A stretch of DNA of 64,000 bases from contig OX596342.1 in assembly GCA_951394405.1 (NCBI GenBank), positions 2,170,001 to 2,234,000 of the forward strand. The letters run 5' to 3'. A program made the translations under genes and the position numbers. The DNA comes from Coprinellus micaceus. Lineage: Eukaryota; Basidiomycota; Agaricomycetes; Agaricales; Psathyrellaceae. The notes under the pieces are model-generated. The model was given only the letters and a program-made list of their open reading frames with translations, was not told the origin of the DNA and did no database searches. How positions within the stretch are numbered: the first letter of the stretch is position 1; the number at the start of each line of letters is the position of its first letter. Shown here piece by piece: positions 1 through 64,000 of the stretch.

Positions 1-1776
1 GAGACCGGGGATACGGGGGACGAGGTCGATGATGATGCTGAAGGTCAACCACATGTTGGCGAGACCGAACCAGGAGAAGAAGAGGGCGAAGGCGTTGAAG
101 AGGGCCTGGATGCAGAAGAAGAAGAGGCGGAAGACGTTGTGGCCGGACTGGAAGATCCTCCAGAAGTGGATCAAGGAGTAGACGGAGGCAGCGAACGAGC
201 CGTTGAGCCAGCGGCGGCGCTGGCCAATGAACTCGGCGCAGGTCTCGGGGCAGTCGGTTTCAGCCTTGGAGGCCTTGACATAGCCGAGAGTCCACTTCTC
301 ACCAGCCTTGGCGACGAGCTCGAAGCAGAGGATACGGTCCTCAGCCAAGAACATGTTCTTCTGGAAGATGGACATGCCGTTGATTCCCTTGGGGCCGAGA
401 CGAGCAGCGAGGGAGTGGTCACCGTGGAAGTACTGCTCGAGGGGGCGGCCCTGGATGGCGCGGTAGCGGTAAGCAGAGAAGGCACCGGGGAGGACAGAGA
501 CGTAGCCGAAGCTGCTCTCGAGGGGCTTGTCGAGGATGTTGGACATCTTGTACTCGAAGTTCTGGGCCGCAACGAGGGGGTTGAGGAGCTTCTTGCCGCC
601 AATGGTGTAGATCTCACCGCAGCAGCCACCGAGGTTGGCGTTGTTGTAGAAAGCCTCCCAGAGGTGGTAGATGGACTTGTAGGCGGGCTTGGTGCCAGCA
701 TCGATGAGGACGCAAATCTCGGGGTTGAGCTGCTTGCCGATGGCGTTGAAGATCCAGCGGTGGGAGTTGATCTTCTTCTGGTTCTTGGCCTTGACAATGA
801 GGATGATCTGAACGGGGACCAAGTTGGAGCCATCATCGGTCTCCTGGGGGAGAACGAGCTGGGGCTTGGCATCGACGGACAACTGAGTGGTATACTATTT
901 CCAAAGTTAGCATCAGCAGCATCTGATATAAAATTGTGCCAACATACCTCAAAGATGTGGGCCTCGGTGTCCTTGCCATCAACCGTCTTCTTCATGACAC
1001 CGTCCTGGTAGACACCGACGGTAGCGAGGAGGTCCAAAACGGACTTGTCCATGCACTCGAGACCGTCGACGACGAGGGCGACGGTGATCTTGTGCCAGGC
1101 GGGGATGCCCTCCTCGGCGGAGCCACGCCAGTACTTGGACTTCTTCGACTTGCAGATATCACGGATGTTGAGCATGATGTTGTGCAAGGTGCGGGAGTAG
1201 AGCATCTTGTCCTCGTTGTACGAGGTGACGGCGATCAAGAGCTCGGTCTCGCGGTTGTACATCCTGGTGCGGAGGTTCCAGCCGTTCTCGGGGGTGAAGT
1301 CATCGGGGTCGCAGGTGGCAGCGGTGTAGCGCATGTGCGAGAACTCGGTGGACTTGCCGATGGTGTACTTGACCTCCTGCGCATTGTGGATGGCAGTGGG
1401 GACACGGTACTCGGCGATGAAGTGGCCCTTGGTAAGCTTGACCTTGCGGGTCTCACCACGAGGCACAGCCTGGCGACGCCTCCAGCCAGAGTCCAAATCA
1501 ATGTTGGACGCCTGGTTCAGGTAGTTGAAGGGCGATTCCGGGAAGCTGTTGGCCTGCATGTTGGGCAAAGCGGGGAGGGGAGCGATGAAGTGAGGCGGCA
1601 TGGGCGCATACCTCTCTGCATGGCGAACACATCATTAATGTCTGGAAAAATACAAGCTGAAGAAGGGGGAACTCACTCTCATCGGCGAGACTGCTCTGCA
1701 GCTCATTATCGTAGACGGTCGCGTCCGAAGCGAAGGACTCAACGGACTGGGACTGGTAGACGTGTTGGTAAGGCAT
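1..1776 (-). CDS. Chitin synthase, division 1 (class I-III), partial
   Basis: This is a plasma-membrane processive glycosyltransferase that makes cell-wall chitin from UDP-GlcNAc. The start is the ATG at 1774-1776 (MPYQHVYQ); the GTG nine bases upstream is not needed. Exon 1 ends near 1672 at a GTGAGT donor and exon 2 resumes near 1613 (RYAPMPPH). A third exon follows an intron at about 895-950. Seen in order: the N-terminal division-1 signature ([14 protein letters not shown]), the catalytic core with DAGTKP, the AEDR motif, and the product-binding QRRRW motif near 250, then the first hydrophobic segments. The gene runs off the left edge, so the rest of the C-terminal membrane region is missing from the window. 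The N-terminal signature resembles class III more than class I or II, but the class is not settled here. Confidence 0.93.
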
Positions 1777-2548
1777 GATGATCACTGATCAAACGACGTC
1801 GATAATAGCAAGCAGCACAGCTGCGACAACGCTCAGCGCTAAGCTAGGAGGGGACGGGTGGTCGAGCACGGCTGGAGAAACAGGAGGGCTTGGGGGGCTC
1901 ACCTTTATATACCCCCTCCCCCTCCTTCCCAATCCCCATCATCATGTCGTGGTGATGCTGGATGAGAACGTCGTTACGGCAATCACTGTAATCATGTGTC
2001 GCAGCCAGTAAAAGGAGGGGATAAATGATGAACAATCGTGTTTGAATTTTCATCAAACGTCTTCCTGTATAAATGACGGCAAGGTGGTTTCCCGCTCTGC
2101 GATGCAGATAGAAACCACAGGAAACCACCAACCACAATCCATGGATCCGTCGCAGATCTGCACTTTGCCCCCGGAACACCTTGATTTTCTAGGTAGCTTT
2201 GGAAACAACGTGAGCAGAAGGGAAGGAAGGCAGGGCTTCCGAACAAGTAACCGCATCATGCGGCGACCAGCGGCGCTCACTGTGGAAGTGGAGCGGAGGA
2301 TTTGATTGTGGGCAACCGTGGAAGGAGCGCCCGTGAAAGCCAGTGGGCGCCATAAGTATGGGCGCTGGACTTGACATTTTGCGAGATTACACAAACCTTG
2401 GGCCGAAAGCGAAGATGGCTCGGTGAGATGGTTCGCAGCATCGAACGAAGCTTCATTTGGGAGGCTTCTTCAAGGTCCTGTTTCCATTCCAAAACTCTAT
2501 CGAGCGTCCATGTTCGGACGAGCTGGGCCTAAGACCCAAGGGGAAGGG
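1777..2548. other. Intergenic region, chitin synthase promoter
   Basis: These 770 bp separate the chitin synthase start from the COQ1 stop, both on the minus strand. Short open frames exist, but none has recognisable motifs or splice-supported continuity. Apart from the TATA box nothing else was identified. Confidence 0.6.
1904..1911 (-). promoter_or_regulatory. TATA box of the chitin synthase gene
   Basis: On the minus strand the sequence reads TATATAAA, about 130 bp upstream of the chitin synthase ATG and inside a pyrimidine/purine-rich tract. Position and sequence fit a core promoter. Confidence 0.5.
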
Positions 2549-3921
2549 CTACGACCGACGTCCAATTACGCGTTCCGTCAGAGCCTCGAGTGCTGATTTC
2601 GCCTCGCTGTCGGGGAGAACCTGCAGGACCTCATTGGCTTTATCAGAGTACGCCTGTGCAAGCTCGCGAGTACGTTGAACGCCAGAAGATCGAAGGACAA
2701 TATCTCGAGCCTGTAAAATCATTACAGCATCAACATCAGAATGAGGAGAAGGCGACGTACCCTTTCGACATCACCGGCCTTCTCGAACTTGCGTTCAATC
2801 AACTCCCCCATCTCAGGGTACTCTTCCCAAGCATATAGTGCTGGTCCCGTGGTTAATCCCAGCTGAAGATCCGCGCCTCCAGGTTTACCAAGCGTGGCGG
2901 AGACATGTTCGTAGTCGAGCACGTCGTCCACAAGCTGGAACGCAATACCGATGTTCCTCCCGTACGCATAGGCCATCTCCTTCCACACATCCCCGTCTTT
3001 GCACCCTCCGAGCACGACAGCAGAGCGCGCACCCTTGGCCATAAGACTCGCGGTCTTGAGGTATGTCTTGTGCAGATAAATATTCCAGGCGCCCTGTCTT
3101 CGCAGCCCCGACACATCTCCGGCTGGATCCAACTTCACGTCCTTCGTCTGGAGAATCTCACCCTCGACGAGGTTAGAGATGACGCTCGCAATCAGTTCCG
3201 TCACCTCCGGGTCCCCTAGACGGGACAGGGCAGCAGACGCGCGCCCCAGAACGAAGTTCCCGCCGAGCACGGCTAGCTTGTTGCCATAGGCAGCAGGAGC
3301 GGAGGGTGCCCCGCGCCTCAACGCTGATTGGTCGATGACGTCGTCGTGCAGGAGCGACGCGGTATGCAGCATTTCGACGATTTGTGCAAGCCGCCTCTGC
3401 GTTGGGAGAATACAGTGGTGTAGGGAGGGGGAAGATGTAGAGGGGGTTTCGTTGAAGGTAGGTACCGGTGGTCGGTGCCGCGTTGGAGGCTGGAGCATGA
3501 ACTGGACGTCGGAGAAGGAGCTGGTCTTTCCAGGCATGTTGGGATTCCAGTCGTTCAACACATCTGGCCGCGACAGTGGAAGGTCGAGCTCGGATGCTCG
3601 TCCACCTGCGCCTTCCCGTTCTGCTTCCCAAAGCTTTCGTTGCCAATTGGATCCCAATCCGTTCGTAGCTTGCGACAGAAGCAAGACGATGACTGGTCGG
3701 ACTTGTTTTGAAGGGTGAAGGAAGTAGTAGTTGGCGATTTCGGCGAGAGCTGGGTGGCCAGAACCCAGCATTGACAGCAAAGAAGACCGGACTTCAGCCA
3801 ACTGAGGAGAAATGAGCTTGAAGGGGTCTGCTTTTGGCTGTGTGCTGGCCGTCGTACTGCTCCACCGCGCTCGACACCCAGAGAGCCGCAGCCTCTTCAC
3901 AGCTCGTGAACAGGTATACAT
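2549..3921 (-). CDS. COQ1: Polyprenyl (hexaprenyl/decaprenyl) diphosphate synthase, mitochondrial
   Basis: Makes the long isoprenoid tail of ubiquinone by repeated addition of isopentenyl diphosphate, in the mitochondrial matrix. The spliced product is 440 residues. It starts with a basic, Arg-rich leader (first ~25 residues) that fits a mitochondrial presequence. The two Asp-rich metal-binding motifs of trans-prenyltransferases are intact: DDVID at about 193-197 and DDVLD at about 332-336. HLxxxxK-type motifs (LHKTYLKTASL) lie between them. One intron is clear at 2711-2760; removing it joins GDVER to ARDIVLRS in frame and gives the normal C-terminal helix ending at TAG 2549-2551. A Ser/Pro-rich insert at 150-170 is usual for fungal copies. 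Chain length cannot be told from this reading. Confidence 0.95.
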
Positions 3922-4349
3922 GGTTCCAGCACCAAACTTTCAAATGGTTAACGATGACGCGAGATGGATAGTAGTCACTGTAAACTCACGATGTGTGTGG
4001 TTTTCCCCAATCAAACTAACCTCAAGTACGTCCTAATAGACCCACCGACACTTTCCAGTCTCGAACACGAGAGCTCCTGTCCCGACAGCGGTTGCGATGT
4101 CATTTGAATGTAGAGAAAGAAATGCACTGGTCGACGTACAGGTTCAGGTTTGAAATGGGGGTCGGAATTTGTGAGCAAGACCAAATATTTGAACTCCGAT
4201 GGCACCCCTTGGACCGTCATGGACCAACTCCTACAAGATGACCCGAAACCGGACGGAGGCCGTCTATAATACACTTATCTTGCCTAGGTACAGGTGCGTA
4301 TTTTTTCTTAGGCTTATTTCCTCTTCGATTGTCCCGTTCACCAGCGCCT
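3922..4349. other. Intergenic region, COQ1 promoter
   Basis: 428 bp between the COQ1 start and the stop of the SnoaL-like gene. It holds the COQ1 promoter and the 3' end of the upstream gene. No conserved site was recognised. Confidence 0.5.
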
Positions 4350-5227
4350 TTAGTGCGGAATCGGGCATGTGGCCCCCGGCGCAGCACTTCCCGCACCTTC
4401 TTCTGCTTCGATGGCTTCCACCTTCTCTCCTTCTCCAAGCGCATCTCCAAGATCCTCCAGGCCGCTTTCTATGAGCTGTCGGAACATCGAGTCGGGCTCC
4501 CAAAAGGTCTCCAAGGAGACGACCTGGAACTTGTCGTTGACTTCAGCGGTGGTCATTCCAAACACCTCGATCAGCTTTCCAGTCGCCTTGGCTCTGACGG
4601 ACCTGCCTGAGCTAAGTTTCGCGCGATAGTTGCCGTTCATAACCCCTACGGAGACGATAAGCTTTTCCACGACCAATTATAAAAGTGAACCCTCACCCCA
4701 GTGTCTCCACTTTATCGCGACCTTCGGTGGACCACCGATAAGCTCCATCACCTCCCAATTAAACGTCTTCATCGCTCCCTTGAAGAGCTTGTGGCTCGCA
4801 GTGAAATCCATGCCCTTGGTCTCATACACCCCCTTCACCCCGTGCTCCCCGATGAGCGCATTATACGTTCCCAGGTGCAGCATGTCCTCCGCGCTTGACG
4901 GAGGCCCGCCGTTCAGCCTAAACTCGTACTTCTCCTGAGAGATGGTACGCCATTCCTTCGCGTCGACCTTAAATGAGGCTTCTTTCTCCCAGTTCTTTAC
5001 GAGGTTCTGGACGAGGAGTTGGAGGGAGCCGTCGGGCCAGTCGGTGGACTTGGTTTCGTTGAAGACATTGTTGGTATTGGTATAATCGGGGCGGAGATTG
5101 TATCGCCACTTCGCGTCTAAGAAGCGTCGATAAGATGGTATTTATTTCGCAGAAATATGATGGAGGAGAGTGGCTGACCATCTTTGAGGACGGCGTTGGA
5201 GTCGAGGAGGAAGTCTGGGAAGGACAT
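4350..5227 (-). CDS. SnoaL-like 'pathogen-related' family protein
   Basis: Three exons (5179-5227, 4697-5116, 4350-4645) join in frame to 254 residues; both introns are short with GT...AG ends. The protein begins MSFPDFLLDSNAVLKD and reads on to DAKWRYNLRPDYT. It matches by eye the family named 'pathogen-related protein' in plants and fungi: an NTF2/SnoaL-like fold with LVQNLVKNWEKE, an SxxHKLFKGA block and a GGPPKVAIKWRHWG block. No catalytic residues are established for the fungal members, so no reaction is proposed. There is no signal peptide or membrane segment. The C-terminus ends in a low-complexity Glu/Ala stretch. Confidence 0.82.
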
Positions 5228-5272
5228 GTTCGATGAATCACTCTAGGGCCGCTATCGCTGTCTCCGCGACCC

Positions 5273-5280
5273 TTTTTATA
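5273..5280 (-). promoter_or_regulatory. TATA box of the SnoaL-like gene
   Basis: The minus strand reads TATAAAAA about 50 bp upstream of the ATG at 5225-5227, a typical spacing for compact fungal promoters. Confidence 0.5.
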
Positions 5281-6431
5281 CATGTTCTGGACTGACCGGC
5301 ACCCATTGTTCTTGGTGGAATCAGCGGCACTGGATTGGACGGCTTCTCTGACGCTTTACATCACTCAACGCCGAGTTCGACGACACTTTTGGGTTCAATA
5401 GATGGCTATCACATACCGGGATGCAGTTGATATAGTCCTTGGATTTATTCGGGCGCAAACCTGTTGCTTCGAAGTTCTCCTGAGTTAGAAATTACCTATC
5501 AGCGATTGGCTTCCAGGACACGAGTGTGGATCTGGTCTGGCTTCCCGCGTTCCATCCGGCAAAGTGACCTTCCCAGCTTCTGGCATGGTAGCTGTCTTGG
5601 TATGCTCAGGTCTGGGAGGAGAGAAGGTTCTCGTAAGTACACCACCGCTCTAGTAGAGCCTAGACGACGCCAAGTAGGGAATCTGGGGGTGCCCGGAACC
5701 CGCTTTATACCCTCCACGGCTAACTATTAACCGGGGCGTGTATGTGCCAACGGTCGAACTCCATTTCAGAGCAAAAAGGGTCTAACCTGAACACCTCATT
5801 CAAGAATAGAGTTGTCGGTCCACTGCTTCCCCTATCTGTAGTCAGCGCCCGCTTGTCCTTACGATAGGTGGCATGGTTGACCAGATCAGCAATAGAGACC
5901 ATGATCTCTGTGGTTCCTTTTTAATGAGGAACTTCTACACGCGCTAGTGAATATGTGCCCTCTGGAGCGCTGGCCAAGAAACCCGGCGGGGAATGCTAGT
6001 GCCGGGATATCGATTAGGCGCCCATGATGTAGTGTGGGCGAATCACCTACGCCCACACTCTCTCCATAAAAGACCGGCCGTTTTTAAAGGCTCGGATACT
6101 TACTCCTCGTACTTTCTGGATCTCGGGCAAAAATCTGTGCTCGAAGCCACGATATTGCCCGGGTTTTCAACCATGAGGGCGACAAACGGTGGATTTCTCG
6201 ACTTATATATAGCTGTATTGTGTAATATGCTTCGCCCATTCCACTCTGGGTGGAAGATAGTACCATGAAAGTGGCCAAATGGGTCGAACTCGATTTAACT
6301 CTTTGGGAGGGTGATAGGCGCCCGTGTATTACATAAGGCAGGCCACGTGCCATCACTACCGTTTTCGCAAGAGAGTCGCGCGTTGGACGCGCTTTCCAAG
6401 TCTGTGCCCTCTCCATCACTTCGTTCCCTGC
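5281..6431. other. Intergenic region between divergent genes
   Basis: About 1.15 kb between two divergently transcribed genes. A short minus-strand frame starting at 5902 (MVSIADLVNHAT) has splice-like borders and could encode a peptide of about 23 residues, but nothing supports it as a gene. No repeat or RNA gene was recognised. Confidence 0.4.
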
Positions 6432-9400
6432 ATGACTTCCCCATTCCCAGCGGACCCAAATGAACAGCTACACGCTCTCGAACTGGAATGGTAGTCAGGA
6501 TCCAATAGCTGAGGACGCGCTGGCAGGAAACAGGACCAGCGATGCCAATGGGGTAGAGACGACACCGAAGGGACGAAACAAACGAGCGCAGGGAGACTTC
6601 TCCATTGAGGGGGGTGTATCGTCGACGTCGATGGGGGTCTCTGTGAGTCTTCTATTCGCACTGAAGAGTCCAGAATGCTGACGGTCTTGCTGTGACTCAC
6701 CCAAGTCTGGCCAAAATGGAGGGACGATCGGGAGCGACGACTCTGAAATATCTCTCAACAGCCTGTTCGATGATGACCGTCCTGTGGTACGACACTTCTC
6801 ACTCTTACTTCGTAGCTAACTTCTACATTCTGCAGGACCTTGCGTCTCCCATCTCAAAGCGACTGCCAACATCCGTAGCAGAGGAGGGAAAACGCGGGCG
6901 AAGCGAGGAGCACGCGACATCGGAGGGGAGGGATGGGAGAGCTGAGATCATCAAGCCGTCGTCAAAAGTACACCACCCCCCACGGCACCCACGACCCTCA
7001 TCAGAACCCCGCGCGGACCTCGCCTCAGTACACACCGAGGACGCTGAGGGCGAGGATGACGACGAAGAAGGTGAAGTAATTGAGCTTACGGTGCGTGTCA
7101 GAGAGTGTCGTTCCAGCCCACAGGACTTACAATAGAATCAGAGGATACCTTCACCAAAACCCCCACCTCGGCGACAGCCTGCTCCGTCCAGCTCACCACC
7201 TCTTCGTCCCAATGACTCGCTCTTCACCCCTCCGCCCAAACGCCCCAGACGAAAACGATATGTTCCATTCGTCGAGGTGCCACCGTTCCCCAAGGGAAAG
7301 CTTAAGGATTACAAGTCTCTCGGTCCTCCAAAACGAAACCAAGTGGCAAGTTCGTCCAAGCCAAAACCAACCCCCTCCAACCGAATTCCTGCCAAACCAC
7401 GTGGACCTCATTCCAGGTCAGTTGCACCGAAAGCAGCTGTTTCGAAGGCCGCGTCCAAACCCGGGATCCGAGTGCACTCGAGCCTTGCCGATGCGTATAA
7501 TCTCGCCTCTGCAGTCAACGCAGGATCCTCCAGCCAAGCGTCCCCACCTCGAGAACGAGCCAAGAAACGCAAAAGAGGGAAGGACCTTGGGGGAAGCGTC
7601 GTTCCCAACGGTGCTATACACATCGCAGCCTCCTCTGGAGATGAAGATGTACCTCTGTCACAAGTCATAAAGAAGTCCAGGAAGACGGGGCAAACCGACA
7701 AGCCACCACGAAAGAAGTCGCGTCCCGCCCCTTCTGCGTCTCAATCGCGGTCTGGGCCAGCCAAAGTAACGCCTCCCAAACCTCCTCCACCAACCTGGCA
7801 CCGCGACGTGGCCCAAAGCGTCATATTGCTTCATGAAGTTCCGTTCGAGGGCTCGAACGCCTTCGATACTTGGATGAATGGGAAAGGCCTTATCCCTGCT
7901 TCCCAGGTTCGGGTCGATGAAGACACGACGCTACTCGCTTCAAACCAGTGGGTCAGCCGGTACCCAATTGCAGAGCGCTGGAGTCGAGAGGCTCTGCGCC
8001 GGGTTGAGGGCGGAAGCGATGACGAATACTCGCTTGGAGGGGATTGGTCCGATGATGACTTGGACGAGGACATCAGGACTGATTTTGGTGGGCTAGACAA
8101 GGACCCCAGCGTGGAGAGCGAGGAGCCTTTTGACGACCCATCGCCCCCCTTGAAGCGTCCAACCAAGCCTCAAGTGCCCAAACGAATACATCCAGACGCC
8201 TCTTTCACGACTAATGGAACTCCGCGACAGCATTCATCCCAAGGCAGGCGACCGAAACCACCCTCTTACTCTCCACAAACACCTAGAACCACTGTTACTC
8301 CGCTCGAACTCATCAACGACTCCCCTATTGTCCCATCCCAGAAAGCACTTGGAAAACGCAGGGCAGACTTGCCGTTATCGCCGCTACCTTCCACCACTGG
8401 TGACGCGCGTTCGCGGAACAGGATGAATATTGGGAATAACGCCATGGTGTACCGCCAGTTTTCCCCTGCCGGGCAGTCCGCTACTCACCTTCCCCTTAAC
8501 ATTTACCGAGGGAACCAAGACTCCGATGTGACGCTAGCGTCCTTATCGGCATTGACTTCACCACAAGGGACTTTGGGGTACGAATCACACATGTCGCACA
8601 TCCGCCCAGAGGATGCTGCCTCGGAGGACCGCTCACTCTACCTCGGCGATACCGTACATACAAGCCTAGAGTCATCCTCATACTCAATGACGACGATGGA
8701 CGATCTATGGGGGCCACGCGATACTCTGAATATGGACGGCAACCTGCTCGGTGGACAGCAATACCGACTTGACACGATCAATCCCTCACTGTTACAGCAA
8801 TCCCACGAATTTATTGGCGAGGGTTTACTCAATGGTGACGACGGCGGCCTGGAGGAGGAGGACCATGGCTGGACTTTGGGCCACCCAGATGACGAAGGGG
8901 ATGTGGAACACCAGGGGCCTGCTATAGAGAAAATGTATTCACCAGCACCGTCTGCCAGTTCTTCACGATCATCAACCCCGCTTTTGGTTCGGACGAAGAG
9001 GGCAGGTCGCGCCAACGAAGTTGCGGTTAAAGCATCGACATCTCGGAGATCCCCTACTTCCCCTTCGATCGCGGAAACAGACCTCTTTGCTGATATCCCG
9101 CTCTACAAGTCTGACTCCGACGACGAAGATTATGAGGGGAGTGATGCAAGAGGGGCCAAGCTGGGTCGTGGCATGCGAAAGAAGCGGAAGACCGCCAGGT
9201 TTGACATGGAATGGCAGGATGGGACTGAGTCCTCTGACGTTCGCTCAGAATCGGCGGCGGCCAAGTTCGTTGCGGAGGAGAAGAAAAGGGCTGTGACCAC
9301 GAAGAAGATTGGGCCACCGAAGGCTGCTACGAAATTGGCTATTGGGCCTCCCCGTCGTGGCGGCGAAATTTGGGAGAAGGGTGACGTGGAAGAATATTGT

Positions 9401-10434
9401 CACCAGTGTCGACGCAAAACCCCTCTGCTCAAGATGTCATGTGCGGCGTGTCCACTGAAGTTCTGCAATAGATGCATCTCCCTCCGGTACGCACCTCAAA
9501 CGAGGCCATTGTTTTCTTTCTCACTGACCCGTCGCAATCCAGTTATCTTGACATTGTCTTTGCACTGAAGTTTCCAGTGGTGCATCCCTGTCCCAAGTGT
9601 ACTGACATTTGCAACTGCACCGCCTGCTGCAAGAAGCGCGGAGAGGTCTATGTTTCATCTACCAGGCCACCGCGAGTCCTCGATTCTCCCCCCGAGCCAT
9701 ATCAGCGAGAGAAGCGAAAACCAAAGCCGGTAGCAAAGGCCTCCTCGTCCAAGCCTGTTCCTCCAGTCGTCACCAGCATCGTGGTTCAACCTTCAAGCGA
9801 TCTCACCTTCATGGGTCCCTTCTATGCTCTCGACGGATCCAAGATGCAGGTTCGTGTCGCCGACGTCGTTGAGCCGGTAGAAGAAGGCGCTCCGGAGGTT
9901 CCTATCGTGAGGCCCTCAGACTTCAAGCCTAGGCGCGTTTTCATTGGCCGAATACAGCCGTCCTGGGGGTTTGGGCCGCAACCTCAAGTTACATATCTCG
10001 ATCCCCCGGAAAATGACGAGGTGATCCTTCCAGATCGAATTGACCACGAAAATTTGGGGAAGAAGTTGAAATTGTTTGTCGGGAAGAAGCCCAGGCCACC
10101 GCCCCCACCTCCCGTGTATGCGGTCCAGGATGAGGATAGTGAGGAGGAAGATGCCGAAGGGAGGGATGATGACGGGGGTATGCTTGCCTCGGATGGACTC
10201 GAAGATCCATTTTTGTCGCCCCTCACGTCTTTACCAGATACTGAGCTTCCGTGCGTTGGAGACGTTGAAGTTGACGATGGTAGGCGCCTTTCCTCCCTCC
10301 GTCTCGTCTCTCGACTTACGATCAACTCAGGGAAGAGCCACTCTGCAGAGAGCCTCGAAGACGGCGACCTTGCACGAGCCATTGCACTCCTGTCTCGCGC
10401 GCCCACCGAACCAACCACACCAATTTCGCCTTGA
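6432..10434 (+). CDS. CDCA7-like nuclear protein with 4CXXC_R1 zinc finger
   Basis: A large nuclear protein of at least 1,000 residues. Exons were traced by frame: an N-terminal exon ending at a GTGAGT donor near 6643; 6706-6786; 6836-7088; then 7136-9486 and 9543-10434. The start is either ATG 6432 (MTSPFPADPNEQ, with a 43-nt intron at 6491-6533) or ATG 6460. Most of the protein is Ser/Pro-rich and charged, with Lys/Arg clusters that look like nuclear signals. Near the C-terminus it carries CHQCRRKT, CAACPLKFCNRC and CPKCTDICNCTACCKKRG, the Cys-rich zinc finger Pfam calls zf-4CXXC_R1, found in vertebrate CDCA7. In animals and plants CDCA7 recruits the HELLS remodeler to chromatin; fungal proteins with this finger are less well understood. 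That role is inference here. Confidence 0.85.
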
Positions 10435-10924
10435 TCTAGAGATTTTCGGGTGCTCTTTGGGATTATTCTAATTGCTTTCCATTCTTCTTCCTCTGGAATC
10501 TTGGCACTTCTATTCCAACCAATGTCCCGTTATGCTCCTCTTGTGGGTGTCTAGCATGCACACCGGTATCACACACTAACGGTAACTTTCATCTCAAAGC
10601 TCCCTGTTCCGTCACTCCTCATTGTTATCCCACACGACCGGCCTTTTCAATTCACTGCTTCTGAGTTCTACTTCACAGCTTGACTTTCTTCCGTTGCATA
10701 TACAACTTCTGTCCATTGAATACTGAAGTACTCATCCTGCCCATGACCACCACCATATTCACTTTCGCCAACTCCTCCTTTTCAGGCCGGCTACACTTTG
10801 TGGATCAGCTTTCTAATTCAAATAGTTGATGACGCTATGCTGATTCCTGACGGTGGTGCAGCCGTCGTCGCCGTTCGATGCCGTTCCCTTCCCACTACAC
10901 ATCCCGCAAATCCTAGCTCACACT
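10435..10924. other. Intergenic region, HAD gene promoter
   Basis: 490 bp of pyrimidine-rich, AT-richer sequence between two plus-strand genes. It carries the 3' end of the zinc-finger gene and the promoter of the HAD gene. No specific site was recognised. Confidence 0.5.
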
Positions 10925-11777
10925 ATGAAGCAAGTTAAAGCGTTGCTGTTCGACGTCTTCGGGACAGTGGTGGACTGGCGTTCGAGCGTCGAGGCTGAAC
11001 TCAAGGAGTCGGGGGCTAAGCACGGGGTCGAGGCGGACTGGCCCGGTTTCGCGCAGGAGTGGAGGACGTCGTATATGAACGAAACGCAGGTTCATATTCA
11101 CGATTCACGAAGTACAATCCACTGACATCAGTCCCCCGATAGGAAGAGGATCGCAAATGGAGGCGAAGGGCCCACTAACGTCGACGTTATGCACAGGGAG
11201 ATCCTGGACAAGCTGCTGGCGTCGCCGCAGTGGTCATTCATCGGCCCTCATTGGTCCGAAGGCGAGAGGGCAGAGCTTAACCTCGTTTGGCATCGTCTCA
11301 AGGGATGGCCGGATTCGACATCGGGCTTGCATGAGTTAAAGAAGCGGCATATCATCGCTTCACTGTCGAACGGGAACATACGACTTCTGGTCGACATGGC
11401 GAAGCACGCCGACCTTCCGTGGGACGCCGTTTTCTCTGGGGAGTTATTCCAAACGTACAAACCGTAAGTGCCGTACTGTAGCTCGACAACTCCAACGATT
11501 TGGACTTCAGCCTAACCCTGTGGTCGATAGAAACCCAAAGGCGTATCTTAGCGCCGTCCATTACCTTGGGCTGGAGGTAGAAGAGGTCGCCATGGTGGCG
11601 GCACATATCTTCGACTTGCGAGCGGCGGCCAGCCTTGGATTGCCCACAGTGTACATCCCTAGACCACAGGAAGAGGCGGACCCTCATCCAGAGAACATCA
11701 AGAGCAAGGCAGACGGAGGGGAGGTCGACCTGGTCGTATCCTCCCTTACAGAACTGGCGGACATTCTGAATAAGTGA
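10925..11777 (+). CDS. Haloacid dehalogenase-like hydrolase, type II
   Basis: Three exons (10925-11089, 11132-11463, 11531-11777) give 247 residues. The acceptor at 11131 is chosen because it alone restores the frame (SPDRKRIANGGEG). HAD motifs are present: FDVFGTVVDW near the N-terminus with the nucleophilic Asp, SLSNGN for motif II, a Lys in ELFQTYKPNP for motif III, and HIFDLRAAASLG for the C-terminal acidic motif. The pattern fits the L-2-haloacid dehalogenase (type II) subgroup. Such fungal proteins are often named dehalogenases, but the true substrate may be a phosphate ester or other small acid. No targeting signal is seen, so it is probably cytosolic. Confidence 0.9.
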
Positions 11778-11931
11778 AAGGGTTGAGTAGTATTCCGACA
11801 GATTTAATTCCATACATCGATGAGTACAATAGCACGACGGTGCGATAGTTATAACATAGGGTAATAATCGATATATCCGATGGGGTATACGTACTGGTGC
11901 TATTACATTGAATGTTGCTCGCTTGTTCGAT

Positions 11932-14116
11932 TTATTCGAGAGCGGAAGTAGCGTCGGCGAGCAACGAGAGGGCCTTCTGGGACCTGGGCTTCAACCTGCA
12001 CTTATATTCAGGTGGGAAGCTGAGGGACACAGACGGGGATCAGCGACATGCTCAAATACCAAGTGGGTTAGAAGGAAAGCACACCTGATAACGCCATCCG
12101 TCCAGACCAACTCCGGGAAAATGGGTTTGCCGGTCTCATCCAGTTCGGGCAGGACGTCGCAAGTCGCAAAGGTGGTAGCGATGATGGAGAAAATGGTGCC
12201 TTCCGCAAAGTGCATACCGGGGCAGGTTCTGCGGCCAAAACCGAAGACGAGGTCATAGACACCCTTCATCTCGGCATCGGAGTTGTTGAAGCGCTCAGGC
12301 TTAAAGCTCGAGGGTTCATCATAGATTTCGGGGTCATGGGTCATGAACCTGTGGTCACGCCGCCAAGTTCAGCATCGCGACATACTCCATAAGACGATAG
12401 TAGACTTACCAAATGTTGGGCAGGACGATGGCACCTTTGGGAATGTGGTAACCCTCGTAGAAATCGTCCCGAGTGACCGAGTGAGGAACACCTAGCATGG
12501 GAAACATGGAGGTCAGACTTGGTGACTACGGAAACAATGGTACTCGGCGGAATTACTTACCCAGAGGTACAGGAGGATGCCACCGGAGGACCTCTGCCAT
12601 AACGCTACGGATATACGGCAGCGAGCTTCGGTCAGTGATTGCTGGGAGCCTTGCGTTCCCAACGACGGAGTCGATTTCAGCCTGGGCCTTCCTCTGGATC
12701 TCTGGATGCATGATCATCGCGAGATAGAAGGCGAGGGTGCTTGAGGCGCTCTACATACATTCCGTCAGGTTAGGGCAGCGCGGTGGAAGATTGCAAGAAC
12801 TTACAGTGTCTAACCCCGCACCAACAGAGCTGATCGCTGCCCATCGCAGAGTGTCCTCTTGGTCGGAGGAGAGGGGCCCGCTAGCCTCGGAGAAGGTGGT
12901 AGCACACAGGTTTGGCATCAACGCTTCTCCTGTCAACTGGTCGATCGAGTAAGTTCCTTATTTCTCCCATCTTTGATTTGTTTGTGGAGACCTACCATGT
13001 GCTTCTTGGCCCATTCGTAGGGTGCGGTGGCGGCGTTGTTCAAAATCGCCTTCATCTCCTTCGCCTCGCGCTTGAAGCCAGCACCTGGAAACCACTCAGG
13101 CACATACATGACTACGGAAGAGGAGGTAAGAGTGCGGACATGACATGGCCGGGCGAAGAGCGGACGTACGGGGAGAGAAAAAGTCAACCAGATAATTTCC
13201 GAGCTTTCCTGCCTTGCTGAAGTTTTCGAGGGAGATGAGCGCGTTCTGCAAGAACTCATCGTCTGCAGACTTGACGGTGTATCCGTACAGAATTCGTTGG
13301 ATGATGATACCAAGCCGACTTTAATATCGGTCAGCAATTGAGCCACTAGATTAATGAAGGGGGAGACGGACAGCTGGATTTGTTCTCGGGACTTCTCTGG
13401 GTGCTGCAGGAGCGACTTGATCAACAACCGAGACTGTTGTTCCTGGAGGGGCCAATACCGGGGAATCGAGCTGGACGTGCTGAACTCCTGGGCGATGATC
13501 CTGCGCTGCCTCTTCCATGGCTCGTCGTATTTCATGAGAGTGATAGACTTGTTAAACTCGCATCTGGTCACAGCTGTCAGACGACGTTACTCCACTCCAG
13601 ACCATGAATGAACTTACAGGTCTCCCGCGAAAGCCTGTCGATAATATGTCAGAACTATGTAACGTAGCGGGAAATGAAGATGACGATGACACTTACAAAA
13701 TGGGGTCTATCCGAGTACGCGCCGGATCGTCTGTCCAGGAGGTCTTTGGCGACCTTTTGGGAGTTGACAGCGATGAGGTGGTATCCCAGGAGATCCAATT
13801 GGATGAGGTCACCTAGGATCCATGCCATTTTAGTTGAATGCGAGTGACGGGAATGAAAGGATTCCTCACCATACTTGTGCTTCCACTCCGCCAACTTGAG
13901 CCATCCATGAGTTTTGGGCATGTCCAAAGCATTGCCGAGAAGAGGGAGGGGTGTAGGGCCTGGCACTCTGGCGTGGCCTTTCCGCCTGTTGCGCGCCTTT
14001 ATCTCGCTACCGATGTACCATACCACGCCCGACGCCAGTGCAGCGAACGCGACTGAGAGGTATGAGACCTCCCTCATCCTCTCGACAGCATGCTCGACGA
14101 GTGGTGTTGTGGGCAT
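11932..14116 (-). CDS. Cytochrome P450 monooxygenase
   Basis: A haem-thiolate oxygenase of the endoplasmic reticulum with an N-terminal membrane anchor (residues ~18-38, [17 protein letters not shown]), then the proline hinge [12 protein letters not shown]. Many short introns interrupt it. Conserved motifs are present across exons: the I-helix SVGAGLDT, the ExxR motif as EVLR, PERF, and the haem-binding [10 protein letters not shown]. The last exon joins at a CCTCAG acceptor near 12010 and ends at TAA 11932-11934. The layout resembles the fungal OrdA-like P450 group (hydroxylases of small aromatic or polyketide substrates), but substrate cannot be read from sequence. No synthase backbone gene lies nearby, so a secondary-metabolite cluster is not indicated. 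It converges on the HAD gene with only 154 bp between stops. Confidence 0.93.
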
Positions 14117-15610
14117 TTCTTCCCGAGAAAGGAGGGTGGATGACGGAGAGGGACAGGAGTGACTTTCGGCTCAATGCCAACTGTACCTCTTGGATTATAA
14201 GGTCTCCTGCCATCAGGAACCCCAAGAAGGATTCGCGTAATCTGGGGTGGGTGCAGACCCTGGTCGCTGTCATCTTGTTCTGGGATCAAGGCGGGCTTGA
14301 TGTTGGACAGATCTTGTCGTAAAGCGCCCATCTGCTCACATGGTCGCCCCGAAAGCGGAGATCACTCAGCACTGCTATGTCAAGGAACATTCATGATGAG
14401 CTTCAGCGCCGATAATCACACTCAGTGCACATACCTTTCCTCTCCTTTTCTGGTGCTTATCGGTTAACAAGGGATGAACGTTCACTAGGCCTCGACCCCA
14501 TGGAGGGGACCGAGTTGACGTATCTCCCTCTTTCGTTTGGCTGGGAATGGTGCGTCCGAACGGGGGTTAACGCCCACTAGTGCTTGCCTGATATTTTGGT
14601 TGCTTTCTTGTCTTCCGGGCTGCTTCTGATGCGAAGTGTTCAAGTGGATTCCGGATCAGCTGCACGAAAATTTGACCTACCTCGAGGCTTGCTGTAACTC
14701 TCCAGGAAGCAAGGGTCGGACGAGAAGAACGTGGTCGTGTTGGCAGAGGTCGTGCTTCGTGCTCCTTCGGGCTGGGCATGCCCAGAAGAAGTGAAATGAA
14801 TTTTGACGGATTACTTCCGGCATTCCCAGCTCCTTCCTTCGTTGTGACGCACTCAGTAAAAACCGACCCGTAATCTGGTGCACTTTTTCGCCGCCGGAGG
14901 CGATACCGAGTGCGGGGTGATAAAGTATTGGAAAACCATCCCCTGATGACATGGAGTTCTGTCGCAATTGCACATCCAATCCCATGAAGCGAGGAAGTCA
15001 TCGCAATTCAAATTCCTGGCCTCCTGTTTCAGAGGTTGTTTGTGGGCTCACCCGTAGACCCTCGCCGGTCGCAGGCAGTGTTTTGTGTGGGCGCTGAGTG
15101 ATATAAGCGCCCGCCGCCATCATCGCCGCCACCGGTTTGTTTACCGCAACATCACGCGCTCAAACAGTGTCAGCGCATCTTGCTTCCTTCAACCTTGCTG
15201 GATCCGGCTTCTTTGCAACATTCAGCGCTCAGCAGAGTTGTGGCCAACTTCCATGAAAAGACTTCTCCATGTGGCTTGGACATCCCGCTCTATGAAATTG
15301 AAATGAAAGATATACCGGTGCGATTTGAATAGCGGTCAGGTACATATGCAGAGTCACAACATTCGTGGTAAGTTTTGTTCTTTCAGGTCAACTTTTTGGG
15401 TTCTGGCGGTGACGTTCATGGTTTAGGTTAAGTGTAGTCTGACTTCATTGAAGTGGCCTCGGGTTGATCCATATCATCGTGGTGATGGTGTAGCGAAAAC
15501 AACGGGGCCGGTGTATCAGCGTGATAAGCCTTCCTGCCTAGGTCGAGTGAGTTGGAGTGACCAGCGAATGTAGCTTAGTCGCCTTCCTGATCCTCAATCG
15601 CACAATCGCG
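14117..15610. other. Intergenic region between divergent P450 and monooxygenase genes
   Basis: About 1.5 kb between divergent starts. A minus-strand frame of 144 codons at 14567-15001 has an ATG but no family resemblance and no conserved motif, so it is left out. The region probably holds both promoters. Confidence 0.45.
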
Positions 15611-17252
15611 ATGGAAAGAGTCTACAACGACCTACGTTCCGAGGATCCGTTCAAGATCGCTGTCCCCAGGCGGGTCTTGATTATCGGGGGAGGTCCTGCT
15701 GGGCTGGTTACGCTGCGCAACTTTATCGATCGGGGGACGTTCGATACGGTTCAAGTAGTTGAACGAAGAGGCGACGTTGGTGGTGTCTGGTCTGTCGATG
15801 CCTATTCCCATCCCAGAACGAAGCTAATGATAGTCCTCAGGCACCTCGAAGACGATTCCAACAGAGACAATTCCAAGCCACAGTGGCCATCCGCAGCTTA
15901 TCCTGGGCTAATTGGCAATGTCCTCCCCGAATTTCTCTCTTTCAGCGGCTGCCCATTCCCTCCCCCAGCGACGGCGGAGGAAGGACAGCCTTTCCCCAAA
16001 CTCTCGGAAACCTTCGCCTACTTGAAGAAATTCGCCGCTCCTTTTGAGAAGTCTGGGCATATCAGACTGAACACTGAAGTCGTTCGCGTTGAAGAAAGGC
16101 CTTGGGGCGAGGGCTGGAAGATCTCGCTGCGAGACTGGAGCGATAGTGGGAAGGAGACTGAAGAGATCTGGGACGCTGTGGTTGTCGCAGTCCATTGGCA
16201 TGACAATGAAGAATGGCCAGAGACGCCTGGATTGGTCGAGCTTCGGCAGCTTGGGCTAGCGAAACACGCCAAGTCGTGGAGAGGCCCGAAGGAGTACGAA
16301 GGGAAAGTAAGTGTGTCGTAAGATCCCCCGAACTATCAGAGTTTCTGACCCGTAGCGCTAGAAATGCCTGATCGTCGGAAATGCTAACTCGTCGAACGAC
16401 ATTGCTGCCCAACTGGTTCCCATGGCCCATATACCTGTGCTCCAGAGTATACGGAGACCGCCATGGCCAGGCTTCCCCAGTCTCACAGATGAGCGCATCC
16501 AGATGGTTGCTCCCATCGTCAAGTATGCCGTCAGCGACAATTCGACAGCCAAATTCTCTGTTTACCTGGAGGATGGCACCATTATCGAAGACCTGGATGT
16601 CGTCCTCTGCGGCACGGGTTACTACCCGTTCCCAGATTTCGTGAAGGTCTTCAAGAGACCAGAAATACATTCAGAGCCTGGGTACGGGTACCCACTAACC
16701 CAGCCGAAGCCCAATGCCGGCGACGAACTGCCGGGGGCATATACACCAGAGCACCTGCCCGTCGTCGTGCCAGAAACGCGGCCGAGACGCATGCCGCACA
16801 TGCACCGTCTCAGCATCTACGCTCCCAACCCCTCTCTCGCCTTTGTCGGGACCGTTATGACGTACACACCCTTCACCACAGCTGACATCGTCAGTTCGTA
16901 CGTTGCCCTCGTCTTCTCACACAAACTACCCATTCCAACCTCGACATGGGATCGCTTGCAGTATGAGCGAGACCGCCTAGACATCGTTCGGTCAAGGCTT
17001 GTCGGAGTTGAGAACCCCACTTCATTCCTCACATACAGTGTGATGTCGGTAGATGAGGAAGGGTTTGGACGCGCGTTAAGGGAAGAGGTTGTCAGCGTAC
17101 TGCCTGAGCTCGACCATATCCTGCCCATTTGGAGTGAGGAAACCTCCAAGGCCAAGGAGAACATGTTCAAAACCAAGTTGGAGGCACTGAAGTGGGCGAG
17201 GGAAAGAGGCTGGGGTGGAAATAGGGAACAAAGCCCGGCCGATACTGTCTAG
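15611..17252 (+). CDS. Flavin-containing monooxygenase-like protein
   Basis: Three exons (15611-15789, 15841-16306, 16362-17252) give 511 residues. The first intron is 51 nt with no stop, so it could be read through by mistake; splicing yields GGVWHLEDD, which fits the family. The FAD-binding motif GGGPAG is at about residue 26 in VLIIGGGPAGL. The second dinucleotide site reads VGNANSSND, so the NADPH-binding glycine pattern is degenerate. It resembles dimethylaniline (N-oxide-forming) monooxygenases, which oxygenate soft nucleophiles using NADPH and oxygen. The ATG at 15611 is preferred over a GTG at 15557. No signal peptide is evident. Substrate is unknown. Confidence 0.88.
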
Positions 17253-17322
17253 GGTGTTTGATGCGTCGGAGCATGGGAAAACGATAGGGGGATATGGCAT
17301 GTCGGAGTGAGGCGCTTAACCA

Positions 17323-17395
17323 AGCGCCCATCCAAGTTGGTTATGACATCTGTCTAACACACAGAAGGTCTCCAGTTCAAGTCTGGGTTGAACCT
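17323..17395 (+). pseudogene. Degenerate tRNA-Val (AAC anticodon)
   Basis: The 3' two-thirds form a good anticodon arm (stem 17349-17353/17361-17365, loop with AAC at 17356-17358), a T arm, and a 3' acceptor strand TTGAACC. The 5' end should read GGTTCAA to pair with it but reads AGCGCCC, and the D stem is also broken. The first ~17 nt look replaced, so it is unlikely to fold as a functional tRNA. Confidence 0.7.
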
Positions 17396-17567
17396 GTGTT
17401 TTTGCGTTAGTTTGCCCTCTTTTTAAACCCTCTTCCAGAATACATTTACTTAACCTCGTCTGGGGTGCCTTTTCGTTCGCCTTGACCAGGAAAATCACAG
17501 AAAAAATTCGACCAGAAATGAGCGTTCGTGGCGCACTATAGATTGCAACTTTTATGACCCGAGGTAA

Positions 17568-17640
17568 GGTTCAATGGTCTAGTGGTTATGATCTCTGTCT
17601 TACACACAGATGGTCTCCGGTTCGAACCCGGATTGAACCA
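17568..17640 (+). tRNA. tRNA-Val (UAC anticodon)
   Basis: A 73-nt cloverleaf: acceptor GGTTCAA pairs with TTGAACC at 17633-17639, with A as discriminator; anticodon stem TCTGT/ACAGA with loop CTTACAC gives anticodon TAC; the T arm carries GGTTCGAACCC. No intron and no encoded CCA. It reads valine codon GUA. Confidence 0.93.
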
Positions 17641-17811
17641 GGTTTTTGCTTCCCTCGCCTCGGGGTCGATACTCTTGGCGGATCAATGATCATCGATGTC
17701 CTCACTCCTCAGTCCTGGTTCCTTGAAGCTTTTGGTACCCGGCAGACTGTGACGGAATCGAATCCATGCACAACTCAGTGAAACAGGTTTCCAAAACTAA
17801 ATCCATTTTTT

Positions 17812-19581
17812 TCAGACTTCGATATTCATCCGTACGCCCTTCTCCCTTGTCGACACTTCCAATACCTCTAACTCGACGTAGCTCGGAGGGGAAGGGCGAG
17901 AGAGCCTTAGAGAGACGTTTTTCAGCTGAGCCACCTGATTCGTCGGCTTGCTGTTCGAGCCCGGGGGTATACTGGTCGTCGATGCGATACGGCTTTGCAA
18001 CATCTCCCTTAGCTCCCCTGCTGATGCGCAGAACGAATCCTCCAAAGAGAAGGACTTCAAATTGGGCAGGAGCGCTGTTCCTTGTTTCGCGGCCAGTTGC
18101 GCAGCGCTACTGTTTCCAGGGTCCGCATAGGACATCAACGCTGCATTTCGCTGAGGGTTGCCACCCATTCCTCGCCTGACCGTAAGTCGGGGTATTATCT
18201 CGTCCGACGCTTTGCTGATCCGTAGCACCAGCTCTTCGACACCCTTGAGCTCAGCAAGCAGACACACAACTCCGTAGTTCTCCTCCCACACCACGTCCAG
18301 GTCGCGCGAACTCTCCAATGTCAAGCTACGTAGCTGGAACGTGCAGAAGGACCGGCGGAGCATCGATATGGCATGGTCTGCGCTGTAGGCAGTACGAGAG
18401 TGGATGGAAAGACTGGTAAGGGATGGTGTGGTGATGAGTTGGAAGATGCGGGAGATGTACGAGCCTTTGTTGGCGACAGACAAGGAACGGAGGTGGGGGA
18501 GGTGAACGGCGCTATTGTTAGGCGCAGTTGATAGTGGGGTTGGGACCGCTGGCATAGGAGCCGCCATGTCCAGAACGCGTTCATCCTCTGTCGTAAACTC
18601 CTGGAGGGATTGGGCGGATCGAAGCAACTTTGTGAACTCCCCCTCGTGGAAGTGACTTCCCTTTGACCGAAGATGCGTCAACTGTTCCCAGGGAAGTCGG
18701 AGATGAAGAGTGGGATGGGGTATGTGGATGAGGGTAAGGTGTCGGAGCTGAGGCGCCTTTGAGAAAGCGTCAATGGCGTGCCATGGTCGAGGCGTGATAA
18801 AGCTATGTCCAGTCGAAGCAAGATGCAGCCTTTTGAGGTTGGGAACACGGTCAACGGCTGGAGATAGAAGGGCGTGAAAGCTGAATAAATCTTCCAGGTC
18901 CAGCGTTACATCCTCCCAGCGTCTCGCCACGTCGACCAGTGGAATGAGCAAGGAACAAACGACGTCTCGAATTGCGTCATCCTGCAGCCCAGATGCGTCC
19001 GTGCTGTACTTGAGGGAAAACGATACCGAGGCGTTTCCTGAGCGCATAAGGGATGTATCGAGAAATTTGTGGATGCTTCGAGATATTTCGAAAGTTGAAT
19101 ACCCAGAGGGAAGTCGTTCGAAAGAGAGGTCGAGCTGAATGTTAGACCAAATGTCGGGTAATGAGAGTACAATCGCCCTCCAATAGCCGCAGACTGCAGC
19201 GAGCCTCCACGGTATCCTGTCCGGATTCCCGCTGGGCACGCTGCTACTTCCTTCGTCGTCCCTCGGTGGCCACGACACCTTGGAGCCCGATGTGGCGTGA
19301 TGGAATATCTCTTCTAGAATCTCAGGTGGAAGGTGGCGTATCGGCGACAAGACCGCGCGAGCCGTCGAAAGGTGAGCCTGAACGCCTTCTCGATGAGATT
19401 CCAGCGCCGCCAAAGATGCCTTCAGACGCGCTATCTCGGAGTCAACCTCCGAGAGAATCGTCACCGTCTCGTCAATGACCTTATCCACAAAAAGCTTCTC
19501 CTCTTCTGTGGGGACACAAGACGAGTAAAGCAGGGGATTAGGCAGCATGGGGAGGGAGTGGCGCCCTGAAAGTGATTCCAT
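17812..19581 (-). CDS. F-box protein of the Agaricomycete type
   Basis: A single-exon gene of 589 residues starting at ATG 19579-19581. After a predicted coiled coil (residues ~30-70, with regular Leu/Glu spacing: VDSEIARLKASLAALES) comes the F-box LSPIRHLPPEILEEIFHHA at about 78-96. The rest is a leucine-rich-repeat-like region (HLRSLSVANKG, LTSLSIHS, LRSLTLESS). Proteins of this design are very numerous in mushroom genomes. The F-box binds Skp1 in an SCF ubiquitin ligase and the C-terminal region is thought to bind targets. No target can be predicted. Confidence 0.9.
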   Translation of the reverse strand: MESLSGRHSLPMLPNPLLYSSCVPTEEEKLFVDKVIDETVTILSEVDSEIARLKASLAALESHREGVQAHLSTARAVLSPIRHLPPEILEEIFHHATSGSKVSWPPRDDEGSSSVPSGNPDRIPWRLAAVCGYWRAIVLSLPDIWSNIQLDLSFERLPSGYSTFEISRSIHKFLDTSLMRSGNASVSFSLKYSTDASGLQDDAIRDVVCSLLIPLVDVARRWEDVTLDLEDLFSFHALLSPAVDRVPNLKRLHLASTGHSFITPRPWHAIDAFSKAPQLRHLTLIHIPHPTLHLRLPWEQLTHLRSKGSHFHEGEFTKLLRSAQSLQEFTTEDERVLDMAAPMPAVPTPLSTAPNNSAVHLPHLRSLSVANKGSYISRIFQLITTPSLTSLSIHSRTAYSADHAISMLRRSFCTFQLRSLTLESSRDLDVVWEENYGVVCLLAELKGVEELVLRISKASDEIIPRLTVRRGMGGNPQRNAALMSYADPGNSSAAQLAAKQGTALLPNLKSFSLEDSFCASAGELREMLQSRIASTTSIPPGSNSKPTNQVAQLKNVSLRLSRPSPPSYVELEVLEVSTREKGVRMNIEV

Positions 19582-20218
19582 GATTGGCTGGGTTGGAGGG
19601 AGTAGAGCTTTCCTACTTCAGGGTTAGGAGAGTGTCGACCGAGAAAGCGTTTGTAGGAGCTCACCGGTAGTTCGCAAGGAATATAGATGTTACTTGCGCC
19701 TTCAATTTCAATAAGAATCGGACAAGGGAGTGGCTCTGACTACCCCCACTCCGGTGGAGCGTTCGGAACTTGGAAAGCTTGGTCTTGTGGATCAGACACC
19801 TGGGGACTACCTAATCCGAGTCTAGGTTGAAAGAAGAACCTGCAGAAAGTCAGGCGACGCGATCCACGCTGCAGTCCGACAACTCACCAAAGATTAGGCG
19901 TGAACGAGTTGGAAGCAGGCACCCCCACGCTTCTCTCTCGGCTAGCAGATGATGGTTGGGGACGAGGGGCGTTTATCAGCATCCGGCCAAACGTCATAAC
20001 AGTCCTTGATCGAAATCGGGGGACCTACAACAAACTTGGTCCCACAACAACAAAGACCGCTACGGTCACTAGAATTTCATTATATATTACTTACTGGGAG
20101 AGTCCTACATGGAGGATGTATACGGTATCCGTAGATCAGGTTGTCCGTGAACACAAAATAAAGAGCGTCAAGATAAAGGAGGGATGAGGGGGGTTGGTCA
20201 TTTATGAATATTCCATGT
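19582..20218. other. Intergenic region, F-box promoter
   Basis: 636 bp between the F-box start and the stop of the GMC oxidoreductase gene. No coding signal or repeat was recognised. Confidence 0.5.
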
Positions 20219-22679
20219 TCACTGCAACGGTGCTTCCGAGTGCGTACTCGCGGATCGCGCATTGGGCCAAGAGGCCTTAATCAGGTCCGCAGCCTTCTCC
20301 GCAATCCCATAAAGCGTCGACATAAGGTGGGCGCTAACTTGGGTGGGCATGGCAGATGCATCGACGACGCGCAGGTTCGTCGTGTCGTATACCTTGAGTT
20401 GTGCATTTACGACGCCTATTCACAATGAAATAAGGTGTTGGGTCAGAAATTGAAAAGCACTCGATGATCTTCTACGTACCTCCCAGGGTACGACGCATCA
20501 TAGCGGCCGTGCCAACGGGATGCGAAACCGCGTTGAAGTTGTCCCAGATCCAACCTCGCCAATCAGCGTCGTTTCCTCTGTTGGCGTTGTCTGGGACCCT
20601 GCTTCCAGGGATAGTCTCCCCAGTCGACAGAGTGCTAAATGGAGAAAAATAGGTGTCAGTGATATATTCAAGACCCAAAGAGGGTACATCTTCACCTCAT
20701 GGGTGGGCTGGTCAACACTCGGCGTGATAAGCGTGCGGCTGCAACTTGCACTTCCATATCGAAGTCAGTCCTAAACCAGTTTACCGTGACCGTTGGTTTC
20801 GTGAAAGGGTTTGTCGACTTGATATGCGATCAGGGAGCTGACTAGGTAAAAGAATGTGGGACCGACCGTGATCTTCACGTTGCCACGACTGAACGGAAGC
20901 AGGTTCCACGTCTGAAGTCCAAGGGTGCTTCAAACGAGGTAAGTCAGACGACTTGAGATAAATGGCGTTGGATCAAGGCTCACTCTGGCCAACCATAGCT
21001 GAAGAATAGCTCTGCAAGGGGTGCTTCGAAAGAACTTCAGATATAACGTATATTGGTCAATTAAGCATGGCTCTCACCACTATTGTTGACGATTAAGTTG
21101 GCTTGGATCTGGAAGATTTGCTGAAGAGCTGCAGCTGAATACGCGGAACCTTGTTCTGCTGTCGCCCATGACGCGATAGAAGAGCGAATCTTGCTCACGA
21201 TGGAGCTGGCTTGAGACCCAAACAATTGGTATAGGTTGGGATAGGCGATAACGTTGGATGGGCCTTTTCCTCCTGGATTGAACCCATTCCCCCCTGCGCC
21301 GAACACGCTTTGAGGCTATCGACGAGAATGAGCCATAGAGCCATCACTAAGAGAAGCGTCCTCACTTGGTCCTGGAGGTTCTTCCCCACTGTCCAGAGGT
21401 GGACAAGGGTAGATATTCCGAGGGGAGTAAGAAGGTTTCGGTCCCCAATGCCGGATAGTTGCAGCAATTGGGGTGTCTGTTCGTCAAATTATGAGCAGCG
21501 TCAGGTCGCAAGACGGGACAAGCACGAACCTGAATAGCCCCAGCAGCAAGAATAACCTCTCGCCGTGCGTTGGCAGTGTACCTTGTCGAACCACCGCTTG
21601 ATGGAGCGAATTCGACACCAGTCGCCGTCACAGGGATCGTAGAACCCGAGAAGTTGATCTTTGTGACCTAAAGAAAGACATAAGGAATAGCATGAGTTAT
21701 CAGGAAGGTGATCTCCACCTGGTGCCTGGTCAGAGTAACCCAGTTCGAGTTTTGACTTTCATTAGGAGCCAGGTACGCCATGAGCGAAGACGACCGGTGG
21801 TCGCTATCACGCCAGTTGATTGTCTATTGAAGTGAGTCAACGATTCTCCAACCGAGGGATATTCCTCACCAATGGTGTGATTGAGACACCGTTAGGTGAG
21901 CCCCCATTGATATCCTTCGCATGGCTGATCCCAGTCAGGTTGACCATGGTATTGATGAAGGCTGGCTGTTGGGGTCCACCGTACATTTGATTAGGGTTCG
22001 TTACCTGCACCGGCCCATCGTAACCGTGGTATTCAGCGACGAACTGGGCACCCTTCGCAGTTTGCTCGCTATTGGGGGGCGAAAAGCCTTCTGACTGTAG
22101 TGACAGTTCAGGCACATTCATGACGGAGAGTTCAATGGACTGAACCTTTTTCATGTAGCTCCAGATTCCTTGCCAGTTCCACCCAACGTTCGCTTCTGAG
22201 GGTTCCAGAAGGCTCGACCAAGCGTCGTACTGCGCGGCGAGACCTCGAGTAAAGGCAGCCCCATTGATAGAAGCTAAAGTTTCCAATGAATACAACACTA
22301 AGTCAAGATGGTGAAGGGTATACGTACTACCACCACCAAGCGTTTTTCCACCAATGATTCCTCTTCCGTGGTCTGTAGGCCAGTTCCACATCAGGTCGGT
22401 CCCAAACGCTTGGCCATACTTGTAAATGTCATAGATGCGCGGGTCATTTCGATCGTCGCGTCCAGCTTCAACGACTAAGACGGTGACTGAAGGGTTCTCG
22501 GCCAGTCTTGCTGCGACTGTCAAACCTGACAAGCCACCGCCTACGACAATGTAGTCGTATGTCTTGCCGTCAACATCATTCGGAGATGTTGTGACCGCGC
22601 GTTTGTTGAGATTGGGAGCCGAAACCGAGAGATGAACGAAGGAGAGGGCGAAAAGAACGACGGCGCCTAGAGAAGGCAT
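20219..22679 (-). CDS. Secreted GMC oxidoreductase, glucose oxidase-like
   Basis: An FAD flavoprotein with about 10 exons. It starts [13 protein letters not shown] with a signal peptide (~20 residues) followed by NLNKR, a Kex2-type site, so it is probably secreted. The FAD-binding motif GGGLSG lies in [12 protein letters not shown], with VEAG at the end of the fold and the GMC signature GGKTLGGGS. The second signature [15 protein letters not shown] is intact. The active-site His is in [10 protein letters not shown], and a second His follows in PTQVSAHLM. The C-terminal block [10 protein letters not shown] resembles glucose oxidase more than aryl-alcohol oxidase, but oxidation of other sugars or alcohols is possible. 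Such enzymes make hydrogen peroxide for lignocellulose decay. The last exon ends at TGA 20219-20221. Confidence 0.9.
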
Positions 22680-24806
22680 GGTGGATGGACGCTGAAACCC
22701 TGCTAAACGTCAAGGGGGGTTGATGCTTATAAGAAAGAAACACAACATCCACGCGTATAAAAATGGAGCTCCGTCGATGACTTGACAATCATCTAGATCA
22801 TTCACGGCTATTTCGAGCCTTGAGGGAATGCGGGGAGGGTCGAGGGGCCGACCCTGGAGCATCAACCCTTCCGTGTGGGAGTTGCAATAAGCCTCCAGAC
22901 ACCTGGGTTAGGCTCACTGGTCGAGGCGACGGCAACCATGCCTTAGTGATCACTGAATGTATCCTCGCCGCCATACCCAGTGCCCGACAACAAGACTGTC
23001 CCACAGGTGTCCATATTGAACCTACGCCACCCATGGCCGGCCTCTGCCGTTATCTGCATCTGCCTGTGAGTAGAACGATTAGCTTCTGTGTCAATGCTCT
23101 TTTAGAGAAAGCTTGCGAACGACCTCCGACAGCAGCACACAAACACCCCACACCCGAGTCCTCCCAAGAATCCGCAATGCGAGCCCTACAACAACTGGCT
23201 CCGATCCCGAGGCGGACCTCCACGACGAGCCTGGCTCACTCAAAGGGACAATGGCCCACCCGGTCCTATCGAGCGAGCCATTTCTGTGCGAGAGGAAAGG
23301 GATAAGTAACTGCGTTATGGCTGGCAAACAAGTCTGAGGATGCCATTGCCAGGTTCGAACCGCCAGCTTTCGGAGATTCAAAGTTCAGTCCCAGAACTAT
23401 TCCCCGATCTGACGATGACAGTTTGGGTGCTTTCCATCCTCCTCCTGTGCACTCTCACCACCGCGGCACTACCGACGAGCCCCTAGAAGAGGCCTATAGT
23501 AGGTTTGCAGCTTTTAAGCACAACAACTAATCTCCCAGCGAACCCATCAGCAGATAGCACCCGTGAAGTACCCTAATTTCAATGTTTTCAAGATTCCTTT
23601 TAGATACGACCCGGGGCGGCCTTGGAAGGACCATATGACGCCCAGTAATCTTTTGGAACCCATAATGGAGTGAAACACACTATTTTGGGCCAACCACCGG
23701 ACTAAGTGCCTCTAGTCTACTCCCGACCTTAAAGAGGTTGCTCTCCAGACTTGCTACGTTCGGTCGACCATTTGATTATCATCTTGTTCAGGTACCACCC
23801 CACCAATCGCATGACCAGCTACTATAAACTGCCCTACAACACCCTCGCAAATTCCCCCCGATGTCTTCGAACCACGTCCATCGAAATGCCACTGTGGCGG
23901 ACGAAGTTCTGAAGTTCGTACCTCGAACCATTGCCTATTATGTCCATTCAATCGCCTCACGATACTACACTCTCCGTCACCCCCCTTCCTGTGGCTAAAA
24001 TGACTGCGCTTTTGCGTGCGCCCTGCAACGTACATCGCCTCGCTGAGGCAAGCACTGAACAAAGCTTGCCTGGCCACGCTTCTTGCACCTGGGGTTCCAT
24101 CGCTCACCCGTCCCCGATTCAGCCTCCTTGTTCCTCGCAAATTAACTTCACAATCGACAGACTATTCGACCTTATCTGCGCATATTCCCTGCTTCCTGTT
24201 ACCTTTCGTTCGAATTATTATTCGTGCGATAGGAAGGACGATGTGAGCGGAGAGCGGGGAACTCACTACAACCCCACATCGTTCGGTCAGACCTGATTAA
24301 CTTAATGGCACCCCTCTTTCTTTGGCTTGTGAATTTCCCAATCCACCGTGGCCAAGGGTGGGGACCTAGGCCTCCTCGAACCCATGCAGACTACGGCGAC
24401 ACGCAGGATGAAATGATCGCTTTCAGATCATTGCAAACAACGAATAGCCTCGCACTCTATGGGCCATTCACCAAGGAGTCCAGGAGAGTCTGCGTGGGTT
24501 CCGGCGAAACACGAAGGGATCGAGTGAGACTACCCACCGTTCGTCCGATGGTAAGCCAGATCCGGATTCGGTGCTACAAGGCCTAGCGTTCTAAAATAGT
24601 GATAATCAAGAGAACCAAGGATGATACGGGCCTAGAAGACGAAAACATGGATACGCAGAAGAGCGGACGACGAGTCGGCAGGAAACATACAAGGTACACA
24701 AGCGAGATTGACGCGTGGAAGTCGGGCAATAGAATGCAGCAAACGCAGAAAGCATGGATACACGACCTCCCCAACAACCCAACGCTCGCGTCTGACCCAG
24801 GGTTCG
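22680..24806. other. Intergenic region with a coding-like remnant
   Basis: About 2.1 kb. At 23030-23520 (+) there is a coding-like stretch: a clean 50-nt intron near 23066-23110 joins to a frame reading RKLANDLRQQ and then, after a stop at about 23307, a second frame reading TALWLANKSEDAIARFEP. The break at that stop suggests a decayed gene or transposon piece. The family was not recognised. The rest holds nothing identified. Confidence 0.35.
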
Positions 24807-26664
24807 CTAATGGTAGCCCAAGACCATCAAGTGCAAGGCCGCCTCATTCTCCCCAGAGGGATTCTCCTCTTCGAGTAAGCCCGCAGATCCTCTTCCAGTG
24901 GCGTTAGTCTGATGTGGATCTGCTAGCGCCCCCGGCGAAAGCGACATATTCTGCGCATTCTGCGGTTGAGGGCTTTCCAACGATAAGCTCGCGACTTGGC
25001 CCAGTTGTCCTGCCAGTGGTAGGGCGAAGGAATGCGATGTTGAAAAGGGCGATTCGGTGGCGGTGGGGCTAGGACCGGACGATGCAGGTACTGAGAAAGT
25101 CTCGCTCACGGAGGAAGATGCACCGGATGTCCCTCCGAGCTCTCTCCATGCAGGTGTTACAGGAGTAAGGTTTGAGCTACTTCCCCCTGATGGCCCCTGA
25201 AGCTGCTGTAGGCCTTCAAAGGCCCCAGAGTATTCGGCGTGCACGCCGTAGCGCGAGGCTGTGGGGTGAGGGTGCAGGCCCTCGAGGTCGATAGCCGTAT
25301 CTTGTGTAGGATATCCCTGGTGGTAGACAGCGTTAGGGTCCTCCAGGCGCCCCTGGTACCTGTACCGCTTTCAGTCCGAGACGCTAACGAATCGACGAAT
25401 TTATCTTACCCATTATAGGAGTATTGAGTTCCAAAAGTTGTGGATGACGGTGACCCGTCGTGTTGCGTCCGCATATGCTGGGCATGAACAATTGGCGGGG
25501 GTTGGGCCTGAGCAAGAAGGAACTCAGGCTGACTCTGGTGGTTATCCGGCAAGAATGCACTTGGATCGGGGTGAATATACATGGGCTGATATTGTGGGAT
25601 CGCCACAGGCTCGCTCAATGGATAGCTGTGAGGGAAGGTCGGTGACGTCGGGCTGTCTTGGGATCGCTCGTCGGCGGCAGAATGACATGGGAGGACCCTA
25701 TACGACTGGTTGCTCCCGCTGGCCGGATAATAGGCGGCCTGCTGATAATGATTGGAGGTAGAGTCTAGTTGAAGATTGGGGGGCCGTGGTCGGTTGGGCC
25801 TGTGCTCGCCGAGAGAAAGCGAGGACCGACGCACTTGCGCAATACCCGCCATCCCGCTCTGAGACACGCCGGGACGAGGATCTCGCAGAGACGTCAAAAT
25901 CTGGCCGATGTCGTAGTATTCCGACGATCCTGCGCTGCTCGAAGTGTTGGTGCTGGAACTCCGGTTTCGGGTATTCGCCGCTGACACTTGTTCCTCGGGC
26001 GAGAGTATCGCCAACGGTTTTGTCTTCGGCCTATTTGGACCTCGTACCCTCCCCTCCTTGGCGTATTCGCAAACGAGGCTCTTACTGATGCACCGCTTGC
26101 AGGAAGGGTGTTCCCCGCTGCACTGTCAAGTTCGTCGCACCATCAGACAACGGGCTGCCTGGCAATAGGTCAAGAGCGGCGTACCTTGGCTTTCCGTGTG
26201 CGGCACTTCTCACAAGCCTGCGCTGTTCGCAATCTCGGGTGGTCCGGCGTGCGATAGAAGATTCCTGTTGTGGGATCGAGAGAGCCTGCAAGGGCACCAT
26301 GGCGGGATGTGTGACTAAAGCCACCAAGACTGAGGGAAGAGGGCGGCGGTGATAACCGTGGTGGAGGATAAGGCGAGGCGGTCGGAAATGAATCATAAGA
26401 CGAAGGCATCCCTGACGCCATGTTCACGGCGAGGCCGTGCTCGTACGGTGGCCAGCTTCGAGGTCCATGGTGTAGCGGTGAGTGCCTATACCGCGGGTGT
26501 GTCTCTGGTGGTGCCGGGTAGAGGTCGTGTTGCGGCATTACCATGCAGCTTGTCTGAGGATGGCTCGCCAAGGACAAACTTGAGCCCTGAGCTGCGTTAT
26601 GGTGTAAAGGACTCGGATACCCATGAATAGCATCGCCAGAACGAGGGCCTACGAAAGAACCCAT
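24807..26664 (-). CDS. Zn2Cys6 (fungal zinc cluster) transcription factor
   Basis: Three exons. The start is ATG at 26662-26664 (MGSFVGPRSGD). The N-terminal ~140 residues are Pro/Ser/His-rich. The zinc cluster is split by an intron near 26100-26170 and restored as CEKCRTRKAK-CSGEHPSCKRC-ISKSLVC, with spacing C2C6C6C2C6C. It is followed by a basic linker (EGRVRGPNRPKTKP). The second intron is near 25360-25405. The C-terminal half is Ser/Gln/Pro-rich and ends GENEAALHLMVLGYH. No fungal-specific middle homology domain was recognised, so this is a compact member. It is nuclear and binds CGG-type DNA triplets by family rule; targets are unknown. The GMC oxidase is its neighbour on the same strand, but nothing shows that it controls it. 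Confidence 0.9.
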
Positions 26665-29600
26665 CTTGTCTGTCACTCCCCCCGCCGGGCAGAAATCGGA
26701 GTGGCGCCTGAATTGCATGCGTTCGGATAGGCCAAGGCAATGGGAAGGGTCCATGCGCAAGAGGGGAAGAACGGCCTGTATTGCGATTGGCCTTTTGTAT
26801 GGAACCTCGAATAGAATCAAGGTATAGAGTTTGGGCGTACACCGTGTTCTCTGTTTGGCACGATCTGATGTAAACTGTATGTTCAAGGTCCCCACTTGCC
26901 GAATTTCGGGCTGCTGACCGATTGTAATACGATCGAAATACCCCTTCTCCATTCTCACCTCGTGGCAAGCGTGAAAGCAGGGCACTCCCTGTCCATGAGA
27001 TCAGGGGAAACTTCTTTGCTCTGATCCGTACTGGGCCTACTCTCGCCGTAGCGCGTTTCACATCGACGAAACGACCGCAGAAAGTAACCTGGAAATATAC
27101 ATTCCAATGACCATGGATCGGGATATAACCCGTTTTGGGCGCCTCTTTTCGGCCATTTTTGATGTCCGCGGCACATTGACGCGCACGTGGCGCTTGCAGT
27201 GCCCCTTCCCCTACCTACCGCTACTACTAGGGTTATACCTCGCTGAAGGGAGGCGCGAACGCATTGACTTCTACCCTTCGGTGGGTATACTTGCAGTAGA
27301 GTGTAATCTGCGCTTCACTTGCTGCTATCCGCGAACGGTGACCCTTTACCTCTACGCGTCCCTTCGACGAGTCTATTTAACCAAAGGGGCCGAAGAGTCC
27401 GGTCACCCAGTTATCTCCTTTCTCCCTCATCATTTCTGCGATACCTATGAGGGGGCGAAGATCTGGCGATCCCGCTCCGAGACGGCGCATCCATCTGACA
27501 CGCCATCTTTCCCATACTCCACGAACTGGGCATTCGCCACACCTCCATTCTCCTTGTCCTCGTACTTTTCTGAGTTTGAAGTTTATTTGATGAGAGAAAT
27601 ATGGTTTATTTATTCGCCGGGGCTTCTCTAATATAGAGCTTTACGGCGACGGCGGACAGCCTTTGCCATCGCACCGACGCCAAAGGTAATTTGAATCCAA
27701 ACCCTAGGAAACTATTGGGGAGGGGAGATACGATCGTCGCTACGTAAGTACAGCGCACGTCCGGCGCCGCACCAACCTGGCGTGGAATGTTCTGAGGAAC
27801 CTGGATGAAACCCTTCTCTTGCGACTTCGACGACGAGAACCCTTTACACGCCGCAGATACCGCCGGGAGCTAAAGATGGGCGTCTCCTTTCCCCCACGTC
27901 AGGGAACAGACACCTGCGACGGGCGACCGAAGATAGGATGCCCGAAGCCAAAGAAGCACATATGTTGGTCGCTGTCCCGAAGGTCTGACACCAAGACGAG
28001 GTTCCTTGGGTGCAAAGCGTCGACTTGAGGCGAGTACCTCGTTTGCACATCCGTTTACACAAGAAAGCCATGAACCGCTCTCACCGGGTGCAGAAACCTG
28101 CTGAGATGGTTCTGAGCTTCCTCATAGATGAGGGATGCGTAGAGAATCTGTAAAGCAGGGGGTTCATTTAATATTCCTGCCCTTGCGAATCTCAATTGGT
28201 CTCTTGCTCGGCGTGTATGGCCGTTTGAGGGAAAGATCCCATTTCCGGAAACGCTTCACCAACGGCGAGGTGCCTCGACGAAAAATGGTAATTCTCAGCA
28301 CCAAATCTGCTCCCTGTATGATTGGTGCACCCCCCCGAGAAGCGTGGAGAGTACAGCGGTGAGGTTTTGAGGTTCTTTTCAACTCGTTATACATTGACTG
28401 ATTGAGAAGGAGAATGCCGAACGTGATCAAACACGGAGCAGAGCCCTTGATTCAACGGCTTGGAACACATCGCGATTAAGCTGGGCTAGATTCGAGGGGT
28501 TCCCCAGTCCGTTTCAATCTCCCCCTTGCTCGATCTGATTGTGCCCAGAATCTTAAATAGAATCGCAGTACGAAGTACCGCGGAATCAGGCAGACTCAAA
28601 GGCGATTCACGACTTGGCGAGGCAAGTTTGAGACTTCTAGCGTCGAGGGTCACCTCGCCGATGTCGAACAAGGCCTCATATTCCTGCGTTAAACACATTC
28701 TGGTGTGCTTGGGCCCTCGTTTTTGAGCTGGCGTTGAACACCGGAAGACTATCGGCTACTGTACGTGCAAGCTTGAGTATCGACCAGAGGGAATGCCCCT
28801 AACTTGAAGACCGGAAGGCTGAGGCAATACTTACGTTTACATCACGCTCTCAAGCTCTGTCTCTTCTGCGTCGTCAAGGTACTCTCGGTTAGCCTCCTAG
28901 ATATGCGAGGCAGCTCGCAGAATCTGAGTTTTCATGAGTTACATGATCTTGGTGAGCTCGGGGCTGCGCTCGGCCTCTCTCTCTGTCGACGAAGGTTGAG
29001 GCTAGATTCGTGTGCTTATCCCCGGTAGACACACGGTTATTCGAGCCCGAGGTGGTCCGAGCTTCCCCCTTGTATAGACAGTGCTACGTGCTATCAGTTG
29101 AGGCGGCGAGGCGGGTGGCGCTGGGGTGGCGCTGGGGAGACATTAACTTTCATGTACACCGAGTCCGTCGTGGCGGAGAGCTGTCAGAACTGCCAGATGG
29201 AAGGCCCTTCAATGGTCGAGATCGGATGTTTACCAGCACTCAATAACGGGGAGGTCGCAATCCGGAGTGCCAAGTGTCAGATGATATGGTTCGCGTGCAT
29301 GCAGCCCTCATCAAACTACCCCGAAGAGGTAAGTAGCTGGTTTATCAACGTTCATTCCAGCTCCTTCATGGGTGGTCGGAGACTCACTGTGGTGCGCGCT
29401 AGCCCTGTTTCCTCTGGGGTCGAGGTTTTCTGCCGAGTAGAATTTCTAGTGCTCAAACGATACGTGGAACAGCAGGGATATCGGGGATGCCAGCAGAGCA
29501 TTGTCTGAGGACCCCGATTCCGATTAAGCGCCGACCTGCAACCGGATCACCGGGATACCAGTTTCCCGGGGCGTGTTGTGACACGCATCAAGCACTTTGC

Positions 29601-30130
29601 ACTCCAACCACCACGGGCGCCCCAACGAACGACGACGCCCACCAGCGCGCCCCCCTAAACAAAGGCACCCAGAGATGTTTCGACTCCTCCTCGATAAGTT
29701 TTATTCAGATCGATGAACCTCTGAAGGAATGGTCTTTGTCGTGACCAATGACAGGACTTGCTGAAGCAGCCTCAAGACAAACATGTCCCCCTAGCCATCA
29801 ACGACGACGACCTCGAGTTCTGCACAGCGTAGTGCGCGGCTATCAAGAGTCTAAACCCAACCACCTAATGCCAATCGCAATCGCGCGAGTCTATCTCCGC
29901 GAACATCCGTGACATCGACGGAACCGTCTGGCTACTGACCCAAGACAATCGTCGTGCATTCGAACAGCGCAGCTATCGTCGACTATCGCCGTTGAAGACA
30001 CTGACTGGCTATTCTGTTCTCCCAATAATGTGACACGCATCACGGCTGTTTACGATTCTCGTCACTGCCGCGCAAGAAGCCCCCATTTCCATCAGCAAAC
30101 CAGTGAGGTCGTCGCTTTGCTAGACTTTGC
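26665..30130. other. Gene-poor region
   Basis: 3.5 kb without a supported gene. Fragments look like decayed coding sequence: a minus frame at 28486-28698, and at 29760-30030 (+) a frame with LLKQPQDKHVPLAINDDDLEF and later ANIRDIDGTVWLL, interrupted by two stops. No family was recognised. The position next to the transposon island fits a degenerate zone. Confidence 0.4.
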
Positions 30131-30280
30131 ACACTAAGAAGAGTGAGCGGCGACTTTGCTGAGCGGCGCTCCACTAAGTTGTCCCCGCCATCATGTTGCA
30201 AAGTCGCGCGGCCCTCATCATAGTGGGGCTGCCTCAACTAGGTGGAGCCGCCCTCATCGTAGTGGGGCAAAGTGGGGGAC
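30110..30280. repeat. Left subterminal ACTTTG/CAAAGT motif cluster
   Basis: At least five copies of CTTTGC or GCAAAGT occur in about 170 bp, with the 12-mer CTCCACTAAGTT at 30169-30180, which recurs at 45508-45519 in the same orientation. Such subterminal clusters are typical of DNA transposon ends. Confidence 0.5.
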
Positions 30281-30539
30281 GAGTATCTTAGTGTAGATAG
30301 CCCTTGCTAAGTAGTGACCACTAATCTAAGGATACAAAGTCTGCCACGGTGAAGATACCTGAACACCAAGCCCTGTAGGCAGTCCTGCCCAAGCCTCTGG
30401 CGGAAACAGAACAACGTTCCGAGTGTGTAAAGCAAGTTGAGTGACATTTATTGCAGGGAAAGCGACGACAGCAATACAAATAAGCATAGAGAAGGGATAG
30501 CAGACAGTCCACGGTGAGAAACGAAACGAGCGAATTAAT

Positions 30540-32661
30540 CTATGTATAGCGGTTGTCGTGGGTAGAATTCTGCGCCACCAAATTTTCGAGGTCTTCGTCA
30601 CCCTGATCGTCGGGAGCACCGCCAGGGCGAGGAGAGGAAGGAGCAGGGGTGGGGGAGGGAGAAGCAGGAGGTCTGTCCTCAAGGTCAGCTTGAATCAGAA
30701 GCGAGAAGTCAATTTGACATACGGGGTTCCCATCGCAAATGAAGGCTCGGCTTCCTTTGCAGCACGGGCTGCCCTCCGTACCTCCCGTTGCTTGCGAATG
30801 AGGTCTGCGGACGAAAGCTGGGGTTCGATGTATTCGGGCTCTTCCTGAGGCTCGGCTTTAAACATCTCCCTGCCCATGTATCAGCAGTGGAGAGAAACAA
30901 AACCCAAATAAAACATACTGATTCCATCGAGCGAGGGTATCTTTAACCCATGAATCGTCGGGGTCACTGAATAACTCGAGGAGGGAATCATAGAACTTAT
31001 CCCGGTCGAACCCGTTGGTGTGTTTCCAGTTAATTAATTCACATATCGTCCACCATACCTACATAGGTCATGCGTTAGTTTGATGCCACCCTATTTTGGA
31101 TGCGACGTTACGACGTACCAAAACTGCAATATAGCAGATCGAACCCGGGGTCACCTCTGTCATGTCATTCAGTGCAGCCTGACCGGTGGGTTTCTTGGTT
31201 GCTTCCCCAGGGATCTGGACCTTGGTAGACGACGGGGCAGTGAAGACATGCCTCCAAAACTAAAGGGTGATGAGATCAGTGGATTCGTTCAAAGACACAA
31301 GTGAGACGCACCGTAAAGAGAATCTCTGAGATGCAGAGATTATGTTCAGGGTCGTCCGGGTCGTAGTCCATATCACGGTACAGGAACATGGGAAACTCCT
31401 CTCCGGTCAGGCGGATCTTGCCACTGATGACCTTGTTGCGAACACTGAAGGCGAAAGCACGATTAGATCGACTCGTTTAGAGTTCCGCGGGAATGACCTA
31501 CGCATTGTAGTCCTTCACGATGTCTTTGCAAAGTCGTGGGGGTGCGATTAAAGCCAACGTCAGCGGATGTCGAGGACCACGACCATAGACCTTTTCCTCC
31601 TCTAGGTTGATACCCTCCTGCCCCGGAAAGTTCTCCTTGAGCCATGGGCCATAGATACGGTTCACGTACAACACCCCTTTGAGCTTGAGCGGACCGATAT
31701 CCCAGCCACGACCTGTACCTGCGGCTTGATCCAACTGGGGTCTGTCAGGACGAGCAGGCACAAGAGCGAGTGGGGCGGGGACTCACGGCATGACCGAAAT
31801 CTCGGAGGCATCGGTTAGCGGCCAGATCTTCGATGTCCTCCTCGTACTCGGGGAGGCGTGCTGCGAAGATTTCGCCTGCTGTCTTTTCGAGTGCATACTT
31901 TTTCAAAAATCTGTCATGAGGTCAGCGTCAGTCTACTGTTGGACGGTGAACGGAAATGCTCACTCTTCTTCAGTCAGCCCTTTTCCAGTCTCCAGATCGA
32001 CAAACTTTTTCTTTTGGATGCGGTTGGAGACGTAGACAACCGCGACGAACGAAATGTTCATGTGAACGGTGCGCATTATATGCTGCGCGACGTATCTATA
32101 CGGGTCCAATGGTTCTGACCCACTATTAAGAGGTCAATTTGACGAATTCAGGTCGCATATATGCACTCACGACGTCCGATTCCCGCCAAAATAGGCGCTC
32201 AGGCTAACATAGCCTCGACGTCCCATCTCATCCTCGAACGGTTGAGGTTGCTGTTGGCCATTCTTCGCTGGTGGGTCCTCGTCTTCAAATCCTTCTTCTT
32301 GGCCATCCGATTGCTCTTCCTCCTCCTCCTCATCGTCGCTCAGAAACTGGAGATGGCGAGCACGCCGACCCTCTCGACTAGGGGAAAAGGACTGAGTGGA
32401 GCGTGGAATGAATGATAGCATGGGCCTACCGTTTCTTTGCTGGTGCCCGCCGTGCACTGCTAGGTGCATTCTTGCGCTTTGCTGGTGCTCGCTGCTGTCT
32501 CGGGGGTGGAGGAACTGGACGTGCTTCGCTAGTGAAGGGATGAGTGAGTGAGTGACGCCAGAGGTGCTCAAATACCTTCGAGCACTCCGCTGAGTCTGCG
32601 CTTGGGACTGGGACTGAACTTGGGACTGGGACTGTCTTGATGCAGCCGTCCTCGGGGGCAT
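30540..32661 (-). CDS. DUF6698 family protein
   Basis: A multi-exon gene starting at ATG 32659-32661 (MPPRTAASRQSQSQ). The N-terminal ~150 residues are Gln/Ser-rich, then basic, then strongly acidic (SDDEEEEEEQSDGQEE). The conserved part has MRTVHMNISFVAV, GPWLKENFPGQEGI, PRLCKDIVKDYNA, KVISGKIRLTGEEFPMFLY, and the MTEVTPGSICYIAVLVR block that I recognise as the Agaricomycete family DUF6698. A 50-nt intron near 30680-30730 joins GTP to PPASPSPTPAPSS; the C-terminus ends NSTHDNRYT at TAG 30540-30542. Function is unknown. DUF6698 genes are expanded in mushrooms. It sits inside the tentative transposon borders, which raises the possibility that it moves with these elements. Confidence 0.75.
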
Positions 32662-33644
32662 GGTGCGAGTGAGGACAGAGAGGGGAGGGGCGAGACGCGA
32701 GCGAAATTCCACCATGCGAGAATCATGTGATCGAGTCCACCGCAGAGGGAGAGGATAACGGGCGTCAAAGCAATAAAGAGAATGATTTCCATTTCCACTA
32801 CGCAACCCTACAATACACGAATGTAAAGTACAGGATACCCCATGATAGAACAATGTGGCACACCTCTCAACAGCCGTCGGCGGCGTCGAAGGAAGTAAAA
32901 AAGCGGACACCAACAGGCAGTCACTGGCTAAGCCACGCAAGAGACTGCGGTGTCCATAATCAGAGAAATAGGATGCACAAGGGGTCTTAACGCATACCAA
33001 GCACAATAGGGGGTTGGATTTGGGGTGCAACACCCCGCTCCCCACACGCCGGAGCCAGAGGGCTCAAAAAGCAGAAAAAAAACGACGTGAAACATGCCTA
33101 ACGCCACTCTCTGGTGGTCGTACCCCAAACTGGAGCCACTCTGGCACCAAATCCCTCATCTCCTGTCCACCATTTTGCACACCGTGTTGGCAGATCGGGT
33201 GTTGGTGGTGTGCTGGCACCCCAACGGGACGACGGTTGGGCACTCGGGCGCTCGGCGGTGTTGGCATTGGAGAGGCAGGTCATAACGCAGATACGCTGAA
33301 CGCCCGGATCGATCTGAGGGAGGACAATGGGGGTTGGAGACAAGAGTGTGGCTCCAGCGTGCACAGCAAAAACGAGTCTCGGCAAATCCCGGTATGATTC
33401 CCACGGCTGGTCAACCATCGCGCCCACTGCGTACGGAGACCTATCTTTCCCTTACTCATTCCCTAATGACTTTATGACCCCCTCATTCTCAATACAGTTT
33501 TTGTCTATTCCTTACAACATATAAAACATATTTTCACGAACAAATCCTACACGAGTTTGATATCTGGCATGACAAAAACCCGACAAGGTCGACCATCCAT
33601 AAGCGAGCCTTCACCCTTCCTCGGACGTTGCCAATGTGCTACTG
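32662..33644. other. Intergenic region upstream of the DUF6698 gene
   Basis: About 1 kb holding the DUF6698 promoter. Several overlapping short frames at 33060-33430 occur on both strands without homology. No gene recognised. Confidence 0.45.
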
Positions 33645-33683
33645 TGTGGGTGTGTTGCTAGATCAGATGTACACACCCACACT
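33645..33683. repeat. Perfect 12-bp inverted repeat (hairpin)
   Basis: GTGTGGGTGTGT at 33645-33656 and its complement ACACACCCACAC at 33672-33683 enclose a 15-nt loop. It lies just beyond the acidic tail fragment and could be part of a transposon end or a terminator-like structure. Confidence 0.6.
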
Positions 33684-33837
33684 TAGGCTACACAATCGTT
33701 GAGCTCACATAGGTGGGCCTATACAACCTCCTCCAATGACAGGCATTCATGGATCGAGTGCCTGCAGGACACATATGGACCCACAACCAATGGTAATGCA
33801 CAGAGTATATCATATCAAGCCACAATACAAGACGTAG

Positions 33838-34215
33838 TTAATTGTAGTCCCCGTACCCAAGACCTGCAGCATCACCCTCAAAAAGTCCATCATCGTCTGC
33901 TCCCTCTGGCCCCAGATTATCATCATCATCAACGTCATCATCTCCCCTCTCATTCAGAATATCATCCACTTCGTCCCCTCCTTCACCCTCCTCTTCTCCA
34001 TCTTCATCTTCAGAGTCAACCACAACCTCCAAATCCCTGTACTCATAATCTTCCATCTCCAATGCAAGATTTTCTTCTTCATCCACAGCCTCACCACCAG
34101 GCGCATCACCACCCTCGCAGTCCGCATTGGATTCCGTATCACTCACTTCACCCATTTCAACATCTTCCTCAGCGGCTGTGGATGAGAGCTGATGAGAGGC
34201 CACAGTGTTGATCTT
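33838..34215 (-). pseudogene. Detached acidic C-terminal tail, Plavaka transposase-like
   Basis: An open frame of about 125 residues, extremely rich in Asp/Glu/Gly (STAAEEDVEMGEVSDTE, then EDEDGEEEGEGGDEVDD) and ending GLGYGDYN at TAG. Plavaka transposases commonly end in such an acidic tail, and the transposase at 41.0-45.2 kb on the same strand lacks one. I infer that this is its displaced 3' end, cut off by the insertion of the block at about 34.3-41.1 kb. A different acidic gene fragment cannot be excluded, because acidic low-complexity sequence is weak evidence of descent. Confidence 0.45.
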
Positions 34216-34629
34216 CTTGGCGTAGAGGTGCATCAGGAAATTCCTGCATTTGTATGTAGATCTACAGAGCCTGGATAGGCGGAGTAGCTGTATAGTTTGT
34301 CCCCCAATATATTGACGCCGTAGTCCAAGTGGGTGCCTACGCAAGGCTACCATAGACACACCATAGGTTTGCCATAGGCAGTCGTACGGCACATAGGTTG
34401 GTAGTCAATGTGTCTATGGTGGCTACTGTGTGCCTGTAGGTAGACCGGAGGTCTCATATACCTCGTCGGCTCACACTCATGTCGAGAATCGGGCTTTGCA
34501 AATCGGGGGAAACAGTTAAATAAAGACGGTAGCTACGGGCGGTAACAGGGGCTAATACATTATGGTGAGGAGAGATCTAAGTTACAGAGGGCAGGCATGA
34601 AAAGAAAGAGCGAAGATAAAAGACAGGCT
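34216..34629. other. Non-coding stretch, possible element edge
   Basis: About 410 bp with several short CCATAG/CTATGG motifs around 34350-34430, some inverted. It may be the left edge of the inserted Plavaka block. No clear terminal inverted repeat with the 40.9-41.15 kb edge was found by eye. Confidence 0.35.
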
Positions 34630-36560
34630 TCAGTCGCACTGGGCATCTGGTCCCTCCGACAGCGGGAACTCCTTCCAGTCGTCAACGGCGGCACTGATGT
34701 CGTCGTCAGTGAAGGTGGCTTGAGGCTCTTGTTGAACGTCGACGACCTTCGCGTGGCGGCTAGAATTGAATTAATTTCAAGTTTGAGCAAAATATGAATG
34801 AGAGCTCACCGGGCGACCTTCAAGAGATGCTCGCACAACTGGGGGATGATCCTGGCTTCGGAGGTCTTCTTCTCGAAGGCCTGAAGGTTGGCGAGGTGGG
34901 TGTTGTACTTCTCCTGGTAGGCGCTAGCAGCGAACTTGAGCTCGCAAAATTCCCCGGTAACCCACTGGTCGAGGATACATTCGGTCTAGAGTGAACCCGG
35001 TGAGATAGTTGGAGGGGCAATCAACAGTAATCAAACTCACGGCGGTGAAGACCAGGGCGATCGTCGACATGGGAAGCTTTCCATCTTGTGAGAACTGCTG
35101 AGGATAAGACGGACCGTCGTCCTTGGAGTTCTTGAACCAAGTCTGATTGATGATGGCTTGGAGCGACGGGTGCTGGAAGATGCCCTTGCGATTGATAGGA
35201 TCCTAGTTGGGCACGGTGCGTTAACATCAGGTCCACGTCACAACAGAGAAGAACGTACACGATAGATGAACGAGGAGCGGTCCAAGAGCGACTCAACTTT
35301 GTCACGCAATTCACGCTTGCTCAGAGTCGACGTTGCCAGGCCAAAGAGGTTGTCGACCACGGGGCGGGCGGCCGTCTTCAACTGTCCACGGATCTGGGAT
35401 GCACGTTGGCAAATCTGGGGCTGGCGTCAAAGTCTTGAAGATGGAGAAAATATTAAACTCACCAGCTTAGCGCATACAGCCTCACAATCAACGTCGAGCT
35501 TACGGCGCTTGCATGCGTCGACCCACGCCGACATCACAAACTCGTTGCGGGTGGAGGTGTTCGGGAAGCCGTTCTGGGTAGAGAGTAAAGCGCGAAATAT
35601 ACCAATAGCATCCTCGAGGACCTCCTTGACAACACCCTGCTCCTCGAAGTCACCCACGTTGTGTCGCTGACGGCTACCCTTGGCAGCGGGGACCGTGACC
35701 TTGACCTTCTTCATCGTGATGGTCGTCGCACTTGCATCATGGTCTTCATCATCATCGAGATCGCTGGAGCCTTTACGCTTAAGGCGACGGGCTGCTGGTG
35801 GGGACTCCGGAGCTGGAGATGATGAAGGAGCGGGAACAGGTGACGATGAGCGCCCACAGAAGCGCAAGTCATCATCAGCTGTCGGAGCTTATCAAGGTTT
35901 GTGAGACGAAGTCAAAAAAGAGATCGAGGGTACTGACCTAAACGCGACTTGTGGCCAGCAAGCTTCAGTCTGGACGACCCCACCTAAGAGCACCGTAAGG
36001 AAAGGGTCCAAGGATAAACGACAAATGAAGAAAGCTCACTGGATTAACGCGGGCCGTAGGAGCGGGGACAATATCGCCGCCTCGGGCAACAAAGCGTGAA
36101 GGCGGCCCAGTCTCAATGCGGTCTGTTTCGAACTGGGTGAGTACAGGAGGGTGAGCATGAGATACGATTAGAGGAGAGAGAGAGAGAGATGTACCATGTC
36201 GCGGTTTGTAGTCGGAAAGCAATCATAGTCTTCATCATCAGGTTCGTCTTCGGATTCAATGTCTGGGTTGCGGGGGCCTAAGCCGTGATTGTTGGGTTAG
36301 TAGGATCCCAGGATGCAAAGGAGGTATACGGACGGGTTGAGCGTGAATAGCCTCGACGTTCCTCCTGTTCTTGCTCATGGCGTATCGCAGAGCGGAGGGC
36401 CTTCTGCTTGGCTTCGAGATCCTTCATCTGGCGATCGATTTCTGGCGCAACAAGTCAATAGTATCCCGGGGGTAGACAGCAGAACCAACACACCATTCTG
36501 TTGCTGCTTCTGTGACGGCTTCGAGGGGCGACCACTGGTGCGGGGAGCAGCTTCGGACAT
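34630..36560 (-). CDS. DUF6532 family protein
   Basis: A gene of about ten exons starting at ATG 36558-36560 (MSEAAPRTSGRPSKPSQ) and ending at TGA 34630-34632. The N-terminal third is charged, with a short coiled coil (EIDRQMKDLEAKQKALRS), then Ser/Pro-rich sequence and a basic patch (RRLKRKGSSDL). The conserved domain reads VVKEVLEDAIGIFRALLST, PFPNTSTRNEFVMSAW (frame gives FPNTSTRNEF), QIRGQLKTAARPVVDNLFGL, FIYRDPINRKGIFQHPSLQ and STIALVFTATECILDQWVTG, which I recognise as DUF6532. The function is unknown. It is divergent from the intact Plavaka transposase, with 376 bp between the two starts, an arrangement that suggests it could be carried with that element. Confidence 0.78.
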
Positions 36561-36936
36561 CGTTGAGGAGGCTTGGTGGTGGGAGGAAAGAAAGGGAACG
36601 ATGCAAAATGCCAGGACAAGGCCACCATTCTTATACAACCGCCGTGGGCAAATTCAACACTGTCATGAATGCTCATCACTGTAAATAGAAATTCGCGTCG
36701 CGTCGCGTCACGCAAATGTGCGCACCTCGGTTGGACACGAAAACCAACTGACATTCAACGCATCAACGTGCTCGTTTGCAGATGTGTACGTGTCTGCACT
36801 CGTCACGCAGATATCATGCACGATGAAGGATGCACGCATGCATGAAAATGGCCAAAGGCGGTCTGGAACGCAATGAGTGATTGACGCGCCGGGTGACTTC
36901 GATGAATCACTCACCGTGGACTCATTTCTACCTTCA
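36561..36936. promoter_or_regulatory. Shared divergent promoter, DUF6532 / Plavaka transposase
   Basis: 376 bp between two divergent ATGs. It contains a short GCGTC tandem repeat (about 36690-36707) and several ATGCA/TGCAT motifs around 36815-36845. If both genes belong to one element, this segment would drive both. Confidence 0.45.
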
Positions 36937-39900
36937 ATGTCTTCGCAACACTATTGCCAACATTGCGGCCGTGGCCCTTTCGATACAGAGCGCGGGATTG
37001 AACATCACGTCGCCAAAGTCAAAGCATGCCGAGATGCTGCCCACGAAGCCTTTCGAAGGCTGGCAGAAGCGATCTCCGAAGACGCTGGGAAACAGACAGG
37101 ATCCGAGGCCGACGCGCCAGAGCCTGAGCGTGAACACGACTTCGAGTTTCCCGAGGGCACATTCGAGTTTGAAGACACATACAGTGGGGAGGTGCCGTGG
37201 GACACAGACCATCCTGCTCCTTGCCAAACGAGGGAGAGCCAACCCGGTGATCAGGACGACATCAGGGAGGAGCGGCCAGAGCCCAAACCCAACTGCATGT
37301 ATGTCAGGGAGTTCCCAGAAGCGGCGGGGACAACCTATGGAACAGGGAGACCAGATTACGATGACATTCGCAAAGGTTTGCGAAAGGAGGAACGTCCTTG
37401 GGGTCCGTTTGAGGACCTCGATGAGTTTGAACTGGGGGAATGGCTCCTAGATAACGTCGGTCAAAAAAACACTGACAAGTTTTTGAAGTTACCAATCGTA
37501 CGTATACCGCAATCTCCAAACAATTCATTAACCCAAAGCGCCCCTCTAGACGCGAAATCGATGCGCCCCATCCTTCAAATCGAACAAGGACTTTTTAAAA
37601 TGTGTCGATTCATTACCAACGCACAGCAAGCCGTGGCGCTGCGACATCGTCAAGATCACTGGGGACAGACCCACCGAAGAAGGAGGATTTATGGTCGAAG
37701 AAGTGGAATTGTGGAGCCGGGACCCACTTGAGTGCATCGCGGAGCTCCTTGGTAATCCCGCTTTCAAGAACGACATGCGGTACGCACCTGAGCAGGTTTT
37801 CGAGGACGCAGAGGGGAAGGTACGGGTCTACGACGAGATGTGGACTGCGGACTGGTGGTGGGAGACTCAGGTAAGCGTCCTGCAAACCGTTTTTGATGAA
37901 GAGCTCACCCTACTGTTAGAAGAAGATTCCAAAGGGGGGAACAGTCTGCCCTTTCATCATCGGAACTGATAAGACCCAGCTTTCTGACCACAGTGGGGAC
38001 AAGACGGCATGGCCAGTCTATTTGACGACGGGGAATATCAGCAAGGAAGTCCGGCGCAAGGTCTCAGCACGTGCCACGGTGTTGCTGGGGTACGTACCTT
38101 GTGCAAAGCTCGATTGCTTCGATGAGAAGACTCGATCCGTAGCCGGCTACCAGCTTTTCCATCGCTGTCTGATCCAAATCCTCGAAAGGCTGGTGGACGC
38201 AGGCAAGAAAGGAGTCAAGATGCTGTGCAGCGACGGGTTGATTCGATTAATCTTCCCGATTCTGGCTGCGTACGTCGCCGACTTCCCCGAGCAGTGCTTG
38301 GTGGCCTGCTGCAAGGAGAGTCGCTGTCCCAAGTGCTATGTGGATGCGGACATGCGAGGGGAGTTTCTGGAACCAGGAGACGTCCGCAGGGAACCGCGAT
38401 TGCCAGATCGTACCCTCAGAATGCTCGACCACAAGAGCACAGGTCGGCGATTCGCAAACTTCGAGAAGGATGGACTGCGCCCGGTATTCAAGCCGTTTTG
38501 GAAGCACCTTCCGCATGCCGATATCTTCTCGTGCTTCACACCCGACATTCTCCACCAGTTGCACAAAGGCCTATTCAAGGACCACCTGGTCAAATGGGTC
38601 ACAGAAATTGCAGGCGCAAACGAGGTAGACTCACGTTTCCGAGCCATGCCTAACTACCCTGCACTTCGTCACTTCAAGAACGGCATATCGACAATTTCTC
38701 AATGGACGGGCACTGAGCACAAGGAAATGCAGCGTGTATTGATTGCGCTCCTGGCGGGTAGTGTGCAGGTCGAGGTAATGAAAGCGGCTGTCGCATTATT
38801 AGACTTCATCTACCTGGCGCGCCTTCGCAAACATACCTCAAATACCCTCCAACTCCTCGAAAATGCCTTGAAATCCTTCCATGACCACAAAGACATCTTC
38901 ATCCGTCTGGGCATCCGTGACGACTTCAACTTTCCAAAAATGCACCAATTACTCCACTACCCCGAATCCATTCGTTCTCGAGGATCCGCCGACGGGTACA
39001 ACACCGAATCCCCCGAGCGGCTTCACATCGACTACGCCAAGCGCGCTTATCGTGCGAGTAACAAGCGGGACTATGTGATCCAAATGACGAGGTGGCTCGG
39101 TCGACAGGAGGCCATGCTCCGGTTCCGCGACTACTTAGTTTGGGCTGGCGATGGTCGGAGGGAGAGGGAGGATGATGATGACGAGGACCAGGAGGATTAC
39201 GACAAAGAGGGGGATGGCGATGGTGGTGGTATAGTGTCAAGATCCGTAACTGATCTCAACGCCCCTGAGGGCGTGACTCAACTCCTGGACGCGAGTCGTG
39301 ATGGCAACACTCATCGAATTGCTGTGAAGCCTCCCTTTCCCCAACTCTCAGTTTCCACCATTACCTCGCGCTATGGCGCACAGGATTTCGTCTCAGCGCT
39401 CATTCGCCTTTTCCGTCGGGAGTGCCCACCCCCACAAGCAATCGTCCTCCCGAATAGTCGTGACCGCTTCGATGTCTACAAGCAGGTGTCCGTGGCGCAG
39501 CCCGACTGCGTCCCAACAGGACAAATCGGCGGCATCGCCAAGGTACGAGCTGTACCCTCATTACCCACCAAACGTGGTGGAAGGGACTCTATCCCCCATT
39601 TCGACACAGCGCTAGTGTGGGACCCTGAGGAGAAAGAAAGGAACGAATTCACGAGGGGGACATGGCTTGAAGGGGCGTACCTCCTGTTCGTAAATATGCA
39701 TTCTGTTGCTAACCATCCTCCAGGACTCAGAGTTGCTCAGATTCGAGCCATTTTCTCTGTCCCTGCTCATCTGCAGCAGGCAAGAATTCCCCGATTCCTT
39801 GCATATGTCGAGTGGTTCACACCATTCCGCGCTCCGGATGCCACAAATGGGCTGCGCTCCATATCTCGCTCGTACACCCGGGGTAATCCAACTCCAGGGG

Positions 39901-40088
39901 TTATTCCCCTGAACCATATCGTTGGAAACTGCCACCTGGTCCTGAGATTCAACACTCGCTGCCCTTCTAACTGGACGCATCAGAACGCTCTCGAGGAGTG
40001 CAAATCGTTTTACTTCAATCATTGGATTACTCTGACCCAGTACTATCAGCACCTCAAATCGAATGAGGACGGCATTGTAAATACATAG
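36937..40088 (+). CDS. Plavaka (KDZ) transposase, intact
   Basis: Three exons (36937-37497, 37550-37870, 37920-40088) join in frame to 1016 residues. It begins [20 protein letters not shown], with a C2H2-type zinc finger (C7, C10, H23). Family blocks follow: [45 protein letters not shown], the [13 protein letters not shown] motif that probably bears the first catalytic Asp, [66 protein letters not shown] and a C-terminal domain after an acidic linker. I recognise this as the Plavaka group of KDZ DNA transposons. No stop or frameshift was found, so it could be active. The upstream GTG at 36877 is out in favour of ATG 36937. Confidence 0.9.
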
Positions 40089-40136
40089 CTCTCGGCATAA
40101 TAGCACTCTTCAAGTATACAGACCGGCAAAATTGTA

Positions 40137-40812
40137 CTAAAAGCGATAGCACTTTTGAGCCTTCGCAGTGGGTTTGATCGTTCGGGCACCACGACGCCTC
40201 CCACCTTCCTCCAACGTCACCTCTGGGACATCCGCGGGTGCCATCGTCAAGGAAGGAACAAGCATTAGATTCACGGCCACTTCATCTCATGCATTCTCTC
40301 TAGCATCCTCCAAGCCATCAAAGACATTCGCAACTGTCGGCGTAACCCGGACTTCCTCGTACGTGCAGACAATCTTCAAAAGGGCCGGCCTAACCTTTCA
40401 AGGTGAGAGAGCAGCTGGATGATAGATGAAGAGATACTCACAAAACCGTCACTAGTTGCTCGTGGGGCATCCGAGGGTCTTCACGGCCAAGCCCACCTCT
40501 ATCATCCGTGGGTACTACCGCGTACGTCGGGTTGGGTCCCCATCGTGGATCGTCGAGGCCATCATCTCGATCCTCGCTCTCCTCCTCCAAATCCCAAACC
40601 TCCCAGTCCGAATCACCCTCGAACAATGTCTTCCACTCATCTACGTCCTTCTCCCACTCGTTCCGCAACTTCTCGCATTGATTTTCCCAGTCGAAGTATT
40701 CTTCGGCGCTTCGCCATGCTTTAGGCATCGGCGGGTACTGAGGCTTGGCTGGTCTGCAGGCTTTGTCGAACTTGGGTCTGGGGATGTTCTTGCCCTTGCG
40801 CTTTGGGGGCAT
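40137..40812 (-). pseudogene. Small accessory-like gene of the Plavaka element, with premature stop
   Basis: It starts at ATG 40810-40812 (MPPKRKGKNIPRPKFDKA). Exon 1 covers 40442-40812; a 52-nt intron (40390-40441) joins PHEQLVTVL to PALLKIVCTYEEV. After ...DARENA a TGA at 40287-40289 stops the frame at 157 residues. The same frame then stays open (DEVAVNLMLVPSLTMAPADV) to a natural TAG at 40137-40139, 207 codons in all counting the TGA. A CGA-to-TGA change at a CpG would explain the stop. The protein is charged, with Trp-containing repeats (PKAWRSAEEYFDWENQ, WEKDVDEWKTLFEGD), probably helical. It converges on the intact transposase with 48 bp between the original stops. Its function is unknown; the position suggests a second gene of the same element. 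Confidence 0.65.
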
Positions 40813-40879
40813 GGTGGAGGGAAGAATGGATGCTGGGATGCAACAAGACAGTTGCAAGCCATGTATCCCTCTCCCAACA

Positions 40880-41160
40880 TTCATAACTCGAGCAGGATCG
40901 CTTCATGCGTAACTCGGCACCTGCCCAATTTGGGAATAGGGCAAGGTAGCATTGGCAGCTCCTTTCCCAATAGTATGCCTACTCTCATAGGGCACATAGT
41001 GAGGGTAGTATGCTCATGGACTATGGAGCTATATGAAGACAGCATAGGTCCTGACAAGGACAATACGGACAATACAGGACTCAGTCGGACAAAGCGGGAC
41101 AATAGCCCCCACAAAGACTGAGTAGGCGCGGGGGCGCCTACCGCGTTTGGACACTTTCCT
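40880..41160. other. Possible right edge of the inserted Plavaka block
   Basis: Non-coding sequence with short direct repeats (ACAATACGGACAATACAGGAC around 41059-41079 is near-tandem) between the accessory gene start and the broken transposase end. It may contain the terminal sequence of the inserted element. Confidence 0.35.
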
Positions 41161-44100
41161 GATGTGATTGGGCTGAAGTGGGTATTCACCAACAGGAACT
41201 CCATGACCAGGACCCCCACCACAAAAGCGCATCAGCATATCACGATCGGAGAAACTGATGTAGAGTAAGCGACACATTCCAGGTGGACATATGGGCACTC
41301 ACACATTGACATCGTGGTACACCCAGTCTTCATCTTTCTCCCTCTCATGTCGAGCAATGGACGGACCCATGTACTCCGTAGTCCGCTTGTGTGCAAACAC
41401 AGGAATCATGTGGACTGAGCGAATGACATCATTGGGGTCAACAAAGCCAAATGCACCTGAGTCCTCAATGTCTGTGTCAATGAAGCCACATCGCTGGAGT
41501 CGCCCCTCCTCCAATCCCGGAACAGCATTCCCCTTCTCATCCCTAGTAATCCGCCCAAACCATCTCACCCACAGGAAGTCAACCTTCTTCTTGAGCTGTG
41601 GCTTGCCATAGACATCAAGAAGGGTGACATCAACATGATAAACACCACATAGGCGGCCATACCAGTATGGGTGGGGCTTGAGTCCAGACCCTGGGTCAGG
41701 ATCTTCACGTGAGTGGAACATGAGATCAGTATGTGTCGAGTTTGGATTGGTTGAGTCTTGTTCGCGCTGCATATCGTAGGTCGTATAGTTGCTTCGAAGT
41801 ACCTTGTGCCGATACATGATGCCCTTGTCAAAAACAATCCGGGTGAGGTCATCCTCACTAAACTCAGCATCACTTCTCTCCTCCTGAGGAAGAGTGAGTC
41901 GGGCGAGGATATGCGAACGGAGGTCGTCGTAAAAGTTCTACAGCTGAAAGTGAGTAATAATGCAAGAGGTGGGTGTGATACACTTACGATGAGGGCAGGA
42001 TCACCATCATGCTTGGTCAGAAACTCCATAATATTGAGGGGAAAGTTGTTGTTCTGCGAGATTTGATAGCGAGCTTCTGGACTTCCAGGAGGCAGTGGGT
42101 CAGTCTCTGAGTTTGGAACAGTGGGGGGATGCTGAGCCTTGCGTGCACATCGCTTCTTTGGGGACATCATGCTGGCTAGGGTGTAGCGCACTGAAATTGC
42201 TTTCAGCAGCCTCTGTCGCCGGTAGTGCCGTGCAATTTGCCGTCCAAAGGCACGCATCTTGTTGGTGTGCACATAGAACTGCTTTACTCGGCGATGCTCC
42301 TGTTCTCCCTAGGTAAGGCATGGAGTCAGCTCAAATTTGCAGGTGGGGAGGACGTGGAGAAAACTGACTGTCTGTGTTGAAAAGTTATCAGTGGTACCAA
42401 ATCGAAGAATTGCAGGAATATAATGCCCAAGATTATGGAACTTGAAGGTGGTGAGGTTCAGTCTTCGCACCTTGCTCTTTCGGCTTGCTTTTGGCACTGT
42501 AGGTTCCCCTGTGTCACCCTTGGCAGCTTTCTGGCGCTGCTGGCGGCGAATTGCAGCAGCTTCCTCGGTAGGGAGGTTGCGCGTTGAAAACTGAGAGCAC
42601 ACCTTGGATTGGAACTTCCGAACAGACATGCCCAGCGCCCGTGTGATGAGCTTGAAGGCAGAGATGGTGGATGTTCTGTGAAGCCTGAGCTTCCCGTATG
42701 CATGCCAGAGACATAGGACAAATAGCATATCAAGGACGACAGTGTTGTATGGGGCAGGGAGGAGACCTTCAAAGACAGGGAGGGCACACTAAACAATTGG
42801 TGAGTGTGGCGAAGAACACCAATTTTTTTTTAATCACCCACCTGAAGCAGGTCCTCAAAGTCCCGCGCAGCCAACTTCTTCATTGCAGAGGCGTTGTTGC
42901 TGAATCTCCAGATAGTTCCACGCCCATATGTAGGGACCAACCGGTAGCGTTCATTTAGGGTCTGCGCAAGATTGCCTGGGGCAGCATGCAAAATCCGTAT
43001 GAGGTGGGCAAAGATCGCCTTCCACACACCAATCTCAAACTCATGCAGCAGATCAGGAACAAACATGGTGTAAAAGTTGAACCCAAATTCCGATAGTGCT
43101 TCAGAGAACGCATTCTACAGCCATGAAGAAACTGCTGTTAGCATACTGGCAACAATGGAGTGCACAACTGCAGGCGTACCCTCACAGGAACCTCAGAGCA
43201 AGACTCCAAAATGTTCTCAACCCTTTCCCCTGTCACGCCAATGCCATCTCGGAAGATTTGAGCCCGTGCTTTGTTGATACGCTCTCGGTAGGCTTCATCA
43301 TCAACGCGTACCCGCTCCCTGCGGTGCTCATCGTTCTTCGTTCCAAGTTCGTGGAACCATGCTTTCTCTGTAAAGCAGGTTGGGCACCCGCAGCGAGCAA
43401 GGGGTCGAATGCTTGTCAAGAGTACCCTAAAGATGGAGATGTCAGTCCGTCTGATAAGTGAGAAGTGAGAAGACTACCCACTTCTCCGGGTAATCAGCAG
43501 AGTAGGTAAAGAGACGGGGGAAGACCCTGTGCGTGATACCACCGAAGCACTTGATTACGACTCCATTTTTGTATGCCTCCATAAACTCCTCATCCTGAAG
43601 GAGCATCTTCCAGATGGCCTGCATGAGTTCGCGCTTCAGATGGGTGATGGTGGGAGCTGTTGCACCCTGGCTATTCTCGAACAGAGCCTTGTACTTCTCC
43701 TGGAGATCCGCTGGCAGCTGAGCGTAAGGCAAATCATCAGCGACAAATTGAGTGGACTCTAATCAATTCCTTACTGTGGGCACGTAAGCCAGGTGGTGGG
43801 CGGCATAACATGTGGGCTTGCCACGCTCGTACTTTGACTGATTACCAAAGAAGACGTAGAACGGCCAAAGCGCAGCTGTCCCAAAGTTGGCAAGATGGTT
43901 CCATCCGAATAGAACATAATCGCAGCAACGACTGTCGGCATGTCTGGACGACCTGGCTTCCTCATCTCGGAGTCGTTTATTCTCTCATGCTCCTGCCAGA
44001 ACGCATCTGAATTGTAGACCTCCGAGTAAACACGTTCGTTTGGGGAGTCGGTCGTTGGCTTCCAGTATGTTTGTGTTGGAGTGTACTGGTATGTCGCCGA

Positions 44101-45212
44101 ATCTGGACCTTCAAACGCGGTCTTGAGGACCTCGATGAGTTTCCGATGCAGTACAACGTCAACCTTCAAGCGGGGAGCCCGATCCTCTGAGCCAAGCTTT
44201 CGGCGCTCGCAGGAGATGGCAAAGTCGACACTAGTCTCGTGCCAAGAGGAGGAGTGCATGAACGGTGTGGTGGTAGCCTCCTCCTTGTACTCGTCGAGCC
44301 TTTTACACTCTCTCCGCAGGTCAAAGTCGTCCGGGACGTCCTCGATGTGAAAGTCCTTGGCTTTCAGAACATGCCGCACAAAGTAGTTGAATCCTTGGAC
44401 TGAACGATCGGATATGGTAGCATAGTAGTATTTCACGAGACGAAAAACAGAAGAATTGAGGAACGGGCCACAGACGGTGTCAACCGTTGTTCCCTTGAGA
44501 AACCCGTCGCGCAGTCGACCAAACCCCTTCCACCATGCAGACGTTTCATCAACGTCGGGTTTGGTAAAGGTGGGAATATCGGATACAAAGCCGTCGTCCT
44601 GTGGAGGGGGCGAAGCAAATGGGTACCGACGCCAGACCTTGTACAATCCAAATCGGTTGGTAGGTGTCTTGGTGAGTGATGGGCGAGCCGGGGCAGGTGG
44701 AGGTGCAGTAGGTGGGGCAGGTGTCGGCTGTGAAGGAGCTACTTGTCTGGGTGCGGGAGCTGTCGTCGTGGGTGCAGAAGCCTTTGTCCTGACAGGCGGT
44801 ATGATGTCGTTGACCTTGCGTGGCACTCGGCGCGCTGAGCGCCTCAGAGCAGGACGGGGAGGAGGAGTCACCTTCCTTGGGATCTGCTCCTTGACAGCCT
44901 CCCAGCTCCCTTCATCATCACCGTCAACATCCATCGCATCTCCTTCTCCCTGAGCGCTTGACCCTGCCGCAGTTGCCGATGGTGAACCGCCAGTGGGCGC
45001 CTAATGTCACATGCAAATCAGTTACGAGGATGAATAAAGCTGCCAAGATCCCAACGTACTGGTCCCTGTAGTACCTGACGTCGAGTGCGCACCCCAGTAA
45101 AGACACGAGCCTGTTCAGCAGCAAAGAGCGGGCATATTGAAGTGTGGTCGGCGAGCCCATGAGCGGTCGGGCGTGACTCCTTACAACCGGGAGCAGGGCA
45201 GATGTGGCTCAT
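41029..45212 (-). pseudogene. Second Plavaka transposase, frameshifted and 3'-truncated
   Basis: It starts at ATG 45210-45212 (MSHICPAPGCKESRPTAHG) with a zinc-finger-like C/H pattern. Introns rejoin clearly, for example GPRPT near 45000-45058, AYVPT to LPADLQEKY, SADYPEK to VLLTSIR, and DDLLQ-type joins. Typical Plavaka blocks are present: YNSDAFWQEHERI, LKRELMQAIWKMLLQDEEFMEAY, FPRLFTYSADYPEK, CGCPTC, FVPDLLHEFEIGVWKAIF, YGRGTIWRFSNNASAMKKL and FKFHNLGHYIPAILRFGTTD. At about 43895-43900 one base is missing, so SDGT reads into the wrong frame while LANFGTAALWPFY continues in another. After FSDRDMLMRFCGGGPGH the normal acidic tail is absent and the frame runs into unrelated sequence to a stop at 41029. 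Confidence 0.85.
41122..41141. repeat. GC-rich 8-bp inverted repeat
   Basis: GTAGGCGC at 41122-41129 and GCGCCTAC at 41134-41141 form a tight hairpin with a 4-nt loop, at the point where the second transposase loses its normal C-terminus. Confidence 0.55.
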
Positions 45213-45439
45213 GATAAGCAAGAAAATGAGGGCGCAGAGGCTGAGAATGAGCCTCATCGCACCATCAGACGACGGTGGTGGACGGTATGGGGTGGTGGTA
45301 GTGAGAGGGGACGAAGCGCTGCACAACCAGAGGCATCCCAATTCGTGCTAACGCCGCCAGATCACCGTTTCGGTGTGAGGCAGGCTATACCAAGTTTAGG
45401 CAACGCGGCTGCGCCAGACTTGGGGGACCTTTCCAAGTT

Positions 45440-45672
45440 GGACTCACTTTGCATAGTGGTGGCAGCTTAGATGAGTACGCACAGCCTAGTCTACTTTGTT
45501 GGCGGATCTCCACTAAGTTCTGGACACAAAGTAACGAAAGCGTAACAAAGCGTAGCTATCGACGGCTGCACTTTGCCGCACTTTGATCCGCGTCCCAAAG
45601 TGGCAATAGCGACCGCCGCACTTTGCCGCCCGCTTCTTGGTGCGGTGCAACTTTGCAAAGCGTTCTTAGTGT
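45440..45672. repeat. Right subterminal ACTTTG/CAAAGT motif cluster
   Basis: Eight or more copies of CTTTG or CAAAG lie within about 230 bp upstream of the second transposase start, ending with TTCTTAGTGT at 45663-45672. It mirrors the cluster at 30.1-30.3 kb. Confidence 0.5.
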
Positions 45673-48610
45673 TGCCCACTATGCTTGTTGGCGATATCAC
45701 TGTTTTGCTGATGTCGGTCTTACGCTGGGTCGCTCGAATTGGCGGAACGCGGACGTCTGAGAGGTCAAGTACTTTCCTCCTCGGGGGAGGTCATTGGCTC
45801 ACGCTGAAGGAGGCTGGCTGGGCGTGCTCACTTCGTCGACCGTACTCAGGTACGTTCACTATGCGCGTGTCACAACCAACTGCATCTGATTTCGTTCACG
45901 CAGCTGTCGGTGAACAACTAGTGTGTTTCTTTGCCTTAAGCTCGCATCGAACCATTCCGAGAGCTTTCCCTTGGTACTCGCACCTCCAAATCACGGTACA
46001 GGCCCTTTCTGACCAGTGGTGCGCTCCAACATGGGAAATAATTAATGGGCAAGGCCACAAAGTCGAACTTGTATCCAGTTAACCTTTGCTAACCACTTTC
46101 TTCTACTTAATTCTTTGAACATCGGGGTGTCTAAATGATCATCCTGTATCCCTGGTGTCCGATACCGGAGAGCGCCCAGAGCCCATTTGCCTCCCACAGA
46201 ACGAAGGGGACCGCGATGCACCTAAGTCCCGCAACCCCATTCAACCGAGGATGATTTCTTCTGACATCCAGGCTTCTTGCCACGGCGAAAGCCATGTTTC
46301 TCCTTTGCATCCGAGGAAAAGTCGAAAGAAGCGCCGCACCGTCTGAGATCCTCCGGTTTCTTCGATCTGGGGTGGCGGTTGCTTCTGAAGCCCATTCTTC
46401 CCAACTCTCCGCGTATTCATGTACTCGCCACAAAACCCTCCAGTGGTTCAGAGCTGAAACCCTTTTTACATTTCGCATTATTCGTGACATGGAAACTCGC
46501 CCTGCGACACCGTTTTCCATTGAAATCCTTCACCGCAAACCCATCCCAAACCGAACTCTTATTCCACCCTGCACTCCACCTCAGTTGCGCGGCGGTCCGG
46601 ATGGTTCGACGCTGTAGGCCTGTTCCTGGCGATGGAAGGTTCGGATGCACAGGCATAAACGACTGGATCCAAGATGGGAAGAGATGGTCATGCTGCCTAC
46701 TTACATCGTCCGATGGGGGCCGGGAGCAACGCTTCGAAGTTGAGTACAGCGCTGTTTGGCAAGTTTCCCCTTCAATCTTACCAGATATGAGCACCACCTC
46801 TCCCAGGCGCCATGCATTTCCAGCGAGGTGTCGATGGCCACGGGACGTGCGCTGTGCTCATATTGTTCCGGGTTGAGGTCGTAGGCGTCCCGAAGCATCA
46901 TTTGAGTGCCTTGTATTGGCTACCTATGGGTCCGCAGATGGTCGACATTGGCCTTTTTCCTTCTACCTTTACAAACACTGACTAGCCGTGGTGCCAGCGT
47001 CCGGATCGTTGCAATACAGAACTCCAAACGAGCAACATACCACCCCACACTAAGTGTCCCCACATACCCCGCATCGCATTTCTCACAGGAAGGTCGAAGC
47101 TCCCACCCGATAGGTCAATCTGCTGCGAGGATCTTTCCCTATGTACAACGGCCGACACCCTCCTCGACATCGACGCTTTAACCTCGGGTGCAATGCGTTA
47201 TGACGATTCGACATAGGTATCTATTTCTCGGGACTACAGTAACGCGGTGGTTAATAGGTACCCGACAAGTTTGTCCACAACCGACGTCCCGCACAGCAAA
47301 TTTCTGTCAAGAGTTTTGGAGCGCTCCGAGCAAACTTGGAGGTGAACGCGGACCGCAAGGGGACGGAAATTTATTTGAGAGTCGCTACAGGTAGGTAGCC
47401 TCTTATTGTACCATACGTACTTTATAGGCGTTTCTTCTCGAATCATGAGCGTCGATCTCCATTCGTTTGGATGGAAATGGTTACAGTTGTCTCGATGTGA
47501 CGTTTATTAGGCGCTCCGAATCGTGTGCGAACTAAATGAGGAAAATTGGCGGATAAATTGGATGGTGACCTCCTTTGAGCGTATCTATTGAACTGTGCCT
47601 TCCACCTAGGCGAACTCTTGTTATAGAGGGCCTCCTCGATGCACACCCAATTGGGCGGCTAATCGCGGGACGTGCGGTCTGAGCGGGCCGCCATCAGGCG
47701 ACCTCGATTTCAAGCAAAGCCAAACAGCTCGCCAGGACTGTTTTTTCAACCCAACTTCGCCAAATGACTCGACAACAATCCTCCATCTCCCTGAACAACC
47801 AGCTGGGGGCGTTTCTCTGCCTGCTACCTCTATCCCTAGCTTGATTTCCTTACGTCGTATGGGACGAGAGGAACGAGACGCTTCAACATCGGAAACTCTG
47901 GCCGAGAAGCATCTCCTAGCGGATTTTTACCACAGTCATCTCAAAGCGTCCCCCCTTCGAACCCTCCATGATTTCCAATATCCTGTACTACAACCCCCAG
48001 CCCGTGAACAAAAGTCCCCACTTGTTGGTCTCTGCGCTCTTCATCAGTCTGAACTCACTGTTTCCTGCACAACTCGACTCCGTGTTGTATCTCTCTACAC
48101 CGACCTACATGTCTTCGACTTCTCGGGGTTCGCGGTGCCCGTGCTAACCCAGGTTCCACACATGACTACCACCTGCCTCTACTTCGCTGTGCACTCTCTC
48201 TCACATTTAACCTCTCCGTGGTACTGTGACCGAATTCAAGAACCGTGGAAGCGCAGGACGATCTTCCTGTCCTCACCTGACGCCGACCAGAGGTCCATTT
48301 CTCTCCCTTACCCCACTCACGAGGCGATTTATTCTGTGCGATGTCTTCTCTTCCAAGCTCACCTGCCCCTGCTGCCTGCCTCGTTCACGGCGAAATGCGG
48401 AAGAATTGTTTTCTCTATTTTCTCTGGGGTTTTCTCGTGCGTAGCTCTGCCGTGACCGGTTCTAGCTGGATGAGTCTCCATAGCGATGGAACAATTCAAG
48501 TTGGAGAATAACGGAAGGATTTGCGGGTGGAAAATCGTATAAAAGGACAACACTTCTTCTAAGAGGGCTCCGACCATCTGCTCGAGCAGTGGACAAAGTC
48601 TTTCCCCAAA
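45673..48610. other. Gene-poor region
   Basis: 2.9 kb with no supported gene. Open frames at 45573-46082 (+), 46131-46901 (-) and 47841-48455 (+) lack recognised motifs and convincing splice patterns. They may be remnants. The last part holds the promoter of the first esterase gene. Confidence 0.45.
48538..48544 (+). promoter_or_regulatory. TATA box of the first esterase gene
   Basis: TATAAAA, 73 bp upstream of the ATG at 48611. The other two esterase genes have a TATA box at nearly the same distance. Confidence 0.6.
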
Positions 48611-49792
48611 ATGGTCTCACTTAAAACCTCCTTTATTGCATTCGTCCTGGCCTTGCCCTCGCTTGTCGCTGCACAGAGCTGCCCTACCCTCCCTTCCAGC
48701 CTCACTCTCCGCGCCAACTCGAAGCTTCCTGATCCATTCACCTTCTTTGGTGGTACCAAGGTTACCACGAAGGACCAGTGGACATGTCGTAGCGAGGAAA
48801 TCAACCAACTCTTCCAACGTCTCGAGCTTGGGGAGCTCCCACCCAAACCCTCTTCCGTCACCGGTTCCCTCAACGGCAATTCGCTCAGCGTCAGCGTTAC
48901 GCACAACGGGAATAGCATCTCGTTCACGGCGTCCGTTAACCTACCCTCGGGCACTGGCAAGGTTCCCGTCATTATCGCCCTCGGTGGTGCCAGCATCCCC
49001 ATTCCATCCGGAGTGGGCACCATCAACTTCAACAACGACGACATCGCTGCACAGGCCAGCACGGGTAGCCGCGGTTCGGGCAAGTTCTACACCATCTACG
49101 GCAGGAGCCATTCCGCCGCTGCCACGACCGCTTGGGCTTGGGGTGTTGGTCGCATCATCGATGTTCTCGAATCGCTCCCCAACTCCCGCATCGACACCAC
49201 CAAGCTCGGTGTCACTGGCTGCTCTCGCAACGGGAAGGGCGCCATCATCATCGGTGCTTTGGAGAAGCGCATCGCTCTCACTATTCCCCAGGAGTCGGGC
49301 TCTGGAGGTGCTGCCTGCTGGCGTATCTCCGACGCCATGAAGTCGAGGGGTGTTAACGTCCAGACGGCGTCCCAGATCGTGACCGAGAACGTCTGGTTCT
49401 CCCCTCTCTTCAACCAGTACGTCAACCGCGTCAACGACCTCCCAATCGACCACCATCTTCTCGCCGCCATGGTTGCCCCGCGTGCCCTCTTTGTCATCGA
49501 CCACTCCGGGATCGACTGGCTCGGCCCCGAGTCCGTCTTCGGGTGCATGAAAACCGCAACGAAGGTCTACCAGGCATTGGGCATCCCTGATAGGATGGGT
49601 GTCTCACAGGTTGGCGGCCACAACCACTGCCAGTTCCCCAGCAGCCAAGGATCGGAACTCAATGCGTTCATCGACAAGTTCTTGAAGGGCAACACTGGCG
49701 CCAATACCAACGTTGTCAGGACCGACAAGGCCAACAATGCTGGATTCGTCGAGTCGAGCTGGGTTGACTGGACCACACCGACCCTCTCTTGA
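48611..49792 (+). CDS. 4-O-methyl-glucuronoyl methylesterase, CE15, no CBM
   Basis: An intronless gene of 393 residues. It has a signal peptide (MVSLKTSFIAFVLALPSLVAAQ, cut about residue 21) and one CE15 domain, so it is secreted. CE15 enzymes break the ester between lignin alcohols and the 4-O-methyl-glucuronic acid side chains of xylan. The catalytic triad is complete: Ser205 in GCSRNGKGA, Glu228 in PQESGSGG, His339 in HNHCQFP. By alignment to the known StGE2 structure from memory, the substrate-binding Lys (GKGA), Gln (VQTAS), Glu (TENVWF) and Trp (DWLGP) are all present. It is the simplest of three esterase genes in a row. About 60% or more of its residues look shared with the third gene. 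Confidence 0.95.
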   Translation: MVSLKTSFIAFVLALPSLVAAQSCPTLPSSLTLRANSKLPDPFTFFGGTKVTTKDQWTCRSEEINQLFQRLELGELPPKPSSVTGSLNGNSLSVSVTHNGNSISFTASVNLPSGTGKVPVIIALGGASIPIPSGVGTINFNNDDIAAQASTGSRGSGKFYTIYGRSHSAAATTAWAWGVGRIIDVLESLPNSRIDTTKLGVTGCSRNGKGAIIIGALEKRIALTIPQESGSGGAACWRISDAMKSRGVNVQTASQIVTENVWFSPLFNQYVNRVNDLPIDHHLLAAMVAPRALFVIDHSGIDWLGPESVFGCMKTATKVYQALGIPDRMGVSQVGGHNHCQFPSSQGSELNAFIDKFLKGNTGANTNVVRTDKANNAGFVESSWVDWTTPTLS

Positions 49793-51485
49793 GCGCACTT
49801 TGTCGATGAAGGCAGTTTGGGCATCCTTCAGGTGAAGAATCGATATTTACGCTTCCCTCGGTGTATTGGTTTCGTTAACACCGCGCTCGTATTGATCGTG
49901 CGTTGGACGTGATCTCGTGGGTGCTTCGTACGGCAAATTGACTCGAAATACATGATATTGCGTTCTCCTGCTTCTTGGATTCAGCCAACGTGACATCTCG
50001 GCTGAAAAGTAGCGATGGAATTGACATGGGAACATCTATCTCGAACAACGCGAGCTGCTTCAGGCTGCTTCTGAGCGAAGCCAACGGCTTTTGTGTCTGT
50101 GATGCCTTTGTAATGCCTCTCAGCTCAACCTTGGCTTGGCGGTACCCCACCTGGCCGTCGCTCGGGATGGTTACCCTTGCAGTAGTACAACCCATACACA
50201 CCACAAACACCATGGGAGGGGTAATGTTCATGCAGAATGGAAAGCTTGTTTTATTCCGATATACAAAGCTCGACAAACTGTGCCTGGAGTGGGTAGCGCA
50301 GTTCTGAGTGGGGGGTCGAAGCGCTTAATGCTATTTCCAGGCTAGCCGAGCTTATACCGCTTCTTGAACCGTTTGGATTTGTAAATGGGAGGTTAGCATT
50401 TCTGGGGGAGGGGAAGGACGTCTCTCCGAGCTCTTTGCGATTTTGAGCCGCTGTGAGTGTCCCATACTCAGAATGTAGACGTCCATTTCCCTACGTGCCT
50501 TTTACGCGAGCATCTGCCTTCCCTTGCCGCGACCTTGTGCCCTATCCTCTCTCGGGAGTGTGAATTCTTGGCTTCAACGATTGGGTATACCTCGGAACTG
50601 TTTCTAAGAGCTCAACAGTTGGATTTTATCCTGTGGATATCACGTAGTCTCTCTATTTCCTCATCCAACGGATCCCGTTGCAAAAGCAGTCGCGCGCGAC
50701 TGATCATCTTAGGGGCATCAGCTCCCTTTTTAAGCTTGTGGGAAAGTGGTGCTGGAGCAACTGCGTGAGCTGTCGAGTCACTGTGGTGCCTCTTGTTAGC
50801 AACCTTCTTGCCAACTTCGTAGTGGAGCATGGACCAACAAGCCCCCACCATCTCCCGTCGACCCATCCTCTGGACGTTGTAAACGTTGTCTTGAGGCGCT
50901 TAACCTGTAACATCGTCGTTATTCTGCGGAAGAATAGACGGATTAATGAATCGTGCATGGAATGGACTTCAAGCGGGCTTAACGCCATTCTGCGGACATC
51001 TACCTTCGAGGAGATAAGCAGAGGAAGTCCGAGAGCTTGGATTCTGCCAAGTATGTCCGTTTGTCCGTTTTTTGAGAGATTTCTTTGGATTTTGACATGC
51101 TTTTTTCTAGCCACGCGATGTGACTGTCGAGCACAACGCTGCTTCTCATCTTTCTGTTCGGTGATACTTCCAAGTGATACAGTTTACCTGCCTCCTTCTT
51201 GCCTCAATGTTCCTGGTTCTGCTTCCCCGGCAAAACTCGACCTTCTTCTGAGTCGCGAAACAACGGTCTGAGAGCCCAGATTTCGGCAGAAAGGTCGGAA
51301 CAATCGTGCAGATTCTCTCGTCTTTCCGCGTCGACATCGTTTTGGCGGTATCGACACACGAATAGGGTTGAACATGTGAGTTACGCCTTTCCATGCCAGC
51401 GAAGCGACGGATCGAACTGAATGTCCGTTTCGGGCCGCGACATAGAGCTAGTTCTCGATCTGCGAGAATAATTCACCTCCCAGCG
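49793..51485. other. Intergenic region between esterase genes 1 and 2
   Basis: About 1.7 kb. Frames on both strands around 49900-50300 and 50680-51270 have no recognised motifs. Nothing else was identified. Confidence 0.5.
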
Positions 51486-51493
51486 TATATAAA
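51486..51493 (+). promoter_or_regulatory. TATA box of the triple-domain esterase gene
   Basis: TATATAAA, 87 bp upstream of the ATG at 51573. Confidence 0.6.
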
Positions 51494-51572
51494 GGCTCTC
51501 CGATCATTCTTGGAGCCTTAGCGAAGATCTCGACAGAATCTTCCCTTGCCGCTCAGCCTCGCGCTCGCTGTC

Positions 51573-54500
51573 ATGGGTTTCGTCAAGGGGCTCCTCACTA
51601 CTCTCTTCCTGGCTTTGCCAGTACTCGGTCAGAACTGCCGTGCCCCGGACAACCTCCCCAACTTTAACGTCGCGCGACTCAACGACCCCTTCTCCTTCGC
51701 TGACGGTAGACGTGTCACCAACCCCGCTGAATGGTACTGTCGTCGTGAGGAGCTCGTCGACCTTTTCCAACGATACGAGCTCGGTACACTCCCTGCACAA
51801 CCAGATGTCAGCGGATCCTTCGCGAATAACGCTTTGACCGTTACAGTTTCCCAGGGTGGCAACAGCATTTCCTTCGTCGCCAACATCACCTACCCCCAGA
51901 CCGGTGAGCAGGGTCCCTTCCCCGCCATCATTGCCGTCGGAGGTTCGTCCATCCCCCAGCCCGCCGGGGTCGCCCTCATTACCTTCAACAACGAGGCCAT
52001 CGCCTCCTCCTCCACCCGTGGATCCGGTGCCTTCTTCCAGCTCTACGGATCTGGTCACCCAGCTGGTGCGGTCGTGGCCTGGGCTTGGGCCGTTAGCCGT
52101 ATCATCGACGCCATCATCCCCAACCAGGCAGCTACCAGGATCGACTTTGGCAAGCTCGCGGTCACCGGATGCTCGACCAATGGTCGTGGCGCCCTCGTCG
52201 CTGGCGCTCTCGATCAGCGAATTGTTTTGACGATTCCTGTTGAGTCAGGTGCAGGTGGCGCTGGCTGCTGGCGTATCTCCGACGCCATAAGCAAGGCCGG
52301 TGTTGGCACACAGACCGCCGCGGAACTCGCCCAGACCCCTCTGTTCGCCACTTACTTCCCGTACTTCGCGAACAACACCAACACCCTCCCATTCGATCAC
52401 CATCTCCTCTCCGCCCTGGTCGCTCCCCGTGGTCTCCTCATTCTCGACAACACCGCGCTCAACTTCTTGGGACCCCAGTCCGTCTATGGTTGCTCAAAGT
52501 CCGCTAGCAAGGTCTTCGAAGCCCTCGACATCACGGATCGCCTTGGTCTCTCGCAAGTCAGCCATACCGACCACTGCCAGTTCCCAGGACAACAATACCC
52601 CGAATTCCAGGCGTTCATCAACAAGTTCTTGCGAGGCAACCTTGGAGAGAACACGGCGGTCTTCAAGACCGACTCCCCCAACCAGTCTGGATACCAGGAG
52701 GTCCAATGGGTTGACTGGACTGTTCCCAAGCTCAACGGCGGCGAGGCGCCCCCTCAACCCCCTAATCAAGGTCCTTGCGGTACCCTCCCTGCCACGATTC
52801 CCCTCCGCAGCCTGCCCCAGCTCCCCGACCCCTTCACTTTCCTCGACACCCGCGCTGTCCGCACTCGTGACGATTGGTTCTGCAGACGACAGGAGATCGG
52901 CTCGCTCTTCCAGGCCCTTGAGCTCGGTGTTATCCCTCCCAAGCCGGAATACGTCGGTGGCTCTCTCATCGGTACCAACCTCACGGTCGAAGCAAGGCAA
53001 AACGGGAAGTCCGTCTCGTTCTCCGCCCACGTGCAGCTCCCTTCTGGGAACGGCCCCTGGCCTGCGATCATCGCCCTTGGTGGCGCTAACATCCCCGTCC
53101 CTGCTGGCATCGCCGTTATCACCTTCCCCACCGACGATCTCGCGGCTCAGGTTGATACCACCAGTCGTGGCAAGGGTATCTTCTACGATCTCTATGGTGC
53201 TAGTCACAGTGCCTCTGCCTTGGCCGCTTGGACTTGGGGTGTTAGCCGAGCTATCGATGTTCTCCAGTCGCTCGAGAACTCGAAGATCGATACCGGAAGA
53301 CTCGCTGTCACTGGTTGCTCCAGGAACGGAAAGGGTGCCCTCGTCGTTGGTGCCTTCGAGCAGCGCATCTCCCTGACCATCCCTCAGGAGTCTGGTACTG
53401 GTGGTGCAGGATGCTGGCGTATTGCCGACTCCCTCTCTACCGCCGGCGTGCAGACCCAAACCGCGAGGTCCATCATCACCGAGAACGTCTGGTTCTCCAC
53501 TCTCTTCAACCAGTACGCCAGCCGTGTCAACGACCTCCCCATCGACCATCATCTCCTCGCTGCCATGGTTGCTCCCCGTGCTCTCTTCGTCATTGAGAAC
53601 ACTGGCTTCGACTGGCTCGGCCCTCGCTCCGTCTACGGATGCATGAAGACTGCCAACAAGGTCTTCCAGGCGCTCAACTACACCGACCGCATGGGCTTCT
53701 CCCAAGTCGGCGGCCACGCTCACTGCCAATTCCCTGACAGCCAGCGCAGCGAGCTCAACGCCTACCTCAATAAGTTCTTGCTCGGCGATCTCACCACCAA
53801 CACCAACATTCTCAGGACCGACAGTCCCAACGAGAACGGCTACGCTGAGGGCACATGGGTCAACTGGCAGATTCCTCGTCTTAGCAACGCGTCCGTCCCT
53901 CCTCCCGCTGGTAATGAATGCCCAGCTCTCGCCGAGGGCGTCGACTGGAAGGCCAACCCCTTCCTTCCCAACCCCTTCGTCTTCGTCGACAATGCTCGCT
54001 CCGTCTCCAACGCCAACGAGTGGTTCTGCCGTCGCGAGGAGATTAGTCAACTCTTCCAGCGCCATGAGCTCGGCACCATCCCCCCTCCTCCTAGCAACAT
54101 CACTGGCTCCGTCTCTGGCCCTATCCTCTCCGTCTACGTCGCTGACGGCGGTCGCAACATCACCTTCTACCCCACTATCACCTATCCTCCTGGTAACGGC
54201 ACTGGTCCCTTCCCTGCTCTCATCGCCGTCGGAGGCTCGAGCGTTCCCCAACCCGCAGACGTCGCCATCATCACCTTCTCTGCCGAGGAGATTGCTGCCA
54301 CCAGCGGCAACCGTGGACGTGGTCGCTTCTACGATCTCTACGGTCGTGACCACTCTGCGTCGGCTTTGTTGGCTCAGGCATGGGGTGTCAGCCGTATCAT
54401 CGACGCCGTCCAGAGGACTCCCTCTTCGAGGATCAACCCGGGCGCGATTGGTGTCACTGGGTGCTCCGGGAACGGTCGTGTCGCGCTCGTCGCTGGTGCC

Positions 54501-55085
54501 TTCGATCCTCGTATTTCTCTGACCATCCCTGTCGAGTCCGGAACCGGTGGCTCTGGATGTTGGCGTATCGCCGACAAGTTGGGCGCCAACGGAACCGTCA
54601 CCGCCTCCCAGCTCGTCGCTGAGGGACCCCTCCTCTCCACTGCCTTCACTCCCTACGCCGACTCCCCGCAGGATCTCCCCCTCGATCACCACATGCTCGC
54701 CGCCATGGTCGCCCCTCGTGGTCTCCTCATCCTCGACAACAGCGCCTTCTCATGGCTCGGTCCCCAGTCCGTCTACGGATGCATGAGGACCGCCAGCCGC
54801 GTCTTCGAGGCTCTCGGCTATGCTGATCGCATGGGTATCTCCCAGGTCGGCCACACCGACCACTGCCAGTTCCCCGGCCAGCAGTACCCCGAGTTCCAGT
54901 CGTACGTCAACAAGTTCTTGCGCGGCAACCAACAGCAGAACACCACCCTCATCAAGACCGACTCGCCCAACAACGCCGGCTTCGACGAGGACACCTGGAT
55001 CGACTGGATCGTGCCCCGCCTGTACACCGGCACCGCCCCTGGCCAGCCACCCAACCAGGGCAGGAAGGCTGGTATCGACCTCTAA
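51573..55085 (+). CDS. Three-domain glucuronoyl esterase (CE15-CE15-CE15)
   Basis: An intronless secreted protein of 1170 residues with a signal peptide (MGFVKGLLTTLFLALPVLG) and three full CE15 domains at about 20-390, 400-780 and 785-1155. Start: ATG 51573, as the upstream frame begins with TTG. Triads: domain 1 Ser201/Glu224/His334; domain 2 Ser583/Glu606/His717; domain 3 Ser965/Glu988/His1097. Domain 2 keeps the consensus GCSRNGKGA and the substrate Gln, Glu and Trp. Domain 1 has GCSTNGRGA, Phe for Trp (NFLGP), and lacks the Glu of TENVWF. Domain 3 has GCSGNGRVA and lacks the Gln. Domains 1 and 3 resemble each other (HTDHCQFPGQQYPEFQ). Linkers are Pro-rich (PPQPPNQG; VPPPAGNE), and the C-terminus ends with a similar linker, GQPPNQG. 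Fungal CE15 enzymes normally have one catalytic domain, with or without CBM1. Confidence 0.95.
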   Translation: MGFVKGLLTTLFLALPVLGQNCRAPDNLPNFNVARLNDPFSFADGRRVTNPAEWYCRREELVDLFQRYELGTLPAQPDVSGSFANNALTVTVSQGGNSISFVANITYPQTGEQGPFPAIIAVGGSSIPQPAGVALITFNNEAIASSSTRGSGAFFQLYGSGHPAGAVVAWAWAVSRIIDAIIPNQAATRIDFGKLAVTGCSTNGRGALVAGALDQRIVLTIPVESGAGGAGCWRISDAISKAGVGTQTAAELAQTPLFATYFPYFANNTNTLPFDHHLLSALVAPRGLLILDNTALNFLGPQSVYGCSKSASKVFEALDITDRLGLSQVSHTDHCQFPGQQYPEFQAFINKFLRGNLGENTAVFKTDSPNQSGYQEVQWVDWTVPKLNGGEAPPQPPNQGPCGTLPATIPLRSLPQLPDPFTFLDTRAVRTRDDWFCRRQEIGSLFQALELGVIPPKPEYVGGSLIGTNLTVEARQNGKSVSFSAHVQLPSGNGPWPAIIALGGANIPVPAGIAVITFPTDDLAAQVDTTSRGKGIFYDLYGASHSASALAAWTWGVSRAIDVLQSLENSKIDTGRLAVTGCSRNGKGALVVGAFEQRISLTIPQESGTGGAGCWRIADSLSTAGVQTQTARSIITENVWFSTLFNQYASRVNDLPIDHHLLAAMVAPRALFVIENTGFDWLGPRSVYGCMKTANKVFQALNYTDRMGFSQVGGHAHCQFPDSQRSELNAYLNKFLLGDLTTNTNILRTDSPNENGYAEGTWVNWQIPRLSNASVPPPAGNECPALAEGVDWKANPFLPNPFVFVDNARSVSNANEWFCRREEISQLFQRHELGTIPPPPSNITGSVSGPILSVYVADGGRNITFYPTITYPPGNGTGPFPALIAVGGSSVPQPADVAIITFSAEEIAATSGNRGRGRFYDLYGRDHSASALLAQAWGVSRIIDAVQRTPSSRINPGAIGVTGCSGNGRVALVAGAFDPRISLTIPVESGTGGSGCWRIADKLGANGTVTASQLVAEGPLLSTAFTPYADSPQDLPLDHHMLAAMVAPRGLLILDNSAFSWLGPQSVYGCMRTASRVFEALGYADRMGISQVGHTDHCQFPGQQYPEFQSYVNKFLRGNQQQNTTLIKTDSPNNAGFDEDTWIDWIVPRLYTGTAPGQPPNQGRKAGIDL

Positions 55086-55290
55086 TATGATTTCCTTTCT
55101 CCTCGTACGCTTCGCACCCGTCCCTTCACACTTCTCTTGGATTCGGTGGATGTCACTGTTTCGATTTACGACTACATACAAACACGCTAACCCTTCTCGA
55201 AAAGAGTTAGAAGCTCATACCACTTTACATTTCACCACTCTCGCCGCATGTATACTACGGTCACGGATGTAGCGGTAGACTTTAGCAACT

Positions 55291-55583
55291 GTACTGCAAG
55301 CGATCCCAATAAGACTCCCCTTTCCCTCTATTCATGCCAATAAGCTTGATCGAACTCACCTTCCCCCGAGCACTGGGTTGACTTCTGGAAACCTTGAGTC
55401 CCATTCGAAGGGAACGCCATCGCTAGGCGCCTCAAGCGCACGCGAGGAGGTGCGGTACACGAGGCTATGAGGCCACGCCAAAGCGTTATATTGACCCGAA
55501 CTTCCCGTCTGTAACCCCCGCATTCCCCACACCTCCCGTGACAGAAATATGTAGGCGCGTCTCAAGATCCAGTGGCGTTGGAG
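55291..55583 (+). repeat. Direct repeat copy A, upstream of the frameshifted gene
   Basis: It matches copy B (56718-57003) from GTACTGCAAGC to AGTGGCGTTGGAG. A 22-bp block is identical (55528-55549 and 56939-56960); elsewhere similarity is moderate, with small gaps. Confidence 0.75.
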
Positions 55584-55635
55584 TTGATCTATGACTCAGA
55601 TCCGTTACAGTCCAGCGTCGACCTCAACCACCGCC

Positions 55636-56453
55636 ATGGCGCAACTCATTCGCTCCGCGAAGTCTGGTAACGACTGGACGGACAACGAGCTTTTCGCCTT
55701 CAACATCTCTATCCAAGATGTCGACGTCCCGACGTTCTTCGGCGTGCCCCAGCTGCCTCCAACCACGGTTTCCCTAGTCACTCTCAACAACGTGCACCGG
55801 CCCCTTCCTCCCGCCGTTATCAGCAAAGAGGACCGCCTCTTCTTCCGATACCTAGAGCGCGCAAATATCCACGGGGAAGCTGCCGTGGGTGATTTCACAA
55901 GACACACCCTCAGAATGCTCGACTTCGATGACAACGACAGGTCAATCGCAACGAACAGGGGCTGTCCTTCACAATGTGTGGCAGCCATGTGTGGGCAAAG
56001 GCTGATATCGTCGTTTTGGATGGTGCGGAATACTCGCTCATGGTTCAAACCGATAAGGTGCTTGCTGTTGGATCTTCCTAGGGCCTATCCATGACCAGCA
56101 TCTAGCTTACCACAGTGACCGATGAACCGAAAGCACAGTCGATTGCTGCGGCAATTGCTGCGTTCGTGGAAAACAATCGGTTCCGTCACGGTGTGCCACC
56201 TCTGCCCCAGCAAACATTCCCCGCCATGACCATGGTTGGCCCGTCTCCAGTCTTTTACAAGATACCGGTCACTCAATCCTTGGTTGACGCTTTGGTTACC
56301 GCCCAGTATCCGCCGGAGCCAACTGTCGTACAAAGGCTCCTCCCTCCGGTTCCAAACTTGAACCAATATCGTAGGCACGGTATGAATCCGCTCGAAAACC
56401 GTCGCATCGTCTTTCAGTGTTTGGAGGCTCTGCGAAGATTGTTGGTGGGTTGA
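55636..56453 (+). pseudogene. Agaricomycete-specific hypothetical protein, frameshifted
   Basis: It starts MAQLIRSAKSGNDWTDNEL at ATG 55636. The product resembles a common mushroom family of unknown function with NDWTDNELFAFNI, FFGVPQLP, FTMCGSHVWAKADIVVLDG, and VENNRFRHG...MTMVGPSPVFYKIPVT. At the G run 55958-55961 the frame breaks: upstream ends SIATNRG, while FTMCGSHVWAKAD needs a shift of one base, as if one G were lost. A 48-nt intron near 56058-56105 then joins MVQTDK to LTTVTDEPKAQ. The remainder is open to TGA 56451-56453. It could be a recent pseudogene or a sequencing error in a homopolymer. No catalytic motif is visible. Confidence 0.7.
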
Positions 56454-56717
56454 CTTCTCTGTCACCTGTGACCAATGTCTGACATTATGGTTTTAGTAGC
56501 GATCTGAAGCACAGGGCCCAGTGAGAAATGGGTCTGACGAGGAGGGAAGCTCGATACTACCCCACATCACCTTCTACCGATGCCATCTCACGCTCGCGTT
56601 CCATATTTGGTACTAGTTCGTCCTTTGTACGCTACGGACGCCCACCTATTCGTACGCGCTGCTCGTTAGCCTTCCGAGAACATAGCACGCCTCGCCAATC
56701 CACAGACTTTCGCGCTG

Positions 56718-57003
56718 GTACTGCAAGCCATACTAATAAGATCCCCTTTTCACTTTATTCGTCCCGATTAACTTTATCGAACCCTTCGTCCGAACCCCGG
56801 GACAACCTCTATAAACCTTAAGGGATCGCCTGCGAAGGGGATGCGATCGCCGGGAGCGTCCCAAGAGCACACGAAGCCGCGAGGCCAATATCAGGCGTAC
56901 CCGCTCGAGCTGTTCGGCTGTAATCCCCGCAATCTCGGCACACCTCCCGTGACAGAAATAGGCGCCCGCGCACAAACACCTCAAGGCTCAGTGGCGTTGG
57001 AGC
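56718..57003 (+). repeat. Direct repeat copy B, downstream of the frameshifted gene
   Basis: It is the second copy of the repeat at 55291-55583, about 265 bp after the frameshifted gene's stop. The two copies lie in the same orientation. Confidence 0.75.
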
Positions 57004-57813
57004 TGGGGAGGGCGATCGTCACAGAAGACGAGCCACGGGCGCCCTCCTTCCGTGTACGAGACTCCAAGATAGCCTAAAGTAACACTGGAGGTCGCACGGC
57101 AGCCCTCGAGAGTCGTTCGGAATGATTCTCCTCGGTTCTTACCCCAGCTTCTGACATACAGACACTCTAATTTCTTCTCGCGAGAAACCGCATTGACGTT
57201 TCTGGAGATGCCACGCCTCGGATCTTCACTCGGAGACGGTACACAATGGAGAGACTTGCTCTCTGCCGGAAAGATGACACGGAACAATTTCGCGGAGTAA
57301 CCCTATGTTTTGCCCAGGCCGGACCGCTGAATTTGTGCGTGGATGCGAGGCCTCGAGATGTAAATGTCTACCTGTTATAGGGAGCTCATACTTCATTCAC
57401 TTCTATACTGGTGAGGTCAAGGACCAACATGCTGCCCACATTTGAGGACACTGAAAACGCCCATGATGTCTCCGTCAATACATCGCATGACCTCTTCCCC
57501 CATGGCGAACCGCCCATCCTCGTCATCGACGAATTAAACTCTTGAACATCGGCTAAACCCAAGAGCCCCGCACCTTCGACGCGTTCTAAGGGTGAGAAGT
57601 CCCGCAGCAAAAAGGAAAACGTCGGATTAATCCTCCTCGTTTCCATCGTGCCTGCCCTCCACCTCCCTCGTTCGATCATTCTTCAGGGTAACAGAACTGA
57701 ATCCCTCTGGACATGTGAGGACTAGAAGCACCGTCCAAGCCCAAAAAGAAGTCTTTCACCGTTCGACCGACGGGCCGCCTGGAGCAAAAGAGAAATAGAG
57801 GTGTGTTGCAACG
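57004..57813. other. Intergenic region upstream of esterase gene 3
   Basis: About 800 bp with no recognised gene. Short frames on the minus strand at 57386-57888 have no motif support. It holds the promoter of the third esterase gene. Confidence 0.5.
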
Positions 57814-57821
57814 TATAAAAA
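57814..57821 (+). promoter_or_regulatory. TATA box of the CBM1-esterase gene
   Basis: TATAAAAA, 74 bp upstream of the ATG at 57888. Confidence 0.6.
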
Positions 57822-57887
57822 GCTTAGTTGCCCGCAGCGACGTTCGGTAGGTAGTCGAAGATCTTGACTGGTCGTTCTCCACCAACA

Positions 57888-59341
57888 ATGGCCCTCCTCA
57901 AACCTGCTTTCGTCGCCCTGGTCCTCGCCCTCGGCGCCGCCGCCCAACAGGGTGCCTACCAGCAATGTAAGCCACTTTTCGTCGATCAAAGCGCCCATAC
58001 CTCTCTAACATCGTTTCTTGACCCTTTTTTTCTTCAGGCGGAGGTCAAGGCTGGACTGGCGCTACTTCATGTGTCTCCGGATATGCCTGCCAGGCTCTAA
58101 ATTCATTCTACAGCCAATGCTTACCCGGGGCCGCTACGTCCACTGTCCCCAATACAACCCCAACCACACCCGCCCAGCCTGAGCCCACGCCCACCCAAAC
58201 CCAGCCTACCAACCCCGGGGGGCCAGTGAACTGCCAACCGCTCCCCGCGAGCCTCACCTTCAAGGCCAACACCAAGCTCCCCGACCCCTTCACCTTCTAC
58301 GACGGGCGCAAGGTCACCTCCAAGGCCGACTGGGAATGCAGGCGCGCCGAAATCTTCGAGCTCCTCCAGCGCACCGAGTTCGGAACGTTCCCACCCAAGC
58401 CCTCCTCCGTCACCGGCTCCCTGAGCGGCACCTCCCTGACTGTCAACGTCTCCCACGAGGGCAAGAGCATCTCCTTCTCCGCCACCGTCAGCATCCCCTC
58501 GGGCAGCGGCAACGTCCCCGCCCTCATCGCCCTCGCCGGCTCCAGTCTCCCCGCCCTCTCCGGCGTCGCCAGCATCAACTTCAACAACGACGACATCGCT
58601 GCGCAGGCGAACACCGGCAGCCGTGGAAACGGCAAGTTCTACACCCTCTACGGGCGCGACCACTCCGCGTCGGCCATGACCGCCTGGGCATGGGGCGTCT
58701 CCCGCATCATCGACGTCCTCGAGACCCTCCCCAACTCCCGCATCGACCTCAAGAAGCTCGCCATCACGGGGTGCTCTCGTAACGGCAAGGGCGCCATGAC
58801 CATCGGTGCCTTCGAGCCCCGTATCGCCTTGACCCTCCCCCAGGAGTCCGGCTCCGGAGGCGCCGCATGCTGGCGTCTCTCCGACGACATCCAGAAGAGC
58901 GGTACCAGCACGCAGACCGCGTCGCAGATCGTCACGGAGAACGTGTGGTTCAGCCCCCTCTTCAACCAGTACACGTCCCGCGTCAACGACCTCCCCACCG
59001 ACCACCACATGTTCGCCGCACTCATCGCACCCCGCGCGTTGCTCGTCATCGAGCACTCTGGTATCGACTGGCTCGGGCCCAAGTCAACCTGGGGCTGCAT
59101 GGTCACCGCGCGCAAGGTCTGGGAGGCGTTGGGCGTCGCTGACAACATGGGTGTCTCGTCTTATGGCGGCCACAACCATTGTCAGTTCCCCAGCTCGCAG
59201 AACGGCGATCTGACTGCATTTGTGAACAAGTTCTTGAAGGACCAGGGAGGGAACACCACCGTCGTCAAGACCGACAATTCCAACAGGTTCGGTTACCAGG
59301 AGTCCCAATGGGTCGACTGGACCACCCCTACGCTCTCGTAA
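57888..59341 (+). CDS. CBM1-linked glucuronoyl methylesterase (CE15)
   Basis: Two exons (57888-57966 and 58038-59341; 71-nt intron) give 460 residues. The signal peptide MALLKPAFVALVLALGAAAQ is followed by a cellulose-binding CBM1 at about 19-57 (QCGGQGWTG, CVSGYACQALNSFYSQCL), a Thr/Pro linker of about 35 residues, and a CE15 domain. The intron falls inside the CBM1 Cys codon (T|GC). The triad is Ser273, Glu296 and His407 in the consensus contexts GCSRNGKGA, PQESGSGG and HNHCQFP, and the Lys/Gln/Glu/Trp binding set is intact. It is the classic fungal form: the CBM holds the enzyme on cellulose while it cuts lignin-glucuronoxylan esters. It ends the row of three esterase genes on this strand and converges on the WD40 gene, 88 bp apart. 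Confidence 0.96.
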
Positions 59342-59429
59342 AAGTCTGCATTCCGAATGTATATGTCGTGTCGCACCAATACATATTCCCCGCTTCCTGC
59401 TAATCCTCGGTGACGATTGTGTGCCCATA

Positions 59430-61015
59430 TCATTCGAGGTGTCGAGTCGGAGACATGTCCCATGAGGTCATGGAGTTGTCGAGGTTCGTTGTACGACCGT
59501 CTTCCTCCTCATCTTCGCCCACATGGAAGTGTCTTGATCCAGAAAATGTGATCATTTCTGCTCTCCAAGGCTGGAACGAAACAGAGGTTACGGTGTCTAC
59601 ATCGGAAAGGTGAGCGAAAGAACGCAGGTATGACCGAAGATAAAGTACCTTCATGGGCTTTGAACCTCGTTGTAGGTTGCACCTCGACCGCATCGTCCAA
59701 AAGGTCGAGCGTGAGTTCATCCCCAACACCTGCACCCAGTTCTTGCTCCGTCTTCGCAACATCAAACAAAGCAACTTCGCCTGCCTACACCGCGGTCTCA
59801 GCATAGCTCTTAATTAAAACCAAGAACACACACCCAATTGCCCGTCCCAACATACCTCCCCCCAATATCCAGATCAAACCTCAATTTCTGGTTCCTCGAT
59901 CCCTCTTCAGCTTCCCTCGACCTCGCATCATAGATCGCAAGCGGGAAGTCTACCCTCGACCGAATATCCCAGCTGTACAGCGTGCCATTAGCAGCACCTC
60001 GATAGGCTGCGTACAGCATGTGCGGCCGGTAATGGTTGAACTGCAGCTGAGTGACTCCAGCCCTTGGGCCTCCCCCAAGAAACATGAGAGCTTCGTCTTT
60101 GAGGTCTGTGTACAGGGCAATGTTTCCGGTGATGGGTGTGAGGGACCCTGCGGCGAAGAGGGCGTCGTCGGATGTACTGTTGTGCGTGGAGAACGCTATT
60201 GCGGAGATGATTCCTAGAATCGTGGCTTGAGTGTCGTGTTTATTTTGAGCCCGTGGATACGTACCTTTAAGCCCATCCTTGCTCTTCTTCGACGGCGTGG
60301 TATGCCTGCGAGTTCCTTCCCCAGGCTGCCCGACGTCGAATACCTCGATCGCGTCTTCAAATCCACAGAATAACCGGTCACCCCCAAAGGTGAACGCGAG
60401 CGAATGCGGCGCAATCTGTCGTTCACGGTGGTCAACGATCCGATACGAAGCTCTGAGCTGGATTCATCATGTTAGGTTCATGCTTTCGGACCAAGGAGCT
60501 CCTGCACAAGCGTACCTTCCCAGTAGTCGCATCAAGCAGTTTGACTGGGCATTCTCTAACGGATGTCGCGAAACAGTACGTTGCTGGGTCATGTTTTGAG
60601 GCGGACGGGAACCACGCAAAGTCGATCACGGGTGCTCCTTGCTTCAGAGTGAGTCTTGGCGTCCCACTAGTGTCCGTCTCCTGCGACTCAGACTCCAACC
60701 CTGCTGGAACTGGCCCACTACGTCAGGTCCACCAACACACCACCAATTGCTCGACAGAGAAAGACATACTTTGGAAAGTCGAAGAGCTGCAACGAATGAT
60801 CTTCGCACTGAGCTATGAAACTAGATCCGTCTGGAGAGCTACAAGGATTCTCAGTCTTCCTCTCTCGAACCCGAATCCGGTTCGGCGTACATTTTTGCAC
60901 ACCGCACGAAATTCGCGTCGTTGGTGGTCGTCGAGGACAGCTTGAACGATGCTGCCTTTCGTGGGGTATTTTCGAGGTCGTATAATGGAGGAGCCCATGG
61001 GGTTTCTTCGTGCAT
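59430..61015 (-). CDS. WD40 protein of the TCAB1/WRAP53 (Swt21-like) family
   Basis: A nuclear WD40-repeat protein with about seven exons, starting at ATG 61013-61015 (MHEETPWAPPLYDLEN) and ending at TGA 59430-59432. Joins follow clean GT...AG introns, for example NFVRCAKI to SPDGSSFIAQCEDHSLQLFD, and RYVGTGNW to AGEVALFDVAK. Repeat blocks match TCAB1: an early SPDGS block, VIDFAWFP, CPVKLLDATTGKLRASYR, APHSLAFTFGGDRLFCGFEDAIEVFD, GIISAIAFS, VTQLQFNHYRPHMLYAAYRG with LYSWDIRS, and a final VTSVSFQPW block. In animals TCAB1 guides telomerase and Cajal-body RNAs; the yeast relative Swt21 affects splicing. The role here is inferred only from family. Confidence 0.85.
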
Positions 61016-61905
61016 GGTTGTGGTAAAAGGTAGAGATCAGGATCATGGATGTCGTCGCGTCCCGAGCCTGTGTTATGGCATATTTTGGTTCTTGATGGAG
61101 CCCCTATCCGTTGGGCGCTTATTTCCCTGCGTCTGGGTGGATTGAATAGGCGGAGGAGGGCGAGTGCTGGAGAGGTGTGCTCACGTTTACTAGCAGAACT
61201 GTAGTGTGTATTTACTACGAATGCTAACGCCGTTGAACGGGAAGGCAAGCGCATCGGACAACCAAACTTTGTCCAAACAGAACTTGTACTCCGCCCGGAC
61301 CCTCTTCCACCTTCCATGTGTTGCCCTCGTGCCTCGTGCCGGAGACTCGCAGATAAGCGATCCGAAGCGATTCAGCCACTTGGGCATTGCGGAGTAACCT
61401 GCTTTACGTCCTACTGTTAAGAGTGACAAGCCGCAGCGACAGGTGGTACCTTCAGTAGTAACTAGTTCTGCAAGCTAAATGCATTCGACATCATTGCATT
61501 GAGAATCTTGAATTGAGGCAGGGCCACGGGAAGAGGTTTTGATGGAAATTGCCCGCAACCACTTGAGATATACCTAGAGGGACGCGTGCTGACTGAATGA
61601 GCTACTTTAGTCGGGCCAATCGTTCTCCGACCACTGAGTCTCGTCCCGACAGCAGTACATTACCTTAAAACGGGAACATAGGTCCGACCTCATCCCGGGC
61701 CTGAAAGTGCTGTTCCGCTGAGGAGCATAGGCGGCTCAAGACGCTAGCTGAACGCCCTTCTCAGCAGACGGTCAAGGGCATCGATAGTACTAGCAGTGTC
61801 GATTAGGCATGAAAGATCCCCGCAACGAGAAATCCTACACGATCGTGATTGAGGAGTAAAATCCAAGCAACGAATGAGATTATCTTGATATCCCAACACA
61901 CGCTA
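61016..61905. other. Intergenic region upstream of the WD40 gene
   Basis: About 890 bp between the WD40 start and the PUF6 stop, both on the minus strand. No gene, RNA or repeat was recognised. Confidence 0.55.
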
Positions 61906-63997
61906 CTAAAGCAACGCAAGCTTCTCCAGGAGAACTGCCTTCCCCCTCGCCTCGCCAGCCTCGACCTCCTTCGTCGCCTCACCCCCAAACCACCTCTTCA
62001 CCGTCTCCCTCGCATCCAACACGTCCTCCTTCTCCCCCTCCTTCACAAGAGCCGCACACAGCTCCGCCACGACGAACGTCCCGTTCCTCTCTCCCTTCGT
62101 GCAGAAGCTGGTAACAACACCTTTGGTGAGCTGGTTCACGAAGCTCACAGCAAACGAGGCTGCGTCCCATTCAGGCGAAGACTCGATACCTTCGGTCTTG
62201 CGGTTGAAGTGGCCTCCTTGGAGGAGGGTCTTGTAGATACGAGAGGTGTGGGCGAGGTCCATGGGGTGAGGGTCGGTTTTGTTTAGGGAGGGGTACGGGG
62301 AGGAGATGGCGGTGATGAGCGCCGAGATGGCTGCGGACTTGTCGCCCTCAGCGTACAGAATAACGTCGGTAACGACCAAACTAGCTCCGGGATCCCTGAT
62401 AAGCGTCCTCCCGCTCTCTTTGATCCACGTAATGAGACCCTCACTCGCCGACTTGCGAACCTCCGCCTCCCTACTCTCCGCCGACTTCTTACTCGTCCGC
62501 GCCCTCACCCCGTCCGTCTCCGCCAAGCTCGCAATCTGCGCAGGGGTAAAATGCCTCCTCGACCGTGGGCTGATGAGGTATAGCAGTGCCCTTCGCCCTT
62601 GAACAGACGTGTAGAGCTTCGGCGCGCAGTTGACGATCTCCGCCACGACGGACTTGGCGAGGAGCTTCGTGTCGTCGGTGACGTCGAGCGCGGTGAACAA
62701 CACGTTTTGCGCCTCGTCGTCCAGGCACATCCGCTCGATATGCGGCTTCATGACCTTGAGGATCTGTTTCCGGTCCTTCGCCGTCCCGTACGCCAGGAAC
62801 TCCCGCACAACCCGGCTCCCGTCCTTCGTGTGCACCATCTCCGCCAGCACCTCCTGGCACGTCTCGTATATCCCCCTCCGCATCTTCTCCTGCTCCTCCT
62901 CGGGGAGCGCCTCCAGCGCACTCAGGTACTCCCACAGCGCCCGGTGCACGATCGCGTGCGTGATGGCGCCTTTGTCCGGGTTGTTGAAGATGGTGGTGAG
63001 GTTTTCGTTCAGGGCGGAGAGCACGCGGCGTCTGCGCTCGATGTCCACGCCATCGAGGAACCCTGCTAACCCTTTCTTCGCCTTTTCCTTGTCCTCGGCG
63101 CTCCCGCCTGTCACCGTGAAGAGCGTCGCCTCCTTGCCGTAGAACTCGCGCAGCAAGATCGACCGCTCGTAGGCGTTGGCGTACAGCTCGAAGGCATCGG
63201 CGAGAACGGAGGTGGCTTCACGGTGCAGGAGCAGTCGGAGCACCTGGGGTTGGAGTTCGAGCAGGATAGATTGGCGATGGGTCGAACTGAGGCGGATGAG
63301 CTTCGTTACGAGGAACTACCAGAACGTCAGTCCACATCCACTGAAATAAAATAAATCGTACTCCGCACCTTGGAATACTTGTTCTGCGCCAACTCCTTGA
63401 ACTTGCCCTTCAACTCTGCCGCGATCTCGTCCCGGTCGGCCTGACTTCCGTACTTGACGATGCTCTGGACAATTCGGCTCGCGTCGTGCTTGAAGACGAT
63501 GTCCTTGACCTTGCCCCGGATAGCGGACAGCAGCTCCTTGACGTGCTTTTGACGCTCGGTCGAGGCGATGTTTTTCTGCCGCACTTGGGCCCAGATCTTC
63601 TTGGACTGGCTCAGCAGGTCGGAGTGGGGCTTGGAGGCTTTTCGTTGCTCGTGCAGGAGCTTTTGGGCTTGGTGGGACTCTTTGGCGGCTGGAAAGAGGT
63701 GAATATAAAATGATATGTGGAGAAAGAGGACGTACAATTGGGGTTTTTGGGTTGACCTTGGGGTTTCTCCTCGGCATCCTCCATCTCTACGTCGGACCAG
63801 TCTCCTCCCTCTCCCTCTACCTCCTCGAATTCATCCTCGTCCGATTCATTTGGTGTCGTGGTATCGAGAGAAGCTGTGACTGGTTTGCTCCTTTTCTTTT
63901 CGGGTTTTGAGGACGATTCTGTCTGCTGACGCTTCAATTTTGAAGGCCTTTTGTCGTCTGCCTTTCTTTTGAGACCTGGCTTCGCAGTATTCACCAT
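61906..63997 (-). CDS. PUF6: Pumilio-repeat protein PUF6 (PUM3-like, CPL domain)
   Basis: Three exons (63736-63997, 63369-63688, 61906-63315) give 663 residues. The N-terminus is basic then acidic (KRKADDKRPSKLKRQ; SDEDEFEEVEGEGGD), fitting a nucleolar protein. A KIWAQVRQKN motif starts the Puf region, followed by PUF repeats (IVFKHDASRIVQSIVKYGS; KYSKFLVTKLIR; MVHTKDGSRVVREFLAYG) and the C-terminal CPL domain (CAPKLYTSVQGRRALLYLISPRSRRHFTP). Yeast Puf6 works in 60S ribosome assembly and in ASH1 mRNA control; the assembly role is the likely one here. The gene is complete: the ATG lies at 63995-63997, three bases from the right edge, so its promoter is outside the window. Confidence 0.95.
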
Positions 63998-64000
63998 ATT

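What the first reader, a model, noticed from the sequence alone, without database searches (positions are those of the whole stretch)
51573..55085. A single polypeptide with three glucuronoyl esterase (CE15) domains in tandem
One intronless frame encodes 1170 residues with a signal peptide and three complete CE15 domains, each with a Ser-Glu-His triad. Fungal CE15 enzymes I know of have one catalytic domain, sometimes with CBM1; multi-domain CE15 proteins are known from bacteria. A secreted three-headed esterase could cut several lignin-carbohydrate esters on one polymer or bind more tightly to the wall.
Basis: partly seen in the sequence, partly recalled or inferred. Interest (0 to 1): 0.88.

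Follow-up and report, generated by a model that had tools for sequence, protein, structure and literature searches.

The report
Three-headed fungal esterase, two heads altered
An inky-cap type mushroom makes one apparently secreted protein with three copies of a lignin-loosening esterase domain, but only the middle copy keeps the known catalytic and sugar-binding parts, and the flanking two belong to a re-tooled side branch of the family whose job is still unknown.

Summary
Window 51573-55085 (+) is one stop-free frame of 1170 residues with an apparent signal peptide and three CE15 (PF22244) domains, each with Ser, Glu and His of the triad. It is not unique: four other database proteins share the architecture at 79-96% identity, the three named ones from Psathyrellaceae mushrooms; phrase searches found no paper on it. 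'Three esterases' is only partly supported. Only the middle domain has the CE15 signature GxSRxGK and the aligned glucuronate contacts. Domains 1 and 3 lack the oxyanion-hole Arg (Thr/Ser/Ala; Gly/Asp), have Arg for a substrate-binding Lys and Leu/Ile/Phe for a binding Trp, in 5 of 5 orthologs. In a 72-row tree built without those columns, all 26 Arg-less domains form one clade (100/99) and one loss of Arg suffices. Two-domain paralogs in that clade, one just outside this window, have Gly for the nucleophile Ser in 8 of 10 domains. Best reading: one ordinary glucuronoyl esterase carried between two re-tooled domains that probably bind or position the substrate. Function is inferred, untested.

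The parts
51573..55085 (+). gene for the three-CE15-domain protein, one stop-free frame, 1170 aa (P0001)
51573..51632 (+). presumed signal peptide, residues 1-20
   Evidence: sequence (hydrophobic start) and pLDDT under 50 for 1-20; inferred, no predictor run
51633..52739 (+). CE15 domain 1, residues 21-389: triad S201/E224/H334; Arg and Lys of the signature absent (T202, R205); L257 for Trp, F298 for Trp
52167..52187 (+). nucleophile elbow of domain 1, GCSTNGR (residues 199-205)
52740..52769 (+). Pro-rich linker 1, residues 390-399, low model confidence
52770..53888 (+). CE15 domain 2, residues 400-772: canonical, triad S583/E606/H717 plus R584, K587, E637, W640, W681
53313..53333 (+). nucleophile elbow of domain 2, GCSRNGK (residues 581-587)
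53889..53912 (+). linker 2, residues 773-780, low model confidence
53913..55028 (+). CE15 domain 3, residues 781-1152: triad S965/E988/H1097; Arg and Lys absent (G966, R969); Leu for the binding Trp; W1061 kept
54459..54479 (+). nucleophile elbow of domain 3, GCSGNGR (residues 963-969)
55029..55082 (+). C-terminal tail, residues 1153-1170 (17 of the 19 residues 1152-1170 invariant in 5 orthologs); resembles linker 1
48611..49792 (+). neighbouring single-domain canonical CE15 gene (GCSRNGK), stop-free frame
58022..59341 (+). neighbouring CBM1-CE15 gene (GCSRNGK), main exon; 5' end lies upstream and is not resolved here

Best explanation
The gene encodes a secreted beads-on-a-string protein of three CE15 alpha/beta-hydrolase domains joined by short Pro-rich flexible linkers. 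Domain 2 is an ordinary fungal (CE15-B type) glucuronoyl esterase that would cut 4-O-methyl-glucuronoyl esters between xylan and lignin. Domains 1 and 3 come from a separate CE15 branch, whose named members here are all Psathyrellaceae, that lost the oxyanion-hole Arg once and changed the glucuronate pocket. I think they now mainly bind or position glucuronoxylan or lignin-carbohydrate material for domain 2, in place of a CBM1, with little or no ordinary glucuronoyl-esterase turnover. Shown: architecture, residues, conservation, tree, predicted fold. Inferred: secretion, activity of domain 2, low activity and binding role of domains 1 and 3.
For: Residue table: domain 2 has S,R,K,E,Q,E,W,W,H at CuGE positions 270, 271, 274, 293, 316, 324, 327, 368, 404 in 5 of 5 orthologs; domains 1 and 3 lack R271, K274 and W327 in 5 of 5. 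GxSRxGK is called the unifying CE15 feature, and in CuGE the Arg alone builds the oxyanion hole (PMC7039992, passages); Arg to Ala in OtCE15A cuts kcat over 80-fold (PMC8933493, section 13); the Lys and Trp contact the glucuronoyl unit (PMC10233622, section 3). All 26 Arg-less domains in the 72-row tree form one clade, 100/99, with the trait columns removed; fewest changes for Arg = 1. The three domains of the five orthologs as one clade is rejected, p-AU 1e-4. In five two-domain proteins of the same clade 8 of 10 domains have Gly for the nucleophile Ser; in the one pair compared (own two-domain gene against unnamed P0008) the distances, 0.27 and 0.34, are like those of two canonical singles, 0.28 and 0.51, so loss of the nucleophile did not bring evident loss of constraint. 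Three folded domains (most blocks pLDDT 80-95), linkers under 50, pTM 0.43. No CBM1 match in this protein.
Against: The triad is invariant in domains 1 and 3 of 5 orthologs, which a purely binding domain need not keep. An Arg-less CE15, PrCE15 with Tyr at that site, is active (apparent kcat 22 per s on benzyl glucuronate; PMC11345330, passages), and 46 of 272 full domains have Tyr or Phe there, so Arg is not indispensable. No binding or activity data were found for any of these proteins. LfCE15C, with full catalytic machinery, showed no activity on model substrates (PMC10233622), so residue tables predict activity poorly, domain 2 included.
Confidence: 0.5

Rival explanations
1. Domains 1 and 3 are active esterases with changed specificity: a different uronate, decorated glucuronate or another ester, using a main-chain oxyanion hole.
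For: Triad, all 18 Cys and the new Arg at the K274 site are invariant in 5 of 5 orthologs; domain 3 keeps W368 in 5 and E324 in 4 of 5; Tyr-for-Arg PrCE15 is active (passages of PMC11345330); LfCE15C's authors argue for rare-xylan specificity from a changed pocket.
Against: The residue after Ser is small and variable in domain 1 (T,S,S,A,A), not a conserved replacement; several glucuronate contacts change together; two-domain proteins of the same clade lost the Ser in 8 of 10 domains.
Confidence: 0.3
2. One reading: all three domains are working glucuronoyl esterases and the gain is multivalency.
For: Triads present in all three; all three conserved (identity to the three more distant orthologs 77-79%, 77-86% and 80-85%).
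Against: Signature Arg and Lys missing in domains 1 and 3 of 5 of 5 orthologs; Arg to Ala costs over 80-fold in OtCE15A.
Confidence: 0.13
3. Domains 1 and 3 are decaying duplicates without function.
For: Lost Arg, Lys and Trp; domain 1 evolves about twice as fast as domain 2 towards E. angulata (0.33 against 0.168) and both flanking domains faster towards C. aberdarensis (0.249 and 0.254 against 0.177).
Against: 237 of 370 and 260 of 368 residues invariant across five orthologs against 255 of 372 in domain 2; open frames kept; the dating in PMC10182949 (passages) puts C. micaceus and C. angulatus (now Ephemerocybe angulata) 181 million years apart.
Confidence: 0.04
4. Artefact: three neighbouring genes or an assembly error read as one.
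For: Other CE15 genes sit 1.8 kb upstream and about 2.9 kb downstream.
Against: One open frame with conserved linkers, and proteins of 1169-1171 residues in four other records.
Confidence: 0.02

Closest known systems
CuGE (Cerrena unicolor), CE15-B glucuronoyl esterase, PDB 6RV8 and others
   Same: fold, triad, active-site Cys pair; domain 2 keeps 11 of the 13 positions compared, differing at E320 (Ser) and the variable Y366 (Phe/Met)
   Different: one catalytic domain with a CBM1; here three CE15 domains, no CBM1 match, two of them without R271/K274/W327
Cip2 (Trichoderma reesei, 3PIC)
   Same: best PDB sequence match of each of the three domains searched alone and best fold match
   Different: one catalytic domain in the solved chain, with the full signature
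LfCE15C (Lentithecium fluviatile, 8B48)
   Same: non-standard glucuronate pocket in a fungal CE15-B fold; second-best PDB match of domains 1 and 3
   Different: keeps Arg201, Lys204 and Trp257 (section 3 of PMC10233622), which domains 1 and 3 lack
PrCE15 (Piromyces, 8TRX) and other Ser-Tyr/Phe CE15
   Same: no Arg after the nucleophile
   Different: aromatic replacement with Lys kept, and measurable activity for PrCE15 (passages of PMC11345330)
Two-CE15-domain proteins of the same clade (P0007-P0010 and the own-genome gene at G000:C9:2165482-2168022, minus)
   Same: both domains in the Arg-less clade
   Different: two domains, no canonical domain; Gly for the nucleophile in 8 of 10 domains; CBM1 over the Pfam cut-off in 4 of 5 (P0008, P0009, P0010, own; not P0007, a partial record)
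Unnamed or bacterial two-CE15-domain proteins (P0012, P0013, P0014, P0016, P0017, P0019)
   Same: two CE15 domains in one chain; P0012 also pairs a canonical with an Arg-less domain
   Different: Arg replaced by Tyr or Phe; P0016 and P0019 carry bacterial names, the others none

Membership tests
CE15 (Pfam PF22244, fungal glucuronoyl esterase) | profile match above the curated cut-off | tested here: met
   three stretches, 900.7 bits in all against cut-off 27; each domain alone 286.6-339.2 bits
CE15 (Pfam PF22244, fungal glucuronoyl esterase) | alpha/beta-hydrolase fold of CE15 | tested here: met
   AlphaFold2 model, three folded domains; Foldseek top matches Cip2 and CuGE, TM by target 0.92-0.97 (one alignment per chain, so the three domains were not ranked apart)
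CE15 (Pfam PF22244, fungal glucuronoyl esterase) | Ser-Glu-His triad, CE15-B arrangement | tested here: met
   all three domains, 5 of 5 orthologs
CE15 (Pfam PF22244, fungal glucuronoyl esterase) | signature GxSRxGK, domain 2 | tested here: met
   GCSRNGK, 5 of 5 orthologs
CE15 (Pfam PF22244, fungal glucuronoyl esterase) | signature GxSRxGK, domains 1 and 3 | tested here: not met
   GCS[TSA]NGR and GCS[GD]NGR; 0 of 10 domains have that Arg or Lys
CE15 (Pfam PF22244, fungal glucuronoyl esterase) | disulfide linking nucleophile strand and His loop | tested here: inconclusive
   Cys at CuGE 269 and 405 in all three domains and all 18 Cys invariant in 5 orthologs; the bond itself was not tested
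Glucuronoyl esterase (EC 3.1.1.117), domain 2 | glucuronate-binding residues Q316, E324, W327, W368 (CuGE) | tested here: met
   Q,E,W,W in 5 of 5
Glucuronoyl esterase (EC 3.1.1.117), domains 1 and 3 | the same binding residues | tested here: not met
   domain 1: Q, not E, L, F; domain 3: V/I, E or Q, L/I/F, W. I therefore do not call domains 1 and 3 glucuronoyl esterases
Glucuronoyl esterase (EC 3.1.1.117) | hydrolysis of glucuronoyl esters | not testable with these tools
   needs expression and assay

The most novel reading that the evidence does not exclude
Domains 1 and 3 are natural counterparts of the Arg-to-Ala esterase: they keep Ser, Glu and His, attack the glucuronoyl ester, but deacylate so slowly that the protein stays covalently bound to the xylan. 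The enzyme would then hold on to its polymer by two slow covalent anchors while the middle domain works nearby: an esterase domain turned into a covalent carbohydrate-binding module.
Probability: 0.06. Interest if true: 0.82.

Novelty: new variant of a known kind. Interest (0 to 1): 0.5.

Why it matters
Fungal glucuronoyl esterases are treated as single catalytic domains with or without CBM1. A conserved three-domain form that pairs one canonical domain with two of a re-tooled branch, beside two-domain relatives that have mostly lost the nucleophile, gives a natural series from enzyme to presumed pseudoenzyme within one stretch of a chromosome. It allows a direct test of what the CE15 Arg, Lys and Trp do, and of whether a mushroom can use spent esterase domains as substrate-binding modules on lignin-carbohydrate material. 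It also warns that counting CE15 domains may overstate the number of glucuronoyl esterases in such genomes.

Tried and rejected
Simple internal triplication of one domain: rejected by the tree and AU test (p 1e-4); domains 1 and 3 as one clade were not rejected (p 0.236), nor domain 2 with the canonical singles (p 0.306), and domains 2 and 3 together were borderline (p 0.072), so the order of fusion is open. These groups were partly chosen after seeing the tree. The C-terminal tail as a leftover linker: it resembles linker 1, but it is 17 of 19 invariant, so I do not call it a remnant. Codon-level selection tests on orthologs: not done, no DNA of the orthologs was at hand. Foldseek added only the expected CE15 matches. 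P0006 (Coprinopsis sp., 1184 aa, 52% identical) was first taken as an ortholog; all three of its domains lie in the Arg-less clade and its domain 3 has Met for Ser and Leu for His, so I treat it as a separate three-domain protein. Rfam at gathering threshold found only a tRNA in the window. Searches of papers for coprinoid CE15 listed nothing on this protein by title or abstract start.

Rows dropped: the 72-row tree leaves out 22 of the 94 rows: own_C2a, own_C2b, own_C9far, both P0012 domains, P0222, P0142, P0132, P0137 (long, distant or near-duplicate) and 13 thinned singles. In one search P0142 (Ser-Met) fell beside domain 1 and P0222 (Panaeolus, Ser-Ser, His lost) fell outside the Arg-less clade, so over all rows there is at least one further, separate loss in Agaricales. 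P0011, P0015, P0150 and P0161 were in neither tree (broken or partial models), nor were the bacterial-type Tyr/Phe domains except P0012.
Full report
What is there. Window 51573-55085 (+) is one open frame of 1170 residues. It starts with a hydrophobic stretch that looks like a signal peptide (my reading, no predictor run) and holds three PF22244 domains. The domain borders are 20-389, 400-772 and 781-1152. AlphaFold2 with a 33-row alignment gives three folded domains (most blocks of ten residues at pLDDT 80-95) separated by stretches under 50 at 389-401 and 771-781, and pTM 0.43, so no fixed arrangement of the domains is predicted. Foldseek's best matches are Cip2 and CuGE.

Where it is. The window is G000:C9:2170001-2234000, part of a 50.3 Mb, 17-contig assembly. 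The closest protein is Coprinellus micaceus FA13DRAFT_839778, 96% over the full length; others are Ephemerocybe angulata 83%, Candolleomyces aberdarensis 82% and an unnamed record (source lgn, 4,756-base contig) 79%. All three named species are Psathyrellaceae, so the window is from a Coprinellus or near relative (inference). Three CE15 genes stand within 11 kb: a single-domain gene at 48611-49792, this gene, and a CBM1-CE15 gene at 58022-59341. Further off on the contig are a two-domain gene at C9:2165482-2168022 (minus), about 2 kb beyond the left edge of the window, and a single-domain gene at C9:2242048-2242752 (minus), 8 kb beyond the right edge. In E. angulata the three-domain protein, a two-domain protein and a CBM1-CE15 protein are each listed on a contig of 556,349 bases, and in C. 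aberdarensis the three-domain protein EST38_g2299 and a single-domain EST38_g2298 on one of 146,280; that these are the same contigs is inferred from equal lengths and numbering.

Active sites. I aligned all domains to CuGE numbering. Domain 2 has S270, R271, K274, E293, Q316, E324, W327, W368, H404 and differs at E320 (Ser) and at the variable Y366 (Phe or Met). Domain 1 has S, then T/S/S/A/A in the five orthologs, R for K274, E, Q, no E324, L for W327, F for W368, H. Domain 3 has S, then G/G/G/D/G, R for K274, E, V/I for Q316, E (4) or Q (1) for E324, L/I/F for W327, W, H. The triads and all 18 Cys are invariant in the five. Published work calls GxSRxGK the unifying feature of CE15 and shows that in CuGE R271 alone forms the oxyanion hole (PMC7039992, passages). 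In OtCE15A R268A lowers kcat over 80-fold and the covalent intermediate accumulates (PMC8933493, section 13). The Lys contacts O3 and the Trp the ring of the glucuronoyl unit (PMC10233622, section 3). Against too strict a reading: PrCE15 has Tyr for the Arg and is active (PMC11345330, passages), and of 272 full-length domains compared here 194 have Arg and 46 Tyr or Phe. Those 272 come from the 120 best-listed hits of each of two searches plus own genes and references, so the shares are not family-wide.

Origin. After a further search with an Arg-less alignment, 31 of 292 full domains have a residue other than R, Y, F or W at that site. Of these 31, 24 are in multi-domain proteins (P0001-P0011 and the two-domain gene of this genome). 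Of the other 7, four (P0150, P0158, P0161, P0190) carry pieces of another CE15 domain at one end and look like fragments of multi-domain genes; P0142 and P0222 are single, and P0122 begins inside the domain. A 72-row maximum-likelihood tree, with eight active-site columns removed, puts all its 26 Arg-less domains in one clade at 100/99; domain 2 is outside, sister to it at 96/90; the fewest changes are 1 for Arg, 2 for W327, 3 for Ser, 4 for K274. P0222, from Panaeolus, was not in that tree and in the larger tree stood outside the clade: a separate loss. Holding domains 1, 2 and 3 of the five orthologs together is rejected (p-AU 0.0001), holding 1 and 3 together is not (0.236). So the protein is a mixture: a canonical domain between two domains of a separate branch. 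The same branch has made two-domain proteins in which 8 of 10 domains have Gly for the nucleophile (P0007-P0010 and own_2dom; P0011 left out as a broken model of a gene like P0008); 4 of these 5 carry a CBM1 match over the Pfam cut-off, P0009 only just. It has also made a separate three-domain protein in Coprinopsis sp. (P0006; also Psathyrellaceae) with no Arg in any of its domains.

Constraint. Identity of the window protein to the four orthologs is 96/78/79/77 for domain 1, 97/86/85/77 for domain 2 and 96/85/80/82 for domain 3. Distances on the tree from the window to E. angulata are 0.33, 0.168 and 0.193, against 0.281 for the CBM1-CE15 gene; to C. aberdarensis 0.249, 0.177 and 0.254, against 0.508 for the single-domain gene. 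The nucleophile-poor two-domain protein shows 0.271 and 0.344 to the unnamed P0008. Domain 1 is thus the fastest of the three towards E. angulata, but none looks like free decay. A published dating, which I did not test, sets C. micaceus and C. angulatus 181 million years apart (PMC10182949, passage); C. angulatus is now E. angulata.

How it may work. I take domain 2 as the glucuronoyl esterase and domains 1 and 3 as folded, constrained domains of changed chemistry that mainly bind or position the polymer; the protein has no CBM1 match. The kept triad leaves a serious rival, a different ester, at 0.3. The boldest reading is that domains 1 and 3 form a long-lived covalent glucuronoyl intermediate, as the OtCE15A R268A variant does, and so act as covalent anchors; nothing here tests it.

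Known or not. Two-CE15-domain proteins from bacteria are in the databases. For fungi the review PMC10313548 (abstract, sections 5 and 6) names CBM1 and two GH10 fusions. A search for six phrases such as 'three CE15 domains' and 'tandem CE15' found 0 papers; searches on CE15 with tandem or multidomain, Coprinellus with CE15, coprinoid genera with glucuronoyl esterase, multicatalytic fungal esterases and recent CE15 papers listed none whose title or abstract start describes it. The library lacks most subscription papers, so this is weak evidence of absence. The proteins themselves are public, annotated as hypothetical or as glucuronate-lignin esterase.

Noticed in passing
G000:C9:2165482-2168022, minus strand (L014), about 2 kb left of window base 1: Two-domain CE15 frame with a CBM1 match at its start in which both domains have Gly for the nucleophile Ser (GCGPNGR, GCGANGR): a presumed pseudoenzyme with relatives P0009 and P0010.
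   Followed up: partly
G000:C9:2388153-2388857, minus strand (L011): A further CE15 gene with Tyr for the nucleophile Ser (GCYRDGK) and Leu for the His, on a long branch.
   Followed up: no
P0012 (unnamed jgi record, 797 aa): A two-CE15-domain protein that also pairs a canonical domain (GCSRNGK) with an Arg-less one (GCSFAGK): a possible parallel case outside this clade.
   Followed up: no
window 38022-40085 (+): Frame matching Plavaka transposase (PF18759, E 7.7e-71), between the two-domain gene and the three-gene CE15 cluster.
   Followed up: no
window 52494-54692 (-): A 732-aa open frame antisense to the three-domain gene; taken as a by-product of GC-rich coding sequence, no homology search made.
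   Followed up: no
window 171-1601 (-), 2722-3921 (-), 61909-63243 (-), 17568-17640 (+): Chitin synthase, polyprenyl synthetase, CPL-domain protein and a tRNA: ordinary neighbours.
   Followed up: no
P0150, P0158, P0161, P0190: Database single-domain CE15 models that begin or end with pieces of another CE15 domain, so multi-CE15 genes in Coprinopsis and kin may be under-counted by broken gene models.
   Followed up: partly
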